Assembly: GCF_020171785.1 (NCBI RefSeq)
Contig: NZ_JAIVAE010000010.1
Location: forward strand, 62,001-126,000
Source of the DNA: Guptibacillus hwajinpoensis
GTDB taxonomy: Bacteria; Bacillota; Bacilli; Bacillales; Guptibacillaceae
Direction: 5' to 3'
Length of the DNA stretch: 64,000 nucleotides
Shown here in pieces: positions 1 to 64,000 of the stretch. Under the pieces are notes generated by a model that was not told the origin of the DNA, did no database searches, and was given only the letters and a program-made list of their open reading frames with translations. The translations under genes were made by a program, and so were the position numbers. Every line of letters starts with the position of its first letter. Within the stretch, counting starts at the first letter, position 1.

Positions 1-1
1 A

Positions 2-157
2 TGGCTACAAGAAGGCAAATTAAAATACGAAGAAACAATCGTAGAAGGATTCGAAAACGTTCCAAATGCATTCCTTGGCCTTTTTGAAGGTAAAAATCTT
101 GGAAAACAACTTGTTAAAGTGGCAGATCCAGAATATGCTACACTTCCTAATCGCTAA
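2..157 (+). CDS. NADP-dependent zinc-type oxidoreductase, C-terminal end (5'-truncated by window)
   Basis: The reading frame is open from the window edge (codons start at base 2) to a TAA at 155-157 and gives about 51 residues. The tail contains GFENVPNAFLGLFEGKNLGK and LVKVAD, which is how proteins of the YfmJ/CurA-type medium-chain NADP-dependent oxidoreductase family end. These are soluble quinone- or alkenal-reductase-like enzymes. Only the last part of the substrate/cofactor domain is visible, so no catalytic residue can be checked. A strong intrinsic terminator follows 9 bases after the stop, so this gene ends its transcript. The family call rests on the C-terminal motif alone. Confidence 0.75.
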   Translation, partial: WLQEGKLKYEETIVEGFENVPNAFLGLFEGKNLGKQLVKVADPEYATLPNR

Positions 158-165
158 ACAAATAC

Positions 166-194
166 ACCTGCTCCTTAAACGGAGCAGGTTTTTT
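166..194 (+). terminator. Intrinsic terminator of the oxidoreductase gene
   Basis: CCTGCTCC (167-174) pairs perfectly with GGAGCAGG (181-188) across a 6-base loop and is followed by six T residues. Confidence 0.9.
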
Positions 195-241
195 GTATGT
201 GCTCATGCACATAAAAAGACGGTTATCTTTAAGGTGAAGAA

Positions 242-268
242 GGAATAGTATGTACTATAGACTATTCC
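242..268. promoter_or_regulatory. Inverted repeat just upstream of the tspO-like gene
   Basis: GGAATAGT (242-249) and ACTATTCC (261-268) are exact reverse complements separated by 11 bases. The right arm ends one base before the AAGGAGG ribosome-binding site (269-275). It could be an operator or a 5'-UTR hairpin that touches the ribosome-binding site; no T-run follows, so it is not a terminator. Confidence 0.45.
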
Positions 269-280
269 AAGGAGGTTCTT

Positions 281-1009
281 ATGGGAAGATTTCTTCTTAA
301 TCTTATTGCTTATATTATCGTCGTAACGGTAAACGGGCTAGCTAATGCACTTCCACTAAATGGACAAACGACTGGAGAAATTTCAAATAGACTAAATGTA
401 TTGTTTACACCTGCTGGTTATGTGTTTAGTATTTGGGGATTAATTTATCTGTTGTTAGGAATATGGGTTATCCGCCAATTCCCTAAAAGTCGTCGCGATC
501 TGCCAGTCTATCAGAAAACGAGCGGACTATTTGTATTAAGCTCCATCCTAAATAGTCTATGGATTTTCCTATGGCATTATGAATTCTTCGGACTATCTGT
601 TATTGTTATGCTTCTTTTACTCTTAACTCTCATCAGACTATACACGAAAGCAAAAGCAGCAGACGGATCCTTCTTTGACTTACTCCCTTTTTCCGTATAT
701 CTTGGGTGGATTAGCGTAGCGACAATCGCAAACATTAGTTATTATCTAACCTACATCGACTGGGATGGTTTCGGCTTATCTGATTCTTTATGGACTATCC
801 TTCTTTTAATTATCGCCACAATATTGGCGCTTACTTTCCTAAAAAAAGAGCAAGATTGGGTTTATCCGCTCGTATTTGTATGGGCCTTTATTGGAATTGG
901 CGTAAAAAATCAAAATGGAGACGTACCGCTGGTCGTCTATTCATCCTACTTTCTTGCTGCACTTATCTTCATCGTCACTATTGTGTATGCTATTAAAAAT
1001 AAACGCTAA
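281..1009 (+). CDS. TspO/MBR-related tryptophan-rich membrane protein
   Basis: A 242-residue integral membrane protein. I count seven or so hydrophobic segments, including residues 5-25, 45-65, 83-110 and 215-238. The FTPAGYVFSIWGLIYLLLG stretch (about residues 43-61) and the aromatic-rich loops resemble the TspO/MBR (translocator protein) superfamily. At 242 residues it is longer than classical bacterial TspO (about 160) and belongs to the longer branch often annotated as tryptophan-rich sensory protein. Classical relatives bind porphyrins; substrate and role here are unknown. The ATG at 281 is preceded by AAGGAGG at good spacing. The gene is monocistronic, between two terminators, with an inverted repeat covering the upstream leader. 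Confidence 0.7.
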   Translation: MGRFLLNLIAYIIVVTVNGLANALPLNGQTTGEISNRLNVLFTPAGYVFSIWGLIYLLLGIWVIRQFPKSRRDLPVYQKTSGLFVLSSILNSLWIFLWHYEFFGLSVIVMLLLLLTLIRLYTKAKAADGSFFDLLPFSVYLGWISVATIANISYYLTYIDWDGFGLSDSLWTILLLIIATILALTFLKKEQDWVYPLVFVWAFIGIGVKNQNGDVPLVVYSSYFLAALIFIVTIVYAIKNKR

Positions 1010-1012
1010 ATA

Positions 1013-1043
1013 AAAGCCTCGTTTCCAAAAGGAAACGAGGTTT
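1013..1043. terminator. Bidirectional terminator between tspO-like and yitT-like genes
   Basis: CCTCGTTTCC (1017-1026) and GGAAACGAGG (1031-1040) form a perfect 10-bp stem with an AAAA loop. A/T runs flank both sides, so it serves the two convergent genes. Confidence 0.9.
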
Positions 1044-1048
1044 ATCAA

Positions 1049-1897
1049 TTAAGCAAGTGATTTAAAGTCCTGACCAAGAATTTCCTTCATACTATGAACT
1101 GTTATAAAGGCTTTTTGATCAACCGCACCAACGTGCTTTTTCAATTTTAGGAGATCTTTTCTTCCAAGAATCGTTGTAATCACTTCTTTTTCATCTGAAG
1201 TAAACGCGCCTCTTGCTGTGTGAATTGTAGCGCCTTTCCCAATTACTTCAACAATAAAGGAACGAATTTCTTCACTCTCTTTACTAATGATTACAATCTC
1301 TTTCTTTGCTTCAAAGCTTTGAAGCGTATAATCAATCACTAAGCCGTTTAATATGACACCAAATATTGCATACATTCCGATTTCAGGTCCAAATAAGACG
1401 ACTGAGAATAGGGCAATTGAAATATCTGAGACTAGAACGGCTTTCCCAACATCCATTGAGAAGAATTTATTGAGAATCATCGCAATGATATCCGTACCGC
1501 CAGTAGAAGCTTTCTGATGAAAAACAAGTCCCATACCAGCTGCAGCAATACACTGTCCAATGATCAATTGAATCAAGATATCCTGACTAAATGGCTCAGT
1601 CACCGGGATAAAGCGCTCAAATGCCCATACAGCAAGTGATAACGCAAAGCTTGCATAGATCGTTTTAACACCGAATTTAGGTCCGAGAAAAAGAATTCCA
1701 ACTAACAAAAGAACTGCGTTCAAAATAATCATGAACATTCCGACTGACAGGTTTGGGACAAGATGGTTCATCAGAATCGACAAACCACTGACTCCCCCTG
1801 TTGCAAGACTATTAGGAGAAAGGAAGAAATGAACGTGGGTAGCAACACCGAGCGCACCCAAAGTAATTAGCAGATAAGTTTTGATGTGATGAAGCAT
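1049..1897 (-). CDS. YitT family membrane protein (DUF161 + DUF2179)
   Basis: A 282-residue protein with five or six hydrophobic helices in residues 5-200 (YitT_membrane/DUF161), including the SPNSLATGGVSGLS and STGGTDIIAMIL motifs. A soluble C-terminal DUF2179 domain follows (about residues 215-272, containing GKGATIHTARGAFTSDEK). YitT proteins are abundant in Bacillaceae; transport or sensing roles have been proposed but no substrate is settled. Length and domain order match the family exactly. It is a single gene convergent with the tspO-like gene, and I see no operon partner. Confidence 0.85.
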   Translation of the reverse strand: MLHHIKTYLLITLGALGVATHVHFFLSPNSLATGGVSGLSILMNHLVPNLSVGMFMIILNAVLLLVGILFLGPKFGVKTIYASFALSLAVWAFERFIPVTEPFSQDILIQLIIGQCIAAAGMGLVFHQKASTGGTDIIAMILNKFFSMDVGKAVLVSDISIALFSVVLFGPEIGMYAIFGVILNGLVIDYTLQSFEAKKEIVIISKESEEIRSFIVEVIGKGATIHTARGAFTSDEKEVITTILGRKDLLKLKKHVGAVDQKAFITVHSMKEILGQDFKSLA

Positions 1898-2112
1898 CTA
1901 TTATCCCTCCCGTTGTTTTGTTTTCGTTTCGTAAGCACAATCGGGATTATAATAGGGATTTAATACTTTGTAAACAACCTAAACCTAAGATTTTTAATTG
2001 AAGCGGTTACAATGGATAAATAGGCTTTTAGTACTATGATATCAACTTATTTCGACAGTGATATACAAGAATTTTCTTAATTTTCGGTGCTGATGGTTTG
2101 TTTTTTTGCATC

Positions 2113-2143
2113 AAAAAAAGCAAAAACGCTTTCTGTTTTTGCT
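2113..2143 (-). terminator. Terminator of the liaFSR transcript
   Basis: AGCAAAAAC (2119-2127) pairs with GTTTTTGCT (2135-2143). Read on the minus strand the stem is followed by a T-run (the A-run at 2113-2119). It lies about 10 bases past the liaR stop. Confidence 0.85.
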
Positions 2144-2152
2144 TTCTTATCA

Positions 2153-2785
2153 TCAATTCACAAGGTTATGTTTAAATGCGTAAATAACAGCCTGAGTTCG
2201 ATCCTGGACCTCAAGTTTACCAAGGATATTACTTACATGAACTTTCACGGTTTTAAGAGCAATAAAACATTCATCTGCGATTGTTTGATTTGCTTTACCC
2301 TGGGCCATTAATAAGAGTATTTCCATTTCTCTTTCCGTTAACTCTTCATGAGGTAGCGTTTGAACCCGGTTACGCATGCGTGACATCATCTTCCCAGTCA
2401 CTTCAGGTTCAAGTACAGATTCTCCATGATAGGTTTTTCGAACGGCATTCGCAATTTCCACAGCTTTTGATGTTTTTAGCATATAACTAGTGGCGCCAGC
2501 TTCAAGGGCAGGATACACCTTCTCATCATCAAGAAAGCTAGTGACAATAATAATCTTTGCTTCAGGCCAATCTGCAATAATGTGCTTCGTTGCTTCAATA
2601 CCATCCATCTCTTCCATTACAAGGTCCATGAGAATAATATCAGGCCGAAGTGAAAGAGCCAGTTCTACCCCTTTCTTTCCATTGTCTGCTTCTCCAACAA
2701 CGGTAATATCTGCTTGAGCTGACAAATAAGACGATACTCCGATTCGCACCATTTCATGATCATCAACAAACAACACTTTAATCAT
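2153..2785 (-). CDS. liaR: LiaR/VraR-type response regulator (NarL family)
   Basis: A 210-residue two-domain regulator: receiver domain (residues 1-120, phospho-acceptor D54 in [14 protein letters not shown] pair at 8-9, K104 in SYMLKTSK) and a C-terminal LuxR-type helix-turn-helix (about 148-195, [16 protein letters not shown]). It closely resembles LiaR of B. subtilis and VraR of staphylococci, which activate cell-envelope stress genes when LiaS detects lipid-II cycle inhibition. An upstream ATG would add five residues, but the ATG at 2785 has GGAGGGG six bases ahead and is preferred. It overlaps the end of liaS by 8 bp, indicating translational coupling. Confidence 0.92.
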
Positions 2786-3809
2786 TTCGTTCCCCTCCAA
2801 CGTGTGGTACGCTCACCTCTAGTCTTGTCCCCTTTTGTGGCAAGCTGACTAACTTAAGAACGCCTCCAATTTCTAATGCTCGTTCATGCATATTTTGTAG
2901 ACCATATGAGGTAACTTTCTTCTCATCCATCTTAAATCCAATACCATCATCAACAATTCTTAAAATTGTTCGCCCCTCACGCCGAATAAGAAGAACATCA
3001 AGTGTTGATGCTTTCGCATGTCGCAACGTGTTGGAAACACATTCTTGTAAAATACGAAAGAGGTGGTCTTCTACACCCTTATCTAGTTCGAGAGTTTCAA
3101 GTTTCCAACTCACATCAATTGGAACCTTTTGTGACAATTCGTTTAGAAGTTCCTTTATTCCTTCTTCAAGAGAACGATCCTTTAAAGCGGCTGGTCTAAG
3201 ATGAAGTAAAAGAGCGCGCATTTCCAGCTGAGATTGATGAATGGTTTCCTCGACCATTTTAAGATGCTTTGTTTCTAAGTCATCCGCTTCCTCACGCGTC
3301 TCTGTGATTGAACTCATGAGCATTGAAGCAGCGAAAAGCTGTTGGCTAACTGAGTCGTGTAGTTCTCTCGCAAGACGATTCCGCTCTTCTGACACAACTT
3401 GTTGGACACGCTTCTCATGATCTTCTGCTTTTTCATTCGCTAGCTTTTGAGCTAATCTTACCTGCTCATTTATCCGATTTTGCAGTTTGCTAATCTGTTC
3501 AAAAACGCCATTTAGAACTGTGCTGTTTTTATTATGTATCGTGCGTCCTTTATCCAGTTCTTGAAGCGTATCAGCCACATATTGAAGCTCTTTACTAACG
3601 TAAAATCCCGATATTCCTCCAGCAACTCCTCCAAGTATAATTGTCATAATTGGAACGATTAACCCAAACGGTAGATCCATTAAATCTTTTTCAAATAATA
3701 GAGAGAAGGAGGCGATTGGATAGACGGATAAGTAAGCTACAGTGAAGAGGAAAAGCAGCAAGAGAGAGAGCAACGCACCAATGAACATATGACGCTGTAT
3801 CACACTCAT
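2778..3809 (-). CDS. liaS: LiaS/VraS-type sensor histidine kinase
   Basis: A 343-residue membrane kinase. Two transmembrane segments (about 8-30 and 47-70) bracket a short extracytoplasmic loop, the hallmark of intramembrane-sensing kinases. A HAMP-like linker and coiled coil (75-140) lead to a HisKA_3 domain with [18 protein letters not shown]; the phosphorylated histidine is H151. A HATPase_c domain follows (N box around [13 protein letters not shown] box VDDGIGF). It senses cell-wall antibiotics together with LiaF, which holds it inactive in the known systems. It overlaps liaF by 4 bp and liaR by 8 bp, so the three are co-translated. Confidence 0.93.
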
Positions 3810-4531
3810 ACGCGCTTCACCTCTAAATCCCCTGCAAACATGGAGGTTACAAGCTTCACTTTCTCAGAAGCTTCCTCATAGCCTTTCGTCTTGTAAGAAA
3901 GGACTTGATTGAACATGCCAGGCTCTCCATGCTCAAATAGTGTGGCAGATCCGAGCATAGAAGAATGCTGTATACTAACTTCAAGCTCGTACGGAACAAG
4001 AATTTGAATTTTGCCCACGATGTTACGAATCATAATAATCGATTCGCCTTTCGGAAGGACCGTATAGCTTAAGTCAATAACCGTTTCTCCAAAGCCTGCC
4101 TGGATATTCACATCATTCCATTCATACACATGTTCATGTGTCCTTTGTTTTCCGACCCATCTGTTTTGAAAAATCGTCTCTTGATACATAAGATCTTCTT
4201 CCACTTGCTCTGGCTTTTCTAATACGGGACGGATTTTCTTAGGTTTTTGTTTTGACTGATAGAGTTGAAACCCAAGATAGACTAACAATACGAGTAAAAA
4301 AAATTTAACAACAACCATGTTCATAATGGTTGTAACAAAAAAGAAAATACCCCCTCCCATAAACACCTTTCCGGAAGTTCGTGGCAAACGCTTTCTTCCC
4401 ATGTAAATCAATACACCGGAAACGATTAACAAGAATAGAAGGCCACCATTTAAAGAAACTTCTAGTAATATTAGAATGACTCCAATAATAAGAAGCCCTT
4501 TAACAGTGTCGCTATTTAAATTTCTCCACAT
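3806..4531 (-). CDS. liaF: LiaF-type inhibitor of LiaRS
   Basis: A 241-residue protein with hydrophobic segments near residues 12-45 and 56-92, then a cytoplasmic domain (about 130-241) that matches the conserved LiaF C-terminal region (VNIQAGFGETVIDLSY and ESIIMIRNIVGKIQILVPY). In B. subtilis LiaF is the specific repressor of LiaS kinase activity. It heads the three-gene liaFSR transcript. A terminator separates it from the upstream liaH-like gene, so liaFSR may also have its own weak promoter in the roughly 100-bp gap. Confidence 0.9.
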   Translation of the reverse strand: MWRNLNSDTVKGLLIIGVILILLEVSLNGGLLFLLIVSGVLIYMGRKRLPRTSGKVFMGGGIFFFVTTIMNMVVVKFFLLVLLVYLGFQLYQSKQKPKKIRPVLEKPEQVEEDLMYQETIFQNRWVGKQRTHEHVYEWNDVNIQAGFGETVIDLSYTVLPKGESIIMIRNIVGKIQILVPYELEVSIQHSSMLGSATLFEHGEPGMFNQVLSYKTKGYEEASEKVKLVTSMFAGDLEVKRV

Positions 4532-4587
4532 CGGCGTCCCTCCATTCCTAAATCCATCTATCTGATTATTCTTGAATCGCTCATGAC

Positions 4588-4610
4588 CAAAAAAGGCGCA
4601 TGCGCCTCTT
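4588..4610 (-). terminator. Terminator between liaH and liaF
   Basis: A perfect 12-bp palindrome GGCGCATGCGCC (4595-4606) is flanked by complementary A/T-rich bases and, on the minus strand, runs into TTTTTT. It probably separates strongly induced liaIH mRNA from basal liaFSR. Confidence 0.75.
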
Positions 4611-4638
4611 TTAGAATACCATTATTCCTCTGGTTGTT

Positions 4639-5277
4639 TTAATGAGTTTCTTGCTTTTTGGTCTTTTTTTCTAAATCATGAAATTTCATATCCATGCTCG
4701 AAACATAATAATCTCGATTCACCTTTTTCTCAAGTCTTTCAATATACTTTTCCATCTCATCAAAGCGATGGAATGTTTGGTTGTGATGATGACTCTCTTC
4801 CAGAATCACGTCCATTTTGTGATGGGCTCTTACGATATTTTCCTTTCCCATCAACTCCATTCTCTTGAGCGACATATCTTTCAACTTATGCTTCATCTTT
4901 TCATGTTTTTGTTTAAGACGCTTCAGCTCAAGTCCTGCTTCATCTACTAATTGAGATAACCGATCTGCTCTTTCTTCATACTGAACTTCCTCTTGTTTAG
5001 CAAATTCGTATAAATCCGATTCTCCAGCTTCACTTGCTAGAATAGCCTGTCCCGCCCGTTTCTCTGCATTTCTTCTCGCTTTAACTAGTTCTCTTCTAAA
5101 CTCATCTAGAAGTGTCGACTGTCGTTCAACGAGTTTCCCCGCCTTCTCCACTTCCTGTTCGCACTGTCTGAGGTAGTGATTTAACATTGACAGTGGATTT
5201 TTTTGTTCTTTCTGGTCCAGCATATTGTGAAAATCAGCTTCGATTGACTGTTTGATACGGGTTAGTAAGTGTGCCAT
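4639..5277 (-). CDS. liaH: PspA/IM30 family phage-shock protein (LiaH-like)
   Basis: A 212-residue, almost wholly alpha-helical, strongly charged protein with long predicted coiled coils (about 20-190), no signal peptide and no membrane span. This is the PspA/IM30/ESCRT-III-like architecture, and its position between a small membrane protein and liaFSR makes it the LiaH counterpart. LiaH forms large oligomeric rings that stabilise the stressed membrane and is recruited by LiaI. RBS GGAGAG lies upstream of the ATG at 5277. The spacing to the upstream gene is 21 bp, so both are one operon. Confidence 0.9.
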   Translation of the reverse strand: MAHLLTRIKQSIEADFHNMLDQKEQKNPLSMLNHYLRQCEQEVEKAGKLVERQSTLLDEFRRELVKARRNAEKRAGQAILASEAGESDLYEFAKQEEVQYEERADRLSQLVDEAGLELKRLKQKHEKMKHKLKDMSLKRMELMGKENIVRAHHKMDVILEESHHHNQTFHRFDEMEKYIERLEKKVNRDYYVSSMDMKFHDLEKKTKKQETH

Positions 5278-5298
5278 TTCATTTTCTCTCCTTTTATT

Positions 5299-5631
5299 TT
5301 AGCTTCGTTTAAGTTCATCCCACTGCTTTTCGAAACTAGTGAATGGATCCTCTGACTCTCCCGGCTCATCCCATTTTTTATAAATAACATAGAGGACATA
5401 GACCGCTATCAGGCCAAGGAAGGCTGGTATATTTGCCACAGCTGTGCTTAAACCGATGATCCCTATCATTCCCCAGATAACTTTTCCAGTTGTTGAATCT
5501 GATTTAAGAAATTTCTTAGTTGCAACGTATAAGATACCAAGACTTATAATCATGCCTACTAGCGAACCAAGGTTTGCTAGCAAAACAATCGCAGCAATGA
5601 TCCCTACTAATAGTAAACCTGCTTTCTTCAT
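5299..5631 (-). CDS. liaI: Small LiaI-like membrane protein (membrane anchor for LiaH)
   Basis: A 110-residue protein with three or four hydrophobic segments (about 4-24, 27-40, 50-65, 68-86) and a charged C-terminal tail rich in acidic residues. It resembles the Lmo0954/LiaI group of short membrane proteins that precede PspA-like genes in Listeria and Bacillus. In B. subtilis LiaI anchors LiaH rings at the membrane. It is first in the operon, with AAGGAGG a few bases before the ATG. The promoter and its LiaR site should lie in 5632-5800, but I could not assign a LiaR box with certainty. Confidence 0.75.
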   Translation of the reverse strand: MKKAGLLLVGIIAAIVLLANLGSLVGMIISLGILYVATKKFLKSDSTTGKVIWGMIGIIGLSTAVANIPAFLGLIAVYVLYVIYKKWDEPGESEDPFTSFEKQWDELKRS

Positions 5632-5827
5632 TAAGGTCGCCTCCTTTCATATCCTTATTCTATCTTTTGTCATAAGCTTTCATAATGAGCTAGAGCTTTA
5701 TCTTTGCATAAGACCTGAGGCCTAGTTAAATCACAGGTTGACTCAAGTATGCGGGTAAAGCCTGTTCTATCTTAACTAAACGAATCATGGTAAAGTGAAA
5801 GCAGATAGCACGGAAAGGAGTTCGGGA

Positions 5828-6001
5828 ATGGTTATTATTACGACCATTATCGTTGTGATCATTATGACGATTGTCATTGCCGCTGCTTTTGGAATGGCTG
5901 TATCAAAAGGGTACAGTGTCAAACATACTGTCGATCCTTTGCCAGATGAGCATCGGAAGACAGAGAAAGAGGGGAAACATGAACGGACAGAACCGAAGTA
6001 A
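5828..6001 (+). CDS. Short single-span membrane protein preceding ywbE
   Basis: A 57-residue protein: one hydrophobic helix (residues 2-28, rich in I, V and T) followed by a charged tail. The ATG at 5828 has AAAGGAG upstream and is preferred over an in-frame ATG 33 bases earlier. I do not recognise the family. It overlaps ywbE by 23 bp, so the two are translationally linked. Divergent from liaI. Confidence 0.65.
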   Translation: MVIITTIIVVIIMTIVIAAAFGMAVSKGYSVKHTVDPLPDEHRKTEKEGKHERTEPK

Positions 6002-6170
6002 TATCGCGCCTGGAAAAACCGTTGATATCGTCTTGAAACAAGACCAGCGTTCAGGGAAAACAACACGAGGGATTGTAAAAGATATTTTAACAAAATCTCC
6101 AACTCATCCACACGGCATTAAAGTACGTCTTGAAGATGGACAGGTTGGTCGAGTCAAAACCATCTTGTGA
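5979..6170 (+). CDS. ywbE: YwbE family protein (DUF2196)
   Basis: A 63-residue basic soluble protein. It contains IAPGKTVDIVLKQDQRSGK and a C-terminal GIKVRLEDGQVGRVKTIL segment, the full-length signature of the YwbE/DUF2196 family, widely conserved but of unknown biochemical role (an SH3-like or RNA-associated fold has been suggested). The start at 5979 is chosen because GAGGGG lies just ahead and because family members begin at this point; a longer in-frame start at 5871 would run through the preceding gene. Confidence 0.88.
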   Translation: MNGQNRSNIAPGKTVDIVLKQDQRSGKTTRGIVKDILTKSPTHPHGIKVRLEDGQVGRVKTIL

Positions 6171-6178
6171 TAATCGTA

Positions 6179-6209
6179 AAAACCCCCTGGAATAAAGTCC
6201 GGGGGGTTT
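6179..6209. terminator. Bidirectional terminator after ywbE
   Basis: AACCCCCTGG (6181-6190) pairs with CCGGGGGGTT (6199-6208), one G-T pair, flanked by A and T runs. It serves ywbE and the convergent TIM-barrel gene. Confidence 0.88.
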
Positions 6210-6216
6210 CGCTGTT

Positions 6217-7119
6217 CTATGGTTTTAACGCCATCCAGCTATCAAGATAATGTATGGAAAAACCATCTAAAGCCGTTGAATTCTCGTAAGCTGTTTTTAC
6301 TTTGAGAAGCTCATCATTCATGATCGCTTCTCCTTCTTCAAAAAATGAGATATACGAAGCTTCTGACGTTTGTCCCGTCTCTACTCCGATGGAGACTTTT
6401 TTATGATGCTCTTCAGCAAATGCGATTTCATTACGAACAAGCGCAATCATTCCATTGCCTCCATCTGCACGATCTCGGTAAGCCATTAAGGTTGTGACAT
6501 CTACTGTCTGAATAACCCATTCAGCTAAATTTCCAGATCCATAACGATTTTGATAAGATTGTTCGTCGAACCAAAACGGTGTGTCGACTCCGAACAGCAT
6601 ATTCATGCTCTCCGCTCGTACTTTTGCATTTGTTAACCGATCCTGATAAAACGCGATCGTGGTTTGGTAATTGTTCGTCCATCCTGAATGGAGATAAGGC
6701 TCAATATCAAGATGAACACCACTAAATTTCTGGTACTCTGATGCATTCGCTTGGTATGCTTCTAGCCAATTAAATAAGTTACTTTGATACGTAGCTCCTT
6801 TAATCGTTGCCCAGTTTGGCGCTCCATCAAGCGCATGAACACGTATCCCTTTAGCTGTCGCTTGTTCAATAAATGAGCGATAGGAAGATCGTGCGATTGA
6901 ACGGTTGATTTGTAAGTAGGCATCACTCACTTGTTTTCCTTCCATAAATTGAAGAACTTCTTCTGGTTTCGTTTCAATATCTCTTGTATTCCAAATCCAT
7001 GTAGCAAGAGCTTGATCCATTTCACTCGCCTCGGCTTTCCCTTCAGGCAGTGCAACTGACTGTACAATATAGGCCAGTATAAAAAAGAGAATAACGCTAG
7101 CAACAGATAAATTCCTCAC
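6217..7119 (-). CDS. Secreted or membrane-anchored TIM-barrel glycosidase-like protein under a c-di-GMP riboswitch
   Basis: A 300-residue protein starting at GTG 7119 with AAGGGGAG upstream. A longer reading to 7230 would translate the riboswitch aptamer and is rejected. An N-terminal hydrophobic stretch (about 6-22) acts as signal peptide or anchor. The rest looks like a TIM barrel of the glycoside-hydrolase type: WIWNTRD near the first strand, GVHLDIEPYLHSGW carrying an acidic pair like those at the ends of barrel strands, FGVDTPFWFDE and VTTLMAYRD. I cannot assign a GH family. Control by c-di-GMP makes a role in surface polysaccharide or biofilm turnover likely (inference). Confidence 0.75.
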   Translation of the reverse strand: MRNLSVASVILFFILAYIVQSVALPEGKAEASEMDQALATWIWNTRDIETKPEEVLQFMEGKQVSDAYLQINRSIARSSYRSFIEQATAKGIRVHALDGAPNWATIKGATYQSNLFNWLEAYQANASEYQKFSGVHLDIEPYLHSGWTNNYQTTIAFYQDRLTNAKVRAESMNMLFGVDTPFWFDEQSYQNRYGSGNLAEWVIQTVDVTTLMAYRDRADGGNGMIALVRNEIAFAEEHHKKVSIGVETGQTSEASYISFFEEGEAIMNDELLKVKTAYENSTALDGFSIHYLDSWMALKP

Positions 7120-7159
7120 ATGTTTGCTCCCCTTTTTTCTGAACCCAGGGCTCAAAAAA

Positions 7160-7245
7160 GGAGCCTGGCAGTCTGGCAGCCATTCGCATGAATGCGGGCA
7201 GGCCCATAACTTTGCGTCCCTATTTTTCAATAGGTTTGCCTTTTT
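7160..7245 (-). promoter_or_regulatory. c-di-GMP-I (GEMM) riboswitch
   Basis: On the minus strand the region reads GGCAAACC, then a stem CCTATT-GAAA-AATAGG with a GNRA tetraloop, GGGACGCAAAG, TTATGGGCCTG, a second hairpin GCCCGCATTC/GCGAATGGC and TGCCAGACTGCC. The order AAACC / GAAA-capped P2 / GACGCAAAG / GGGCCT / ATGGC-TGCC is the conserved core of the class I c-di-GMP aptamer. Downstream CAGGCTCC followed by TTTTTT can pair with GGGCCTG of the aptamer (terminator-like), while CCAGGCTC/GAGCCCTGG forms an alternative hairpin at 7144-7168. Expression-platform logic (ON or OFF) is inference. Confidence 0.88.
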
Positions 7246-7354
7246 CAGTTTTATCTTCCAACTACTATTATTATCGGTAGTGAGATCGTGAGAGTTTAGC
7301 TAAATTTTATCGCATAATAAATCATACTGTGCCGCTAATTCTTCACGCTATTTC

Positions 7355-7374
7355 TTAAACAAACGTTTGATTAA
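7355..7374. promoter_or_regulatory. 20-bp palindromic operator, copy 1
   Basis: TTAAACAAACGTTTGATTAA, the exact reverse complement of the two copies at 43562 and 43593. It lies about 110 bp upstream of the c-di-GMP riboswitch and overlaps the helD stop codon. The symmetry suits a TetR-type dimer; the cognate regulator is not in the window. Confidence 0.7.
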
Positions 7375-9476
7375 CTTGGTATCAACATTGAAGGAATCTC
7401 TGTATAAAACAATTTGAGCTCGTGTAATGCTCGCGTACAACCCACATATAAAAGCTTTGCATCTTCCACATTGGATCCGTAATTTCCTTCATTCGCATTT
7501 GCTATGATCACCCCATCAAATTCTAAACCCTTTGTTAGATAGATCGGTACTATGGAAATGTCACCTTCATACGAGCGGTCTTCTTTTGTAAGAAGATTGA
7601 CATCTTTCTCGTTAGCAAACTTTTGATACAACTGCTCACATTCTTCTTCAGTTCTTCCAACAATAGCAATTGTTTTCATCCCTCGACTTTTCATTTCCTG
7701 AGCTGTTTCAAACAAGCGGTCGAATAAACTTTCTTTCTCTATTTTCCAAACGGTAACATTCTCTCCACTACGAAATACAGGAATTGCAGGTTGAACAGGT
7801 ATGTTAGCATGCGCAATAATTTCATTGGCAAATTCAATAATTTCGAATGTAGAGCGATAGCTTTGTGCTAATTCGATATACAGCTCGTTTTTCTGAAAGA
7901 GGTTTTTGAATTCCTGCCATTGATGAATACCTTTATAGGCATGAATACCCTGAGCTAGATCACCTAGGATCGTAAACGATTGTGATCGATTCACTTCCAT
8001 CAACAAAGCTATTTGAAAAGGAGAAAAATCTTGTGCCTCATCTATCACGATATGCTGAAAAACATCGTCTTTATGAACACCATTCAACTTAAATTGAATA
8101 TAGAGGAGAGGCGCAAGGTCAGATGGGGATACGGTCTTCTTTTTTAATAGCCTAGATGTTTCTGATAGTATCCCTTCATCTACTAATTGTGTTCGTTCGG
8201 TTTTAGGAACATACTCCGGAGGATTTGCCTGAAACAATGCCTTATAAAAAGAAAGCGCTGTTTGTTTTGGCCATTTCTTAAAATAGATCTTTAGCTGCTC
8301 ATTCGCAACTTTACGATACTCTTTTTGTAAATGACTCCCTTCAATTGCCTTAACCTCATCCTTAATCCAGACTTTAAAACGATTCATGATCATATCACGC
8401 TTTCGTCCAACAGGATATGCAGAGAGATCTTCTAGCCACTGCTGGATTTTAACTTCAGGCAGCTTACTTCCTTCAAATGGAATGAAGTCTCCTTCTGGTC
8501 CTACGGATTGGCTATAATAGAATAGGGCTTTATCGATCCAGTCTTTAAAGAGAGTCGAACCTTTCACTCTCCCCCCAGCTAAGTTCATATCTGGCCGTTC
8601 CCTCTCAAACCATTTTTGTAGATCGTCTTCTGTAGCATCTAATTTCACTTTTTCCTCAATCATACTTAATGTCCAATCAGTAAAAGTCGATTGTTGAATT
8701 CCTCCTACCCCTAACTCAGGAAGAACACCAGAAATGTAGTCAAGAAACATACGGTTCGGTGCAAAAATAATCATTCTTCCTGCTTGTATCGTATCTCGAT
8801 ACTCGTACAATAAGTAAGCTAACCGATGCAAAGCAACAGTTGTTTTCCCGCTCCCTGCTGCACCTTGAATGATTAAGGGTGTCGATCGTTCTGCACGAAT
8901 AATATCATTTTGTTTTGCTTGTATTGTAGATACAATGTCGCGAAGGCGATTGTCTTTATTTTCACTGAGGCGGTAGAGTAGAAACTCATCTGATCCATTT
9001 AAGTCATCGCTTCCTTCTACATAAGTGTCCACCACTCGCTGAAGTTCTTTATCTCGAATCACAATGTTTCTTTTAAGTTCGATATTCCCTTCAATCACGC
9101 CATCTGGAGACAAATAATAAACATCCTCTTCTGGACCAGTAAAAGCATAGAACATACTTGCAACAGGCGCTCGCCAATCAATGACTAGAGAAGCCTGTGA
9201 ATCACCATCCGCTACGCCAACCTTCCCAATATAGTACGCGCGTGATGACTTCTCATCTTCTTGAAAATCCATTCTCGCAAAATACGGTTCTTTACCAGCG
9301 ATAGCAAGTGATTGACGATTTTCCTCTCGAATGCTTTCAAGAGCCTGTTCGGTGACATTATCTCCTGAATACCGGGGATACCCGTCCAATGCTTTTTGCT
9401 GTTTTGTAATCTCGGCAGCAATTTGATCGAGTTGCTGCTTCTCTTTTCGATAGGCACTTTGATTCTTATGATCCAA
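7371..9476 (-). CDS. helD: HelD-type RNA polymerase-recycling ATPase (UvrD-like helicase fold)
   Basis: A 701-residue superfamily-1 ATPase. The N-terminal coiled-coil arm (1-60) precedes a HelD-specific domain (65-195). Walker A GAAGSGKT is at 205-212, a Walker B motif in IVIDEAQDFSP, and the C-terminal RecA-like domain ends with LTKGLEFDGVIIANANEGN and LLYVGCTRALHEL. HelD proteins bind RNA polymerase and use ATP to eject stalled polymerase and nucleic acid; they are not processive helicases. Slightly shorter than B. subtilis HelD (774). The start is TTG 9476 with AAGGAGGT ten bases ahead. Monocistronic. Confidence 0.9.
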   Translation of the reverse strand: MDHKNQSAYRKEKQQLDQIAAEITKQQKALDGYPRYSGDNVTEQALESIREENRQSLAIAGKEPYFARMDFQEDEKSSRAYYIGKVGVADGDSQASLVIDWRAPVASMFYAFTGPEEDVYYLSPDGVIEGNIELKRNIVIRDKELQRVVDTYVEGSDDLNGSDEFLLYRLSENKDNRLRDIVSTIQAKQNDIIRAERSTPLIIQGAAGSGKTTVALHRLAYLLYEYRDTIQAGRMIIFAPNRMFLDYISGVLPELGVGGIQQSTFTDWTLSMIEEKVKLDATEDDLQKWFERERPDMNLAGGRVKGSTLFKDWIDKALFYYSQSVGPEGDFIPFEGSKLPEVKIQQWLEDLSAYPVGRKRDMIMNRFKVWIKDEVKAIEGSHLQKEYRKVANEQLKIYFKKWPKQTALSFYKALFQANPPEYVPKTERTQLVDEGILSETSRLLKKKTVSPSDLAPLLYIQFKLNGVHKDDVFQHIVIDEAQDFSPFQIALLMEVNRSQSFTILGDLAQGIHAYKGIHQWQEFKNLFQKNELYIELAQSYRSTFEIIEFANEIIAHANIPVQPAIPVFRSGENVTVWKIEKESLFDRLFETAQEMKSRGMKTIAIVGRTEEECEQLYQKFANEKDVNLLTKEDRSYEGDISIVPIYLTKGLEFDGVIIANANEGNYGSNVEDAKLLYVGCTRALHELKLFYTEIPSMLIPS

Positions 9477-9674
9477 GATCAGTTACCTCCTTCTGAGATT
9501 TGTCTTTAACTGAGACAGAAGTTTAATACTACCATAAGTGCAGTTTATCCAACAATTTATTTTTGGAAAATTAAAAAATGTTTTCCCTAAAAAAACAGTT
9601 CTTAAAATGATCCAAACTCTTTTTCACCTCGTTAGCTGTATGTAATCAAAATTAACGGTAAAAAAACGAGGAGC

Positions 9675-11036
9675 GTGAAGAAAAAAATGAACATGAAAAA
9701 AGCATTTAAAAAATTAATGGTTCCGGCGCTAGGGCTAACCCTATTGTTTCCAACAGTTGCAGGTGCAGCTGACCCAGAACCAACAGTAAGCACACCAGCT
9801 GCCGATCTACGAGCCACACTTGATCAACTCTTATCCGAACATTTTGTACTAGCTGTTACGTCGATGACCAAATCGTATGATGGCACTGAAGATGCTGAAG
9901 TAGTGACAGAAGCACTCGATCAAAACGCAGCTGATATGACTCCAGCGATCGCATCTGTATATGGTGATGAAGCGGCGCAACAATTTGAGGACATTTTTAG
10001 AGGGCACAATGATTATTCTGCTGATTTCGTAAAAGCGGCAACTGAAGATGATGCAGAACTTCGAAAAGAAGCTGAGAAAGAAGTCGACGAATTTGTTGAT
10101 GAATTCTCTACTTTCCTTGATACTGCGACAGAGGGTAACCTGCCAAAAGAAGCAGCTGCAGATGTATTAGAAGTTCATGAAGATCAAGTACTAACTACCT
10201 TTGATGAGTATACAGAAGGAAATTATGAACAAGCTTATACAACATTCCGTGAAGGACATAAGCACATGTTTGCCATTAGTAAAGCATTATCGAGTGCGAT
10301 CGTAACGCAGATGCCTGATAAATTCGAAAACACGAAAGCTGATACACCAGCTGCCGATTTGCGATCAACGCTAAACAGTTTGGCGTCTGAACACTTTGCT
10401 CTTTCTTCCCTTGGTCTTGAAAAAGGGTATGATCAATCAGAAGACTATGACTTTGTGAACTGGGCAGAAGACAGAAACACCGCTGACTTTAAAGCTGCAA
10501 TCGGTTCTATCTACGGAGATGAGGGTGCAGCTCAGTTTGAAAAGATTTGGCAGGAAGATCACATCGCTGCACAAGCAGATCTTGTCGTTGCCTCTCTTTC
10601 TGAAGACGAAGAAGCGATGAAAATGGCAAAAGAACGTCTCTTAACAACTTTCCCTGAAAATTTCGGTACTTTCCTTGGAACAGCAACAGAAGAAAACCTT
10701 CCAACTGATGCTGCAACTAATGCTCTGAAGGCTCACGAAGAACAAGTTGTCGGATCATTTGAATCCTATATGTCTGGTGATTTTAAAGCATCCACAGATC
10801 AATTCCGTGAAGGGTACGCTTTCATGTTTGGTGTAGGTGAATCTCTAGGCGGTGCGATTGTGAAACAAATGCCAGATAAGTTCGCCGGAGAAGCCATGCC
10901 TGGTGATATGCCTAAGACAGGTATGGGTGGCGCGAGTGAGCAGTCATCTGACCTAACAGCTCTTTGGATTACAGTAGGTTCTCTTACGGTAGCTGGTTCA
11001 GCATTTGCTATTCGTAGAAAAGTCGTGAATCAGTAA
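9675..11036 (+). CDS. Secreted cell-wall protein with two copies of a helical repeat and an MPKTG sorting signal
   Basis: About 453 residues. Signal peptide (VPALGLTLLFPTVAGA then AADPE). Two homologous acidic repeats of about 180 residues follow, each opening TPAADLR-TL--L-SEHF and closing REG--FMF----L--AIV-QMPDKF. The C-terminus has MPKTG, a hydrophobic helix and RRKVVNQ, a sortase-type anchor with M in place of L. The repeat resembles a helical domain seen in proteins loosely annotated as copper amine oxidase-like in Bacillus, but there is no oxidase domain here; function unknown. Start is uncertain: GTG 9675 lies only a few bases after GAGGAG, so ATG 9687 or 9693 may be used. Confidence 0.8.
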   Translation: MKKKMNMKKAFKKLMVPALGLTLLFPTVAGAADPEPTVSTPAADLRATLDQLLSEHFVLAVTSMTKSYDGTEDAEVVTEALDQNAADMTPAIASVYGDEAAQQFEDIFRGHNDYSADFVKAATEDDAELRKEAEKEVDEFVDEFSTFLDTATEGNLPKEAAADVLEVHEDQVLTTFDEYTEGNYEQAYTTFREGHKHMFAISKALSSAIVTQMPDKFENTKADTPAADLRSTLNSLASEHFALSSLGLEKGYDQSEDYDFVNWAEDRNTADFKAAIGSIYGDEGAAQFEKIWQEDHIAAQADLVVASLSEDEEAMKMAKERLLTTFPENFGTFLGTATEENLPTDAATNALKAHEEQVVGSFESYMSGDFKASTDQFREGYAFMFGVGESLGGAIVKQMPDKFAGEAMPGDMPKTGMGGASEQSSDLTALWITVGSLTVAGSAFAIRRKVVNQ

Positions 11037-11075
11037 TCCACCTATCACATTACACCTAAAATAAATTGATACGTA

Positions 11076-11108
11076 AAAATCGCTTCTAACAATGTTAGAA
11101 GCGATTTT
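11076..11108. terminator. Bidirectional terminator
   Basis: A perfect 15-bp stem, AAAATCGCTTCTAAC (11076-11090) with GTTAGAAGCGATTTT (11094-11108), loop AAT. It ends both the wall-protein gene and the convergent peroxiredoxin gene. Confidence 0.93.
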
Positions 11109-11109
11109 G

Positions 11110-11670
11110 CTATGCGTTATGCTTTTTTAACACATCAATGACAGAGTCGATTTTTGCATGATCCTCCGGAGACTGATCAATATGATGCCAAATTAGCTTC
11201 CCGCTATCATCATAAATCCATGTCCCACCTTGTATATAAACATCTTGCGTTTTCATTGATTTAAGAACAAAGTCTTTCTTCTTTTGCTCTTTTGGGATAA
11301 ATCCATCCATCTTACGAGTGATGAATCCAATAGCGGCTTGTCCAAGTAATTTCCACTTCGGCATCGTATAGTGACCCATCCCTCGATAGGCTTCTCTTTT
11401 CGGATCACCCGCTATAACAAACGGAAACTCTCCAAAAGCTTCTGTGAACTGACAGATGTATTTGCCATTAGAAGGCGCAATCGCTATAATCTGAAAGCCT
11501 TCCTTCTCAATTTCATTTACGCGCTTACGCAACTGCGTAAGATAAGCTCGACAAACGGGTCAGCCAAGATGACGTACAAATACAACCATTGATTTCTTAT
11601 GGTGTATTAACTCTGCAAGTGTAACATTTTTACTTTCTGGAATTTCAAGTTGATAAGTTAATTGATCCAT
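11110..11670 (-). CDS. Predicted selenoprotein: peroxiredoxin-like (AhpC/TSA_2) protein with UxxC motif
   Basis: The frame starts at ATG 11670 (AAGGAGAGG nine bases ahead) and runs 186 residues to 11110, interrupted only by one TGA (11562-11560, codon 37). Around it the protein reads VVFVRHLG-U-PVCRAYLTQL. Homologous peroxiredoxin-like thioredoxin-fold proteins have RHxGCPxCR here, so TGA sits exactly on the first, catalytic Cys of CxxC. A stem-loop suited to a bacterial SECIS follows (11524-11541). Downstream sequence is intact (DPKREAYRGMGHYTMPKW, WIYDDSGKLIWHH). The protein should be a thiol/selenol peroxidase or disulfide reductase. Alternative: a nonsense mutation; then translation could restart at TTG near 11532. 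It is second in an operon with the DedA gene (19-bp gap). Confidence 0.8.
11524..11541 (-). promoter_or_regulatory. Candidate bacterial SECIS hairpin
   Basis: On the minus strand CTTACGC-AGTT-GCGTAAG forms a 7-bp perfect stem with a 4-base loop. The loop begins 25 bases after the TGA and has G as its second base. Bacterial SECIS elements lie immediately 3' of UGA with the loop roughly 16-37 bases away and a G in the first two loop positions, so the geometry fits. Confidence 0.65.
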
Positions 11671-11689
11671 AGTAACCTCTCCTTACTTA

Positions 11690-12301
11690 TCATGACGTTT
11701 GATCTGTGTTGATTACCTGTTTCTTGTGTTCAATTTTACACCTTTTTTGATAGTAGTGATACCCAATAAATCCAATAACTGCCACGATTATGATTAAGAA
11801 GACGTATTTCTGAATACTTCCAAAAATGGCTTGGACTGATTTGATATTTCCATTCTTTCCGATCCATAACATCGCAATTGTCCAAGGAAAGATGCCCACA
11901 AAGGTAAGGACGGCAAATACCCACGCCTTTACTTTACTCATACCAGATACGTAGGACACATAATTTCCAACACCAAGCGGGCGTGTAATCGCAATACTCC
12001 AAGATCCGCACTTTCTAAACCATCTTTGTACACGTTCTACTTTCTTCTTCTTTAGCTTTTTCTCTACTTTATCCTTAACTTTCAAACCGATCCCATAAGG
12101 AATAAAACTAAAAATGGTATAGATCACGCTTGTCAGAAATGCAAAACCGACCATTTCAATAATGGAAGCATTTAATAAGTAACCATACGTTAACGTCATC
12201 ATACCACCAGGAAAAGGTAAAGATGATGCTTCAAGCGCATTGCTAATTAAAAGACCCCAGATGCCAAGCTCTTTCAGGAATTGAATCAGAAATTCCAACA
12301 T
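11690..12301 (-). CDS. DedA/VTT-domain membrane protein
   Basis: A 203-residue protein with four to five hydrophobic segments (about 8-30, 45-68, 105-125, 130-150, 162-182). EASSLPFPGG and the later ITRPLGVGNYVSYVSGMSK are the paired motifs of the DedA/VTT (SNARE-associated) family, now linked to flipping of undecaprenyl phosphate and phospholipids. The C-terminus is a short basic cytosolic tail. It is transcribed first, followed at 19 bp by the predicted selenoprotein gene, suggesting a common operon. Start ATG 12301 with GGAGATCC upstream. Which DedA subgroup, and the lipid substrate, cannot be told. Confidence 0.85.
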   Translation of the reverse strand: MLEFLIQFLKELGIWGLLISNALEASSLPFPGGMMTLTYGYLLNASIIEMVGFAFLTSVIYTIFSFIPYGIGLKVKDKVEKKLKKKKVERVQRWFRKCGSWSIAITRPLGVGNYVSYVSGMSKVKAWVFAVLTFVGIFPWTIAMLWIGKNGNIKSVQAIFGSIQKYVFLIIIVAVIGFIGYHYYQKRCKIEHKKQVINTDQTS

Positions 12302-12428
12302 ATTGGATCTCCTTTACTCTCTATTTAAACTATCTATTCAATTCCCTGATCTCCAAGTACGAAACCGAAATACATCTGTTTTAATCTTCCAATCGATTTT
12401 CCATCTATATTTCGCGGATATAATAAAT

Positions 12429-12442
12429 ATTTCCGCGGAAAT
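12429..12442. promoter_or_regulatory. 14-bp perfect palindrome in the dedA upstream region
   Basis: ATTTCCGCGGAAAT is its own reverse complement and lies in the 230-bp gap between dedA and the aminotransferase gene; a partial copy (ATTTCGCGGAT) is about 20 bp to the left. It could be an operator for the dedA-selenoprotein operon. No promoter was assigned. Confidence 0.3.
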
Positions 12443-12491
12443 GATCAAATCTGCACGAATTTTGTTTAGATACGGGAAAGTTTTATAAAAG

Positions 12492-12525
12492 TAAAAACCC
12501 TATCATTCCTCTTCATGATAGGGTT
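12492..12525 (-). terminator. Terminator of the sigma-54 aminotransferase operon
   Basis: AACCCTATCAT (12496-12506) and ATGATAGGGTT (12515-12525) form a perfect 11-bp stem followed by a T-run on the minus strand. Confidence 0.9.
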
Positions 12526-12531
12526 AACTTA

Positions 12532-13857
12532 TTACGATCCTACAGGGACAGCCTTTTCTTGTTCAAAAGCAGTTACAGCTTCCTCAAAAACGCGCAGACC
12601 TTCATCCAGCTGTTCTTTTGTAATAATGAGCGGGGGAATCATTCGAATAACTTCCTGATGCTTCCCGCAAAGATAAAATAGCACGCCTTTTTCAAGTGAT
12701 AAGTCTAGAACACGCATCATCCCGTTTCCATCAGGTGCACCTGTTTCAGGATCGACAATTTCGATGCCTATCATTAAGCCTACACCACGCACATCACCAA
12801 TCACCTGATGCTTTTCCTTTATTAACGCCAGCTTTTCTAAAGCATATTCCCCCATTTCTCTGGAGTTTTGAAGTAATCCTTCCTCTTCAATCACATCAAG
12901 TGTTGCAAGCGCTGCTGAACATGCGATTGGATTCCCGCCAAATGTTGTCCCATGTGTCCCCATTGGCCATTGACTCATTAATTCTTTTGAAGCGACAGTA
13001 GCACTCAATGGCATTCCAGAAGCAATTCCTTTTGCAATCGCCATTATGTCCGGTGTGACATCAAACGTTTGTGCAGCAAACCAATCCCCTGTACGCCCGA
13101 ATCCTGTTTGAACTTCATCAAAAATGAGTAACATGCCGTGTCGATCACAAATCTCTCTCACTTTCTGTAGCCATTCTTTCGGAGGAATTAAGTAACCGCC
13201 CTCTCCTAGTACCGGCTCCACAATCACACACGCAACTTCCTCAGGAGTAACCTGATGATCAAAAAGACGCTCAAAATCCTTCTCAAGTTCTTTCACACAA
13301 TAGTCTTCAATGCTTTGATCTTCGGGACAACTAGCCGTATCAGCATAGGGGATTTGATAGGTTAGTCCATTCGGTTGCAAAAACTTTCGATACTTGCTTT
13401 TTGATGTACTCACACCAAGTGCTCCCAGCGATCGACCATGGAAACATCCTGTAAATGAAATAACGTACTGGCGCTTCGTTACATATTTCGCTAACTTCAA
13501 TGCACCTTCAATGGCCTCAGTACCGCTGTTTGCAAAGAAAAAGCAATCCAAACCTTTGGGCATAATCCCTTGTAGTCGTTCAGCTAGTTGAAGAATGGAG
13601 TCATACATAATAACTCCAGATGGTCCGTGCATCAGAGAATCCGCACCATCTTTAATTGCCTGAATCACTTTTGGGTGACGATGTCCTGTATTTGCAACAG
13701 CAATACCAGAAGTAAAATCAAGGTAGGTCTTTCCATCAGCACCATAGTAATAGCATCCTTCTTCTTTCACGACGGGTAAATTAGGATGATCTTTCGCCAT
13801 GCTAGGTGCTAGATAGTCTGACATGTTGCTGTATCTCTGTTCAAATGATGTAGACAA
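12532..13857 (-). CDS. Class III PLP-dependent aminotransferase (4-aminobutyrate/omega-amino acid type)
   Basis: A 441-residue fold-type I, class III aminotransferase. Features: [14 protein letters not shown] in the N-terminal part, [17 protein letters not shown] for cofactor phosphate binding, [13 protein letters not shown] with the PLP-binding Asp, and [13 protein letters not shown] with the Schiff-base lysine. [17 protein letters not shown] is also family-typical. Closest general match is GabT-like enzymes that move an amino group from 4-aminobutyrate or another omega-amino acid to 2-oxoglutarate; exact substrate is not decided by sequence. It is second in an operon behind the YjiH transporter gene (32-bp gap) and is therefore under the sigma-54 promoter, a control common for amino-acid catabolism in Bacillus. 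Confidence 0.9.
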
Positions 13858-13889
13858 TGTGATCTCCTCCTTTAAATTTAGCTTTTATT

Positions 13890-15287
13890 TTATAAAAAGA
13901 AATGAGCCATAACGACGATAATCGGGAGCGTAATAACTGTACGTTGTAAGAAAATAATCGCTAGTTCAAGAACTGAAATCGGAATCTTAGATTTCACTAG
14001 CAAAATCCCAATCTCCGACATGTAGATAAGTTGTGTTAACGAAACAGCCGCGATAACAAAACGGGTAAGTTCACTTTCGATACCCGTCCCAATTACAGCA
14101 GGTAAAAACATATCTGCAAAACCAACGAGCATGGCTGGAGCTGCAGCTGCTGCTTCAGGAATCTGCATCAGTTCTAGTACAGGGACAATCGGCATTGATA
14201 AATACGTAAAGAACGGAGTGAATTCAGCAATGATCAGTGCAATGGTACCAAGAGCCATCACTAGTGGGATCAAAGCGAAGTAAATATCTAGCACTGTATT
14301 CACACCTTGCCCTGCTATATACTTAACACCTTTTACTTCTGAAGCCTTCTCGAGCGCTTTCTGCATTCCCCATTTAAAGCTAGAAACACCTTCTGGAACA
14401 TCTTCTGAAATCTGTTTTCCTGTCCCTTCATAATACGTGTCCGCTTTACGAGATAGCGGTGGGATTCGAGGACAAACAAATGCAGCAACTAGCCCTGCAA
14501 CAACAACCGTAAAGTAAAAAGGAATAAACATATCTTCTAAGCCAATAAAACTAATCACAACAAGACTGAATGCAATCGAATTGATCGAAAAGTTTGTTGC
14601 AATAACAGCCGCTTCTCTTTTTGTATAGTAACCTTCTTCATACTGTTTCGTTGTAATCAATACACCAACGGTTCCGGCCCCCATCCAGGAAGCAAGCGCA
14701 TCGATGGATGAGCGACCAGGTAATTTAAATAATGGGCGCATCACATGGCGAAGGGCTGTTCCAAAGAAATCCATTAATCCAAATTCCAGTAGGAGTGGCA
14801 TTAAAAGTCCTGCAAAGAGAAACCATGCTGCAAGAACAGGGACAAGGGAGTACAGCATCGTCCCACCTGATACATCTGAAATAATAAATTCTGGTCCAAA
14901 CTTAAATAACGTCATGACCGCAAAGAGCGCTCCTAACAACCTCGTTGCGATCCAGAACCAGTTCACATAGAATAGTTGTTTAAGAAAAGGACGAAGCATG
15001 ATCGCCTTAGGTTCAAACGCTTTTGTAACAATAGGTATAATAGCAGATAAAATGAGAATAGCAGTCATAAAGCCAGGTAGAATTGGAGCTAGTTTTATTT
15101 GAATAGATTCGGCTAGAATTCCTACACCAATGGTCATTTTCCCATTAAAAGGAACAGGGACAAGAAATAGTAAGATACCAATTAGAGAAGGAATGATAAA
15201 CCACGAATATGCTTTTTTTGAATGAGAAGCATTTACCGATTGACTGGCACTTTCAAGAGAATACGACTTTTCCTGTTTAACTTCCAT
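13890..15287 (-). CDS. YjiH family membrane transporter (nucleoside-recognition/Gate domains)
   Basis: A 465-residue polytopic protein with roughly ten or eleven membrane helices. The central PGRSSIDALASWMGAGTVGVLITTKQYEEGYYTKREAAVI belongs to the YjiH/nucleoside-recognition (Gate) family, seen here in pieces at residues about 192-230. YjiH genes often sit beside amino-acid or dipeptide catabolic genes; uptake of the substrate of the following aminotransferase is the natural hypothesis. It is the first gene after the -24/-12 promoter at 15386-15401, with a leader of about 90 bases. RBS GGAGAG just upstream of ATG 15287. Confidence 0.82.
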   Translation of the reverse strand: MEVKQEKSYSLESASQSVNASHSKKAYSWFIIPSLIGILLFLVPVPFNGKMTIGVGILAESIQIKLAPILPGFMTAILILSAIIPIVTKAFEPKAIMLRPFLKQLFYVNWFWIATRLLGALFAVMTLFKFGPEFIISDVSGGTMLYSLVPVLAAWFLFAGLLMPLLLEFGLMDFFGTALRHVMRPLFKLPGRSSIDALASWMGAGTVGVLITTKQYEEGYYTKREAAVIATNFSINSIAFSLVVISFIGLEDMFIPFYFTVVVAGLVAAFVCPRIPPLSRKADTYYEGTGKQISEDVPEGVSSFKWGMQKALEKASEVKGVKYIAGQGVNTVLDIYFALIPLVMALGTIALIIAEFTPFFTYLSMPIVPVLELMQIPEAAAAAPAMLVGFADMFLPAVIGTGIESELTRFVIAAVSLTQLIYMSEIGILLVKSKIPISVLELAIIFLQRTVITLPIIVVMAHFFL

Positions 15288-15343
15288 TTTTCACTCTCCT
15301 TCGACAAATTTAATATTAATTCATATTTTTGCATATAAATTAG

Positions 15344-15381
15344 AAAAGAAGCAAGAGAAATTTTCATTCTTTGCTTCTTTT
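15344..15381 (-). terminator. Terminator of the enhancer-binding-protein gene, overlapping the sigma-54 start site
   Basis: AAAAGAAGCAA (15344-15354) pairs with TTGCTTCTTTT (15371-15381). On the minus strand it follows the regulator stop by 25 bases. The promoter-proximal arm covers the predicted start point of the sigma-54 transcript (about 15376), so transcripts from that promoter would lack part of the arm and read through (inference). Confidence 0.75.
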
Positions 15382-15385
15382 AACA

Positions 15386-15401
15386 TGCAAGTATTGTGCC
15401 A
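15386..15401 (-). promoter_or_regulatory. Sigma-54 (-24/-12) promoter for yjiH-aminotransferase operon
   Basis: Minus strand: TGGCAC, 5 bases (AATAC), TTGCAT. This matches the SigL/RpoN consensus TGGCAC-N5-TTGCA perfectly. It lies 4 bases past the stop of the gene for a sigma-54 activator and about 100 bases before the YjiH start. Confidence 0.93.
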
Positions 15402-15405
15402 TAAG

Positions 15406-16770
15406 TTACTGTATTCTGTATTTTTTGAGTTTTCTAACTACTGTAGGTTGACTCATTCCTAGCGCCTCAGCTATTTTTGTTGTCGTACGAAAATATCGTC
15501 TTGCTTGCTCAAGGCGTTCTTTCTCAACTTTCTCTACCGTTTCTTGTAATGTCTCATTAAAATTATTCATTTCTGAATAACCTTCTGCTGCTTTTTTATA
15601 TGTAGAAGGCAAATCTTCTTCGTGTATAACGAATGCATCTGAAGTAACAATAAGGCGTTCAATTAAATTCATCAACTCTCGTACATTCCCTCTCCACACA
15701 TGCTGTGTTAATTCATGGATAACAACTTTATTCAATATCCGCTTTCGTTTGTACGCTTTGCAGAAGTGATCAACAAACGATTGGATAAGAGGAAGGATGT
15801 CTTCTTTTCTCTCTCGTAAAGGGGGGATCACTAACGGAACAACATTCAATCGAAAATATAAATCTTCTCGAAACACTTTCTCTCGTACTGCTTGTTCTAA
15901 ATCTTTATTCGTCGCACTGATGATTCGAAAATCTGAGCTAATCTCCTTTCTGCCTCCTAAACGATAAAAACGTTTTTCTTGTATAAGTTTCAATACCTTT
16001 ACTTGATTTTGTGGCGAAAGTTCTCCAATCTCATCAAGAAAAAGCGTTCCACTAGCTGCCATTTCAGCAAGACCAATGCGGCCGCCTTTTCTAGCTCCAG
16101 TAAATGCGCCATCTTCATATCCGAAAAGCTCCGCTTCAAATAAAGACTCAGGAATTGCTCCACAATTCACTTCAATAAAAGGCGCCTCTCTCCGTTCACT
16201 CTTAGAATGAATGTAGCGTGCAAGTTCTGTTTTCCCTACCCCTGATTCACCTAGGAGAAGAACGTTCACATCTACTCCAGCAACCTGCTTTCCAGTAGCC
16301 AGTATTTTTCTCATAGCATCACTTCTTGCAATTAATCCTCCATCATCTTGCTGTTGTTTGAGCTGTTCAAGTTCACTTCTAACACGCTCCATCTCAGAAG
16401 ACATCTCTTCCATTCCAGCCTTAATTTCCATTAATTCTGTGATATCGTGTGAATAACTGACAATCCTTACAAGCTCCCCGCTATCATTGAAAACAGGAAG
16501 GCCGGTAACAAGAAGCTTTCTCCCATCAGGACCGGTTTGTACAAACGTGACGCGCTTCTTTTCTTTCACTACTAGCGGCGTTGCTAGTGGTGTAAATAAT
16601 CCCTCTTTCTCAAGCTCATAAACAGATCTACCCATCAAGTCACTGGCTTTCACGCCATACACCATACCCGTTCCTTCACTAACTTTGACGATAATTCCAT
16701 TTCGATCTGTTACTAGTATATCGTCTTGTAAAGAATGAAAGATCGCTTTATATTCGTTCCACTCTGTCAC
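15406..16770 (-). CDS. PAS-domain sigma-54-dependent transcriptional activator
   Basis: About 454 residues. An N-terminal PAS domain (roughly 5-115) senses a small molecule or redox signal, a coiled coil (115-145) links to the AAA+ domain: Walker A GESGVGKT, the sigma-54 contact loop GAFTGA, Walker B GTLFLDEIGE, and the R-finger region. A TyrR/Fis-type helix-turn-helix ends the protein (TKIAEALGMSQPTVVRKLK). This is the architecture of RocR/BkdR-like bacterial enhancer-binding proteins. The start at GTG 16770 is favoured because GGGGTG lies six bases ahead; ATG 16812 would place start codons inside the palindrome at 16785. It surely drives the downstream -24/-12 promoter. Confidence 0.92.
   Translation of the reverse strand: MTEWNEYKAIFHSLQDDILVTDRNGIIVKVSEGTGMVYGVKASDLMGRSVYELEKEGLFTPLATPLVVKEKKRVTFVQTGPDGRKLLVTGLPVFNDSGELVRIVSYSHDITELMEIKAGMEEMSSEMERVRSELEQLKQQQDDGGLIARSDAMRKILATGKQVAGVDVNVLLLGESGVGKTELARYIHSKSERREAPFIEVNCGAIPESLFEAELFGYEDGAFTGARKGGRIGLAEMAASGTLFLDEIGELSPQNQVKVLKLIQEKRFYRLGGRKEISSDFRIISATNKDLEQAVREKVFREDLYFRLNVVPLVIPPLRERKEDILPLIQSFVDHFCKAYKRKRILNKVVIHELTQHVWRGNVRELMNLIERLIVTSDAFVIHEEDLPSTYKKAAEGYSEMNNFNETLQETVEKVEKERLEQARRYFRTTTKIAEALGMSQPTVVRKLKKYRIQ
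15563..15580. promoter_or_regulatory. Putative activator-binding site (UAS), copy 1
   Basis: TTATTCATTTCTGAATAA, with arms TATTCA/TGAATA spaced by 4 bases, lies inside the 3' end of the activator gene about 190 bp upstream of the predicted sigma-54 start point, the normal distance for an enhancer. Confidence 0.65.
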
Positions 16771-16784
16771 ATAAACACCCCACT

Positions 16785-16800
16785 TATTCATTTTTGAATA
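16785..16800. promoter_or_regulatory. Putative activator-binding site, copy 2 (autoregulation)
   Basis: TATTCATTTTTGAATA, same arms and spacing as the site at 15563, directly ahead of the preferred GTG start of the activator gene. Confidence 0.6.
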
Positions 16801-16845
16801 TATTTCAGTCACTCTCTTACAAAGTACCTTATATTCTCGTTAATT

Positions 16846-16865
16846 ATTATTCATTTTTGAATAAT
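16846..16865. promoter_or_regulatory. Putative activator-binding site, copy 3 (autoregulation)
   Basis: ATTATTCATTTTTGAATAAT; the core TATTCA-N4-TGAATA (16848-16863) repeats copy 2, 63 bp away (six helical turns). The pair probably lets the activator control its own gene. Confidence 0.6.
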
Positions 16866-16984
16866 CTTACATTAATATCTTATCATACAAGGCGTTAATT
16901 CAAGCAAAATTCTTTTCAGCAATAAAATGAACGACTAGAATATACGATGGAATGGAACTTGAACAGACTTAAGGAGGAATCACC

Positions 16985-17701
16985 ATGGTAGCACTAAAAG
17001 GAAAAACGGCGCTCATTACTGGAGCAGCTCGCGGAATTGGTCGTGCAGCAGCGATCGCTCTTGCAAAAGAAGGCGTCAATATTGGACTGATCGCACGTAC
17101 AGAAGAAACACTTCAAAACGTTGCGAAGGAAATTGAAGCTGAAGGTGTCAAAAGTTCTTACGCAATTGCAGATGTTTCTTCTAATGAAGCAGTGACAACA
17201 GCAGTTGCTAAGATTAAAGACGAGCTTGGTGAGACCGACATTCTTATTAATAATGCCGGTATAGCAAAATTTGGGGTCTTCATGGATCTTGAAATTGCAG
17301 AATGGGAAAAAATCATTCAGGTTAATTTACTGGGTGCATATTATGTCACTCGGGCTGTACTGCCAGACATGATCGAACGGCAATCAGGAGATATTATCAA
17401 TATTTCTTCTACAGCAGGACAAAAAGGTGCCCCAGTAACAAGCGCCTATAGCGCTTCTAAATTTGGATTAATGGGACTGACTGAATCACTTGCTCAAGAA
17501 GTTCGCAAGCATGATATTCGTGTTAGTGCCCTAACACCAAGTACCGTTTCCACTGATCTTGCAGTAGAGAATAACTTAACAGATGGACAGCAGGACAACA
17601 TGCTCCAGCCAGAAGATATGGCCGAATTTATCGTTGCCCAATTGAAGATGAACAAGCGTGTTTTCATTAAGACAGCAGGTTTGTGGACAACAAACCCATA
17701 A
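16985..17701 (+). CDS. Short-chain dehydrogenase, 3-ketoacyl-ACP reductase type
   Basis: A 238-residue Rossmann-fold SDR. The NADP-binding glycine motif GAARGIG is at 13-19, NNAG at 89-92, and the catalytic Ser142, Tyr155 and Lys159 are in place ([16 protein letters not shown]). The usual label in Bacillus is 3-ketoacyl-(ACP) reductase, but stand-alone copies like this one, without fatty-acid synthesis neighbours, often act on other keto substrates. The ATG at 16985 has TAAGGAGG at ideal spacing. It is monocistronic, divergent from the sigma-54 activator and convergent with the staygreen gene. Confidence 0.9.
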
Positions 17702-17745
17702 ACGGATATTCGCCCTATCATTCTCAGTGAATTGTAAATAAAGAA

Positions 17746-17775
17746 AAACAGCCAGTCTAGTTGTGCTGGCTGTTT
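17746..17775. terminator. Bidirectional terminator, overlapping the staygreen stop codon
   Basis: AAACAGCCAG (17746-17755) and CTGGCTGTTT (17766-17775). The last codons of the staygreen gene are part of the right arm. Confidence 0.85.
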
Positions 17776-18203
17776 CTATATTCTCTAAATGATCCATAGT
17801 ATTCGTAAGCTTCCCACTGTACTTCATTAGAATCAAAGTAAATCCAAATCGGTACATCATCAAGTTCCGGATAAGTTTGAAATAACCCCGTATCTCCTAC
17901 TCTTATAGCAGATAATGCCCCTGGCAATTCTTTTCGAAATATACGATTCCTTACTTGTTCTCTCCCTTCTTCAGTTGGATCATCCACTAAAACATATGCG
18001 TAATAATACAATCCACAGTCGTTTCGAAAGCTGCCAAGCACCTCATCTCGAATGAAAGAAATACGATCAATGGCATATTCTTTTCCAATCGTTAAAAATA
18101 GCTCACCAGTAATATCAGAGTGAGTTAATGTATACTTTCTTCCTAATACACATTTGTTTCCGTTCATCCCATCACGATACGTCACTGTAGGTTGCTGTTT
18201 CAC
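17757..18203 (-). CDS. Staygreen family protein
   Basis: A 148-residue soluble protein. CVLGRKYTLTHSDITGELFLTIG followed by FRNDCGLYYYAYVLVDD, seen as the conserved centre (about 18-85), is the Staygreen (SGR) family signature. Plant SGR removes magnesium from chlorophyll a; bacterial homologues, common in Bacillaceae without chlorophyll, were shown in some species to have Mg-dechelating activity in vitro, but their natural substrate is unknown. The start ATG is 18203. Monocistronic and divergent from the DUF2642-Mn catalase pair. Confidence 0.85.
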   Translation of the reverse strand: MKQQPTVTYRDGMNGNKCVLGRKYTLTHSDITGELFLTIGKEYAIDRISFIRDEVLGSFRNDCGLYYYAYVLVDDPTEEGREQVRNRIFRKELPGALSAIRVGDTGLFQTYPELDDVPIWIYFDSNEVQWEAYEYYGSFREYRNSQHN

Positions 18204-18337
18204 TTATGATCACCCTCTCCCCTAACAGGTTATGGGCAACCATTGAGATAGGTTCATTTCATTCTTATAGACTATGACAACCTATTCATTGCGTAAATTA
18301 TAGCAGTAAAAACCTTTTATTGAGAGGATGAGAGAAT

Positions 18338-18550
18338 TTGAGTCAACAGCCTCAATTAATCAGCTCTGTAGACCCGTATGTCTATCAAACACTCCTGTCG
18401 ATTGAAGGAAGAATGATTACAGTACAAACAACAAATGGATCGCTCCAAGGAATGCTGCAATCCGTGATGCCAGATCATATTGTTCTGGAAGTGAATGAAA
18501 CCCCTTTTTTTGTTCGAATTCAACAAATCGTCTGGGTATTTCCTAATTAA
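18338..18550 (+). CDS. Small DUF2642 (YuzF-like) protein
   Basis: A 70-residue protein starting at TTG 18338 with GAGAGGA upstream. The segment MITVQTTNGSLQGMLQSVMP and DHIVLEVN resembles the Sm-like DUF2642 family, found in spore-former genomes, sometimes with spore coat genes. It ends 13 bases before the Mn catalase start, so the two form an operon. Coat-associated Mn catalases are known in Bacillus, so a sporulation role for the pair is plausible but not shown here. Confidence 0.75.
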   Translation: MSQQPQLISSVDPYVYQTLLSIEGRMITVQTTNGSLQGMLQSVMPDHIVLEVNETPFFVRIQQIVWVFPN

Positions 18551-18563
18551 TAGGGGGGATGAC

Positions 18564-19454
18564 ATGTTTAAGCGATTTGATAAGCAATTGATTGAACTTC
18601 CGATACCAGAGCATGGCGATGCAAATGCTGCAGCTGCTGTACAGGATTTGCTTGGTGGACGCTTTGGAGAGTTATCTACTTTAAATAACTACATGTTCCA
18701 GTCATTTAGCTTTCGTGAGAAAAAAAAGTTAAAACCTTTTTATGATCTTGTTGCCAGTATTACTGCAGAAGAATTCGGACATGTGGAACTGGTCACAACC
18801 TCAATTAATCTGTTAACCACAGGAAGTTCTTTTCAAGCTCCACCTGATTTAACCCCGTTACAAAATGCTAAGGACCTGCGTAATACAGCTCAATTTGTTG
18901 CTACAGCCCAAACAGCTCTTGCAGCTGATAGTATGGGTAATTCCTGGCGTGGCGATTATGTCTTCAGTAGCGGAAATCTTGTTCTTGATCTCCTTCACAA
19001 CTTTTTTCTTGAGGTTGGTGCACGAACCCATAAAATGCGCGTCTATGAAATGACGGATCATCCAACCGCACGTGAAATGATCGGTTACTTACTCGTGCGT
19101 GGCGGAACTCATGTACTTGCATACGCAAAAGCGATTGAAATTGCGACAGGTACAGACTTAACAAAAATGCTCCCAATACCAAGTCTTGATAACTCTAAAT
19201 TCGACTACGCACGAAAATTTGAAGAAAAGGGATTAAACAATGTTCTTTACACATGGAGCGAAGGAGATTATCTAGGAATTAAACAGATTTGGAAAGGTAC
19301 GAATCCAGAAAATGGGGAACGTCTGCGCGTGATAGAAGGAGCACCAGAAGGAGCGCCCATTCCTAACCTCGATGATCTTCCAGAAGAATTTGCACCCGGA
19401 ATTACGAAGGATCATTATGAACAGATTGCCAAGCGGTTATTAAGAAATTTATAA
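18564..19454 (+). CDS. Manganese (non-haem) catalase
   Basis: A 297-residue ferritin-like di-manganese enzyme that dismutates hydrogen peroxide. The five predicted metal ligands are present: E36, E70, H73 (AEEFGHVE), E150 and H183 (GGTHVLAY). Length and C-terminal extension match the YdbD/YjqC-type catalases of Bacillus. ATG 18564 with GGGGGG seven bases ahead is the start; an upstream in-frame ATG at 18495 lies inside the DUF2642 gene and is rejected. Second gene of a two-gene operon, closed by a strong terminator. Confidence 0.95.
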   Translation: MFKRFDKQLIELPIPEHGDANAAAAVQDLLGGRFGELSTLNNYMFQSFSFREKKKLKPFYDLVASITAEEFGHVELVTTSINLLTTGSSFQAPPDLTPLQNAKDLRNTAQFVATAQTALAADSMGNSWRGDYVFSSGNLVLDLLHNFFLEVGARTHKMRVYEMTDHPTAREMIGYLLVRGGTHVLAYAKAIEIATGTDLTKMLPIPSLDNSKFDYARKFEEKGLNNVLYTWSEGDYLGIKQIWKGTNPENGERLRVIEGAPEGAPIPNLDDLPEEFAPGITKDHYEQIAKRLLRNL

Positions 19455-19456
19455 AT

Positions 19457-19490
19457 AAAGTACCTGCCTTCGTTTCGGCAGGTACTTTTT
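19457..19490 (+). terminator. Terminator of the Mn catalase operon
   Basis: AAGTACCTGCC (19457-19467) with GGCAGGTACTT (19476-19486) and TTTTTT. It may also serve the convergent nuclease gene. Confidence 0.92.
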
Positions 19491-19491
19491 T

Positions 19492-20658
19492 CTACCAGAT
19501 CGCTTCCACCCATTCCGGATGGTCAATAAAAGGATTCCGGTTATGTTGGTACTGGTCATAAATCACATTGTTTCGATTTTCTTCAAAAGAATCCACTGGA
19601 TCCATTTCATTCCAAGCCTTTAGTACAGAAACCTTACCGATATATGGTGATGATCCATTGTTTACAAGGTCATTTACCTCAAGATCAACTTCACCGCTAT
19701 CGCCTTCGTAACGAACCGCCATATAGAAAATCATTCGAGCCACGTCCCCTTTTACACGATCGCGCGGCTCCCAGGAATCGCTATCGTAGTAGTTTCCAGG
19801 TGCTTCTGATTGGGGAGAGCCACCGTTATCAAAATCAAGATTCCCACGTGAGCTATTAACGGTAACATCAGTTGGCCGCAGGTGATGAATGTCTGTACCC
19901 GGTCCCATCGATGTTCCAAAATCTCCGTGAGATTTTGCCCATACGTGTTCACGATTCCAGTCGTCTACATTTCCACCGTTTTCATACTTACTTTGAGACC
20001 GTCCACTATAAAGAAGAAGCACATTATTAGGATTTAATGGATCTTCATCCGTCACCCTCAAGGCATCCCACACATCACTATAAGAAAGCTCTGTATGATC
20101 ATCGATAATCGTATGCAATTCTGTTTTCAAAGCACTTCCTGTTTTCCCAACAGCAGATCTATAGTATGTATCATCATAAGGAGATGATGTGCCTTCTCCA
20201 GTTTCATCAGTACCTCCGCTGTCAGCTAATTCGATCGTTGAAACACTTTTAACTCCCGCATGTGCAAAATAATCTGTTAAACTACCACTTACCACAACTG
20301 ATTCACCCATTAAATTCGGGTTACTCCTTAACCCAAAATCACTTCTTAACGAGGATGGTACCTGAACAAAAAGCATTTCATTGATATTCGTTTCATCGGC
20401 CTGGTCAGCAATTGCAATCGCATAGTCATCTGAGAAACTAGATGTGGCAATGGAGGAAGTTGATTCTGGTTTTCCTACAATAATCCCTTCGACTGCTCCA
20501 CTACTCCCCTGATTTGCAATCCCCTGTGTAACCGAATATGGTGATGACGATGTTCCTGTGCCATCTGCAAATGATGGTGTAATTGTGAAATACATCATAA
20601 TTAACGAAACAACTAACATAAAAACTACCGTCCCATACGTACGATGTGCCGTGTTCAT
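19492..20658 (-). CDS. Secreted endonuclease I family nuclease with N-terminal OB-like domain
   Basis: 388 residues. A signal peptide (about 1-31, ending SFA) is followed by an OB-fold-like nucleic-acid-binding domain (35-150) and a linker, then the endonuclease I (EndA/NucM/Bsn) domain (165-385). The catalytic beta-beta-alpha-metal motif is visible in WNREHVWAKSHG and TDIHHLRPTD, with NSSRGNLDFD downstream. It should be an extracellular, metal-dependent nuclease that degrades RNA or DNA for nutrient recovery, like Bsn/YurI of B. subtilis. Monocistronic. Confidence 0.9.
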   Translation of the reverse strand: MNTAHRTYGTVVFMLVVSLIMMYFTITPSFADGTGTSSSPYSVTQGIANQGSSGAVEGIIVGKPESTSSIATSSFSDDYAIAIADQADETNINEMLFVQVPSSLRSDFGLRSNPNLMGESVVVSGSLTDYFAHAGVKSVSTIELADSGGTDETGEGTSSPYDDTYYRSAVGKTGSALKTELHTIIDDHTELSYSDVWDALRVTDEDPLNPNNVLLLYSGRSQSKYENGGNVDDWNREHVWAKSHGDFGTSMGPGTDIHHLRPTDVTVNSSRGNLDFDNGGSPQSEAPGNYYDSDSWEPRDRVKGDVARMIFYMAVRYEGDSGEVDLEVNDLVNNGSSPYIGKVSVLKAWNEMDPVDSFEENRNNVIYDQYQHNRNPFIDHPEWVEAIW

Positions 20659-20929
20659 TTTACTTCCCTCCCCTTTATTATTGCTTCTTGTTCATGAAGC
20701 TTCTTCTAGTTTAAACGTACACGATTTAGCCAGTGGTAACACGATGTAAATATTCCTTTATTTTTAATAGGTCAAATGCATTAGGTTGAATAAAACCAAG
20801 TCTTTTTTACTACAAATGTTTCTCTGACGAAAATTCCCATCGTTTTCCCCTCTTCCTGACTTTCATCAAAGCTCATTGTCCGATATAATCAATGAGGATT
20901 GTTAAACCATAAATAAAGGGTGTTTTCCT

Positions 20930-22486
20930 ATGAGTATATTAACCGTGAAAAACCTTACGCACGGATTCGGTGACCGTGCCATCTTTGATGATGTATCTTT
21001 TCGTCTATTAAAAGGTGAACATATTGGATTAGTTGGAGCGAACGGCGAAGGTAAATCAACGTTCATGAATATTATTACAGGTAAGCTGGAACCTGATGAA
21101 GGTTCTGTAGAATGGTCTAAAAATGTGAGAGTTGGCTATCTTGATCAGCACACTGTTCTTGAGCGAGGCATGACGATTCGTGATGCACTCAAAGGCGCTT
21201 TTCAGTATTTGTTTGATTATGAAACTGAAATGAACGAACTATTTGCGAAGATGGGCGAAGCTTCTCCTGAAGAGCTTGAAAAGCTATTAGAAGAAACAGG
21301 AACGATGCAGGATATGCTTGCAAATAATGATTTCTACGTGATTGATGCAAAGGTTGAGGAAATTGCACGTGGACTTGGGCTCGATGAAATTGGGCTTGAA
21401 AAAGATGTTCAAGATTTAAGTGGTGGGCAGCGTACAAAGGTCCTTCTTGCTAAACTACTTCTTGAAAAGCCAGATATTCTTCTTCTCGATGAGCCAACGA
21501 ACTACCTTGATGAGCAGCACATCGTATGGCTCAGACGGTATCTCCAGGAATATGAGAATGCATTTATCCTTATTTCACATGATATTCCATTCTTAAACAG
21601 TGTCATCAACTTGATTTATCATATGGAAAATCAAGAATTAACAAGATATGTTGGTGACTATGATAATTTCTTGTCAGTATACGAAGTGAAGAAGCAACAA
21701 GTTGAAGCCGCATTTAAGAAACAGCAACAGGAAATCTCCCAGCTCAAGGACTTTGTTGCTCGTAACAAAGCACGCGTTGCCACCCGTAATATGGCCATGT
21801 CCAGACAAAAAAAGCTTGATAAAATGGATGTGATCGAGATTGCAAAAGAAAAGCCAAAACCAGAATTTCATTTCAAACAAGCTCGTGCTTCGGGTAAGCT
21901 TATTTTCGAAACAAAGGATCTTGTGATTGGTTACGATGAGCCACTATCTCGTCCATTAAACCTTTCAATGGAAAGAGGTCAAAAAATAGCCCTTATGGGT
22001 GCAAATGGTATTGGTAAAACGACCCTTCTTCGCAGTATTCTTGGCGAAATCAAACCAATTGAAGGATCCGTTGAGCTTGGCGATTATCTTTATACTGGTT
22101 ATTTCGAGCAAGAAATCAAAACAAGAACATCAAACACTTGTATTGAAGAAATGTGGCGAGAGTTCCCACACTACAGCCAGGCGCAAATTCGGGCTGCTTT
22201 ATCGAAATGCGGCCTAACGACAAAACATATTGAGAGCAAGGTCGATGTTCTTAGTGGTGGTGAAAAAGCAAAGCTTAGACTTTGTAAATTAATGAATACA
22301 GAATCAAACTTACTCGTATTTGATGAGCCAACAAACCACCTTGATGTTGAGGCTAAAGCTGAACTAAAACGCTCATTAAATGAATACAAAGGAAGCATCA
22401 TTTTGATCTCTCACGAACCTGAATTTTACCAGGACATCGCAACAGATGTCTGGAACTGTGAAGATTGGACAACAAAGTTAGTATAG
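20930..22486 (+). CDS. yfmM: ABC-F family ATPase (YfmM-like)
   Basis: A 518-residue protein with two ABC ATPase domains and no membrane span. Walker A motifs GANGEGKST and GANGIGKTT, signature LSGGQRTK and LSGGEKAK, and DEPTNYLDEQH/DEPTNHLDVEA are all intact. The interdomain linker (about 235-325) is charged and helical, as in ribosome-associated ABC-F factors that act in translation and, in some cases, antibiotic tolerance. Length equals that of B. subtilis YfmM. A TATAAT at 20884-20889 is a likely -10 box. Monocistronic, closed by a strong terminator. Confidence 0.88.
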   Translation: MSILTVKNLTHGFGDRAIFDDVSFRLLKGEHIGLVGANGEGKSTFMNIITGKLEPDEGSVEWSKNVRVGYLDQHTVLERGMTIRDALKGAFQYLFDYETEMNELFAKMGEASPEELEKLLEETGTMQDMLANNDFYVIDAKVEEIARGLGLDEIGLEKDVQDLSGGQRTKVLLAKLLLEKPDILLLDEPTNYLDEQHIVWLRRYLQEYENAFILISHDIPFLNSVINLIYHMENQELTRYVGDYDNFLSVYEVKKQQVEAAFKKQQQEISQLKDFVARNKARVATRNMAMSRQKKLDKMDVIEIAKEKPKPEFHFKQARASGKLIFETKDLVIGYDEPLSRPLNLSMERGQKIALMGANGIGKTTLLRSILGEIKPIEGSVELGDYLYTGYFEQEIKTRTSNTCIEEMWREFPHYSQAQIRAALSKCGLTTKHIESKVDVLSGGEKAKLRLCKLMNTESNLLVFDEPTNHLDVEAKAELKRSLNEYKGSIILISHEPEFYQDIATDVWNCEDWTTKLV

Positions 22487-22490
22487 AAAA

Positions 22491-22520
22491 AAGGCTTATC
22501 CGTTTAATCGGATAAGCCTT
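22491..22520. terminator. Bidirectional terminator between yfmM and the EPS operon
   Basis: AAGGCTTATCCG (22491-22502) pairs perfectly with CGGATAAGCCTT (22509-22520). It contains the stop codon of the hybrid-kinase gene. Confidence 0.9.
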
Positions 22521-25392
22521 CTTCTTTATCTTCAATCGAATAATCAGGTACTAATATTTTTCCATTGTTATTCTTGTTCACAAGAGATTTAATCAACGAT
22601 TTCGTCAAGTTTTTGGGAGGATAAGGTTTAATAAGGTAGTCTTTTGCCCCTAGTTCAAATCCACGCTGCTTCTCTTCACTCACGGTTGAAACAAAGATCG
22701 GTATATTTTTTGTCCGCTCTGTTTCTTTTACTGTTTTCAACACGTCCCAGCCACTCATACGACCATCTAACATTATATCAAGGACGATTCCCTCAGGTGT
22801 CATTTGCTCAAGGAGCTCAATCGCTTCTTCACCACTTCTACAATGATGGACAGCAAACCCGTTTCCGGTAATTTCCTCCATCAATAAAAGAGCGAGACTC
22901 TCATCATCCTCTACAATCAAAACGCCAGAATCTTGAAGTTCTCCAGATTTAGAGTCTACCGACTGCTTTTCAATTCCTAGTGGGAAAACAAGAGTAAACG
23001 TACTCCCTTTTCCCAATTCTGATGTTACCAGAACGTCGCCATTATGAGCAGTCATGATCTCCTTTGATATGGCAAGTCCTAGTCCCGTTCCACCAATTTG
23101 GCGTCGGTCTGAATTATCAACACGAAAGAACTTTGTAAATAGTTTGGATAGAGCATCCTGCGGAATTCCAAGCCCTTCATCTCGAATATCTAAATAAAGC
23201 TGATCATTCTCTACTCTAAATCTTGTTAATACCGTGCCACCTTCAGGAGAATATTTGACTGCATTGCTGACAAAGTTATTGAACACCTGTTTAATTTTAT
23301 CCCCATCACCAATAATCTCATGTTTCTCCGCCAAATCTTCAATAGTAAAAGAATGGAGCTTGGAATGATCGCGGTAATTATCGAGTACTTCTTCTATCAT
23401 CTCTTTAAGATTAATTCGCGTTTTATCATAGTTTTGCTTCCCAGCTTCCATCCGCTGAATATCAAGAAAATCATTGATTAGAGATGTTAAACGCTTTGCT
23501 TCTTTATAGATTGTATTTAAATATTTCTTCTGCTTCTCAGGTTTTAACTCTTTTGAAAGCATAAGCTCTGTAAAACCAAGAACACTAGAAAGGGGGGTGC
23601 GTAATTCATGGCTAACGGTACTCACAAATTCGTTTTTCATTTCATCTACTTCATGTTCACGAGTAATATCACGATGGACAAAAATAGATCCAATAAATTT
23701 ACCGTCAGTATATAGGTGCTCGTAGTACATTTGGATAAAGAGGGAAGGTTCTGTATTCGTTTGATAGATAAGTTCACTCTGTTTCGGTTTAACCCCAGCA
23801 ATAACATCATGAACGTATGAACTCACTTCATCTCGATCATTTATATCGACTTGCTTAAAGAACTTAGAACTCCATTCAGTAAACGGCTTTTCATTTGCAC
23901 CATCAGGAAAGCACGCATCCAACATGGTACACATTTGATCATTCACAGCACGAGTTGTTCCTTCTCTGTCGACGAGCTGAATCCCTTCACGAATCGTATT
24001 CAAGATCTCTCTATTGATTTGTCGTTCATTCTCAGTCGTTTCATATAATCGAAGCTTATCGAGAGCGAGCGAAATTTGACGCGACAAATCGGATAGTTCC
24101 GTTACTTCATCAGTCGTAAATTCCCCTCCTATTCTCGTAATACAAAGTAAAGCGACTGGTTCGTTATCTGAAAGAACTGGAATGTAAATATCATTTGAAA
24201 TTTCTTCTACTCCATGATAACCTGCTTCCCCAATTGAAGCCTGTCTTTGAACAATATGAAATTTCTTTTGCTCGATTGCTTTAACGCCAGGTCCGTCTAA
24301 TAAATGATCAATCCATTCGTGTACTTTCTCTTGACTAACGCCAAGCGATGCATAGTCTTTCCCTTGATTTAGCATAACGATAATACCCTTATCAGAGTTA
24401 AGGATATGAATCATATTCGTAATGATACTTTGCAATAGTTCGCTTTTCGTTAAGGTAGACGCAAGCGATCGATTTAATTCATTGCGATGCTCTAACACTT
24501 TTTTTTGTACATTCATCGCTTTTACATTTTGTTCAAGCGTGAATTTACTCCCTTTAAGTTCTTCACTCTGCTCGACTAGTGCATCGTTCGAAGTAATGAG
24601 TGCCCTCTCATTTTGTTGTATATTTTTAACCATTAAATTAAACGATCGTGCAAGCTCCCCTAGTTCATCTGATCTTCTCACATGCGGCATTTCCACATTT
24701 TCTCCTGAAGATACTTGGCTAGAAGCTAACGCCAACTCCTGAAGTGGTTTACCTATGCGCCTAGCCATAATACCAGCAAGTATCGTTGCAATTAATAGAA
24801 GAAAAATAACAAATGAGACGAAAAGCATCTGTAAATTCGATAAGCGATCAACCAAATCTTGCTCAGTTGTATAGATTTCGTTCTCAACTTCAGAAACAAG
24901 GTCTCGCGTTTGATCTCTTAAATCATAGACTAAGTTACTCCCGCCACGATCTTTAGAAAGCTTTTGCAACCCTTCTGTATTATCTGAAGCTACCTGTATT
25001 TGCGCTGCTTCAAAAAGGTTATAATAATTAACCAATTCCCCTTGAAGGTGTGTAATATATGCTTTTTCTTCTCTACTTTCTAACTCTGGTTTCAGTTGTT
25101 TGATCTTATCTACGATCATGTTTTTCTGAACAATGTAATTACTTAAAAAAGGGTCATCTACACGAAAGCCTAAATACCCTCGAGCCTCAAAAAACATATC
25201 ATTCAAACTATCTTCCAGTTCAACTGCATACTGTTGTTTTTGTCGAAGGTCGACTACTTTCTCCTCATACTTTGCTTCAATTGACTGACTATAAAGCCCC
25301 AACCCAGCTGCCGCAATTAAAATCAAAAACAAAAACCCACTCATAAACCATACAAATTGTCGTGATAAACTACTTCTCCATTGTCTATTCAC
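22504..25392 (-). CDS. Hybrid sensor histidine kinase with GAF, PAS and C-terminal receiver
   Basis: 962 residues. Two membrane spans (about 13-34 and 188-210) frame a helical extracellular sensor (CHASE3/four-helix-like, 40-185). A HAMP domain (210-262), coiled coil, GAF (310-450), PAS (455-580), HisKA with H595 in STVSHELRTP, HATPase_c (DEGLGIP, GGTGLGL) and a receiver domain with D in GIVLDIMLDG and K in DYLIKPYPP follow. It ends the 10.6-kb operon with the GGDEF, GT2 and glycosidase-like genes, overlapping the single-domain regulator by 8 bp. Hybrid kinases are uncommon in Bacillus. It likely forms a phosphorelay with the Hpt and receiver domains of the same operon. Confidence 0.92.
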   Translation of the reverse strand: MNRQWRSSLSRQFVWFMSGFLFLILIAAAGLGLYSQSIEAKYEEKVVDLRQKQQYAVELEDSLNDMFFEARGYLGFRVDDPFLSNYIVQKNMIVDKIKQLKPELESREEKAYITHLQGELVNYYNLFEAAQIQVASDNTEGLQKLSKDRGGSNLVYDLRDQTRDLVSEVENEIYTTEQDLVDRLSNLQMLFVSFVIFLLLIATILAGIMARRIGKPLQELALASSQVSSGENVEMPHVRRSDELGELARSFNLMVKNIQQNERALITSNDALVEQSEELKGSKFTLEQNVKAMNVQKKVLEHRNELNRSLASTLTKSELLQSIITNMIHILNSDKGIIVMLNQGKDYASLGVSQEKVHEWIDHLLDGPGVKAIEQKKFHIVQRQASIGEAGYHGVEEISNDIYIPVLSDNEPVALLCITRIGGEFTTDEVTELSDLSRQISLALDKLRLYETTENERQINREILNTIREGIQLVDREGTTRAVNDQMCTMLDACFPDGANEKPFTEWSSKFFKQVDINDRDEVSSYVHDVIAGVKPKQSELIYQTNTEPSLFIQMYYEHLYTDGKFIGSIFVHRDITREHEVDEMKNEFVSTVSHELRTPLSSVLGFTELMLSKELKPEKQKKYLNTIYKEAKRLTSLINDFLDIQRMEAGKQNYDKTRINLKEMIEEVLDNYRDHSKLHSFTIEDLAEKHEIIGDGDKIKQVFNNFVSNAVKYSPEGGTVLTRFRVENDQLYLDIRDEGLGIPQDALSKLFTKFFRVDNSDRRQIGGTGLGLAISKEIMTAHNGDVLVTSELGKGSTFTLVFPLGIEKQSVDSKSGELQDSGVLIVEDDESLALLLMEEITGNGFAVHHCRSGEEAIELLEQMTPEGIVLDIMLDGRMSGWDVLKTVKETERTKNIPIFVSTVSEEKQRGFELGAKDYLIKPYPPKNLTKSLIKSLVNKNNNGKILVPDYSIEDKEEGLSD

Positions 25393-25750
25393 CTAAAATG
25401 TCCCCTACTACGTTTGCGAGTTCCACTGGACTAAACGGTTTAGATATAAAGTAATCCGCTCCTGCCTCTCTTGCAATCTCTTCATCTTTTTTTTGCGCTT
25501 TTGCAGTAAGCATCATTATTTTAACATCGTGATTCCCTTGCTCTCGAACCTTTTTAATCACTTCAAGACCGGTCATTTCTGGCATCATATAATCAAGTAA
25601 AACGAGGTCATACGCTTTGCTTTGAATATAGTCATATGCTTCTGCGCCATCTTCAGCTTCATCGATTTCATAATCATCGTCTTCAAGCGTATCAACGATT
25701 AACATTCGTAGAATTTCTTCATCTTCTGCGACTAACAACTTTGGAGCCAC
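25385..25750 (-). CDS. Single-domain response regulator (CheY-like)
   Basis: A 121-residue stand-alone receiver domain. The acidic pair in VAEDEE, the phospho-acceptor Asp in LVLLDYMMPEMTG, Thr in MLTAKA and Lys in FISKPFSP are present, and there is no output domain. The GTG at 25750 with AAAGGGTG ahead is chosen over a TTG six codons upstream. It sits between the glycosidase-like gene (50-bp gap) and the hybrid kinase (8-bp overlap). It probably shuttles phosphate between kinase and Hpt domain or acts as a protein-interaction switch on the synthase complex (inference). Confidence 0.9.
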   Translation of the reverse strand: MAPKLLVAEDEEILRMLIVDTLEDDDYEIDEAEDGAEAYDYIQSKAYDLVLLDYMMPEMTGLEVIKKVREQGNHDVKIMMLTAKAQKKDEEIAREAGADYFISKPFSPVELANVVGDILGE

Positions 25751-25800
25751 GAAAATCACCCTTTGCAATTAATTGAAATAAGAATAGAGGGGTTTCCCCT

Positions 25801-28800
25801 CTATTCCTTATATCGGCTAAACTCTTCCTGCATAATATAGTAAGATTGTTTTAATCTTTCATGATAATGTGGTTCTTTCCATTTATCCCAAGTAAATTCA
25901 TAAAATTCTTCCAACTGTCCGTTTTTAGTAACCGGTCTTGTTTCATTTATAGAAGCGAGCGAGAGACTTGCATCCTCCTCATCTCCTTCGTACATCACTA
26001 AGCCAACCTTAAAACGGTCTATTTTCTTTGAAGCACTCAGACCGTCTTTCCACATGTCCCCCATGATTTCTTTTTCACTTGGATCCTTCACATTGAAAAG
26101 AGCCCACGGTAATCGTATTTCGATCGAATTTCCTTTCACAATAAAATCTGAAAGGGAATTGTAATCCTCACTTTCTGGATTTCCATTACCATAGGTTAGG
26201 ATGCCTGTTTCATAATCATCAAATGGAAACGTTTCTCTTGTGCTCGGAATCGTTAGTTGCTTGTTCAAGGCTAAGCGTATTGGATGAAACACATCGTTAT
26301 CCTTTTTACTGGCATAGTTTTTTTCCTCAATCAGACCAAGGTCTTCAGCATACTGGTAGTAGAATGCATCATAATAGCTGTGCACGGTAAGTCGTGAAGT
26401 TTCTTTTCCAGTCAGGTTAAGTATAAAATCAATTCCAGACGAAGTTTTTAATTCTGGATCTTGAAAGATATTCTTGCTTCCCTGTCCACTAATCGTATCA
26501 AACAGTAGCATCGTCTTATCCTGTTCCATTTGTTCTGGTGACATGTTTTGATAGTCTAGTCGGAAGTAAATAGATTTCTCATCGCTAGTCATAAAGAAAC
26601 GTTGGAGATTTTGAGTTTTAACAGTTGATTCAAATAAAGGCTCTTCCCCTTCCCAATCCGTTACATCTCCGTCCACTTTTATTTTCAGCTTTTCACCAGG
26701 ATCAAAACTTAGTAATCCAAACTGCTGTTCATTTGTTTGATCATTTGACCAGAATGGTCGACGATCTGCATTATCGAAATCCATTGTGTTCCATGTTCGT
26801 TTAAACCATTCATCCTGCCAGGAAAACACCATTCCACCTGCATAATTTTCTGAAACGATGTTTTCAAACAATTGGGCATCAATCTTTCCTTGCTTCTCCT
26901 CAGAGTTGCCGCCCTGATTCATGCCGTAAACATTCCGATGCGTCATCCCTCTCGAAGCCGGCACGCCAAACTCAGCAACTACAACTGGCATCTTATGCAC
27001 TTTTCTAAGTGCATTAAGGTAGCCTGCATAATTGTTTTTCTCACCGTTCTCATCAACATAATTTACGTATTCTTCTTCGTAATTTAAGAAGTCTGGATAA
27101 TAAGGATAAATATGATAAGAAGCGAATTGACCTGCATAATAGTCTTCCTTTAATTGAATGACATTCGGATCAACGGAAACCAAATCTTCTTTTTCAGAGG
27201 GTTCTGCAGGATGATCGAGTAAATCAGTCGTCACCCAATTTGTGAAGCTTACAGGTCTTTGGTAGTTGTATTTTTCCATCTCATAACGAACCGTATCATC
27301 CATCATGTTTGCGATCCATATTTCAAAAGGACTCGCATCCTTTGTCGTGAGGAAGCTGCCATTATATTGCTTCATGTCACGATGCTTTTCATTTGTAGCG
27401 ACAACGACTTCAGGATCCCACTCAATTCCAAGTACCCAGCCAAGTACGTATGGTGACACATCTGCCGTATAACTGCCTCCTGCATGACCCACCTTCTTTT
27501 CAATCCTTGCATTCCCATGAATAAGATCAACCGTATCTTTCGTTGCTTTTTCAAGAAGCTGAGTATTTTCTTTCGCATAAGCATCTTGAGTCTTAAGTAA
27601 CGGTTCTTCCTCTACCCATACACCTTGAAATATATATAGCGGCTTATCTGCTTCTTTATTGTGTTCTAAGAGTGCCTCATAAAAAGCGGGCGGATGAATG
27701 GTATAAATCCGCACAGCATTTGCATTCATGTCAGAGATTTGATCGAACCACCGTTTGTATTCTGATTTTGTGATTGCTGCTTCCCCTGGAAAGTAACCTG
27801 GTTTTGCGATTCCCATATTGACGCCTTTAATAATGAGGTCTTCCCACTCCCCATCTTGAAATACTTGAATTTTATCCTCGCCGACTTTGCCCGCAACTTG
27901 CACACCTTGTATAGTTGGGATGTTCACATGACTTTCTTCTCTTTTGGTATCAGTGTCTTTAAGGGTTTGTAAGATCGTTTCCATCATCGGCATATAAACT
28001 TTCCAGTAGAAAGCTTCAAGCGTTTCGTTATCACCTGTTGTTAATAAGCGATTAATGGCTGGTAACCACTTATATTGGTGAAAATTCAACTCACCATCAT
28101 AATCGGCGTAATCACCCGCAAAATAATAAGAGTGATTGTGCTTCATTACTGCTGGAAAAGATGTAGGAATGCCAGCGTCTTCAAGTGATTTTTCTGCTTC
28201 TTGACTCACATCTACTGTATAGTTTGCTAGTACGTCTTCCTCGTCAATCGGTTCCACGATGTCAAACCAATAATGATATGACATCGACTCTTTCACTAAA
28301 GAATCTTCCATCCATTCCAATCCTTTTTCATTGAATGAAAATTGAACTGTTTGATCTCCAACGTCTTCTTTCTCAATGACTATGATCGAGTTATCTTCGT
28401 TCACAAATACAAGCCCATCATCCGAAAAGTCCCACTTCTCATCATACTGTTTTTCATAGTTATCAATAGCCCACACCGGAACTTCACCACCGATTGAAAG
28501 ATCATCGAAATATCGCCCAATCCACCCTGACCACTCAAGGTTTAAAGTTGAATAAAGACCCTCCCGTGCCTTCTCTTCCGTCGGACTACCAAATGCATTA
28601 AATTCAGCAATAAAGGTTGACCCCTTCTGCACAGCTTCTGAAATCAAGCTCACTTCTTCTGGAGTCATTCCACCGTAAATGTTTTCAGAATGATCACCTT
28701 TGGATGCTTTCCCATACCAATCTTCTTCGTATACGCCATAGGAGTCCGCTAAATAGATCAGGTCTTTACCTACTAACGAATCTGGAAAAGAGTCAATGCT

Positions 28801-29076
28801 ATACTCCTCACCATCCCCCGGTCTGAATCCTAGATAATCTTCTGAAGCGTTGTATGGCGTTCCATTATTCTTTATCCACTTCTTATGATTCAAAATCCAT
28901 GTAAGCCCTTTATGTTCACGATACGTGTTATCTGGAATGGTTTTATCAATAATGACAATATCACTGGTGGATTCATTACTCATAAACCAAAACAGAACAG
29001 GAGACAACAAAATAAGTACTAGTGCTATTACTCCAACTAGGAAACCAATGATCGTCTTGCGCTTTATGTAACTCAC
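25801..29076 (-). CDS. Large membrane-anchored extracellular protein with glycosidase-like TIM barrel
   Basis: 1091 residues. One N-terminal membrane helix (about 9-31) leaves the rest outside. Residues 35-380 form an unassigned domain whose GGMTPEEVSLISEAVQKG and FIAEFNAFG segments resemble nucleotide- or sugar-binding alpha/beta folds. Residues about 410-780 form a glycoside hydrolase-like barrel: IIKGVNMGIAKPGYFPGEA, WVLGIEWDP with acid/base candidate E552, and VVVAEFGVPAS with nucleophile candidate E702, as in clan GH-A. The C-terminal part (about 800-1080) looks like beta-rich, carbohydrate-binding sequence. GTG start lies directly after the GT2 stop codon, so translation is coupled. Likely to trim or remodel the polymer made by the GT2; could act as transglycosidase. 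Confidence 0.8.
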   Translation of the reverse strand: MSYIKRKTIIGFLVGVIALVLILLSPVLFWFMSNESTSDIVIIDKTIPDNTYREHKGLTWILNHKKWIKNNGTPYNASEDYLGFRPGDGEEYSIDSFPDSLVGKDLIYLADSYGVYEEDWYGKASKGDHSENIYGGMTPEEVSLISEAVQKGSTFIAEFNAFGSPTEEKAREGLYSTLNLEWSGWIGRYFDDLSIGGEVPVWAIDNYEKQYDEKWDFSDDGLVFVNEDNSIIVIEKEDVGDQTVQFSFNEKGLEWMEDSLVKESMSYHYWFDIVEPIDEEDVLANYTVDVSQEAEKSLEDAGIPTSFPAVMKHNHSYYFAGDYADYDGELNFHQYKWLPAINRLLTTGDNETLEAFYWKVYMPMMETILQTLKDTDTKREESHVNIPTIQGVQVAGKVGEDKIQVFQDGEWEDLIIKGVNMGIAKPGYFPGEAAITKSEYKRWFDQISDMNANAVRIYTIHPPAFYEALLEHNKEADKPLYIFQGVWVEEEPLLKTQDAYAKENTQLLEKATKDTVDLIHGNARIEKKVGHAGGSYTADVSPYVLGWVLGIEWDPEVVVATNEKHRDMKQYNGSFLTTKDASPFEIWIANMMDDTVRYEMEKYNYQRPVSFTNWVTTDLLDHPAEPSEKEDLVSVDPNVIQLKEDYYAGQFASYHIYPYYPDFLNYEEEYVNYVDENGEKNNYAGYLNALRKVHKMPVVVAEFGVPASRGMTHRNVYGMNQGGNSEEKQGKIDAQLFENIVSENYAGGMVFSWQDEWFKRTWNTMDFDNADRRPFWSNDQTNEQQFGLLSFDPGEKLKIKVDGDVTDWEGEEPLFESTVKTQNLQRFFMTSDEKSIYFRLDYQNMSPEQMEQDKTMLLFDTISGQGSKNIFQDPELKTSSGIDFILNLTGKETSRLTVHSYYDAFYYQYAEDLGLIEEKNYASKKDNDVFHPIRLALNKQLTIPSTRETFPFDDYETGILTYGNGNPESEDYNSLSDFIVKGNSIEIRLPWALFNVKDPSEKEIMGDMWKDGLSASKKIDRFKVGLVMYEGDEEDASLSLASINETRPVTKNGQLEEFYEFTWDKWKEPHYHERLKQSYYIMQEEFSRYKE

Positions 29077-30492
29077 TTATTTTGAAACCCCTTTTCTGCT
29101 CATTTCTCCCCAACTGTTGTTTCGACGAATAAGTTGAATAATTCCTTCCACTCTCCAAAATACAGTTAACGGCCTAAACCAAAACGCTTCGGATAAAGAA
29201 TAGAAATATAGTCGAATTAAATCTTGTACTTTTGTATACCTTCTTAAGCTCCATTCTTCTAGCAGGACAGCACTCATAGATAAAAGCGACCCATAAATAA
29301 CTGCTAGAAGGAAGAGAAGGACTGCAAAAGAAGTGTAAATCCCTCCAAAAAACGGGGAAATAATCATAATGATATAGCCTAATAATTCAATAACCGGACC
29401 TAGAAATTCTACAATTAAAAAGTATGGCATTGAAACGAGACCAACAAGACCATACTTAGGATTACATAGCATTTTCTTGTTGTGCCAGAGACTTTCGTAA
29501 AGGCCTCTGTGCCAACGACTTCGTTGTCTTCTTAGGATCTTCGAAGATTCTGGTGCTTCCGTCCAACAGACGGGATCCGGAACATACACAATTCTCTTAC
29601 CTGACCTCTCTTCTTTAATTTGTTTATGAAGTCGAACGACAAGATCCATATCTTCACCGACCGTGTCAGTACGATAACCGTTTACTTTAACAACACTCTC
29701 TCTGTGAAAGACGCCAAATGCACCCGAAATGATTAATAAAAGATTATGTCTCGAGAGTCCAATTCTCCCCATGAGAAAGGCTCGAAAATATTCGATTACT
29801 TGCATAACGACAAGCGGTGTTTTTGATAGTTCAACCTTCATTACTTCTCCTCGCTCAATTGTACAACCATTTGCGATTCGCACACTTCCACCAACTGCCA
29901 CAATTTCTTCTTTCGAGTCTATGATTGGCTTCATCACTTTCGCAAAGGCGTCTCGCTCAATAATCGAGTCACCATCTAGTGAACAAAAATAGGGATAATG
30001 AGCAATGTTTATTCCCGCATTAAGGGCATCAGCCTTCCCTCCATTTACTTTATCGATAGCATATAAGTTTTCATAAATGGTTGATTGATAGACGCTAATA
30101 ATTTCATTCGACTTAATTTGTTTTCGAATAACTTTCTCAACCTTCACCATTTCAAAGGACTTAATAACGGCTTCTAATGTTTGATCCTTTGAACCATCGT
30201 TAATAACGACCACTTCATATTCAGGATAATTAATGCTAAGAAGTGAACGTACGCTTGGTACAATACCTGCCTCCTCATTATAAGCAGGTACTAGAATCGA
30301 CACAGGTCTTGTAAAAGAGGATTGAGACAATTCTTCGTATGGCTCGTACTGATCAAGTTTGTATTCTTTCCTTAGTTGGATAGCAGAGATGACAAAAAGG
30401 ATAAGGTAAAATAAAATAATTCCAACCATATACACAGCTACAAAAATAGTAAATATAAGTAGCATAGTAGAAAACACACTAGCGATAGACAC
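29077..30492 (-). CDS. Processive family-2 glycosyltransferase (polysaccharide synthase)
   Basis: 471 residues. An N-terminal membrane region (about 5-38), GT-A catalytic domain with LVPAYNEE, D99 of VINDG, the DGDS metal motif (173-176), GEDMD (279-283) and QRSRW (323-327), then three to four C-terminal helices (about 345-440). This D,D,D,QxxRW pattern with a membrane channel marks processive beta-glycan synthases such as cellulose, poly-N-acetylglucosamine and hyaluronan synthases. No PilZ domain is attached, so c-di-GMP control would have to come through a partner. GTG 30492 with AGGAGGTG overlaps the HEAT-repeat gene by 14 bp. Product sugar unknown. Confidence 0.92.
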   Translation of the reverse strand: MSIASVFSTMLLIFTIFVAVYMVGIILFYLILFVISAIQLRKEYKLDQYEPYEELSQSSFTRPVSILVPAYNEEAGIVPSVRSLLSINYPEYEVVVINDGSKDQTLEAVIKSFEMVKVEKVIRKQIKSNEIISVYQSTIYENLYAIDKVNGGKADALNAGINIAHYPYFCSLDGDSIIERDAFAKVMKPIIDSKEEIVAVGGSVRIANGCTIERGEVMKVELSKTPLVVMQVIEYFRAFLMGRIGLSRHNLLLIISGAFGVFHRESVVKVNGYRTDTVGEDMDLVVRLHKQIKEERSGKRIVYVPDPVCWTEAPESSKILRRQRSRWHRGLYESLWHNKKMLCNPKYGLVGLVSMPYFLIVEFLGPVIELLGYIIMIISPFFGGIYTSFAVLLFLLAVIYGSLLSMSAVLLEEWSLRRYTKVQDLIRLYFYSLSEAFWFRPLTVFWRVEGIIQLIRRNNSWGEMSRKGVSK

Positions 30493-31522
30493 GATCTACA
30501 CCTCCTCTAACTAACCATTCTTTTGCAGTATCACGCGCAAATGGATCAAGATGAGTTGCTGCAACATCTTCCAACAACGCTCGACCGTTTTCTTGAGCTA
30601 GAAGCGATTCTGCTGCCGTGGTTCTAACCCACCAGCTTTCATCAGATAGAAGGTTTAACAAATCTTCGAGAAAACGGTGGTCTCTCACCAATTTAAACAA
30701 CTTAGCTGACATCATTCTTTCTTGCCAGCTTTCTGCATGGAGTGATGCCTTAACCTTCATTGCATCTGTCACATAGCCAACTTTCACAAGAGACTTTAGT
30801 GAACGAATTCGAAATTCCGTGTCGTTTGACGTAATAAAAGATTCAATTGTTCTTAAATATTTATACTCTCCCAGCTCCCCCATTACTTCAATAAGAGCAA
30901 ATTGAACCCGATCTGGAAAGTTACTGATTGAATCAATAAAGTAGTCTAAGTGAACATCATCCAGGCGCCGAAATAGATCCACGTAATAAAAGTTCGGATA
31001 TTCCTTTTCTTCATCTAATAGAATCATATAAAGACGATCATCTTGTAAGTTTGCAAGAATCCGCAATACTTGAATCACTTCTAATTCGCTCGTTCGTTTG
31101 ATGTCTAATAAATCCACACATTCTTCAACTAGCGAAATCATACGTAATTTTTCAATGCGATGTAGCGTGTTCATACGTATACTCCACCGATGATGATGTA
31201 GTCTTTTTTTATAATGACCATACAGCGTCTGTTCCACTAATGCTTCCATTTGATTAGTGGAAGCCTGCCCTTTTATTAGTGAATAATAGCGAGTAATGAC
31301 TTCTTCAAAAGCTTCAATCATAGGATCATTTTCTGGTAGTCGTAACTTCTCTTTCCCTTGAGTAGCGCTGGCAATTTGTTCAAGATAATATCTTTTCCAC
31401 TTACTCTTCTTCCTCTCAAAACGGTTCGATCGAACTTTCTGACCGATTAAGAAAAGAAAAAGAACGGTTAATACAACAAATAGGATTAAAAACACCTGAA
31501 AAATAATGAAAATAGCACTCAT
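30479..31522 (-). CDS. Membrane-anchored HEAT-repeat protein
   Basis: 347 residues: one N-terminal membrane helix (about 3-27), a basic stretch, then helical repeats. The HEAT/Armadillo pattern is clearest in 130-330 (FRIRSLKSLVKVGYVTDAMK, SWQERMMSAKLFKLVRD and SWWVRTTAAESLLAQ). It is therefore a cytosolic scaffold facing inward. Membrane-anchored HEAT-repeat genes next to GT2 genes are seen in other bacterial polysaccharide loci, but their function is not settled. Here it sits between the GGDEF and synthase genes and may be the adaptor that links the two (inference). Confidence 0.85.
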   Translation of the reverse strand: MSAIFIIFQVFLILFVVLTVLFLFLIGQKVRSNRFERKKSKWKRYYLEQIASATQGKEKLRLPENDPMIEAFEEVITRYYSLIKGQASTNQMEALVEQTLYGHYKKRLHHHRWSIRMNTLHRIEKLRMISLVEECVDLLDIKRTSELEVIQVLRILANLQDDRLYMILLDEEKEYPNFYYVDLFRRLDDVHLDYFIDSISNFPDRVQFALIEVMGELGEYKYLRTIESFITSNDTEFRIRSLKSLVKVGYVTDAMKVKASLHAESWQERMMSAKLFKLVRDHRFLEDLLNLLSDESWWVRTTAAESLLAQENGRALLEDVAATHLDPFARDTAKEWLVRGGVDRVYR

Positions 31523-31547
31523 GCGTTCAATCGCCTCATTCTTTCTA

Positions 31548-33146
31548 TTAGAGCATCTTCTGAATCAACCTTTTAATTCTTGCTTCTAATTCCCCTATAC
31601 GAAATGGCTTTGTAATATAGTCATCGGCACCAAGCTCCAAAGCTTTAACAATATCTTTCTCCGCTTTGCGTCCTGTTAGCATCATTACGGTATATTTGCC
31701 TTGACTACTTTCCTGACGTAATTTCCGCAAAACCTCAATGCCATCCATTCTTGGCATAATTCCATCAAGTAAGACAAGGCAGGAAGATCCTAACTTATGC
31801 CAGCTATCTTCGAAGAAACTTTCGCCTTCACGATAGCTTTTCACTTCAATTTCATAGTTTTCATCCGGTTGAAACTGTTGGAGCTGAGATGTAAGTAGCG
31901 TCCGGATAATTTCATCATCGTCTACTACCGCAATGCGGATCGTTTTAACTGGCTTTATGTCTGTTAGGTTGCTTTCATAGATAACCATCTGATTTCGACC
32001 ATTTGCCTTAGCTCGATAGAGTGCTTCATCCGCCTGGTCCAATAGTTTTTTATTAGTAGAAGCGCCGTCGATATCCACAATCCCTCCAGAAAAGGTTACC
32101 GAGAAAGTTTCTTCCTTAAACCGAAAGTTTTTTGTTCGAAACCCGTTTAACAACCTTTGTAGAAATTGGTCAGCTTGCACGGCTGTGGTATCGGGTAAAA
32201 GCAATACGAATTCTTCACCACCGTAGCGAATGAAAATATCCGTACGTCTTTTTTCATCGATGATATATTGAGAAAGTTTCTTTAGGACCTGATCCCCAAT
32301 TAAGTGGCCAAATCTATCATTAATTGATTTAAAATGATCAATATCAAAAATAGCAAGCGAAGCTTTCTCATTATTTCTCATAAGATCATAGCGTATATAA
32401 TTTAGCTGGCTATCAAGATATTTTCGATTATAAGCTCCCGTAAGCTCATCGGTTAATACAGAGTGGACTATAGTTTTTCTTTTGGCGATTTTTCCATTCA
32501 CTCGCAAAAGATACTCCTCTAACGACACTTCATGATCCAGAAAATCATCCGATCCAAAACGATATCCATTAATGCGATTTGTAGCAGAACTTACTGAGTC
32601 AGTCATAATAAAAGGGATAAACTGTAACTCGGCTTTTTCTTTCACTTCATTAGCAATATCTGATTGATCCGTTTCAATTAACTGGTAGTCTACAATGATA
32701 CAATCGGGATTCATATCATACAACGCAGTGTGTGCCTTCTTAAGATCCATCGCTGCAAAAACAATATAGCCCTCTTGTTCCAACTGAGCTTTTCGCTCAA
32801 TTAGCACCATTGGGTTTGGGTTAATTAACATGATCATCTTCTGTATTGTTGACTCTTCTTCTTTTTCTTTATTTTCTATAGCCGCTTCTAGAATCTCCTC
32901 CATGACCGTGTCAAGAAGATGAATGGTTTCTTCCTTTGATACTATTCGTTCACTTTCAAGATTCATCTTGGACAATAACGCTTCCGCCTTATCAGCCGAC
33001 ACCTGATAGCCAACTGTTCCGGCAGTACCTTTGAATGTATGTAAAAAATTATATAATTCTTTTTCCGTCATACTTGCATTTCTTGAACTAATGTCGTCAT
33101 ACTTTTCTTTCATATTTGAAACAAACTTCTTTTTGTATTTCTCCAA
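31548..33146 (-). CDS. Hpt-REC-GGDEF-REC diguanylate cyclase
   Basis: 532 residues. An Hpt domain (about 1-95) with H36 in FLHTFKGTAGTVG; a degenerate receiver (102-220) that keeps D153 but lacks the acidic pair and the conserved Lys; a GGDEF domain (228-392) with intact GGEEF at 309-313 and an RxxD inhibitory site at 300-303, five residues ahead; and a complete C-terminal receiver (402-530, D461, K in YITKPF). It should make c-di-GMP under phosphorelay control with product inhibition. TTG start 33146 with AGGGGG eight bases ahead. It is the first gene of the six-gene operon. Confidence 0.93.
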   Translation of the reverse strand: MEKYKKKFVSNMKEKYDDISSRNASMTEKELYNFLHTFKGTAGTVGYQVSADKAEALLSKMNLESERIVSKEETIHLLDTVMEEILEAAIENKEKEEESTIQKMIMLINPNPMVLIERKAQLEQEGYIVFAAMDLKKAHTALYDMNPDCIIVDYQLIETDQSDIANEVKEKAELQFIPFIMTDSVSSATNRINGYRFGSDDFLDHEVSLEEYLLRVNGKIAKRKTIVHSVLTDELTGAYNRKYLDSQLNYIRYDLMRNNEKASLAIFDIDHFKSINDRFGHLIGDQVLKKLSQYIIDEKRRTDIFIRYGGEEFVLLLPDTTAVQADQFLQRLLNGFRTKNFRFKEETFSVTFSGGIVDIDGASTNKKLLDQADEALYRAKANGRNQMVIYESNLTDIKPVKTIRIAVVDDDEIIRTLLTSQLQQFQPDENYEIEVKSYREGESFFEDSWHKLGSSCLVLLDGIMPRMDGIEVLRKLRQESSQGKYTVMMLTGRKAEKDIVKALELGADDYITKPFRIGELEARIKRLIQKML

Positions 33147-33203
33147 GATAATGCCCCCTACTTAAAATAAAACGTAAATTTTGTCGAACTATTAAATATC
33201 TTC

Positions 33204-33232
33204 ATCATAATTCAGTTAAAGTTCCTCTACAA
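33204..33232 (-). promoter_or_regulatory. Predicted sigma-A promoter of the GGDEF/GT2 operon
   Basis: Minus strand TTGTAG, 17 bases, TATGAT. It lies about 58 bases before the TTG start of the diguanylate cyclase gene. Confidence 0.6.
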
Positions 33233-33367
33233 GAAATATTGTGTCGATTTTCCATATTTTATTTAAATAATTCGATTGCACCCGTTCCTTTTTCACCCTT
33301 TTAATGAATGAAAAGGTTCTTGATGGAAAAAATAGGAGATAAACAAGAACTTATAGGGGGAATCGAA

Positions 33368-34900
33368 TTGAACGTTAACAGCACATGGCCAGAAAGTCCT
33401 GAGCCGATCTGGCGAAACGATAGTCGCCATGAAAATAATCCAACACTTACTGAATCCATTTCCACTGACGTCGTGGTCGTTGGTGGTGGAATCACTGGTA
33501 TAACAACCGCCTACCTTCTCTCAAAAGCCGGCAAAAAGGTAGTTCTTCTTGAAGCAGATCAACTCTTAAATGGGACGACGGGACATACGACAGCGAAAAT
33601 CACTGCTCAGCATGACCTTATTTACGACGAATTATTTAACCACTTCGGAAAGGAGAAAGCGAGAAAATATTACGATGCAAACAACGAAGCGTTTCAGTTT
33701 ATACGACAAACAATAGATGAGTTATCCATTCAGTGCTCTTTCACAGAGGAAGATTCCTACCTTTATACCACGACAGATAATTACGCCCGTAAACTAACGA
33801 ATGAAATGAACGCTTACCATAAATTAGGGATTCACAGTGAATTTCAGAATCACCTCCCAATTGATATCTCAATTAAAGCTGCGATTGTAATGAAAAACCA
33901 GGCTCATTTCAATCCTGTAGCTTACCTTTCTCCTCTTGTACAGAAGATTAAAGAGCAGCAGGGTCAGATATTCGAACAAACCGTCGCAGTCGATGTGGAA
34001 AAAGGATTAAATCCTATTGTAGTGACAAAGAATGGAGCAAAAATCTCATGCCAAACAGTCATTGCTTGTACACATTTTCCATTTTATGATGGCAATGCTC
34101 TTTATTTCTCTAGAATGTATGCAGAAAGATCTTATGTCATTGCAGCAAAAACAAAGCAAGCATATCCAGGTGGCATGTATCTTAGTGCCGATATGCCAAA
34201 GCGCTCTCTTAGAAGCTATCAAATGAATGGAGAAACCATTGTTTTGTTCGGAGGTGAAAGTCACAAGGCAGGTCAAGGACATCAAGTGACAGATCACTAT
34301 CAAGCCTTGAAATTTTTTGGTGAAGAAACATTTGGCTTGTCTAAAATAGTAAATAGATGGTCAGCACAAGACCTCTTTACTCTTGATAAACTTCCGTACA
34401 TAGGGCCGGTCACAAAAAGCGAGCCAAACATCCTGATTGCAACTGGGTTTCATAAGTGGGGAATGACGAATGGCACGGCAGCAGCCTTACTATTCCGGGA
34501 CTATCTGTTAGATAAAGACAATCCATATGTTGATCTGTTCTCTCCCTCTCGCTTTCATGCAGACCCAAGCATCAAAACATTTCTTGTGCAAAATGCAAAT
34601 GTGGCTAGTGAATTTATTAAAGGTAAATTATCGTTCACAAAAGAAATTTCAGAACTTGGTAATGATGAAGCGGCAATTGTTCGAGTGAATGGGAAGAAAG
34701 CCGGTGCCTATAAAGGTCCTGAAGGAGATCTTCATGTAGTTGATACGACATGTACTCATTTGTATTGTGAAGTAAAGTGGAATGACGATGACCGTACATG
34801 GGATTGCCCTTGTCATGGTTCTCGTTTCAGTATTGATGGGGATGTGCTTGAAGGTCCTGCCGATAAGCCACTAATAAATTTAAAAAACGAGCTTGATTAG
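33368..34900 (+). CDS. yhfW: FAD-dependent oxidoreductase with C-terminal Rieske [2Fe-2S] domain (YhfW-like)
   Basis: About 510 residues. The N-terminal FAD-binding motif VVVVGGGITGITTAYLLSK and the DAO (DadA-like) fold fill residues 35-390. The last 100 residues are a Rieske domain with CTH and CPCH cluster motifs. B. subtilis YhfW has the same two-domain plan and nearly the same length (509), which favours the TTG at 33368 (GGGGG upstream). ATG codons at 33308 and 33323 would add up to 20 residues. Physiological substrate and electron donor are unknown. Monocistronic; divergent from the EPS operon. Confidence 0.85.
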   Translation: MNVNSTWPESPEPIWRNDSRHENNPTLTESISTDVVVVGGGITGITTAYLLSKAGKKVVLLEADQLLNGTTGHTTAKITAQHDLIYDELFNHFGKEKARKYYDANNEAFQFIRQTIDELSIQCSFTEEDSYLYTTTDNYARKLTNEMNAYHKLGIHSEFQNHLPIDISIKAAIVMKNQAHFNPVAYLSPLVQKIKEQQGQIFEQTVAVDVEKGLNPIVVTKNGAKISCQTVIACTHFPFYDGNALYFSRMYAERSYVIAAKTKQAYPGGMYLSADMPKRSLRSYQMNGETIVLFGGESHKAGQGHQVTDHYQALKFFGEETFGLSKIVNRWSAQDLFTLDKLPYIGPVTKSEPNILIATGFHKWGMTNGTAAALLFRDYLLDKDNPYVDLFSPSRFHADPSIKTFLVQNANVASEFIKGKLSFTKEISELGNDEAAIVRVNGKKAGAYKGPEGDLHVVDTTCTHLYCEVKWNDDDRTWDCPCHGSRFSIDGDVLEGPADKPLINLKNELD

Positions 34901-34930
34901 AAAAAGCCACTATTGGCTTTTTTATTTTTT
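34901..34930 (+). terminator. Terminator of yhfW
   Basis: AAAAAGCCA (34901-34909), loop CTAT, TGGCTTTTT (34914-34922), followed by more T residues. Confidence 0.88.
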
Positions 34931-34946
34931 TCTTAAGCACCTTTGC

Positions 34947-34975
34947 TTTACAACAGGTAAGAATGTCGCTAGACT
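34947..34975 (+). promoter_or_regulatory. Predicted promoter of the marR-MFS operon
   Basis: TTTACA, 17 bases, TAGACT, placed about 57 bases upstream of the marR start. Confidence 0.55.
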
Positions 34976-34989
34976 GTACCTTATGTGAT

Positions 34990-35007
34990 TATTTACCCAG
35001 GTAAATA
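34990..35007. promoter_or_regulatory. Palindromic operator of the MarR regulator
   Basis: TATTTACC-CA-GGTAAATA: perfect 8-bp arms with a 2-base centre, lying just after the -10 box and before the ribosome-binding site of marR. Position and symmetry fit autorepression by the MarR dimer encoded next. Confidence 0.75.
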
Positions 35008-35031
35008 AAAAGAACATTCCACGGAGGAAAT

Positions 35032-35466
35032 ATGATTTCAACTAGCGATATTTTTCACAACTTACATCAACAAGTTCGCTTTATCACAAAAGAAGTGAAC
35101 GAATTGCTAAAAGACTACCACCTCTATAGTTCTCAATGGACCATTTTGTACTGCCTTGATCAATTTGGACCAATGAAACAAACAGACATTTGGAAGTATT
35201 TAAATGTTGAAGCACCGACAACCACTCGCACACTCGTGCGAATGGAAAAAAGCAACTGGATTACACGAAAAGAAGGTTCTGATAAACGGGAACGGATTGT
35301 TCGTCTCACGCAGGAAGCAGAAGACGTCTTACCTGTTATTAAAGAATCCATCCAAAAATTGGAAGAGTCGCTCCTCTCGCAATTATCATCTGAAGAGCAA
35401 GCTCATTTTTATTATCTTTTAAAACAAATTGGAGCAAAGAAAGGAGAGGAGCAACATGTCTACTAA
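35032..35466 (+). CDS. MarR family transcriptional regulator
   Basis: 144 residues with the winged helix-turn-helix in the middle (about 30-100): QWTILYCLDQFGPMKQTDIW, VEAPTTTRTLVRMEK and the wing with ITRKEGSDKRERIVRLT. Helices at both ends form the dimer interface. It is preceded by a palindromic operator and followed by an MFS exporter gene that it overlaps by 11 bp, the usual design of a ligand-responsive repressor controlling an efflux pump. RBS GGAGG at good spacing. Ligand unknown. Confidence 0.92.
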   Translation: MISTSDIFHNLHQQVRFITKEVNELLKDYHLYSSQWTILYCLDQFGPMKQTDIWKYLNVEAPTTTRTLVRMEKSNWITRKEGSDKRERIVRLTQEAEDVLPVIKESIQKLEESLLSQLSSEEQAHFYYLLKQIGAKKGEEQHVY

Positions 35467-36646
35467 ACAACCGATTTGGACCAAAAGTTTTTTAAATATC
35501 TCCATTAGTAATCTATTTATTTTCATCGTTTTCTATGCGCTACTAACACTACTTCCAATTTACGTAACAGAAGAAATTGGTGGGAGTGAATCTGAAGCTG
35601 GTCTTATCATTACAATCTTCTTGTTATCTGCCATTATTGTGCGACCTTTTTCTGGTAGATTAATTGATCGGTTTGGTAAAAAGAAAATGCTTGTCACAAG
35701 CGCAGCTTTTTTTGCAGCAGCCTCCTTTTTATACCCATTAGTCGATAACTATGTTGCGTTGCTTTTTCTTCGCTTCTTTCATGGGGTTTGGTTTAGTATT
35801 GTGACAACCGCAGCTGGCGGTATTGCAGCAGACACCATTCCACGTGAACGACGTGGAGAAGGCCTTGGTTACTTTGCGATGTCTATGAATCTAGCAGTTG
35901 TTACAGGACCATTTATCGCCCTTACGCTTCTTCAATATGTTTCATATATGACAATCTTCCTTGTCCTTAGTGGGGTTATGACGATTGGCGTTCTCTGTAC
36001 ACTCGGGGTGAAAGTCATTGAAAATAGTGAACCCGCACCGACACATAAATTAACGTTCAATGATCTTTTTGAGAAAAAATCATTTCCTATTGCAATCGTT
36101 GGACTCTTCGTCGCATTCTCATATGCGAGCGTTATTTCATTTATTTCGCTCTATGCGAAATCCATCGGTCTTCTTGAAGCTGCAGGATTCTTTTTCGCCG
36201 TATTTGCTGTAGCGATGCTCGTCTCAAGACCTTTCACTGGCAGAATGTTTGACGTAAGAGGACCGAATACGGTCATCTTGCCTGCATTCGTTCTATTTGC
36301 GCTCGGTCTCGTTACACTTAGCTTAACAACCGAGTCATGGATGTTACTTCTTGCTGGTGCGTTAATCGGGTTAGGTTATGGCTCAATTGTCCCAAGCTTT
36401 CAGACGTTAGCCATACAAGCAGCTCCTGAATCAAGAAGTGCACACGCCACTGCCACGTTTTTCACTTTTTTCGATACGGGAATTGCAACCGGATCGTTTA
36501 TACTTGGAATTATCGTAACCACTTTAGGATATGCAAATCTTTACATGATGCTCGGCATCTTTGTTATTGGAATTTTATTCTTTTATCAATGGATCCAAAA
36601 ACAGAAGAAAACAGAAAAACGTCTTCAATCACAAACAAATTACTAA
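35456..36646 (+). CDS. MFS transporter, probable drug/metabolite efflux
   Basis: 396 residues with twelve hydrophobic segments. The MFS signature between helices 2 and 3 is RPFSGRLIDRFGKKKMLVT, and a second copy RPFTGRMFDVRG follows helix 8. ATG 35456 with AAAGGAGAGG ahead is the start; it overlaps marR by 11 bp. Co-transcription with a MarR repressor suggests export of a toxic compound. The substrate cannot be deduced. Confidence 0.9.
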   Translation: MSTKQPIWTKSFLNISISNLFIFIVFYALLTLLPIYVTEEIGGSESEAGLIITIFLLSAIIVRPFSGRLIDRFGKKKMLVTSAAFFAAASFLYPLVDNYVALLFLRFFHGVWFSIVTTAAGGIAADTIPRERRGEGLGYFAMSMNLAVVTGPFIALTLLQYVSYMTIFLVLSGVMTIGVLCTLGVKVIENSEPAPTHKLTFNDLFEKKSFPIAIVGLFVAFSYASVISFISLYAKSIGLLEAAGFFFAVFAVAMLVSRPFTGRMFDVRGPNTVILPAFVLFALGLVTLSLTTESWMLLLAGALIGLGYGSIVPSFQTLAIQAAPESRSAHATATFFTFFDTGIATGSFILGIIVTTLGYANLYMMLGIFVIGILFFYQWIQKQKKTEKRLQSQTNY

Positions 36647-36735
36647 GGAAATGGTTACCATAGTGATTTAATGGGTTGAAGTATAGTGAAAAAGTAAGCT
36701 ATCATTGGAGAATCTTATTTTTTCATGAGAGCGAG

Positions 36736-38058
36736 TTGACAACAGTGCAAGCAATAGAAGCGATAAATGAGATTCTGTGGGGACCTATTATGATTTCCCT
36801 TCTTCTTGGAACTGGACTATTCTTCACGATACGTCTTGGATTTATCCAGTTTACAGGTTTAAAAGAAGGGTTTCGTCAAACATTTGGCCCCCTTTTCTCG
36901 AAAAAGAAACAAAACGGCATTTCATCTTACCAGGCACTCTCAACAGCCATTGCCGCTCAAGTAGGAACAGGAAACTTAGCCGGGGTGGCCACTGCTATTG
37001 CAGCAGGTGGACCAGGAGCTATTTTTTGGATGTGGATCTCTTCCTTTCTTGGAATGGCCACGATCTTTGCGGAAGCTGTGCTAGCTCAGAAGTTTCGCGT
37101 TAAAGAAAACGGAGTTGTGAAAGGTGGGCCTGCTTACTATATCCGCGACGGGCTAGGTAGTAAAAAACTAGCGGCTTTCTTTGCCATAGCCATTATTTGC
37201 GCTCTTGGATTTGTCGGGAATATGGTGCAATCCAACTCAATAGCAGAAGCATTTCAAACCGCCTTTCAAATTCCACCGCTTGTGATCGGTTTCGGCGTTG
37301 CGATATTAATTAGTTTAATTCTATTCGGTGGTATCAATCGCATCGCCCGATTTGCAGGAAATGTTGTTCCAATCATGGCGTTACTCTACATCATTGGGGC
37401 CCTTATGATTCTTGTCTTACATTTTGATCAAGTACTTCCAGCGTTATCACTTATCGTGGAGTCAGCTTTCACTCCTGAATCTGCTGGAGGCGGAGTGCTT
37501 GGTGCTTCTATTAAAGAAGCCATTCGATATGGCGTTGCAAGAGGGCTATTCTCCAACGAAGCAGGTATGGGGTCAACACCTCACGCTCACGCTGTGGCAG
37601 AAGTGAAGCATCCTGCCCAACAAGGATTTGTTGCCATGGTCGGTGTTCTAATCGATACCGTAATTATTTGTACTGTTACAGCCCTTGTTATTCTTGTAAC
37701 GGACGGGGCAAGTTCTAATTTAACAGGCATCGAATTAACTCAGGCTAGTTTTACTAGTGGGCTCGGAAGCTTTGGTGTTTATTTTATTGCGTTTAGTTTA
37801 TTGTTCTTTAGCTTTACAACGATTTTAGGATGGGCTTACTTTGGTGAAACAAACGTAAACTATTTATTTGGTGAAAAAAGTGTGCCGTATTATCGTGCCG
37901 CTGTGCTTATCTTCATCGTCCTTGGGACTGTCTTAAACGTTCCGTTCGTTTGGCAACTTGCCGATACATTTAACGCATTTATGGTATTACCGAACGTCAT
38001 TGCTCTGATCGCTTTAAGTAGCGTTGTCAAAAAATCATACAAAGAACTTTCTCAATAG
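36736..38058 (+). CDS. Alanine/glycine:cation symporter (AGCS family)
   Basis: About 440 residues. AGCS signatures: FGPLFSKKK..GISSYQALSTAIAAQVGTGNLAGV (residues about 45-80), the GGPGAIFWMW and GGPAYYIRDG motifs, and LFSNEAGMGSTPHAHA. These are sodium- or proton-coupled amino-acid carriers. There is no ATG near the family's usual start; TTG 36736 best fits the family N-terminus, while ATG-like starts further upstream would add 20 unrelated residues. It is 38% longer than nothing else nearby and shares its family with the alsT gene at 48327, so the window has two AGCS carriers. It follows the MFS gene by 89 bp and may be co-transcribed. Confidence 0.85.
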   Translation: MTTVQAIEAINEILWGPIMISLLLGTGLFFTIRLGFIQFTGLKEGFRQTFGPLFSKKKQNGISSYQALSTAIAAQVGTGNLAGVATAIAAGGPGAIFWMWISSFLGMATIFAEAVLAQKFRVKENGVVKGGPAYYIRDGLGSKKLAAFFAIAIICALGFVGNMVQSNSIAEAFQTAFQIPPLVIGFGVAILISLILFGGINRIARFAGNVVPIMALLYIIGALMILVLHFDQVLPALSLIVESAFTPESAGGGVLGASIKEAIRYGVARGLFSNEAGMGSTPHAHAVAEVKHPAQQGFVAMVGVLIDTVIICTVTALVILVTDGASSNLTGIELTQASFTSGLGSFGVYFIAFSLLFFSFTTILGWAYFGETNVNYLFGEKSVPYYRAAVLIFIVLGTVLNVPFVWQLADTFNAFMVLPNVIALIALSSVVKKSYKELSQ

Positions 38059-38087
38059 AAAAAAGCGGTGCTGCACCGCTTTTTTTT
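38059..38087. terminator. Bidirectional terminator
   Basis: AAAAGCGGTG (38061-38070), loop CTG, CACCGCTTTT (38074-38083), with a run of eight T residues. It ends the AGCS gene and also the convergent phosphatase gene. Confidence 0.9.
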
Positions 38088-38089
38088 AT

Positions 38090-38743
38090 TCAATCATTTA
38101 AATGGGCATTAAGATTCAGACTACGTATGAGAATATCATCACCATCCACATCGAGAACATTGATACCTGTATTATCTTGAAAGATGCGACGATAGTTTGA
38201 AAAAGGCATCCCTAGTATACCTGCAAGGAAGAAGCGAATGGTGTTGTTATGAGCGACAACAAGTACAGTTTCACCGGGGTGTTTGTCACTAACTTCCTTA
38301 AAGAAAGAAGATGCTCTCTCATACATTTCACGAGCAGTTTCACCCGTTCTGCCAGCTTTTGTTTTCCAGGGATTCGCCATCCAATTCTCCCATGAATCTG
38401 GATCTTCTTTTATAAACTCGGCTTTTGACCGTCCTTCCCACTCGCCAAAATCCCCTTCATAGATCCGTTCGTCTAGTTGAATCGGTAAGTTTCGTTCTCC
38501 TAAAATAAGTTCAGCTGTATTACGTGCTCGAATCAATGGGGAAGCATATGCTCGGTCAAATGCCACCGAACTAAGAAAGTCGCCTGCATTCTTCGCTTGG
38601 GCGATGCCTTCTTTAGAAAGGCCAATATCCGTTCTCCCACAATAGAGGTCTCCTGCTGCATTCCATTCACTTTCGCCATGGCGAATGAGGTATATACGCG
38701 TATAATTTTGGTCTCCATTTATCTCAATCTTTTTGTTAATCAC
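38090..38743 (-). CDS. Histidine phosphatase family protein (phosphoglycerate mutase-like)
   Basis: About 217 residues. The catalytic RHG motif is in YLIRHGESEWNAAG, the second His in VLVVAHNNTIRFFLAG, and the acid region in YEGDFGEWEGRS. These are branch-1 histidine phosphatases; the many Bacillus paralogues act on small phosphate esters of different kinds. A GTG at 38743 is preferred because the upstream continuation to 38866 runs through the region of the neighbouring terminator and is not conserved-looking; the RBS GGAGAG is 9-13 bases ahead. Monocistronic. Confidence 0.82.
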   Translation of the reverse strand: MINKKIEINGDQNYTRIYLIRHGESEWNAAGDLYCGRTDIGLSKEGIAQAKNAGDFLSSVAFDRAYASPLIRARNTAELILGERNLPIQLDERIYEGDFGEWEGRSKAEFIKEDPDSWENWMANPWKTKAGRTGETAREMYERASSFFKEVSDKHPGETVLVVAHNNTIRFFLAGILGMPFSNYRRIFQDNTGINVLDVDGDDILIRSLNLNAHLND

Positions 38744-38829
38744 TACTTTTTCACTCTCTCCTACACATTTTCTATCCTTTATTATGGCTATCGTAAGGTT
38801 AGGATGCAAGCATCGCAGAATATAAAAGA

Positions 38830-38860
38830 AATCCTCTGGCATAGTGTGATGCCAGAGGAC
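38830..38860 (-). terminator. Terminator of the NADH oxidase gene
   Basis: TCCTCTGGCAT (38832-38842) and ATGCCAGAGGA (38849-38859), followed on the minus strand by TTTCTTTT. Confidence 0.85.
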
Positions 38861-38866
38861 ATACAA

Positions 38867-40198
38867 TTATAAAGCCGCCTGGAGACCGGCCTGATTAAGA
38901 AAATTCCAAGGCTTATTAAAGTGTGGCTGGAAAAAGAAATCAATGTATCCTAGTTCATCAATTGTCATGGAGTTTTGAATGCACACAGATAGTGTATTAA
39001 TCGATTGCGTTACATCAGCTTTAGAGATCACCTGCGCACCTAAAATTTTTCTACTCTCTTCTTCATAGACAACTTTTAACGTAATGACTTCATAATCTGG
39101 CATAAATTCAGGCCGGTTATTTTCTTTTATTGTGATTGTTTTCACATTTTTGCCCACACGAAGTGTTGCCTTCTCAGTTAGCCCAGTAGAAGCCATGCTA
39201 TAATCAAAAAGATGCAAGCCTGATGTCCCTTGAGTACCCATATATCTAGTAGTAGGCTCCATAATGTTCTGTCCAACAAGTGTTCCCATTCGAACCGCAT
39301 TTGTAGCTAGAGGAATATATGCATTTTCGCCAGTTGGATTATAACGAATCGCACAGCTATCGCCCGCAGCAAAAATCGTAGGTTGACTCGTTCTCATATA
39401 TTCATCCACAATAATGGCACCGTTTGCCATCATATCTACCTGACCTTTAAGAAGATCTGTATTTGGACGAAAACCTACTGAAAGGATAACGAGATCTGTT
39501 TCATATTCACCTTTAGTTGTTACCACTTTAGAGACGGTCTCTTCACCTTCGAAGCGCGTTACAGTTTCATCAAGAGCAAGCTTTATCCCACGCTCTCTAA
39601 AATCTTCTTCTATAATATTGGTGAATTCAGGATCAAGATACTTACTTAAAATACGGTCTTCTCCATCGATAAGCGTTACTTCTTTTCCATATTTCCGAAA
39701 AGCCTCTACTAATTCAACTCCAATATAGCCTGCACCAATTACAGTTACGCGCTTAGCATCTTTCGCTTTTTCAATAATTGTATTGGCTTGGGTGTAATTT
39801 TTTGATAAAAGGATATTATGAAGTTGAATTCCTTCAATTGGCGGTACGATTGGCCATGAACCAGTCGCCATCACTAGTTTATCGTAATCATCATCAAACA
39901 CTTCGGCTGTATCTAAATTTTTAATGCGAATACAGTTATTTTTAGAATCAATTTGCAATACTTCGTGTTTCATTTTCATCTTTACGCCCATCTCTTCTAA
40001 TGCTTCTGGAGATGAGTAGAATAACCCTTGAGGATCCTTTACAACTCCACCTACGTATAGAGCAATTCCACATGATAAAAAGGATACATTATCATTACGC
40101 TCATAAACAGTAATACTAGCTTCTGGATAACGCCTTGCTATATTTGTAACTGCCGCTGTTCCGGCATGTGTACATCCAACAACTGCTACTTTCATCAA
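38867..40198 (-). CDS. nox: FAD-dependent NADH oxidase / CoA-disulfide reductase family
   Basis: 443 residues. Two Rossmann motifs (VVGCTHAGTAA and VIGAGYIGVELVEAFRKYGKE, about 157-180) bind FAD and NAD(P)H. The redox-active Cys43 lies in SFLSCGIALYVGG, and a C-terminal dimerisation domain (about 325-443) completes the class. Single-Cys members are either water-forming NADH oxidases or CoA-disulfide reductases. Two Rex-type operators in front of the gene point to NADH oxidation as the role: it would be derepressed when NADH is high. A good promoter (40279-40307) precedes the operators. Monocistronic. Confidence 0.85.
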   Translation of the reverse strand: MMKVAVVGCTHAGTAAVTNIARRYPEASITVYERNDNVSFLSCGIALYVGGVVKDPQGLFYSSPEALEEMGVKMKMKHEVLQIDSKNNCIRIKNLDTAEVFDDDYDKLVMATGSWPIVPPIEGIQLHNILLSKNYTQANTIIEKAKDAKRVTVIGAGYIGVELVEAFRKYGKEVTLIDGEDRILSKYLDPEFTNIIEEDFRERGIKLALDETVTRFEGEETVSKVVTTKGEYETDLVILSVGFRPNTDLLKGQVDMMANGAIIVDEYMRTSQPTIFAAGDSCAIRYNPTGENAYIPLATNAVRMGTLVGQNIMEPTTRYMGTQGTSGLHLFDYSMASTGLTEKATLRVGKNVKTITIKENNRPEFMPDYEVITLKVVYEEESRKILGAQVISKADVTQSINTLSVCIQNSMTIDELGYIDFFFQPHFNKPWNFLNQAGLQAAL

Positions 40199-40215
40199 TA
40201 TTCCTCCTCATTAAA

Positions 40216-40233
40216 TTGTGAATGATTTCACAT
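40216..40233. promoter_or_regulatory. Rex-type operator 1
   Basis: TTGTGAATGATTTCACAT, very close to the Rex consensus TTGTGAA-N4-TTCACAA, in the nox leader. Confidence 0.85.
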
Positions 40234-40247
40234 ATAAAACAATGAGT

Positions 40248-40265
40248 ATGTGATGTTTTTCACAA
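40248..40265. promoter_or_regulatory. Rex-type operator 2
   Basis: ATGTGATGTTTTTCACAA, 32 bp (three helical turns) from operator 1, immediately downstream of the predicted start point. Confidence 0.82.
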
Positions 40266-40278
40266 TTTCTATATTTTT

Positions 40279-40307
40279 AGTATATGACATCTTCTCCAAA
40301 GTCGCAA
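40279..40307 (-). promoter_or_regulatory. Predicted sigma-A promoter of nox
   Basis: Minus strand TTGCGA, 17 bases, TATACT. Transcription would start near 40272, directly before the two Rex sites, so bound Rex would block it. Confidence 0.75.
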
Positions 40308-40436
40308 TCACTTTGCTCACTATTTCACATTTCATTAAAAAAAGAAGTCTTATCACTATACCATCCCTACTTAAAGCGTTAGGATAGAATGAGATTGCTT
40401 ATACTAACATAGAGAATAGAAGGAGATGCAGGACGA

Positions 40437-41432
40437 TTGATAAACTTAAGTATTCTTGATCAAGCTCCCATTCCCTCAGGAAGTGACTCATATACAACCC
40501 TTGAAAATACACGAAACCTTGCTATTTTAGCAGAAGATCTAGGATATAAACGATACTGGTTTGCAGAACACCACAGTACAAAAGGACTAGCTAGCACAGC
40601 TCCTGAGATTATGATGGCACATATAGCAGCCTCAACAAATCGCATTAAAGTAGGTTCTGGAGGTGTCTTACTCCCACAATACAGTCCTTTTAAAGTAGCC
40701 GAAAACTTTCGTCAGTTAGAAGCGCTGCACCCTGGTCGAATTGACCTCGGCGTAGGACGTTCTCCTGGAGGTACAGCAAAAACGAGACTCGCTTTAACAG
40801 ATGGCGTAAATAAAAGCTTAAATGAGTTTCCCCGTCAGTTAAAAGAGCTTTCTCACTATTTAACTGATTCCATGCCTAGCGGACATGAATATGCTGGTAT
40901 CAAAGCAGCACCACAAACGAACACCCCGCCTTCTCTCTGGCTTCTGGGCATGGGAGAAAATAGTGCAAAAAAAGCAGCAGAGTTAGGAATTGGCTATGTT
41001 TTTGGCCACTTCATTAAACCCGATCGAGGAAAAAATACGTTAAAAACCTACTATGAGTTGTTCAAATCAACCTACTATAGTTCATCCCCTTCAGCAATCA
41101 TAGCGCTTTTTGTTGTTTGTGGAGAAACAGATGAACATGCTGAGGAACTTGCTCAAAGCCAGGACCTCTGGCTTTTACGTGTTGAAAAAGGCCTCGATAG
41201 CCGTATTCCCTCTCCTGAAGAAGCAAGGAAATATCGATATACTGCTTCCGAAAAGGGAAGGATAGAAACAAACCGAAAGCGAATGATTATTGGTTCTCCC
41301 TCTACAGTTAAAAAGAAAATCGATGACTTGGCCGAGCTTTATGAGACAGAAGAATTTATGGTACTCACAAACTTACACGACCCTAAAGAACGGAAAAATT
41401 CATACGAACGCCTTGCACACCTTTATTTATAA
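40437..41432 (+). CDS. LLM-class flavin-dependent oxidoreductase (luciferase-like)
   Basis: 331 residues of the bacterial luciferase-like monooxygenase fold. ILDQAPIPSG at the N-terminus, YWFAEHHSTKGLASTAPEIM and FRQLEALHPGRIDLGVGRSPGG are the signature of the MsnO8/YceB-type subgroup. Members use FMNH2 or F420 and act on varied substrates; no specific one can be assigned. The start is TTG 40437 with AAGGAG about ten bases ahead; no ATG or GTG fits better. Monocistronic. Confidence 0.88.
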   Translation: MINLSILDQAPIPSGSDSYTTLENTRNLAILAEDLGYKRYWFAEHHSTKGLASTAPEIMMAHIAASTNRIKVGSGGVLLPQYSPFKVAENFRQLEALHPGRIDLGVGRSPGGTAKTRLALTDGVNKSLNEFPRQLKELSHYLTDSMPSGHEYAGIKAAPQTNTPPSLWLLGMGENSAKKAAELGIGYVFGHFIKPDRGKNTLKTYYELFKSTYYSSSPSAIIALFVVCGETDEHAEELAQSQDLWLLRVEKGLDSRIPSPEEARKYRYTASEKGRIETNRKRMIIGSPSTVKKKIDDLAELYETEEFMVLTNLHDPKERKNSYERLAHLYL

Positions 41433-41448
41433 AGATACCTAAAAGACA

Positions 41449-41481
41449 AACTCCCCTATTCTTAAACGAATTAGGGGAGTT
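41449..41481. terminator. Bidirectional terminator
   Basis: AACTCCCCTA (41449-41458) and TAGGGGAGTT (41472-41481). Confidence 0.8.
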
Positions 41482-41486
41482 CATCG

Positions 41487-42566
41487 TTATTCAGTTAATT
41501 CAGATCGATGCCGTATGCGATAGAATTCATAGAAATTCTTAACAATGACTTTAATAACTGAATAAAGTGGGATAGCAATCAGCATTCCTATGAAGCCATA
41601 TAAAGCAGCTGCTACAATGAGTAGTAGAATAATCGTTAAGGGATGAATGTTTAACCTTTTGCCGAGTACTACAGGCGCTACCAAATTTCCTTCTAATTGT
41701 TGAACGACTATTGTAATAATAATCACATACAACGCTAAAATAGGTTCTTGAGTTAAAGCCACCACAAGTGCTGGGATAACTCCAATGATAGGTCCAAAGA
41801 ATGGAACCACAGCTGTGACCATAACAAACAGTCCTAATATTAATGCATAAGGTAGGCCGATAATTAAATAGCCAAAATACATTAAGATTCCGTCTACAAT
41901 CGCTACAATTATTTGCCCAATGATATAAGCAGATAGCGTTTCATCTATCTTATGAAGAATCTTTCTTCCTTCCCCTTGATGTTTATTAGGGATTAACTTC
42001 AACAGAAAAGGACTTAATTTGTGATCATCCTTAAGGAAATAAAACAGAACAAAAGGCACAATGACAAGAACTGTGGTGGCACTTGTTAATGCACTCACAA
42101 CTTGCATGATATGATCACCCAGATTTTGTGTTAAATTTCCTAAAAAGCCTGTTGCTTTTTGTTGGAGGTTTTCTACCGAAAACATTCCCATATCCTTATT
42201 CTCCATCATCTTTTCTGCATCTTTTGCTGATTCCTTCAACTTCTCAGGTAATTCCTTTGAAAACTCAGATACCTGGCTTTGAATCGGATTTGCTAGAAAA
42301 GTAAAACCTGTATAGAGGATACCTGCAATTGCCAAAAACACGACTAATATCGCGGCAAGATCCGACACATAGGGAACTTTCTTCATTAACTTAACAATTG
42401 GCTTAATCGCATAATACAAAAAGCCAGCAATAAGAACGGGGTAGAAAAGTGTACCGATAATTGTTTTTACTGGTTTTACTAAACCTAACTCCGTTAAAAA
42501 GAAGAAACAAATTAATAATAGAATTATACCTGTAATATACTTAAAAAAATCATGTTTAATCCACAT
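41487..42566 (-). CDS. AI-2E family transporter (PerM/UPF0118)
   Basis: 359 residues. Eight hydrophobic segments, a hydrophilic domain of about 90 residues after the third (residues 70-160), and the family motif GPIIGVIPALVVAL near residues 255-270. AI-2E proteins export autoinducer-2 in some bacteria and act as sodium/proton antiporters in others, so the substrate is open. ATG 42566 with AAAGGAGACG is the start; a 17-residue upstream extension has no ribosome-binding site. Monocistronic. Confidence 0.88.
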   Translation of the reverse strand: MWIKHDFFKYITGIILLLICFFFLTELGLVKPVKTIIGTLFYPVLIAGFLYYAIKPIVKLMKKVPYVSDLAAILVVFLAIAGILYTGFTFLANPIQSQVSEFSKELPEKLKESAKDAEKMMENKDMGMFSVENLQQKATGFLGNLTQNLGDHIMQVVSALTSATTVLVIVPFVLFYFLKDDHKLSPFLLKLIPNKHQGEGRKILHKIDETLSAYIIGQIIVAIVDGILMYFGYLIIGLPYALILGLFVMVTAVVPFFGPIIGVIPALVVALTQEPILALYVIIITIVVQQLEGNLVAPVVLGKRLNIHPLTIILLLIVAAALYGFIGMLIAIPLYSVIKVIVKNFYEFYRIRHRSELTE

Positions 42567-42683
42567 TGGTCGTCTCCTTTGGTTATTTCGTTCCACTCTA
42601 ACTCCTATACCACTCAACTATCTTTTCCTAACTTTGTTTTCAAAAAAAGTTTCTTATTCCAAGTAATCAGGGTGAGAACGAAA

Positions 42684-42718
42684 GAAAGGAGAGACGGATA
42701 ACTCCGCTCTCCCTTTTT
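42684..42718 (-). terminator. Terminator of the acyl-CoA thioesterase gene
   Basis: AAAGGAGAGACGGA (42685-42698) pairs with TCCGCTCTCCCTTT (42703-42716) with two mismatches; read on the minus strand it is adjacent to an A/T-rich tail. Right after the thioesterase stop. Confidence 0.6.
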
Positions 42719-42719
42719 G

Positions 42720-43214
42720 TTATAACATGGTTAAAATTTCTGCTAAGTTCTTACTTGTTCCTTTACGTTCCAATCGTTTTTGAGCTCGTTTTTGCGCCAG
42801 CACATTAAGTTGCCTCTCCCCTTCTGTTTCTGGTTCGATTCCAGGGACTTGCATCGGCTTTCCTTCAAGCAAAGCAACAAACGAAATAAAGCACGTAGCT
42901 GCTATACGATTTGCACCTGTCAATAAATGTTCAGCGGTTACTTTCACGAAAACTTCCATAGAACTTTTTCCTGTCCAAATGACAAATGCTTCATAATGAA
43001 TCGAATCTTCTTCAGTAATAGGGTGCAAAAACTCAACTGTATCCATCGATACCGTGACGCATTCTAAACGAGAATGCCTTGTTGCTGCGATTGATGCTAA
43101 CATATCCATGTCCGCAAGTAATTTCCCTCCAAATAACGTTCCGTGACTGTTCAAGTCCGGTGGAAAAATACGACTGCTCTTATAGACTCTTGATTCGCTT
43201 ACTGTCTTTTTCAT
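42720..43214 (-). CDS. Acyl-CoA thioesterase, hotdog fold (YkhA-like)
   Basis: 164 residues. DLNSHGTLFGGKLLADMDMLASIAA is the active-site region of the hexameric cytosolic acyl-CoA hydrolases (YciA/YkhA group): the catalytic Asp is in DMDMLA and the N in LNSHGTLFGG. The enzyme releases free fatty acid and CoA. The ATG at 43214 (GGAGAGAGG upstream) is the start; the reading upstream to 43289 crosses a terminator hairpin and is not coding. The gene's leader contains a cobalamin riboswitch and attenuator, an unexpected control for a thioesterase. It is the only gene on this transcript. Confidence 0.9.
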   Translation of the reverse strand: MKKTVSESRVYKSSRIFPPDLNSHGTLFGGKLLADMDMLASIAATRHSRLECVTVSMDTVEFLHPITEEDSIHYEAFVIWTGKSSMEVFVKVTAEHLLTGANRIAATCFISFVALLEGKPMQVPGIEPETEGERQLNVLAQKRAQKRLERKGTSKNLAEILTML

Positions 43215-43236
43215 ATCCTCTCTCCTTTTCCAAACA

Positions 43237-43273
43237 ATAAAAAAATGCATCCTCTTCACATAAGAGCATGCAT
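43237..43273 (-). terminator. Riboswitch-associated attenuator/terminator
   Basis: On the minus strand TGCATGCTCTT and AAGAGGATGCA form an 11-bp stem with one mismatch, followed by TTTTTTT. It lies between the cobalamin aptamer and the thioesterase start, as expected for a transcription-control riboswitch. Confidence 0.75.
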
Positions 43274-43334
43274 AACGAATAGGCATCATCTAGCCTTCTC
43301 GATACACCCCCCTATCATCCGTAGGTCAATCAGT

Positions 43335-43505
43335 GCTTTAGAAAAGGCAGGTCTCCTGACTTGAAGCTTCTTTGAACGAATACTCCTTCCCTATCATTGA
43401 TAAGTGGAATAACGCATCGTTTATACTTCTTACAGTGGCGGGACCGCATTGGATTTACACCAATTTCCCTATTATGTACTGGATTCAGCACACCTTTTCC
43501 ATATT
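43335..43505 (-). promoter_or_regulatory. Cobalamin (adenosylcobalamin/B12) riboswitch
   Basis: Minus strand, in order: GGTGTGCTGAATCC, AATAGGGAA, TTGGTGTAAATCCAA, the invariant GCGGTCCCGCCACTGT, a variable hairpin arm, GGGAAGGAGT and the 3' B12 box AAGTCAGGAGACCTGCC. Order, spacing and conserved boxes are those of the cobalamin riboswitch family. In Bacillus this RNA normally precedes genes of B12 uptake, synthesis or B12-dependent metabolism. Here the next gene is an acyl-CoA thioesterase. Confidence 0.93.
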
Positions 43506-43561
43506 ATTCAATTGTACTTCTTCATTCTTTACTTCTTTCTTTACAAAGTCAAGACACGTCC

Positions 43562-43581
43562 TTAATCAAACGTTTGTTTAA
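43562..43581. promoter_or_regulatory. 20-bp palindromic operator, copy 2
   Basis: TTAATCAAACGTTTGTTTAA, identical to copy 3 (31 bp away) and to the reverse complement of copy 1 at 7355. It lies about 60 bp upstream of the cobalamin riboswitch. Confidence 0.75.
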
Positions 43582-43592
43582 TCTCTTTTTTG

Positions 43593-43612
43593 TTAATCAA
43601 ACGTTTGTTTAA
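43593..43612. promoter_or_regulatory. 20-bp palindromic operator, copy 3
   Basis: TTAATCAAACGTTTGTTTAA, tandem with copy 2 at a 31-bp (three-turn) repeat. The pair lies between the riboswitch leader and the DsbA terminator. Confidence 0.75.
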
Positions 43613-43623
43613 CAAAATGTTTT

Positions 43624-43649
43624 AAAAAAAAGACGCCATTAAGGCGCCT
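43624..43649 (-). terminator. Terminator of the doxX-dsbA operon
   Basis: AGACGCC (43631-43637) and GGCGCCT (43643-43649) with one G-T pair; eight A residues at 43624-43631 give the T-run on the minus strand. Confidence 0.85.
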
Positions 43650-43654
43650 AATAC

Positions 43655-44311
43655 TCATTCACTCGTAGAGTTCTCAACCATATTCGTTAATTCTGATAGG
43701 CTGTTTCCCTCGAATCGTTTTTCATCAACGAGTAAGGCAGACGTTGCCGAAACATTTTGCTTGTTTGCATAAGCAAGATCGGCTTTCACTGCTTTTTCAC
43801 CTGCTCCACTTTTATATGCAGCAACAACCTGATCTGTTTCTTCCTCGCTCACCAAACCACTAAGAGTTTCTGTTAAAAACGACAAAGTTGCCTTGTTTTT
43901 ATCTACCTGAAGCTGATCATAGACAACGTGGTGAAATTGCCAGAAAACATCGTTTCCAAGCTCTTGATAAACCACTTCAGCAAACTCAGCTGCTCTAGTT
44001 GAATCCTCATCTACAAATGGGTGCTGAACAAAATAAAATTTAACTTTCCCCGTAGCAATCAGTTTTTCTTGAATCAATGGAAAGAAAGAATCATTAAATG
44101 TTTGACAGGAAGGGCATCGATAGTCTCCGAAAGCCACCAATTCTACCGGAGCCGTTTCTTCTCCTAGAAAAGGTTGATTTTCTAATTGAAAACCTTTCGT
44201 ATCAGCAAATGGCTTAAATCGCATGCTAATAACCAAAAGAACAAGCACAATACCTACAACTAAGAAAAACCATCTGGCACTTCGTTTTAACTTCTTTTTA
44301 GGTTTAGCCAC
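43655..44311 (-). CDS. DsbA/BdbD-like membrane-anchored thiol-disulfide oxidoreductase
   Basis: 218 residues: basic N-terminus, one membrane helix (about 14-30), then an extracellular thioredoxin-fold domain with CPSC at 66-69 in FGDYRCPSCQTF and the helical insertion typical of DsbA. It should catalyse disulfide formation or exchange in secreted proteins. It follows a DoxX-type gene by 15 bp. DoxX proteins in other bacteria have been linked to membrane redox and thiol stress, so a functional pair is plausible. Confidence 0.88.
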   Translation of the reverse strand: MAKPKKKLKRSARWFFLVVGIVLVLLVISMRFKPFADTKGFQLENQPFLGEETAPVELVAFGDYRCPSCQTFNDSFFPLIQEKLIATGKVKFYFVQHPFVDEDSTRAAEFAEVVYQELGNDVFWQFHHVVYDQLQVDKNKATLSFLTETLSGLVSEEETDQVVAAYKSGAGEKAVKADLAYANKQNVSATSALLVDEKRFEGNSLSELTNMVENSTSE

Positions 44312-44326
44312 TTACTCACTTCCTCT

Positions 44327-44743
44327 TTAATCCTTCGATTCCGACTCCTGGTTAAACGGTAACGACTTAATCAAGCAGTTGGAAAGGCTATAAGGTCCGC
44401 CTCCACTTAAAAAAAGCGAGACCGACATCGCTAGAAAAGCGATATCTAACTCATAGCCGCCAAGCATACCTGTTGACCTTTTTACTGTAAGAAGAGCGCC
44501 GATTAGAATCATAGAAAATAACACGCTAATGAAACGTGTTCCTATGCCAAGAATCATTAGAATTCCTCCAACGATCTCAATGACAGCAACAACATAAGCT
44601 AGAAAACCAGCAATCCCAATTGTTTCAAAGAAGGCTATCGTGTTTTCAATACCTCCAGAAAACTTTAAAAATCCATGAACCAAAAAAAGCACACCTACGA
44701 CCAATCGAATTATTAACAATCCGAGATGGGGATAGGTTTTCAT
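44327..44743 (-). CDS. DoxX family membrane protein
   Basis: 138 residues with four hydrophobic segments (about 7-27, 48-70, 72-90, 100-120). LIIRLVVGVLFLVHGFLKF and AVIEIVGGILMILG are the DoxX core. The start ATG 44743 follows GGGGAGGAT; an upstream in-frame ATG at 44779 has no ribosome-binding site. First gene of a two-gene operon with the DsbA-like protein. Confidence 0.87.
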   Translation of the reverse strand: MKTYPHLGLLIIRLVVGVLFLVHGFLKFSGGIENTIAFFETIGIAGFLAYVVAVIEIVGGILMILGIGTRFISVLFSMILIGALLTVKRSTGMLGGYELDIAFLAMSVSLFLSGGGPYSLSNCLIKSLPFNQESESKD

Positions 44744-44852
44744 CGTTGATCCTCCCCAGATACTAACATTATTTGACACCGTTCGACAGAGTCATCCGCT
44801 TAAACGTTATCATAGGGAATGGCTATGACGCAAAAGGATTACGACCTATTTT

Positions 44853-45302
44853 TTACTGTTTTTGACGTCTCGTAAGTGTTGAATGACGAATGATCTGGTT
44901 AATCACTTCTGAGAATACTAATCCGACTGCAATCGAACCTGAAATCATAAAAGCTTTTGCTGCAAGGTTAATGGCATTGTTATAGTCATTTTGGACAAAA
45001 TTTCGCATCGCATCATACGCTAATCCACCAGGAACAAGCGGAATAATTCCCGCTACGCTAAAAATAATAACGGGCGTCCGGTACATTTTTGCAAAAAACT
45101 GACTAATCACAGCAATAAAGAAAGAAGCAGTCACTGTTGCAACGACTACATCGATTCCTGAAGCTTCCATAACATAATAAATCATCCAACCGCACATACC
45201 GACAAACCCACCTTTTATTAGGGAGGATTTCGGAGCATTAAACAACAAGCCAAAAGCTGCGCTTGCCACAAAGCTCGTTACAATCTGAGCAACAAATGTC
45301 AT
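44853..45302 (-). CDS. Threonine/serine exporter, C-terminal half (ThrE_2)
   Basis: 149 residues with five hydrophobic segments. Matches the short half of two-component ThrE exporters (ThrE_2/DUF3815): KGGFVGMCGWMIYYVME and PGGLAYDAMRNFVQND. In actinobacterial ThrE both halves are fused; in Bacillaceae they are separate. It follows the long half by 15 bp. Confidence 0.87.
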   Translation of the reverse strand: MTFVAQIVTSFVASAAFGLLFNAPKSSLIKGGFVGMCGWMIYYVMEASGIDVVVATVTASFFIAVISQFFAKMYRTPVIIFSVAGIIPLVPGGLAYDAMRNFVQNDYNNAINLAAKAFMISGSIAVGLVFSEVINQIIRHSTLTRRQKQ

Positions 45303-45317
45303 TTTCTTACTTCCTTT

Positions 45318-46079
45318 CTACAAAAATGATACGACAAGCGCAATACCTGCTCCGATCGCAAAAGCTGTTAAAAATGCTTCTGCGCCTTTTGATAACCCGG
45401 AGATAAGATGTCCAGCCATCAAATCTCTTACGGCGTTCGTAATTAACAACCCCGGAACAAGTGGCATAACCGAACCAATAATAATTTTATCGAGTTGTTC
45501 ACCAAGTCCTGTCGTAACAAATAGAACAGCAAGTAAACCAATTACGAACGAAGCAAGAAATTCAGCAAAAAACTTGATGGGCACGAGACGATTAAATAGA
45601 GTTACACTATAAAAGCCACCTCCGCCAGCAAGAACGGCAGGCACAAAATCATTCCACTGTCCTTCGAACATAATTAAAAAACAACCGCTGGCAACCGCAG
45701 CAGCAATGAATTGTTTCGGAAAGGTATAGCGCTCGGTCATCTTATCAAGACGATAAAGCTCATTGTATGCTTCTTGAATTGATAAACCGCCGCTACTAAT
45801 CCTTCTGGAAATACTATTTACTTTTGTCACCTTATCGAGATCAGTCGTTCGATCTGATATGCGGATTAATTGCGTTTTAGAAGGTTCAGGACCTTCAATT
45901 GAAAAAATAATACCTGTTGGTGTTACGTAACTATTCGAATGAGATGCCCCGTAAGCGTCCGCTATTCGTGTCATTGTATCTTCTACTCGATATGTCTCTC
46001 CACCGTTTTGTAGCATGACCTTTCCTGCCAATAGACACACTTGTATAATGTCGTACGCATAACTTGATTGATTTTCCAT
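45318..46079 (-). CDS. Threonine/serine exporter, N-terminal half (ThrE)
   Basis: 253 residues. A soluble N-terminal domain (about 1-115) with MLQNGGETYRVEDTMTRIA and FSIEGPEP precedes about five membrane helices and the PLVPGLLITNAVRDLMAGH motif. It works with the following short subunit to export threonine and serine or related small molecules. ATG 46079 with AGGAG upstream is the start. Two-gene operon. Confidence 0.87.
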   Translation of the reverse strand: MENQSSYAYDIIQVCLLAGKVMLQNGGETYRVEDTMTRIADAYGASHSNSYVTPTGIIFSIEGPEPSKTQLIRISDRTTDLDKVTKVNSISRRISSGGLSIQEAYNELYRLDKMTERYTFPKQFIAAAVASGCFLIMFEGQWNDFVPAVLAGGGGFYSVTLFNRLVPIKFFAEFLASFVIGLLAVLFVTTGLGEQLDKIIIGSVMPLVPGLLITNAVRDLMAGHLISGLSKGAEAFLTAFAIGAGIALVVSFL

Positions 46080-46197
46080 ACCTCGCTCCTGACAAGCTAA
46101 AAATAATCTTAATGACACTTAGTTTATATGAACCTGCTAATATTTATCAAATATTAACGTAGTCACCCTTTCGATTATTTAAAACGTTGAGGAAAAG

Positions 46198-46230
46198 AGA
46201 AAATAGCGCAAGGCTTAGCCCCGCGCTATT
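46198..46230 (-). terminator. Terminator of the TPR-protein gene
   Basis: AATAGCGC (46202-46209) and GCGCTATT (46223-46230); on the minus strand TTTTC follows. It includes the stop codon. Confidence 0.75.
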
Positions 46231-47611
46231 GCTGTGAAGTCCTTTGCATCTGTGAATAGATTGACATATACGTATTGGACTCTTCCACCTTACCCATCTC
46301 ACGGTAAACTTTCGTTAACCATTGTACTGGAGTTGGGTCTGTTGGATGAAGCTCCATCTCCCAATCGAAGCAGGTAATCGCTTCGTCATACTGCTTCATT
46401 TTATGATAAAGTTTTCCTAGCTGAAATTGCTTATCTGGATCATCCTGAATATCTACCATCGTTTGCACCGTTGATAGTATTGAGAGATCATTGTTTTTCT
46501 CAATAAAAGGCTTCACCCAACTATAGACGTAGCTTAATCCAAAGTCATGAAGCATTCTTGGTATAAGCGCATGAAGCAAACCATCTAGGTAAGACCGATT
46601 TTCTTTATGTCCAAGTAAATTTTGTAGAGAAATGAAATCAATAGCTGCCAAGGAGATGCTTTCATCTTGAAAGGCTTTTAGTAATAGTTCATATTCACTT
46701 TGTAAGATCGATCGCTGTTTTTCGGATAATAAATGAATCGCTTCGCTTGTTTTATTCAAATACATGAGCGCTTCAAAAGCATTTTTCCTGAGTTGTAAGT
46801 GGTGAGGCGCTTCAGCGTACATTAACCAAAGCAGACGAGCTCTCTCAGGTTCAGAGAGTGTGACATGGATAAGGGATTGTGGGTCCAATTCTTCCTCACA
46901 AGGAGACTGGAGATAAAGGTGGAGTCGCAATGCGGATAATTCAAACATACGTTTTTCTTTACGAAAGATCGTTTCAAGAGAGGTGTGATTTAGCTTCAAA
47001 TCGTCGTAAGCTTTGATTTCAGCAAACAGGGGATCTGCCTCTACAAGCTCACTGGAATCTCCTTCATATATATTTCTTATTGTTTGGTATTCTAACTTGC
47101 GCGCTAGTTCAAGTGCCCACTTATTTGTTGGATCAAAATGTAGCATCGTAGCTAGAATTTGAAACGCTAAGCGCAATTGCCCGTTCCGTCGGTACTCGTA
47201 GAAGTGCTTACGCATTAACTTGATAATCGTATCGTTTGAGAGAAATGAGTCAAAGTAAGAAAAGATAAAGGCTGTCTCTTGAGGAGTGTAATGCTTTTGG
47301 ACAGATTGAAAGACTTGCTTAGTGGATTTGAGGAGAAGCGTTCGATTAGACAAAAAATGATCAATAAGCGGATGTGAAGCTTGAAGAACGATGCCATTTT
47401 GGAAAGCTTTCTCAACGAGAGAATCACTCTTCATTTCGGCTGTTTTTCCTGTAATAAAATCATCTTTATAGAAGAAAAGATAAAATTTATTTCCGTCTAC
47501 CTTCTCTGCTTCAAGAATTTTTATTCTGTGATGAATCGCAAGGCGTTCAACACGTAATTGGACTTGTCGTTGATTCGAGATGACAGTAACACTTTGAGGT
47601 TGCTCGATCAT
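46226..47611 (-). CDS. Tetratricopeptide-repeat protein of unknown function
   Basis: 461 residues, soluble, almost entirely helical. TPR-like units are clear near residues 145-180 (LRLAFQILATMLHFDPTNKW) and 395-455 (QFQLGKLYHKMKQYDEAITC and the following pair); the middle is degenerate. The first 60 residues form a small beta-rich region. I do not recognise a named family; it resembles cytosolic Bacillaceae scaffold proteins. Monocistronic with its own terminator. Confidence 0.75.
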   Translation of the reverse strand: MIEQPQSVTVISNQRQVQLRVERLAIHHRIKILEAEKVDGNKFYLFFYKDDFITGKTAEMKSDSLVEKAFQNGIVLQASHPLIDHFLSNRTLLLKSTKQVFQSVQKHYTPQETAFIFSYFDSFLSNDTIIKLMRKHFYEYRRNGQLRLAFQILATMLHFDPTNKWALELARKLEYQTIRNIYEGDSSELVEADPLFAEIKAYDDLKLNHTSLETIFRKEKRMFELSALRLHLYLQSPCEEELDPQSLIHVTLSEPERARLLWLMYAEAPHHLQLRKNAFEALMYLNKTSEAIHLLSEKQRSILQSEYELLLKAFQDESISLAAIDFISLQNLLGHKENRSYLDGLLHALIPRMLHDFGLSYVYSWVKPFIEKNNDLSILSTVQTMVDIQDDPDKQFQLGKLYHKMKQYDEAITCFDWEMELHPTDPTPVQWLTKVYREMGKVEESNTYMSIYSQMQRTSQQ

Positions 47612-48326
47612 TGAAATCCCTCCCGGGCAGAGCTGTATTTAATACCTTCCACTTTCATTCTACCACTCTGTTGCATAGGAATAAAGCGAACAATCCCTCC
47701 CTGCAAAAAGTAAATCGAACAAACGAATTTAAGAGAGAAAGGCTTGCCTCCCTTCTAGCTTGCGTATCCAGATCAATACCAATTGATTTATTTCGGAATC
47801 GATCGAACTTTCTACCTGATTTTTGTAAATATTTATCATACTTGAGAATCGATTTGGAACAGCGTGTTCTTTACTTGAATGTATTTATCTTATTTGTATT
47901 CTCATTTCGATCGACAGGTCTGTTGCCATGAATCATCACAGTAGCAGGAGACTTCCCTTCCATTCCAGAAGGTTATGAAAGAGTAGCAAATTTAACAGCT
48001 CCTCCTTACAATCCATTATTAAGGAATTTTTTAATCCGTGTCATTTCATTATACTTCATCCTCGCTGTAGTCATTTGAGTTTACATACCAAGTTTTATAA
48101 TGTTAGATTTTCTAACATTATGCGTTACTACTTTATCAAAGAGCATGTATAATGAATATTTGTGCGACAGATTCTAACGTATTGTTTTTATTGTCAGAAA
48201 ATACATTATTTTTTCCATTATTTTAAAAAAGATTCCTAGCCCGCGTTAGATTCTGAACAAATAAGGGAAGTGTGATAATATCTTCCATTCCTCTTTCCTA
48301 AATCTTTTTATAGAAGGGACTTACAT
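47612..48326. other. 715-bp intergenic region upstream of alsT
   Basis: No convincing gene. Contents: a perfect TnrA/GlnR box (48101-48117), a TATAAT (48148-48153) and an orphan protein-like frame at 47932-48078 with no start codon. A 106-codon plus-strand frame at 47611-47931 lacks ribosome-binding site, domain and composition of a gene. I see no repeat or RNA element in the rest. Confidence 0.6.
48101..48117. promoter_or_regulatory. TnrA/GlnR box of alsT
   Basis: TGTTAGATTTTCTAACA, a perfect match to TGTNA-N7-TNACA, within an 11-bp-arm inverted repeat (48097-48121). Its centre is about 50 bp upstream of the start point predicted from TATAAT at 48148-48153, the position from which TnrA activates. 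This suggests nitrogen-limitation control. Confidence 0.85.
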
Positions 48327-49745
48327 ATGGATATTCTAAAAACGATTGTTGATGCTGGTAATGAACTCATTTGGTCAAACATTCTAATTGTTATTCTCAT
48401 TGGTGTCGGTCTTTATTTCACGATTCGCTCGCGCTTTGTTCAATTTCGTCTGTTTGGAGAAATGTTCCATGTGTTAGCTGAAAAAGACACGATGAAAGGA
48501 AGAAAAAACTCAGTCTCGAGTTTACAAGCTTTCTTCATTAGTACGGCATCTCGTGTTGGTACTGGTAATCTTGCCGGAGTTGCTTCTGCTGTTAGTATTG
48601 GTGGTCCCGGTGCTGTTTTCTGGATGTGGGTCATTGCTCTACTCGGAGCAGCTAGTGGATTTGTCGAGAGTACGCTTGCTCAAATCTATAAAGTTCGTGA
48701 TGGAGATGACTTCCGAGGCGGACCTGCTTACTATATGCAGCGCGCATTAAATGCTCGTTGGTTAGGGATCATTTTCGCTGTTCTAATTACGTTCAGTTTT
48801 GGACTTGTATTTAACTCTGTTCAATCAAATACGATTGCACTTGCCTTTGAAAATTCTTTTGATGTAAACCGATGGGTATTAGGTGCAATTTTGACTGTGG
48901 CAACTGCCATCATTATTTTCGGTGGCGTTCGTAGAATTGCAGTCGTTTCACAGATCATTGTGCCAATAATGGCTGGCATTTACGTCATTGTTGCAGCTTT
49001 TGTTCTAATCGTTAACTTTACTGAAATCCCTGCAATGATTGCTCTTATTTTCCAACACGCTTTTGGATTTAAAGAAGTAACTGGAGGAGGAGTTGGAGCT
49101 GCAATGCTACTAGGTATTAAACGCGGTCTCTTCTCTAACGAAGCAGGTATGGGTAGTGCTCCAAACGCAGCAGCTACTGCGGACGTGTCTCACCCGGTAA
49201 AACAGGGTCTCATTCAGGCGCTTGGTGTGTTTGTTGATACGTTATTAATTGCAACAGCTACAGCCTTTATGATTTTAATGTCAGACGGTTATGTTGACTC
49301 AAAGCTAGACGGTGTCCAACTGACACAAGAAGCAATGAACCAGCATTTAGGTAGTGGTGCAGGAATCTTCGTTGCCATCGCCGTTCTTCTATTCGCCTTT
49401 AGTTCCATTATTGGTAACTATTATTATGGTGAGACGAATATCGAATTTATTAAATCTAGTAAAACCGCCCTTCTTATTTACCGACTCGCCGTACTTGCTA
49501 TGGTCATGTTTGGTGCTAAAGCTGGTTTTGGTATCGTGTGGGGCATGGCTGATCTCTCCATGGGACTCATGGCGCTTCTTAACTTAATTGTTATCTCAAT
49601 TATAGGTAAAGTTGCCTTTGTTGCTCTTAAAGATTATCGAGATCAGCGTAAAGCTGGGAAAGATCCTCAGTTCTATGCGGATACAATTAAAGGATTAAAA
49701 TCAGATATATGGACGAATAAGCCAGTGAAAAACAAATCCAACTAA
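48327..49745 (+). CDS. alsT: AGCS-family sodium/amino-acid symporter (AlsT-like)
   Basis: 472 residues, ten or eleven membrane helices. AGCS motifs: SSLQAFFISTASRVGTGNLA, GGPGAVFWMW, FRGGPAYYMQRAL and LFSNEAGMGSAPNAAATA. B. subtilis AlsT transports alanine and glutamine and is of the same length class. The TnrA/GlnR box fits a glutamine carrier. ATG 48327 with AGAAGGGA upstream. It is a paralogue of the AGCS gene at 36736 but has a longer C-terminal cytosolic tail (about 435-472). Monocistronic. Confidence 0.88.
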   Translation: MDILKTIVDAGNELIWSNILIVILIGVGLYFTIRSRFVQFRLFGEMFHVLAEKDTMKGRKNSVSSLQAFFISTASRVGTGNLAGVASAVSIGGPGAVFWMWVIALLGAASGFVESTLAQIYKVRDGDDFRGGPAYYMQRALNARWLGIIFAVLITFSFGLVFNSVQSNTIALAFENSFDVNRWVLGAILTVATAIIIFGGVRRIAVVSQIIVPIMAGIYVIVAAFVLIVNFTEIPAMIALIFQHAFGFKEVTGGGVGAAMLLGIKRGLFSNEAGMGSAPNAAATADVSHPVKQGLIQALGVFVDTLLIATATAFMILMSDGYVDSKLDGVQLTQEAMNQHLGSGAGIFVAIAVLLFAFSSIIGNYYYGETNIEFIKSSKTALLIYRLAVLAMVMFGAKAGFGIVWGMADLSMGLMALLNLIVISIIGKVAFVALKDYRDQRKAGKDPQFYADTIKGLKSDIWTNKPVKNKSN

Positions 49746-49758
49746 ATGACTATTTTTC

Positions 49759-49801
49759 ACCCCATGAAGGAAAAGCCTGTTTGGTAACTCCTTTCATGGG
49801 G
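49759..49801 (+). terminator. Terminator of alsT, overlapping the csbD promoter
   Basis: ACCCCATGAAGGA pairs with CTTTCATGGGGT across a 17-base loop, followed by ATTTTCTT. The distal arm is also part of the sigma-B promoter that follows. Confidence 0.6.
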
Positions 49802-49804
49802 TAT
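49779..49804 (+). promoter_or_regulatory. Sigma-B promoter of the csbD-like gene
   Basis: GTTTGG, 14 bases, GGGTAT; the SigB consensus is GTTTAA-N12-14-GGGTAT. It lies 38 bases upstream of a CsbD-family gene, a typical SigB target. Confidence 0.85.
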
Positions 49805-49841
49805 TTTCTTCTATAGAAACACGAAAGGAGCGGTTTATCTT

Positions 49842-50015
49842 ATGAGTAACAATAAAGGGTTAAGTGACAAAGTAAAAGGTGCTGTTTCCAAAACAAAAGG
49901 TGAAGTAAAAGATCAGGTTGGGAACGCAAAGAATGACCATCACCTTCAAGAAGAAGGTAAGCGCGATAAGTCGAAAGGCGAATACCAGGATCGTAAAGGA
50001 AATTTAAAGAACTAA
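49842..50015 (+). CDS. csbD: CsbD family general-stress protein
   Basis: 57 residues, very hydrophilic and rich in Lys, Gly and Asp. DKVKGAVSKTKGEVKDQVGN is the CsbD repeat-like core. CsbD of B. subtilis is under SigB control and of unknown biochemical function. ATG 49842 with AAAGGAG about ten bases ahead. A perfect sigma-B promoter precedes it and a 16-bp terminator follows, so it is monocistronic. Confidence 0.9.
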   Translation: MSNNKGLSDKVKGAVSKTKGEVKDQVGNAKNDHHLQEEGKRDKSKGEYQDRKGNLKN

Positions 50016-50016
50016 G

Positions 50017-50055
50017 AAAAAGGAAAGGAGAGCAAAACCGCTCTCCTTTCCTTTT
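50017..50055. terminator. Bidirectional terminator between csbD and telA
   Basis: A 16-bp perfect stem: AAAAAGGAAAGGAGAG (50017-50032) with CTCTCCTTTCCTTTTT (50041-50056). Confidence 0.93.
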
Positions 50056-50058
50056 TTT

Positions 50059-51159
50059 TTAGGATCGACCTGAATTATTCCCGATCTTCTTCATATTATC
50101 TTGAAGTTCTAAAATACGCTTCGTACCTTCATCACGTAAACGTTTATTTTCATCCTCAATCGCACGCGTTTCTTCCATCCCTTTGACGATTGTGTTCCAG
50201 GATTCTTCAATCGTTTCAATCTTCACACTCGGTCTACCTGACAACTTCGCAATCTCTACACTTTGATTTGAGATATTCTGCGCATTGTTTTTCAACATTT
50301 CATTTGTACGACGGTCCAGCTCATTCATAGAGTCGGCAACAAGCTTTTGGCGCTTCGCTGTTACAGCTTGAATGACACCATTTTTGAAAACCGGAATGGT
50401 AATAATGAAGGCTGAATTGATTTTGCCGATCAACTTTGTATTTCCTCGTTGCAGAAGACGAATTTGTGGAGCTGTTTGAATGGCCACCATTCTTGCCATT
50501 TCAAGATCATAGATGCGTTCCTCAAGCGTTTGAATGGCATTATTTAACGTATCCAGTTCCATTTGCGCCATCTGATCACCAGCGCTAACTTTCTGCTGAA
50601 TAGCAGGAACTTTGTCTTGAAGCTCTTCAAGTTTAATTTGACCTGCAACTACGTATTTCTCTAGTTCCACATAATAGTTTAGATTATGTTGGTACATTTC
50701 ATCTAGTGTACCAGTTGAACGTGACATTTCATCTTTATATTTCGAAATTTCAACATGTACTTTCTCAATTTCTCCACCAAGCGTTTGATATTTGCCAAAA
50801 ATCTTCTCAACCATATCATTGCCTTTTTTGAAGAATTTTGAAAGAAAGCCTGTTTTCGGCTCTTCAAAGTCTTTTTTATCGAATCGATCCATAATTTTCC
50901 CGAGCTGCTTCAGCATTTCGCCAGAATCAGTAACGCTTGTAGTGCGCATCATCGATAAAATTTTATCAGAGAACTTCGAAATCTCAACAGCAGGTTCTTT
51001 ACCGAACTCAAGTAAAGCCATTTGATCTCTTACATCAATTTCACCGGCGAGCTTCTGAACTTCTTGCTCCTCGCGAAGCTTTAGACGGACATCTTCTGCC
51101 TTCGCTTCTGTGATCTCTTCATTTTTATCAAGCGTTGTTAAACCTGTTTCATTCGTCAT
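50059..51159 (-). CDS. yceH: TelA/YceH toxic-anion resistance protein
   Basis: 366 residues, mostly helical with long coiled coils and no membrane segment. GDQMAQMELDTLNNAIQTLE and MVAIQTAPQIRLLQRGN are TelA-family core motifs. TelA/KlaA proteins protect against tellurite and other envelope insults by an unknown mechanism. It is the last gene of the Ter cluster, 18 bp after YceG, in the same order as B. subtilis yceGH. Confidence 0.9.
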   Translation of the reverse strand: MTNETGLTTLDKNEEITEAKAEDVRLKLREEQEVQKLAGEIDVRDQMALLEFGKEPAVEISKFSDKILSMMRTTSVTDSGEMLKQLGKIMDRFDKKDFEEPKTGFLSKFFKKGNDMVEKIFGKYQTLGGEIEKVHVEISKYKDEMSRSTGTLDEMYQHNLNYYVELEKYVVAGQIKLEELQDKVPAIQQKVSAGDQMAQMELDTLNNAIQTLEERIYDLEMARMVAIQTAPQIRLLQRGNTKLIGKINSAFIITIPVFKNGVIQAVTAKRQKLVADSMNELDRRTNEMLKNNAQNISNQSVEIAKLSGRPSVKIETIEESWNTIVKGMEETRAIEDENKRLRDEGTKRILELQDNMKKIGNNSGRS

Positions 51160-51177
51160 GGACGATCACTCCTATGA

Positions 51178-52791
51178 TTATAATTTAATTGATTTAAACA
51201 GCTTTCGAAAAACAGAGGGTTCTTTAAAATCCTGACGATATGCCATTTCTTCTAGCCAATGAATATCAAATTGATTTGCATCAATAAAGCGCTCGATACA
51301 TTGGTGTCCTGGTGGATTGTAAAGAATAATATCAATACCAAATTCATTTAGCAGATGTAAAACGGCTGCATCGGATCGAGAAAGCGTGCCATTCATTTCT
51401 GTATTATATAAAACAACTTTTGGTACTTCCTGAGAATAATCAAACGTTTGAATTAAATGAACAAACTCTTCAGGAATATTAGTTGTTTGGGAAAAAAGAT
51501 AAAGTTTTATTTCTTCTTCTGACTCATTACCTTCAGGAAGTAACTTAGGATTGTTGCACATTCTCGAAATCGCCTGTCCAATTGCCTTTTGCGTTTCATT
51601 TGGCAAGTGCTTATATTGCCACCAATTACCTTGCATCATGATTTCCGGATCCAATACACCTTCTTGATTTAACGCATGTTGATAGTGAAACTTTTGGTTG
51701 GCTCTCGTTTCCTGAGTAAAGGGGAATTGACGTATCATAACAGTTGATTTCATTTCGCTGATATCTTGAAGTCTGTTCCAATATTCCTTCTTATTCTCAG
51801 AAACTCCCATAACCTTAGCAAATAAAGACGGGATGTGAACGCTTCCGTTATCCACTTTGAAATTTGGCCGAATGAATGCTTTTTCCTTTGCAATTAAGAA
51901 CAATTCATCATAGGTGGTTTTTAATGTAACGGACTTTGGAGCATAACTTCTTAATTGCCACGGTTTAAACAACTGGGAGCCTTCATGATGAAGAACCGTG
52001 TCCATTTCTTTCGTTGCCCGATAGGCCACAGTAGAACGCCTCTCCGGCTTTTCGATCGGAAAATCTTCTAGTTTAGTAGTTGCAGGTAGTTTGCGCTTCT
52101 CCATAAAATCTCCATTCGGATCGATTTCCTGAAACGAATCGATACCTTCAGGATGGAAATAAAGCACATCACATCCAAGTTCAACCAAATAAAGTAAGAA
52201 GTATTGCTGACTAGTTGTTGCTTCTCCGTACCAAACAACACCGGGCATTTTGATTTCAAACTGAGTTTCTGCTAGCCAAGGTTCAAGGTGATTCCATGTC
52301 CATTTCATTAAGTCAACAAGGACCCTGCGGAATTCAGGATGACTAAATCCCTCCTCGTGCTGTTTTTCGAAAAGAGTAAGGATTGCAATTAATGACTTTC
52401 GTAGGTGGCGATTTAAAGATGGATTTTGATGAGACGGAATAAGCTTAGCACCTTCTAAGAAAGCAACGAACCGATTTGCCGAGAGTCCGTTTTCTTTTTG
52501 GTTAATCGAATGGATCGATTGGATCGCTTGAAGTCTCTCAGGACTTATCACTTTGTTCAATTCTTCGCTTAGCACATGAAATTGATTTGACTTGTACAGA
52601 TCATGCAATTGTAAGAAGTAGTCATTCTCATCATAGTAGCTTCCGAGAAATCTACCAACTATTTGCGTAATGTGTAGTTCTTTTCCATTCTCATAAAAAT
52701 CACGCTCTGGAAACGACTGAAGTAACCGTTCTTTTAAATTCTCATCATCAAGCGATGCTTTTTTGATCAGAATTTGATCATAGTAACTCAT
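51178..52791 (-). CDS. yceG: YceG family protein (Ter cluster)
   Basis: 537 residues, soluble. The LVELGCDVLYFHPEGIDSF and FGIDIILYNPPGHQCIE segments are characteristic of the YceG family found only in Ter clusters beside TelA. Function is unknown; comparative-genomics work treats it as a component of the Ter stress-response pathway. It follows the HAD gene after a 151-bp gap with no terminator, so read-through or a separate promoter are both possible. It precedes telA by 18 bp. Confidence 0.85.
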   Translation of the reverse strand: MSYYDQILIKKASLDDENLKERLLQSFPERDFYENGKELHITQIVGRFLGSYYDENDYFLQLHDLYKSNQFHVLSEELNKVISPERLQAIQSIHSINQKENGLSANRFVAFLEGAKLIPSHQNPSLNRHLRKSLIAILTLFEKQHEEGFSHPEFRRVLVDLMKWTWNHLEPWLAETQFEIKMPGVVWYGEATTSQQYFLLYLVELGCDVLYFHPEGIDSFQEIDPNGDFMEKRKLPATTKLEDFPIEKPERRSTVAYRATKEMDTVLHHEGSQLFKPWQLRSYAPKSVTLKTTYDELFLIAKEKAFIRPNFKVDNGSVHIPSLFAKVMGVSENKKEYWNRLQDISEMKSTVMIRQFPFTQETRANQKFHYQHALNQEGVLDPEIMMQGNWWQYKHLPNETQKAIGQAISRMCNNPKLLPEGNESEEEIKLYLFSQTTNIPEEFVHLIQTFDYSQEVPKVVLYNTEMNGTLSRSDAAVLHLLNEFGIDIILYNPPGHQCIERFIDANQFDIHWLEEMAYRQDFKEPSVFRKLFKSIKL

Positions 52792-52942
52792 GGTGTTCTC
52801 CCCGCTTTCTCATTCCTTTCCGGAGGATGGTCTATTAGGATCAATCCTCCTTACATTCCTACACTTTTTAAAACGTAGTCGCGCTCTTTCCATCAATATA
52901 ACATTTTCTATCTTTCAGAATAACATACTATTTCTTCCATGC

Positions 52943-53755
52943 TTAACTGTTTTGTTCTGAAAAACGCTTGCTTGATGACAAGTCTTCCATAATCGATAAC
53001 AGAATCTCGTCCGAAGCAGCCATCCCATGTGCTTCTGTTTTATGTAAATCTGGATAGCTTTCAAGAACTTCACCATGCAACGGAACAATTCCATAGTCGC
53101 CATGCTTAATAAGCTCATAGTCTAATAATGAGTCTCCGGCTGTATAAACGTAAGAAAGCCCCAGCTCATTTTTCAGATACTCGACCGCTTTCCATTTGTT
53201 TACTGGATTTGGGACAAAGTACAGCTTTCTTCCTTGAAGACTCGGTTGCCAACCTTGTTCACGTGCCCATTCAAACAATGAAGAAAGTTCTTCTCGGGAT
53301 ACTTGCTCACGGCGAATAATGAGATATATAAAGAGATGATCGGCCTGGCGAATTCGCTCCACCCAGTTCCCTGTCATTCGTTCCTCTAGTTGACGGATAA
53401 AAACAGGAAGAGATAAACACGTTTCGAGAGAGGCTTTTAACTGATCTGACCACTCCTTTACTACTTTCCCATTCTTTAAAATATAGCCGCCATTGCTTGT
53501 CACTGCATACTCTGGTTGAATGGCAGTTTGAAAAAGTGTAATTCGTTGGTACTGTTCAATCGTTCTCGTTGTAACAGGAATAAAGTAGATGTCATTATTC
53601 AGTTGCTGCAAAGCTTTACGCGAATAACTCGAAATATAAGAAATATCTTTTCCATCAAGCGTTTCAATCAAATGAACGTCTGTTGTAGTAGTAGGAACAA
53701 TCATGCGATGAGAATAAATTAAAGTGCGATCTAAATCGCTCGCGAAAGCCCTCAT
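52943..53755 (-). CDS. HAD-superfamily hydrolase (Ter cluster)
   Basis: 270 residues. The HAD motifs are present: FASDLDRTLIYS (nucleophile D8, D10), TSNGGYI for motif II, Lys in the NPVNKWKAVEYLKNELG region and YTAGDSLLDYELI for motif IV. It is a sucrose-phosphatase/Cof-like phosphatase. HAD enzymes of this type accompany phosphoribosyltransferase and aldolase genes in Ter clusters and are predicted to dephosphorylate the nucleoside-like product. It follows the StiP gene with start and stop codons touching. Confidence 0.87.
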   Translation of the reverse strand: MRAFASDLDRTLIYSHRMIVPTTTTDVHLIETLDGKDISYISSYSRKALQQLNNDIYFIPVTTRTIEQYQRITLFQTAIQPEYAVTSNGGYILKNGKVVKEWSDQLKASLETCLSLPVFIRQLEERMTGNWVERIRQADHLFIYLIIRREQVSREELSSLFEWAREQGWQPSLQGRKLYFVPNPVNKWKAVEYLKNELGLSYVYTAGDSLLDYELIKHGDYGIVPLHGEVLESYPDLHKTEAHGMAASDEILLSIMEDLSSSKRFSEQNS

Positions 53756-54882
53756 TATTCTTTCTCCAGTGGCTTAATGAGCCCACAGCATGAATAAGAC
53801 ATATTAGAGTACTCTTCTATTGGCACGCCCCGATCCCTTGCCAAAATGAGAATATGTTCAAGATTCATTTCAGCGTTTGGGTGAACGAGGATCTTCCAGG
53901 GCACCCGTCGTAGCAAAACTCTCGTTGTTTCACCAACACCTGGTTTAATAAGGTGATTATTCGTTATACCAAAATCGCGCTGGATATTCTCAATTGATTC
54001 TAACCCTTTCCATTCAGGCTTCCGCTTCTCCTTAGCAATCGCTTCGAATCCGCTTTTTACTTCGTTCTGTATGAAAGGAAACTGACTGCAAATCGTATCG
54101 ACATACAAATTTGAAACATCTTCTGAAGACAGCTCTGAGTAGTACTTCGCTCCATGGAAATCCCCTTTATGAATCCAACGTTTATTTAACACGGTACGAC
54201 TAACAAGTCCTGAAACAGTTGAATTTAGACAAGCACTTGGAATAAGAAAATCTTCTCGCGTTCCAAAGAGAGACGAGCAATCACCCGGATCAGCTAATAC
54301 AGCTAATTCACTTGATAGATTCGCTCCTGTCATTTTATTAAATTCAGAAACTGACTTCGTTAATTCGTTTGTAATCGCTCCTTTACCCGTCCAACCATCA
54401 ATAAATGAAATTGAGTAACCAGGATGTTCATTTAATATATATCGAAGCGCTTCCTCATCAATCCCTCTATCGCGAATGATCGAAATGCTGTAATGAGCAA
54501 AATTTTGATCATACTTATAAGCAAGGTAGCGTTTGATCAGAACCCCGATTGGCGTTCCTGCTCGAGCTAAAGAAGCCAACACGGTTTGAAAGCCTCTTTC
54601 CGCTACAATTTGTTCGGCCACCACACCTACAGCTACGGCGACTTTATGTTTTGTTTCCTCAAGTGAAGCGTAGAACAGTTTCATGTATTCTTCAGTAGGC
54701 TTATATTCAATTGGTAGCATTTCTGAATAGTGAGTGCCTTGTTGAATCGCTTGCTCTCTTTCATCGGTGCTTTTTTCCATCGTTATTTCTGATAAATCTT
54801 TTAAAAGAAAAGTGACATCTTTCTCAGGATAGCTTCCCATTCTTGTAATCTGTGCAGTCAATTCTTTCATTCCTTTCTTCAC
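53755..54882 (-). CDS. StiP family cysteine-protease-like protein (Ter cluster)
   Basis: About 375 residues. EEYMKLFYASLEETK, RAGTPIGVLIKRYL, SFIDGWTGKGAI, DPGDCSSLFGTREDFLIPSA and the KPGVGETTRVLLRRVPW end motif define the StiP/PELOTA-associated family of Ter clusters. The annotated peptidase function is a prediction. Start is uncertain: GTG 54882 overlaps the upstream stop codon as GTGA and is preferred; ATG 54888 and 54870 are alternatives, and the longest frame to 54966 lies inside the upstream gene. Confidence 0.82.
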   Translation of the reverse strand: MKKGMKELTAQITRMGSYPEKDVTFLLKDLSEITMEKSTDEREQAIQQGTHYSEMLPIEYKPTEEYMKLFYASLEETKHKVAVAVGVVAEQIVAERGFQTVLASLARAGTPIGVLIKRYLAYKYDQNFAHYSISIIRDRGIDEEALRYILNEHPGYSISFIDGWTGKGAITNELTKSVSEFNKMTGANLSSELAVLADPGDCSSLFGTREDFLIPSACLNSTVSGLVSRTVLNKRWIHKGDFHGAKYYSELSSEDVSNLYVDTICSQFPFIQNEVKSGFEAIAKEKRKPEWKGLESIENIQRDFGITNNHLIKPGVGETTRVLLRRVPWKILVHPNAEMNLEHILILARDRGVPIEEYSNMSYSCCGLIKPLEKE

Positions 54883-56222
54883 GAACATGAAACGATATGA
54901 ACCGTTTTGATTTCTCGTTCTTTTAATAATGATGCGATTTCCATAGCATTGTCGTCTGACACCCATTTTTCAAAGAAAATAAATACCTCGTCATATTCGC
55001 CTTTTGGAATGTTATAGACATAGTGTTGAATAGTATGATCTTCTGGATTTTGAAAAGTGAACCCTTCTGTTATGGCATAATCCTTTAGCTTAACCGGTTG
55101 GATTGGACTTCTCGTAGTAGAATGATAGGAGATATCTCCATCCAAGTAAGAGGCAATCTTCATTGGAATGTACATAAACTCGCCCGTTCCAAGACATAAT
55201 GTCTTTCCACCATGGTGTTCTTTGTTTAATAGCTCTGAAGCCTTCTGACATGATTCTTCTATCACCGCTTTATCCGCTTCGTTAAGGCCAAACCTCCCAC
55301 TATAAGAAAGGTAGCCGTTCTGGGGTGAAGAAAGAAATACAGATGCCAGGTTTATTCGATTGATAACCGTTTCCTTACTCGGATCTTCATTAGCATGAAA
55401 CTCATTGATCGGGCGTTCTAGAGGCTTCCCTTCAAACGCAATCGTTCCTTTAAGAAGAGATTCAACACGTATTGTTATACCGAGCTCTTTTTCCAATGTC
55501 TGATATTGTTTCATGTTATCTTCGGATCGCCAATCTAATAAAGAAAGGACCGCATAATGCTCGCGAGGATATTTAGCGTGAAGCTCGCGAATAATGTTAA
55601 GACATGTTTTGCCCGTCGTAATTTCATCATCCACCAATAGGATTGGATTGGATTTCTCAAGAATCGATCGATTAGCATAACAGCGTTGATCTACTGCATG
55701 TGAGTGTTCTTCTTTAAAATTGAACTCTGGTACAAGATCACCTATATTCTCACGGGTTGTGTGGATATAATAGCCTTGTTGGAAGCAATCAAATACTCCA
55801 TGACCAAGTGCAGTCGCCGTTTCAGCAAACCCAATGACAATCGGGGCTTCTAGAAGAGCAAGTGAATTCTTTTGCAACAGCTCGTAAGCCTTTTGAATGT
55901 CTTCGTTTTGATCACTTAAAAAACCATCACGAATTTCTGAAAGATCATGAACCGAGTGCCCTGTGACTCGTTCATAATATGTAGAAGCAAGAAGGCCTGA
56001 AGCAAGCAGTGGTGTATACGGATTGACTGGAAGATGCTTGCCAAGTATTTTACTAACAAATAAAAAGCCTCGTTTTTTATTGATGCGTGCTGCCATGTTG
56101 AAAAACTCAGCAATTGGAATATTTAACGCATTTTGAGTAATCTCAAGATTAACGTTCATATCCGACAGGATCGGAATATGGTACTGTTTCGGTAAGCATT
56201 TTGAAGAAATTATACTTGTCAT
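54879..56222 (-). CDS. Phosphoribosyltransferase-TRSP protein (Ter cluster)
   Basis: About 447 residues. A type-I PRTase domain (about 30-250) has the PRPP-binding loop PILLVDDEITTGKTCLN; the C-terminal TRSP domain (about 250-445) contains YSGRFGL and LCLGTGEFMYIPMKIA. Predicted to attach a base-like moiety to ribose 5-phosphate in a nucleoside-like metabolite. ATG 56222 with GGGGTG upstream overlaps the aldolase gene by 74 bp; a shorter start at 56159 is possible but would drop conserved residues. A 4-bp GTGA overlap couples it to StiP. Confidence 0.83.
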   Translation of the reverse strand: MTSIISSKCLPKQYHIPILSDMNVNLEITQNALNIPIAEFFNMAARINKKRGFLFVSKILGKHLPVNPYTPLLASGLLASTYYERVTGHSVHDLSEIRDGFLSDQNEDIQKAYELLQKNSLALLEAPIVIGFAETATALGHGVFDCFQQGYYIHTTRENIGDLVPEFNFKEEHSHAVDQRCYANRSILEKSNPILLVDDEITTGKTCLNIIRELHAKYPREHYAVLSLLDWRSEDNMKQYQTLEKELGITIRVESLLKGTIAFEGKPLERPINEFHANEDPSKETVINRINLASVFLSSPQNGYLSYSGRFGLNEADKAVIEESCQKASELLNKEHHGGKTLCLGTGEFMYIPMKIASYLDGDISYHSTTRSPIQPVKLKDYAITEGFTFQNPEDHTIQHYVYNIPKGEYDEVFIFFEKWVSDDNAMEIASLLKEREIKTVHIVSCS

Positions 56223-57309
56223 GATACACCCCATAGATCGTTGATTTCGCCATAACTTTTACTGCCCACTTATAATGTGGCTTAATCTCATTCATTTTGT
56301 TTTGAGAATTACTTTTTAGAACGCCGATATCGCCATTTGCATTCTCTAGAATACTAACAGCATCGAGATATTCTTCTTTTGACACAACATTTACGCTTTG
56401 AACAACGTTTAGGTGTGAGGGATGAATAACCGTCTTTCCGATTAAACCATTCGTTAGATCAAGCAAGGTCTCATTTAATAGTCCAGTATTATAATCAGAG
56501 ACGTTCTGCTCTCCATGCTCTCTTAATTCCTGTCGATGATTGAAATACTCCCAAACAGGACCAGAAACGACAAAGCTTCTCCCAAAATAGTTGACCACAT
56601 CTGCTATAAAATCTCGCATTACTGAAATATCATAAATCGTTGACTGTGCACTTCTACGTATTCCATAAAGTCCACAAAGATCTGTGGCCCCGATACGTAC
56701 ATTTAGTATGGAAGATTCATATTCTTGGAACAATAATGAAAGTGAATGGAACTCCGTATAGCGAGTTTCCTTATAGAAAAGCTCTGGAGACTCTAATATT
56801 GGCATCCCGTATAATCGTGTTCCTGCGGTCATTTCCACATCTCTTAAAGTATGTAAGTAATCTCTACCATTACTTGTGGAGAACTTAGGAAACACAAATC
56901 CTGTTAGATAATGTATGGAAGTTTCTAATTTTCTTGCCACTTCTTTTAGTTGATTGGCAGAGCGAACGCGAATAAATAAGAGGGGTAAGCTCTCCCAATT
57001 TAATTTCCCGCAAACCATCGCTTCTTCAATGGCTGATAGATGTTCCACCGTTTGATCGATCGCCTCATCGACACGGTTGTCACCAATCGCATCTTCAAGA
57101 TCAAGAACAATTGTCACCACTTCTTTATACTTTTCTTGGATCACGATCGTTGCAATATCTTTTCGTATTGCAGGCATATATAAAGCAGCGCCAACCGCAT
57201 AAGCAAGCTGTTCTCGTCCTACATGTTTACTCATTGGAGCTGGCTTCTTAAAGAAGATATGCTCTTTCTGTATTTCTGATAGGTATTGAAAATATTCCAG
57301 CTTCTTCAC
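56149..57309 (-). CDS. HpcH/HpaI aldolase / citrate lyase beta-like protein (Ter cluster)
   Basis: 386 residues of the CitE-like TIM-barrel family. VVTIVLDLEDAIGD carries the metal-binding acid, FIRVRSANQL the substrate-binding Arg, and GFVFPKFSTSN and LNVRIGATDLCGLYGI complete the barrel. Such genes occur in Ter clusters with the PRTase, HAD and ATP-grasp genes. They are predicted to make or break a C-C bond of the metabolite. GTG start 57309; its ribosome-binding site (AGGGGG) is unusually close, so the start may be slightly off. A terminator separates it from terC. Confidence 0.85.
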   Translation of the reverse strand: MKKLEYFQYLSEIQKEHIFFKKPAPMSKHVGREQLAYAVGAALYMPAIRKDIATIVIQEKYKEVVTIVLDLEDAIGDNRVDEAIDQTVEHLSAIEEAMVCGKLNWESLPLLFIRVRSANQLKEVARKLETSIHYLTGFVFPKFSTSNGRDYLHTLRDVEMTAGTRLYGMPILESPELFYKETRYTEFHSLSLLFQEYESSILNVRIGATDLCGLYGIRRSAQSTIYDISVMRDFIADVVNYFGRSFVVSGPVWEYFNHRQELREHGEQNVSDYNTGLLNETLLDLTNGLIGKTVIHPSHLNVVQSVNVVSKEEYLDAVSILENANGDIGVLKSNSQNKMNEIKPHYKWAVKVMAKSTIYGVYHDKYNFFKMLTETVPYSDPVGYER

Positions 57310-57352
57310 CCCCTGTAATCACTTCTTATTTATAAAAAACGATTTAACCGTA

Positions 57353-57386
57353 TAAAAAAGAAGGAGAGCACCAGCGTCTCCTCCTT
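57353..57386 (-). terminator. Terminator after the TerC gene
   Basis: Minus strand: AAGGAGGAGAC, loop, GCTCTCCTT with a bulge, then CTTTTTTAT. It divides the yceCDEF transcript from the aldolase group; partial read-through is likely because both belong to the same pathway. Confidence 0.7.
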
Positions 57387-57392
57387 TTTCTG

Positions 57393-58172
57393 CTATTCGT
57401 TCTCTTTTGCTGAAGCTGTTTCTTCTGCGTAAGGACGATTTCGATTATTAATATAATGAACAACAAATGTTCCAAGGAACGCAAGCACGATGATACCAAA
57501 GAATGCTACGTGAGGAACTTCAATATGGAAAACACTTAAGAACATCTTCAAGGCAATAATTGCAATCAATACAAACGCTGTATTTTCCATTTCAGGTACT
57601 CTTTCGATTAATTTAAGGAAAACGCCAGCTACTGTTCTCATAAGAAGAATACCGATCATTCCTCCAAGTAACAATACCCATACCTGTTCTGAAATAGCTA
57701 GTGCAGCTAAGATGCTATCAGCAGAGAAAGCGATATCCATAAGTTCTACTGAAATGACAGTAGCCCAGAACAACCCGAATGTACGCACAAGCCAGGTATC
57801 TTTTTTCATACCCTCTGTGCTTTCTTCTCCACCCTTATTTCTAAAGTGTTGAATGACAATCCAAGCAAGGTATGCAGCACCAAATACTTTGATCCACCAG
57901 AATTTAATAAGAAACATTCCGATACCAATAAATAAGAATCGGAAGAAATAAGCACCGATTAAACCATACGTTAACGCTTTTCTACGTTGCTCTGGCGGAA
58001 GGTGTTTCACCATAACGGCAAGAACGAGTGCATTATCGGCTGATAACAACCCTTCCAGAAGAACCAATGTACCAATAAGCCCCCATGCAACAGGGTCAGT
58101 TAAAACTTCCCCCCACATTTCCCAATCAAAGAAAGAGGCATATGTGTTAAGAATTTCTTGTAAAATTTCCAC
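57393..58172 (-). CDS. yceF: TerC family membrane protein (YceF)
   Basis: 259 residues with about seven membrane helices. TLVLLEGLLSADNALVLAVMVKHLP and VSVELMDIAFSADSILAALAIS are the paired acidic motifs of TerC (SADN/SADS). TerC proteins are linked to metal-ion handling, especially manganese export, and to the membrane part of Ter complexes. Fourth gene of yceCDEF, 34 bp after yceE. Confidence 0.93.
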   Translation of the reverse strand: MEILQEILNTYASFFDWEMWGEVLTDPVAWGLIGTLVLLEGLLSADNALVLAVMVKHLPPEQRRKALTYGLIGAYFFRFLFIGIGMFLIKFWWIKVFGAAYLAWIVIQHFRNKGGEESTEGMKKDTWLVRTFGLFWATVISVELMDIAFSADSILAALAISEQVWVLLLGGMIGILLMRTVAGVFLKLIERVPEMENTAFVLIAIIALKMFLSVFHIEVPHVAFFGIIVLAFLGTFVVHYINNRNRPYAEETASAKENE

Positions 58173-58206
58173 TTGATGTTTCCTCCTAATGTCAACTAGC
58201 TAAGCC

Positions 58207-58785
58207 TTAAACCTCAAGGCCATAATTTCTGCAAAGCGAAGCAAGTCCACCTGAGAACCCACTCCCAATTGCATTGAATTTCCATTCGCTACCGTGGCGA
58301 TACAACTCACAAACGACAACTGCCGTTTCAATTGAGAAGTCTTCTCCAAGGTCAAAGCGCAAGAGCTCTTCTCCAGTGGATTCATCCGCAAGCCGAACAA
58401 ATGCGTTGGATACTTGTCCAAAGTTCTGATGCCGCGACTCACCATCATGAATCGTTACGGTAATCCCGATTTTATCAACATGAGCTGGGATTTTGGAAAA
58501 ATCAACGATCAGCTGTTCATCGTCGCCATCACCTTCACCCGTACGGTTATCACCTGTATGAATCACGGATTTACTCGGATGTTCCAAATTGTTATAGAAA
58601 ATGAAATCCAGGTCATTTTGACAACGATTATTGGCATCAACTAGAAAAGCTGATGCATCCAAATCAAAGTCCGAACCACCTTGATATTTATTCGTATCCC
58701 AACCAAGCCCAATAAGTCCTTTAACGAGTCCTGGATTCGTTTTTGTTAAATCAATTCTCTGCCCTTTAGATAGTTGAATTCCCAA
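58207..58785 (-). CDS. yceE: TerD family calcium-binding protein (YceE)
   Basis: 192 residues. TerD double-beta fold with acidic Ca2+-site motifs: [13 protein letters not shown] (about 38-50), [16 protein letters not shown] (75-90) and the C-terminal [20 protein letters not shown]. Interaction with TerC at the membrane is known for the family. ATG 58785 with GGGGGAT upstream. Third of the three TerD paralogues. Confidence 0.95.
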
Positions 58786-58817
58786 TGTGATCCCCCAATT
58801 CGCGTTTATATTGGAAT

Positions 58818-58842
58818 GGCAAGAGGGAGTGTCCCTCTTGCC
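58818..58842. repeat. Intercistronic perfect hairpin between yceD and yceE
   Basis: GGCAAGAGGGA (58818-58828), loop GTG, TCCCTCTTGCC (58832-58842): an 11-bp perfect stem without a T-run on the minus strand. It is better read as an mRNA-stability or processing hairpin than a terminator. Confidence 0.7.
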
Positions 58843-58854
58843 AAAAAGAAGAAT

Positions 58855-59436
58855 TTATCCGACTTGTAAACCAAAATCAGTTGCAATTCTAGCAAGTCCA
58901 CCTTGATAACCTGATCCAACTGCAGAGAATTTCCATTCGCCGTTATGACGGTATAGTTCACCTACAATAATCGCCGTTTCAATTGAGAAATCTTCTCCTA
59001 GGTCGTAACGGATGAGCTCTTCATTTGAATCTTCATTTAAAATGCGTACGAATGCATTCGATACTTGACCGAAATTCTGGTTACGTGCTTCAGCATCATG
59101 AATTGTAATGACGAATGAAATTTTCTCAATTTCAGCTGGCACATCTTGAAGATGAACTTTTACTTGCTCGTCATCTCCTGCACCTTCACCAGTACGGTTA
59201 TCACCTGTATGAACAACCGAACCGCCGCCACCTTCAGTTTGATTATAGAAAACAAAATCTTTATCAGAAGAACACTTACCAGTGCTATCTAATAGGAAGA
59301 TGCTTGCGTCCAGGTCAAAGTCATTTCCACCATCGTATTTGTTCGTGTCCCAACCAAGTCCTACGATAACTTTTGAAAGTCCAGGATTTGTTTTTGTTAA
59401 ATCTACTTTTTGTCCTTTAGATAATGATACAGCCAT
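58855..59436 (-). CDS. yceD: TerD family calcium-binding protein (YceD)
   Basis: 193 residues, paralogue of YceE with the same motifs: [48 protein letters not shown]. One acidic position of the first loop differs from YceE (GAGDDE for GDGDDE). In B. subtilis YceCDE are induced by cell-wall, alkaline and SigB/SigW/SigM signals. ATG 59436 with AAGGGG upstream. Confidence 0.95.
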
Positions 59437-59466
59437 GCTAGTCAGCCCCTTTAGTATTATAGTAGT

Positions 59467-60072
59467 TTAGTATTTTTTCGCAATATCGCTTAACCCTGCA
59501 TCGTTCGTTCCATTTCCAATAGCAGCAAATTTCCATTCACTACCGTGGCGATAGATTTCTGCAACGAATAGGCTTGTCTTACCAGAGTAGTTATCTGTAA
59601 GATTAAATTTAAGCATCTCTTCTTGATTTGATTGATTGACTACGCGAATAAACGCGTTCTGAATCATACCAAAATCCTGTTTACGTTTTACGGCATCATA
59701 AATATTAACAACAAAAACGAGCTTCGTAATGCGTTGTGGAACTTGTCCGAGATCGATCATAATTTGTTCATCATCACCGTCTCCTGCACCCGTTAAATTG
59801 TCACCTGTGTGATTAATACTTCCACATGCGCTTTTTAAATTACCAAAATAAATTAAATCTTTCTTAGAAGTTAACTTATCATCTTCAAGCATTAAGATTG
59901 AAGCATCACAGTCTACGTTAGCGCCACCGCTTCCGCCTCCAAAAAGACCACCAAGAAGGCCACCTTTCTTTTGTTCAACTGGATCCCAACCAAGACCAAC
60001 CATAATTTTTGATAAGCCGGCATTTCCTTTTGTTAAGTCAATTCGTTGACCTTTCTGCAAAGAAATTGTCAA
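59467..60072 (-). CDS. yceC: TerD family protein with glycine-rich insertion (YceC)
   Basis: 201 residues. TerD domain with VDCDASILMLEDD, HTGDNLTGAGDGDDEQ and LTDNYSGKTSLFVAEIYRHG. A Gly-rich loop (KGGLLGGLFGGGSGGAN, about 37-53) is inserted before the first Ca2+-site strand and is absent from YceD and YceE. TTG start 60072 with AGGAG eight bases ahead. First gene of the ECF-controlled yceCDEF operon. Confidence 0.94.
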   Translation of the reverse strand: MTISLQKGQRIDLTKGNAGLSKIMVGLGWDPVEQKKGGLLGGLFGGGSGGANVDCDASILMLEDDKLTSKKDLIYFGNLKSACGSINHTGDNLTGAGDGDDEQIMIDLGQVPQRITKLVFVVNIYDAVKRKQDFGMIQNAFIRVVNQSNQEEMLKFNLTDNYSGKTSLFVAEIYRHGSEWKFAAIGNGTNDAGLSDIAKKY

Positions 60073-60154
60073 ATCGTTTCACTCCTGTTAGTAGATTTAA
60101 ATCGATTATGATAGTATGCGTATTAAATTTAATCGTTAGCTGCCTATTCTGTAA

Positions 60155-60180
60155 TACGTGCCTAACTTTGAAAAGTTTCA
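60155..60180 (-). promoter_or_regulatory. ECF-sigma (SigW/SigM-type) promoter of yceCDEF
   Basis: Minus strand TGAAAC, 16 bases, CGTA, matching the Bacillus ECF consensus TGAAAC-N16-CGTA exactly, about 85 bases upstream of yceC. In B. subtilis the same operon is under SigW, SigM, SigX and SigB. Confidence 0.88.
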
Positions 60181-60317
60181 AGTTTCAACAAAAAAATTGT
60201 TTTAACAGCAAAAACAGATTCTTTCTATTTAAAACTAACATATTTTCAGCTAAAATGAATCCTTTAACCCCTGGTCAACTCTAATAAATTGAAAAGATTT
60301 TGTCGATTCTGTTAACG

Positions 60318-60983
60318 CTACTGTATCACTTTCTTTTCTCTTGCTTCTTTCAACCAATCTGGAAATTCATTTAGAAGATTATTGTACAATACTTCATCAC
60401 TTGTCCGGTCGATATCTTCTATATGGAAGAAGTTGGCGTTATCTATGAACCTCCCCGTCATGGTATCCAATTTCTCTAGCACATCAAAATTAGAATCTCC
60501 TATTCCAATAAACTGCCAAAAAAGTGGTTGGTCTGAGGATTCAACAATCGCTTTCTTAATTCCACGTTTACAGCCACCATCATTAATAAACACAATGAAC
60601 ACCGGCTCTTTAGATGGGTCTTCTTTAACGTATTTATTAATAACATCTTCCATTACTTTAGGTTCATCGTTTCTACCAAATTTATGAACGAGGTCGTTCG
60701 AAAGTATTTGATGATCTACGTATCCTTCGAAATCAAATTCTGTTACAGGTTTTAACCGACTAAATTCATTATCATAGACCCACACATCTAATGAACCATC
60801 ATCATCAAATTGACTTGCAACGGCCAGAACACGCTCAACTACTTTTTGTACAGTACCTTCTTTATATAGTTTTCGCATTGATCCGCTGATATCTAGGACA
60901 AGTCCTACTCTTGCGACAACTTGATCAAGATTTTTCTTCTTTAACACAATACCTGCGTTCTTTTTCATTAATGTAATACTCAT
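60318..60983 (-). CDS. von Willebrand factor A domain protein (TerY-like)
   Basis: 221 residues with a single vWA domain. The MIDAS metal site is complete: D31-S33-S35 in LVLDISGSMR, Thr in DRTSDE or MTGRF region, and Asp in VFINDGGCKRG. TerY-like vWA proteins interact with TerD domains through metal ions in Ter complexes. It ends the three-gene upstream unit (TerA-like, ATP-grasp, vWA), 19 bp after the ATP-grasp gene. Confidence 0.9.
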   Translation of the reverse strand: MSITLMKKNAGIVLKKKNLDQVVARVGLVLDISGSMRKLYKEGTVQKVVERVLAVASQFDDDGSLDVWVYDNEFSRLKPVTEFDFEGYVDHQILSNDLVHKFGRNDEPKVMEDVINKYVKEDPSKEPVFIVFINDGGCKRGIKKAIVESSDQPLFWQFIGIGDSNFDVLEKLDTMTGRFIDNANFFHIEDIDRTSDEVLYNNLLNEFPDWLKEAREKKVIQ

Positions 60984-61001
60984 CTGGTTACCTCCTTCAT
61001 A

Positions 61002-62036
61002 TTAAGAAAGAACAACTTCTTTTTCGATATGACTGGCGCGTATTCCCATTGCGGGATCTAACTTTAGAAATTCATTTCCACCATTTTGTAACAACTTGAT
61101 CGCTTCATAAGGAATGTTAATGCCTGATAAACAGCTAATGTTTAGTCCGCCGGCCATCCTTGGATTAATTTCAAGAAGCTTTGGAATGCCATTGCTGAAC
61201 TTCACTTGAATATTTGAAATATAATCAATTTGATACTCTTGATGAATCGCCCGCGCAATTTGAAGTAACTCCTCATTTTCCTCAAGTTCCCTTACTCGTC
61301 CTTCTACCTTCTTTCGAGGGATAGCAAGATGTAGATCGCCATTGTACGCAAGGCAGTCAATGCTATATTCATATCCATCTAAATACTCTAGTACCATCAA
61401 ATCTTGAAATGACTCTTGCTGACTTAAGATTGAGCATGCATGTTCATACGAAATCCTTCTCGAAACTCCTTCTGTCAGAAGCTCTTCAATCGTTTCCTGC
61501 TCCTCTTTTATCACACGAAAACCATTCGCACCTTCCCCGATTACAGGCTTGAAACAAACCGTATGACCCTTCTCTCGAAGATAATGATACGCTTTTTTAA
61601 AATCTTCCACTTTGTTTACAACCACATAGTCCGGAAGAGGCACAATTGATTTCTTTAGCTCTTTTTCCTTCGTAAGAATGGATTGGTACATGGCAGCTTT
61701 ATTGTCCATAAGAGCCATCAGTTCTGCATCACTTACGAGAACTTTTACACCAATGCTGTGGAATTTCGAAAGGTTCCTTGAGATGAGGACATTTTCTTTA
61801 CGCGGAATAAACAAATCGATTTCCTTATCGATACAAATCTGAAGGCAGTACTCAACGTACGCATGCCCACTTAGATCAGGTTCTACAAACGCTTGATCGC
61901 AATACTGTAAATACAAGGCATCTTCATTCGGGTGTGAACCATATACTTCGAACACCTTTCCGTCATGGTTCTGTCGAATCATTTCTATGTAATGGGCAAC
62001 TGTTGTAAACCATCGATTAAACCATATTCTTGTCAT
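61002..62036 (-). CDS. ATP-grasp enzyme (Ter cluster)
   Basis: 344 residues. An N-terminal pre-ATP-grasp region (1-95) is followed by the ATP-grasp fold: CFKPVIGEGANGFRVI, MVLEYLDGYEYSIDCLAYNG and KLLEINPRMAGGLNIS with metal-binding E and N. Such enzymes ligate an amine and a carboxylate with ATP. In Ter clusters they are predicted to complete the modified nucleoside-like metabolite. It lies between the TerA-like and vWA genes, gaps of 27 and 19 bp. Confidence 0.9.
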   Translation of the reverse strand: MTRIWFNRWFTTVAHYIEMIRQNHDGKVFEVYGSHPNEDALYLQYCDQAFVEPDLSGHAYVEYCLQICIDKEIDLFIPRKENVLISRNLSKFHSIGVKVLVSDAELMALMDNKAAMYQSILTKEKELKKSIVPLPDYVVVNKVEDFKKAYHYLREKGHTVCFKPVIGEGANGFRVIKEEQETIEELLTEGVSRRISYEHACSILSQQESFQDLMVLEYLDGYEYSIDCLAYNGDLHLAIPRKKVEGRVRELEENEELLQIARAIHQEYQIDYISNIQVKFSNGIPKLLEINPRMAGGLNISCLSGINIPYEAIKLLQNGGNEFLKLDPAMGIRASHIEKEVVLS

Positions 62037-62062
62037 GTTTGACTCCTTCTTTTGTATGAAAG

Positions 62063-62680
62063 CTATTTAGATCCTGCGGTCCATTTCATCTTCCATTTGT
62101 AGGCCCGATCCATTTGTTGATGTCCACTGAAGTACTCTACAAGTCTTCTTACTTTAAATGTCTTATCATTAATATTTTCGATCATGGCAATGGCACACAT
62201 ATTTTGTCCGTTGCGATGATCATCTAATTTCACAGTAATATCCTCTCCATCATCGTATGTTAACGTGACAACCCCATCAGCTTCCGACCAATTTACTGCT
62301 CCTTCATAGATAAATGCATAAATGAGAACGCGCTTGATTTCTGAAATACGACTCCCATTAATTCGCAAGTTTTCTCCACCAGCAACTGCACCCGTTCGAT
62401 CATCCGCATCCAATTGCATATAAGGAATTTGATCAAAAGACCCATATGCGTTCCCTAGCGCTTGAACGCACCCCTTTTTTCCGTTCTTCAATTCAAAGAG
62501 GCAACCGAGATCGAGGTCTGTATGTTGATTTTGTGTTTTATTCTTAAACAAACTAGAGAAAAATCCAGATGACTGCTCATTGCTTCCTTCAGTCCAATTA
62601 AGATTGACGAGGATCTCGCCTAAAGGCATGCTTGTTTTTGAAAGATTAATGGAATCGCCCTTTTTCTTCAATTCAATCAT
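62063..62680 (-). CDS. TerA/TerD-like tellurium-resistance protein
   Basis: About 205 residues. TerD-like fold with degenerate acidic motifs (HTDLDLGCLFELKNG, DDRTGAVAGGENL) and a C-terminal extension (DKTFKVRRLVEYFSGHQQMD) as in TerA. Like YceC it carries a 20-residue insertion (SSGFFSSLFKNKTQNQ) before the first acidic strand. ATG 62680 with GGGGTGG is chosen because family members begin here; but TTG 62737 has a better site (AAAGGAG, 4 bases away), so a 19-residue extension is possible. First gene of the upstream three-gene unit. Confidence 0.82.
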   Translation of the reverse strand: MIELKKKGDSINLSKTSMPLGEILVNLNWTEGSNEQSSGFFSSLFKNKTQNQHTDLDLGCLFELKNGKKGCVQALGNAYGSFDQIPYMQLDADDRTGAVAGGENLRINGSRISEIKRVLIYAFIYEGAVNWSEADGVVTLTYDDGEDITVKLDDHRNGQNMCAIAMIENINDKTFKVRRLVEYFSGHQQMDRAYKWKMKWTAGSK

Positions 62681-62786
62681 TTCGCCACCCCAATCCATAA
62701 GATCATATTCCAATTTTAAACATTCGACAGATTTCAAAATACTCCTTTATTCGTCAAAAAATTGTTATCTACTGTGTACGAAAGTA

Positions 62787-62832
62787 AATGAAAAAGAGTT
62801 AGACCAAGTAAACCTTGACCCAACTCTTTTTT
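62787..62832 (-). terminator. Terminator of the carbohydrate-binding protein gene
   Basis: AAAAAGAGTT and AACTCTTTTTT form the outer stem of a hairpin with an internal loop; on the minus strand T residues follow. Located 17-62 bases after the stop. Confidence 0.7.
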
Positions 62833-62848
62833 CGACAATTTCTTCCCT

Positions 62849-64000
62849 TTATCGGGTAGTGACAGGCACTATCTCTACGTTATCTAACACGATCGTTGAT
62901 GGCGTAGCAGTACCATCAATTTTTCCAACTTCAAAGACAATCTTTCCATTTGCACTTGTTGCTTGATCCATCTGGAACATAAACGAATGCGTTTCTACTT
63001 CTTCTCCAATCGAAACCTTTTTTGTTTCCATGAACGGAATGAACCAAGGATCTGATGTTAATGGTTCACCGATAACAACGTTAATATCTTTTGTCACTGT
63101 GGCGTTAGCATCAAATGATACAGTATACGTTGTTCCTTCTTCTAAGAAAAGATTTTCCTGGAATACTTGAGGACTGTATGACTGCTCACCCGTTTTTGAA
63201 ACCATGATCTTCATCTGGCCATCTTCATGAGTGATTTCTCCTTCAGCTTTACCGCTCCACTGATCTCCCCACCAAGAGCCCCAATTTGTTAATCCATCGG
63301 AAAAATCACCATTTCTTATTACGGTTTCAGTATCGGATTGCTCTGGTGAAAAGATGAGCCAATCTAAGTTCAGATTAGCCGCATTCACCTGAAGCGTTTG
63401 AAGACCCTTTTCTAAATAGATTGTGTCTGTAACAGTTTTCCAAGTCCCCCATCCACCTGTTTGGGCAACGTCGATAGAAGTTAGTTGATCGGCTTCTCCA
63501 ACTAAAATTTCACCCATTTCTCGTGTGCCATCGTACACATTCCCCGCTTTACTCAACAATGTGACATTAGCTCCATCTCGACCTGAAGCGACTTGATAAC
63601 GTACAGTATAATTGCCCTCTTCTTTCACATCTACTGCATACTGCATCCAATCACCTTCATCAATCCAGCCAACACTTTTGCCATCTTCTCCAATCTGAAC
63701 GCCGGACATCGATTGAAAATCTTCTGCCTCTACTTTCGTTACGCCTTCAATCGTAACGGGTGGTGCTACGCGTTTCATTTCTACATTATCAATCGTAACG
63801 CTCGAGCGATTGCTTCCGCCTAGTAAAAATTCAAATACCGTTTTAGAATCGGTTTCTTTCATATCAATCATAACTTGATAAGAGCTCATCTCTTCTGTAA
63901 TGGAAATGTTCTCATCCCTAACATACTCCTGTGAACGAGCTTTATCTGTCAATCGTACTCCAATTGATCTTGCTTCATCCGCTTTTGCATCGAAGGTCAG
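62849..64000 (-). CDS. Secreted multi-CBM carbohydrate-active protein, C-terminal part (5'-truncated by window)
   Basis: 384 residues are visible and the frame is open to the window edge, so the N-terminus lies outside; the ATG-like start at 63952 is internal. Three carbohydrate-binding-module regions can be seen: the end of a CBM4/9-like jelly roll, a CBM6-like domain (KVEAEDFQSMSG...WIDEGDWMQYAVDV...NLDWLIFSPE) and a second CBM4/9-like module (RNGDFSDGLTNWGSWWGDQW to STIVLDNVEIVP). The catalytic domain is probably upstream; a beta-glucanase or similar is likely but not shown. It has a terminator but no neighbouring operon gene in the window. Confidence 0.82.
   Translation of the reverse strand: MTFDAKADEARSIGVRLTDKARSQEYVRDENISITEEMSSYQVMIDMKETDSKTVFEFLLGGSNRSSVTIDNVEMKRVAPPVTIEGVTKVEAEDFQSMSGVQIGEDGKSVGWIDEGDWMQYAVDVKEEGNYTVRYQVASGRDGANVTLLSKAGNVYDGTREMGEILVGEADQLTSIDVAQTGGWGTWKTVTDTIYLEKGLQTLQVNAANLNLDWLIFSPEQSDTETVIRNGDFSDGLTNWGSWWGDQWSGKAEGEITHEDGQMKIMVSKTGEQSYSPQVFQENLFLEEGTTYTVSFDANATVTKDINVVIGEPLTSDPWFIPFMETKKVSIGEEVETHSFMFQMDQATSANGKIVFEVGKIDGTATPSTIVLDNVEIVPVTTR

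What the first reader, a model, noticed from the sequence alone, without database searches (positions are those of the whole stretch)
11110..11670. Predicted selenoprotein: peroxiredoxin-like UxxC protein in a Bacillaceae genome
Seen: one in-frame TGA (11562-11560) in an otherwise intact 186-codon frame with a good start and ribosome-binding site; it replaces exactly the first Cys of the RHxGCPxCR motif, giving UPVC. A 7-bp hairpin with an AGTT loop begins 18 bases after TGA, loop at 25 bases. Known: peroxiredoxin-like proteins with UxxC occur among bacterial selenoproteins, and bSECIS elements have this geometry. Selenoproteins are rare in Bacillaceae. An ordinary gene finder truncates the gene to 140 codons and loses the active site.
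Basis: partly seen in the sequence, partly recalled or inferred. Interest (0 to 1): 0.92.

Follow-up and report, generated by a model that had tools for sequence, protein, structure and literature searches.

The report
Hidden selenium redox enzyme in Bacillales
A gene that looks broken by a stop codon almost certainly makes an intact redox enzyme with selenium at its active site, and many related bacteria carry the same gene, which standard gene calling is likely to cut short.

Summary
The finding holds. The 186-codon frame at 11670-11110 (-) has one internal TGA (11562-11560) at the first redox position of a UxxC motif in a peroxiredoxin-like protein. The same genome encodes tRNA-Sec, SelA, SelB and SelD; selD itself has an in-frame TGA. 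All 55 orthologs read in the order, plus 3 distant loci of the phylum, carry TGA at that codon; no Cys form met the ortholog cut-offs. All 52 order-sample genomes with the gene have a full SelA, against 87 of 247 without it. The hairpin 18 nt after TGA is present in 58 of 58, with invariant AGUU loop and two covarying pairs; its codons are locked. The model resembles human prostamide/PGF synthase, with U37/C40 at that enzyme's CxxC. Likely role: UxxC peroxide or disulfide oxidoreductase; substrate unknown; no selenium measured. New member of a known kind.

The parts
11110..11670 (-). Sec-encoding CDS, 186 codons, peroxiredoxin-like UxxC redox protein (stop TAG 11112-11110)
   Evidence: frame and translation with TGA=U; Pfam AhpC-TSA_2, AhpC-TSA and Redoxin all over cut-off; 55 of 55 order orthologs TGA-interrupted at the same codon
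11560..11562 (-). in-frame TGA, Sec37, first residue of UxxC (UPVC; partner Cys40 at 11553-11551)
   Evidence: conserved in 58 of 58 loci
11524..11541 (-). bSECIS-like hairpin, 7-bp stem, AGUU loop at 11534-11531
   Evidence: covariation and invariance on 58 sequences; synonymous lock
11679..11684 (-). ribosome-binding site AAGGAG, 8 nt before ATG
   Evidence: read; similar GGAG-type sites before most relatives' starts
11690..12301 (-). upstream DedA-like membrane protein gene (VTT domain), 19 nt before the CDS; possible co-transcription here, but not a conserved partner: next to the gene in 9 of 14 genus loci (own included) and in none of 19 loci tested outside the genus
11075..11108 (-). terminator-like inverted repeat followed by a T run after the CDS
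   Evidence: read by eye; not scanned

Best explanation
The gene encodes a selenoprotein. Shown by sequence: the internal UGA, the conserved hairpin 18 nt downstream, the complete Sec machinery, and coding conservation on both sides of the UGA. Inferred: SelB with Sec-tRNA(Sec) binds the hairpin in the mRNA and inserts selenocysteine at codon 37. The product is a thioredoxin-fold, peroxiredoxin-like redox enzyme with Sec just before the active-site helix. Sec37 attacks the oxidised substrate (hydroperoxide or disulfide), Cys40 resolves it as a selenenylsulfide, and a thioredoxin- or bacillithiol-type reductant recycles it. Where Cys40 is replaced (5 of 58 loci), an external thiol would have to resolve. 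Odds by step: selenoprotein about 0.97; UxxC redox enzyme about 0.85; peroxide rather than disulfide as main substrate about 0.5.
For: Own genome: tRNA-Sec 60.2 bits against gathering 47, ARAGORN anticodon tca; selA 564 bits (cut-off 268), selB 359 (242), selD 380 (125); selD with GGUGCKIG. Conservation: 18 orthologs among 61 relatives searched, all with TGA, including all 14 genus genomes searched; 52 of 299 order genomes have an ortholog, all with TGA, all 52 with full SelA against 87 of 247 without the gene. Hairpin: AGTT loop 58 of 58; 99.0% of cells paired; 33 cells changed on both sides against 3.4 in shuffles, covariation score 0.281 against 0.162, both 0 of 500 shuffles; RNAalifold finds the same helix unprompted. 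Codon lock: Gln46 CAG 58 of 58 (50% elsewhere in the same genes), Leu47 TTG 58 of 58 (15%), Arg48 CGT/CGC 58 of 58 (41%), residue 45 codon ends in G 58 of 58. Third-position excess on both sides of TGA: differences by codon position 278/132/718 upstream, 613/154/3069 downstream. Fold: pLDDT 86.3, pTM 0.84; best PDB match human PGF synthase C44S/C47S 9usa, TM 0.69/0.78; the profile alignment puts U37 and C40 on that enzyme's CxxC.
Against: No protein or selenium measurement. No Cys ortholog was found at the cut-offs used, so the classical Sec/Cys exchange argument is missing. Single-sequence hairpin energy is ordinary. Two of the five covariation measures are not convincing: pairs with a change on both sides 2 (reached by 32 of 500 shuffles) and further pair types 7 (106 of 500). 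The segment before the TGA changes faster at protein level (399 of 868 codon differences nonsynonymous, against 697 of 3279 after it). One of the 52 order orthologs (G185) stops early and looks damaged. The hairpin overlaps a conserved peptide, so part of its conservation is protein-level. The sequences are related, so Fisher and shuffle numbers overstate significance.
Confidence: 0.96

Rival explanations
1. Decaying pseudogene or sequencing error: the TGA is a nonsense mutation and only a 140-codon fragment or nothing is made.
For: A mechanical ORF finder sees only a 140-codon fragment; one distant ortholog (G185) does look damaged.
Against: TGA at the same codon in 55 of 55 order orthologs from 20 genera; third-position excess on both sides of the TGA.
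Confidence: 0.01
2. Recoding of UGA to something other than Sec (read-through, or Trp by near-cognate decoding), independent of the Sec machinery.
For: Read-through would also keep the frame open.
Against: UGA lies at a redox Cys position; the hairpin is conserved and covaries; all 52 carriers have SelA; TGA ends the upstream gene in the ordinary way.
Confidence: 0.02
3. It is a selenoprotein, but mainly a hydroperoxide reductase working with Sec alone (1-Sec), Cys40 being auxiliary. (A variant of the best explanation, not exclusive of it.)
For: Cys40 is replaced in 5 of 58 loci (UxxY in 4 of one genus, UxxG in 1) while the TGA is kept; fold neighbours include PrxQ/Bcp and 1-Cys Prx.
Against: Cys at +3 in 53 of 58; the closest solved relative has a CxxC; in classical Prx the peroxidatic Cys falls at the +3 position, not at U (recalled).
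Confidence: 0.35

Closest known systems
NCBIfam NF040769, SelL-related redox protein
   Same: Match over profile positions 5-172 of 173; all 18 aligned orthologs hit it at E at most 0.001.
   Different: 93.4 bits for the window protein, below the curated cut-off of 120, so formally outside.
Prx-like thiol:disulfide oxidoreductase selenoproteins (pfam00578, UxxC/UxxU) and the AhpC/TSA family selenoprotein (PF13911 or cd02970, UxxS) in the 2022 and 2026 selenoproteome reviews (PMC9312934, PMC13188914; passages seen)
   Same: Same Pfam domains; Sec at the first position of a UxxC-type motif.
   Different: The PF13911 entry there is UxxS, this one UxxC; no Bacillales member is named in the passages seen. 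Their representative sequences could not be compared directly, so this clade may prove to be part of the UxxC/UxxU family. A 2006 survey (PMC1794560, passages) already counted 3 selenoproteins in Bacillales; I did not see which.
Human prostamide/prostaglandin F synthase (PDB 9us9/9usa; the name PRXL2B is recalled)
   Same: Best solved relative by sequence profile (E 5.1e-7) and by fold; its CxxC aligns with U37xxC40.
   Different: 17% identity in the structural alignment; uses Cys; no evidence for the same substrate.
PrxQ/Bcp peroxiredoxins
   Same: Same fold.
   Different: Their TxxC motif (recalled) corresponds here to UxxC, so the reactive residue is at the other end of the motif.

Membership tests
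Bacterial selenoproteins | in-frame UGA conserved at a redox position | tested here: met
   58 of 58 loci
Bacterial selenoproteins | bSECIS hairpin just downstream of UGA with G in the apical loop (geometry rule recalled) | tested here: met
   AGUU loop, stem 18 nt after UGA, covariation; single-sequence energy ordinary
Bacterial selenoproteins | tRNA-Sec, SelA, SelB, SelD in the same genome | tested here: met
Bacterial selenoproteins | Cys-containing homolog aligning at the UGA | tested here: inconclusive
   no Cys ortholog at the cut-offs used in 299 order and 398 phylum genomes; distant Cys relatives among solved structures align there
Bacterial selenoproteins | selenium actually present in the protein | not testable with these tools
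   needs 75Se labelling or mass spectrometry
NF040769 SelL-related redox protein | score over curated cut-off 120 bits | tested here: not met
   93.4 bits; 83.8 in the genome search
Pfam AhpC-TSA_2 (PF13911) / AhpC-TSA (PF00578) | score over gathering cut-off | tested here: met
   47.7 against 27 and 45.7 against 26 bits
Classical peroxiredoxin | PxxxTxxC peroxidatic motif (recalled) | tested here: not met
   the Thr position is Sec; the Cys position (C40) is replaced in 5 of 58 loci
Prostamide/PGF synthase-like (PRXL2, name recalled) | CxxC (here UxxC) before the active-site helix, same fold | tested here: met
Prostamide/PGF synthase-like (PRXL2, name recalled) | prostamide/PGH2 reductase activity | not testable with these tools
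   biochemistry needed

The most novel reading that the evidence does not exclude
A Sec-obligate enzyme family spread through an order of Bacilli: never found with Cys among the orthologs sampled, with a hairpin tip AGUU frozen in all 58 loci (3 of them outside the order) and with the same letters at the tip of the selD hairpin in 13 of 14 selD genes read; one lineage dropped the resolving Cys while keeping Sec, so selenium chemistry itself, not the UxxC pair, is what selection retains.
Probability: 0.4. Interest if true: 0.6.

Novelty: new member of a known kind. Interest (0 to 1): 0.45.

Why it matters
The gene is TGA-interrupted in 52 of 299 sampled genomes of the order, so an ordinary gene call would lose the first residues and the active site (shown by ORF listing for the window copy only). 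A full SelA in 139 of 299 genomes means that Sec use in this order deserves a proper census; the 2006 survey listed only 3 Bacillales selenoproteins (PMC1794560, passages). The 58 hairpins with real covariation help define what this SelB type recognises, and natural UxxC, UxxY and UxxG forms let one ask why Sec is kept.

Tried and rejected
Pseudogene, sequencing error and non-Sec read-through: rejected as above. Single-sequence folding as evidence for the hairpin: uninformative. Further selenoproteins: PF00384 gives 3 matches in the own genome, none with a stop inside, so a Sec formate dehydrogenase is not seen; the bSECIS pattern gave no second candidate among the 30 of 41 matches examined; other Sec families were not searched, so the selenoproteome is incomplete. 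The plasmid search gave one partial hit (33% identity over 49% of the query). In one search, 7 of the 25 genomes with a match had only weak ones (E 4e-5 or weaker), most without a stop; I took these for general thioredoxin-fold relatives and did not use them. A SelL-versus-SelA distance comparison worked for 4 of 12 intended genomes (my SelA extraction failed for 8) and is not used. One search read minus-strand loci in the wrong orientation; one search replaces it. In one search the codon counts use 11 of 14 genus members; G008, G003 and G011 were left out for a different N-terminal length or indels; the printed label says 38-43 and 50-183, the code counted 50-183 only. A second structural aligner was not available.

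Literature: 10 searches. None of the papers listed describes this protein in Bacillales by title or abstract start, but searches matched more papers than were listed, and the library holds open-licence papers only. Seen as passages from term searches: PMC13188914, PMC9312934, PMC5029168, PMC2398784, PMC5322559, PMC1794560, PMC7996765. PMC12013277, PMC5330540 and PMC4561486 were searched for terms and held none of them. No paper was read whole. Recalled, from no call: the PRXL2 name, the bSECIS spacing rule, the placing of PxxxTxxC on CxxC, the bacillithiol/thioredoxin recycling.

Full report
Observation. The minus-strand frame 11670-11110 is open for 186 codons apart from one TGA at 11562-11560, codon 37. 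It starts at ATG 8 nt after AAGGAG and follows a DedA-like gene whose own stop is TGA. Pfam finds AhpC-TSA_2, AhpC-TSA and Redoxin, all over cut-off. TGA takes the first position of RHLG-U-PVCR. A mechanical ORF list starts the gene at an internal TTG and keeps 140 codons.

Machinery. The assembly (4,237,080 bases, 35 contigs) has one place with tRNA-Sec above the Rfam gathering score (1 of 22 matches; ARAGORN tRNA-Sec, anticodon tca), and next to it selB, selD and selA, each over its NCBIfam equivalog cut-off (selD scanned as the part after its TGA). selD has an in-frame TGA in GGUGCKIG. In 15 sel regions taken from relatives, a selD motif with Sec was found in 13; two (L139, L149) showed none.

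Conservation. Among 61 relatives searched, 18 have an ortholog (E 1.8e-40 or better), all with one TGA, including all 14 genus genomes searched; 7 more have only weak matches. In the 18, the TGA is the same codon and both flanks align. In 299 genomes drawn evenly from the order, 52 (20 of 116 genera) have an ortholog at E at most 1e-15, all with TGA; three rows list another stop too: G017 and G153 a TAA, which appears to lie outside the coding frame I read, and G185 a TAG after which the protein is cut short, so that copy looks damaged. With G001, G005 and G008 this makes 55 orthologs in the order. In 398 genomes of the phylum, 4 match at E at most 1e-10: the own genome, one more of the order, and G534 and G666, which hold three loci, also with TGA. 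No Cys version reached these cut-offs. Named records with the gene include Pseudalkalibacillus hwajinpoensis, P. spartinae, Alkalihalobacillus macyae and Bacillus sp. (6 loci; titles are the records' own).

Co-occurrence. A full SelA (E at most 1e-100, my threshold; the tool's tally at E at most 0.001, which includes weak matches, is 178, and 164 over the family cut-off) is in 139 of 299 order genomes: 52 of 52 with the gene and 87 of 247 without. Fisher p is 9e-21 but ignores kinship. Sec machinery is thus common in this order, and this protein cannot be its only reason to exist. The 2006 survey counted 3 selenoproteins in 3 families for Bacillales (PMC1794560, passages).

Hairpin. From 55 order orthologs and 3 phylum loci I took the 60 bases from TGA (58 sequences, 55 distinct). 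Each has the AGTT loop at the same distance, and the three pairs nearest the loop are all but fixed (one U-G in 174 cells). Of seven pairs, two covary (C-G, U-A, U-G, G-C; and A-U, G-U, G-C). Measures: 99.0% of cells paired, 33 cells changed on both sides against 3.4 (sd 4.5), covariation score 0.281 against 0.162, each reached by 0 of 500 shuffles; but the number of pairs with such a change (2) was reached by 32 and the number of further pair types (7) by 106 of 500; sliding the partner destroys the signal. RNAalifold finds the same helix. Synonymous choice is locked: CAG 58 of 58, TTG 58 of 58, CGT or CGC 58 of 58, NNG at residue 45 58 of 58, against 50, 15 and 41% (29% ACG for Thr, 21% GCG for Ala) elsewhere in the same genes. 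Among 11 of 14 genus members the six codons never differ (0 of 330), against 3279 of 7370 in codons 50-183. The 14 selD genes read carry AGTT (13) or GGTT (1) at the tip of a comparable hairpin; the minimum-energy fold shows that hairpin in 7 of 14, the others fold otherwise. A common SelB specificity is inference. The single-sequence fold energy of the window hairpin is ordinary.

Structure and mechanism. An AlphaFold2 model from the 18-row alignment (Cys standing for Sec) has pLDDT 86.3 and pTM 0.84; residues about 101-120 are poor. U37 precedes helix 38-49. Foldseek's best solved match is human prostamide/PGF synthase, then AhpC2 and PrxQ; the profile search of PDB sequences also ranks PGF synthase first and aligns the UxxC with its CxxC. 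Cys at +3 is present in 53 of 58 loci; four loci of one genus have Tyr and one phylum locus Gly there. I therefore favour a Sec nucleophile with Cys40 as usual but dispensable resolver. The substrate is not determined.

Neighbourhood. DedA lies next to the gene in 9 of 14 genus loci (own included) and the convergent exported-protein gene in 12 of 14; neither was found in 19 loci tested outside the genus (short flanks). There is thus no conserved partner that would hint at the substrate.

Family filing. NF040769 (SelL-related redox protein) is hit along its length but below cut-off (93.4 against 120), so I do not file it there; it is a near relative. Reviews list UxxC/UxxU Prx-like and UxxS AhpC-TSA_2 selenoproteins (PMC13188914, PMC9312934, passages). 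Sec at a Prx-like UxxC is thus a known kind. I found no description of this Bacillales clade in the listings of ten searches (see Tried and rejected for their limits).

Verdict. A genuine predicted selenoprotein, about 0.96, with measurement still lacking.

Noticed in passing
L010 5880-8281 (own genome C2), between selB and selD: A PhnD/PhnE/PhnC-type ABC transporter sits inside the sel cluster; the binding protein also hits TIGR04553 'putative selenate ABC transporter' (185.7 bits, below its cut-off of 250). Besides the own cluster, 6 of 15 sel regions of relatives (L136, L137, L138, L142, L147, L150) have it between selB and selD: a candidate selenium importer.
   Followed up: partly
L010 8316-9370 (-): selD is itself a Sec gene (GGUGCKIG), with two consecutive hairpins after the TGA in the predicted fold.
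   Followed up: partly
L080, L081, L082, L085: Four orthologs of one genus read UPYY: Sec kept, resolving Cys replaced by Tyr.
   Followed up: partly
L139 (G014) and L149 (G033): sel regions with selA and selB but no selD found nearby, in genomes without an ortholog of this protein; what their Sec system serves is open.
   Followed up: no
window 7164-7250 (-): c-di-GMP-I riboswitch, 80.3 bits, at the start of an ORF for a secreted-looking protein of about 300 aa without a Pfam match.
   Followed up: no
window 43329-43512 (-): Cobalamin riboswitch, 122.3 bits; the next ORF of 120 aa or more on that strand (42720-43289) looks like an acyl-CoA thioesterase rather than a B12 gene (by eye).
   Followed up: no
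window 9675-11036 (+): 453-aa exported-looking protein with two internal repeats and an MPKTG-like C-terminal motif (by eye), no Pfam match; convergent with the selenoprotein gene in 12 of 14 genus loci.
   Followed up: partly
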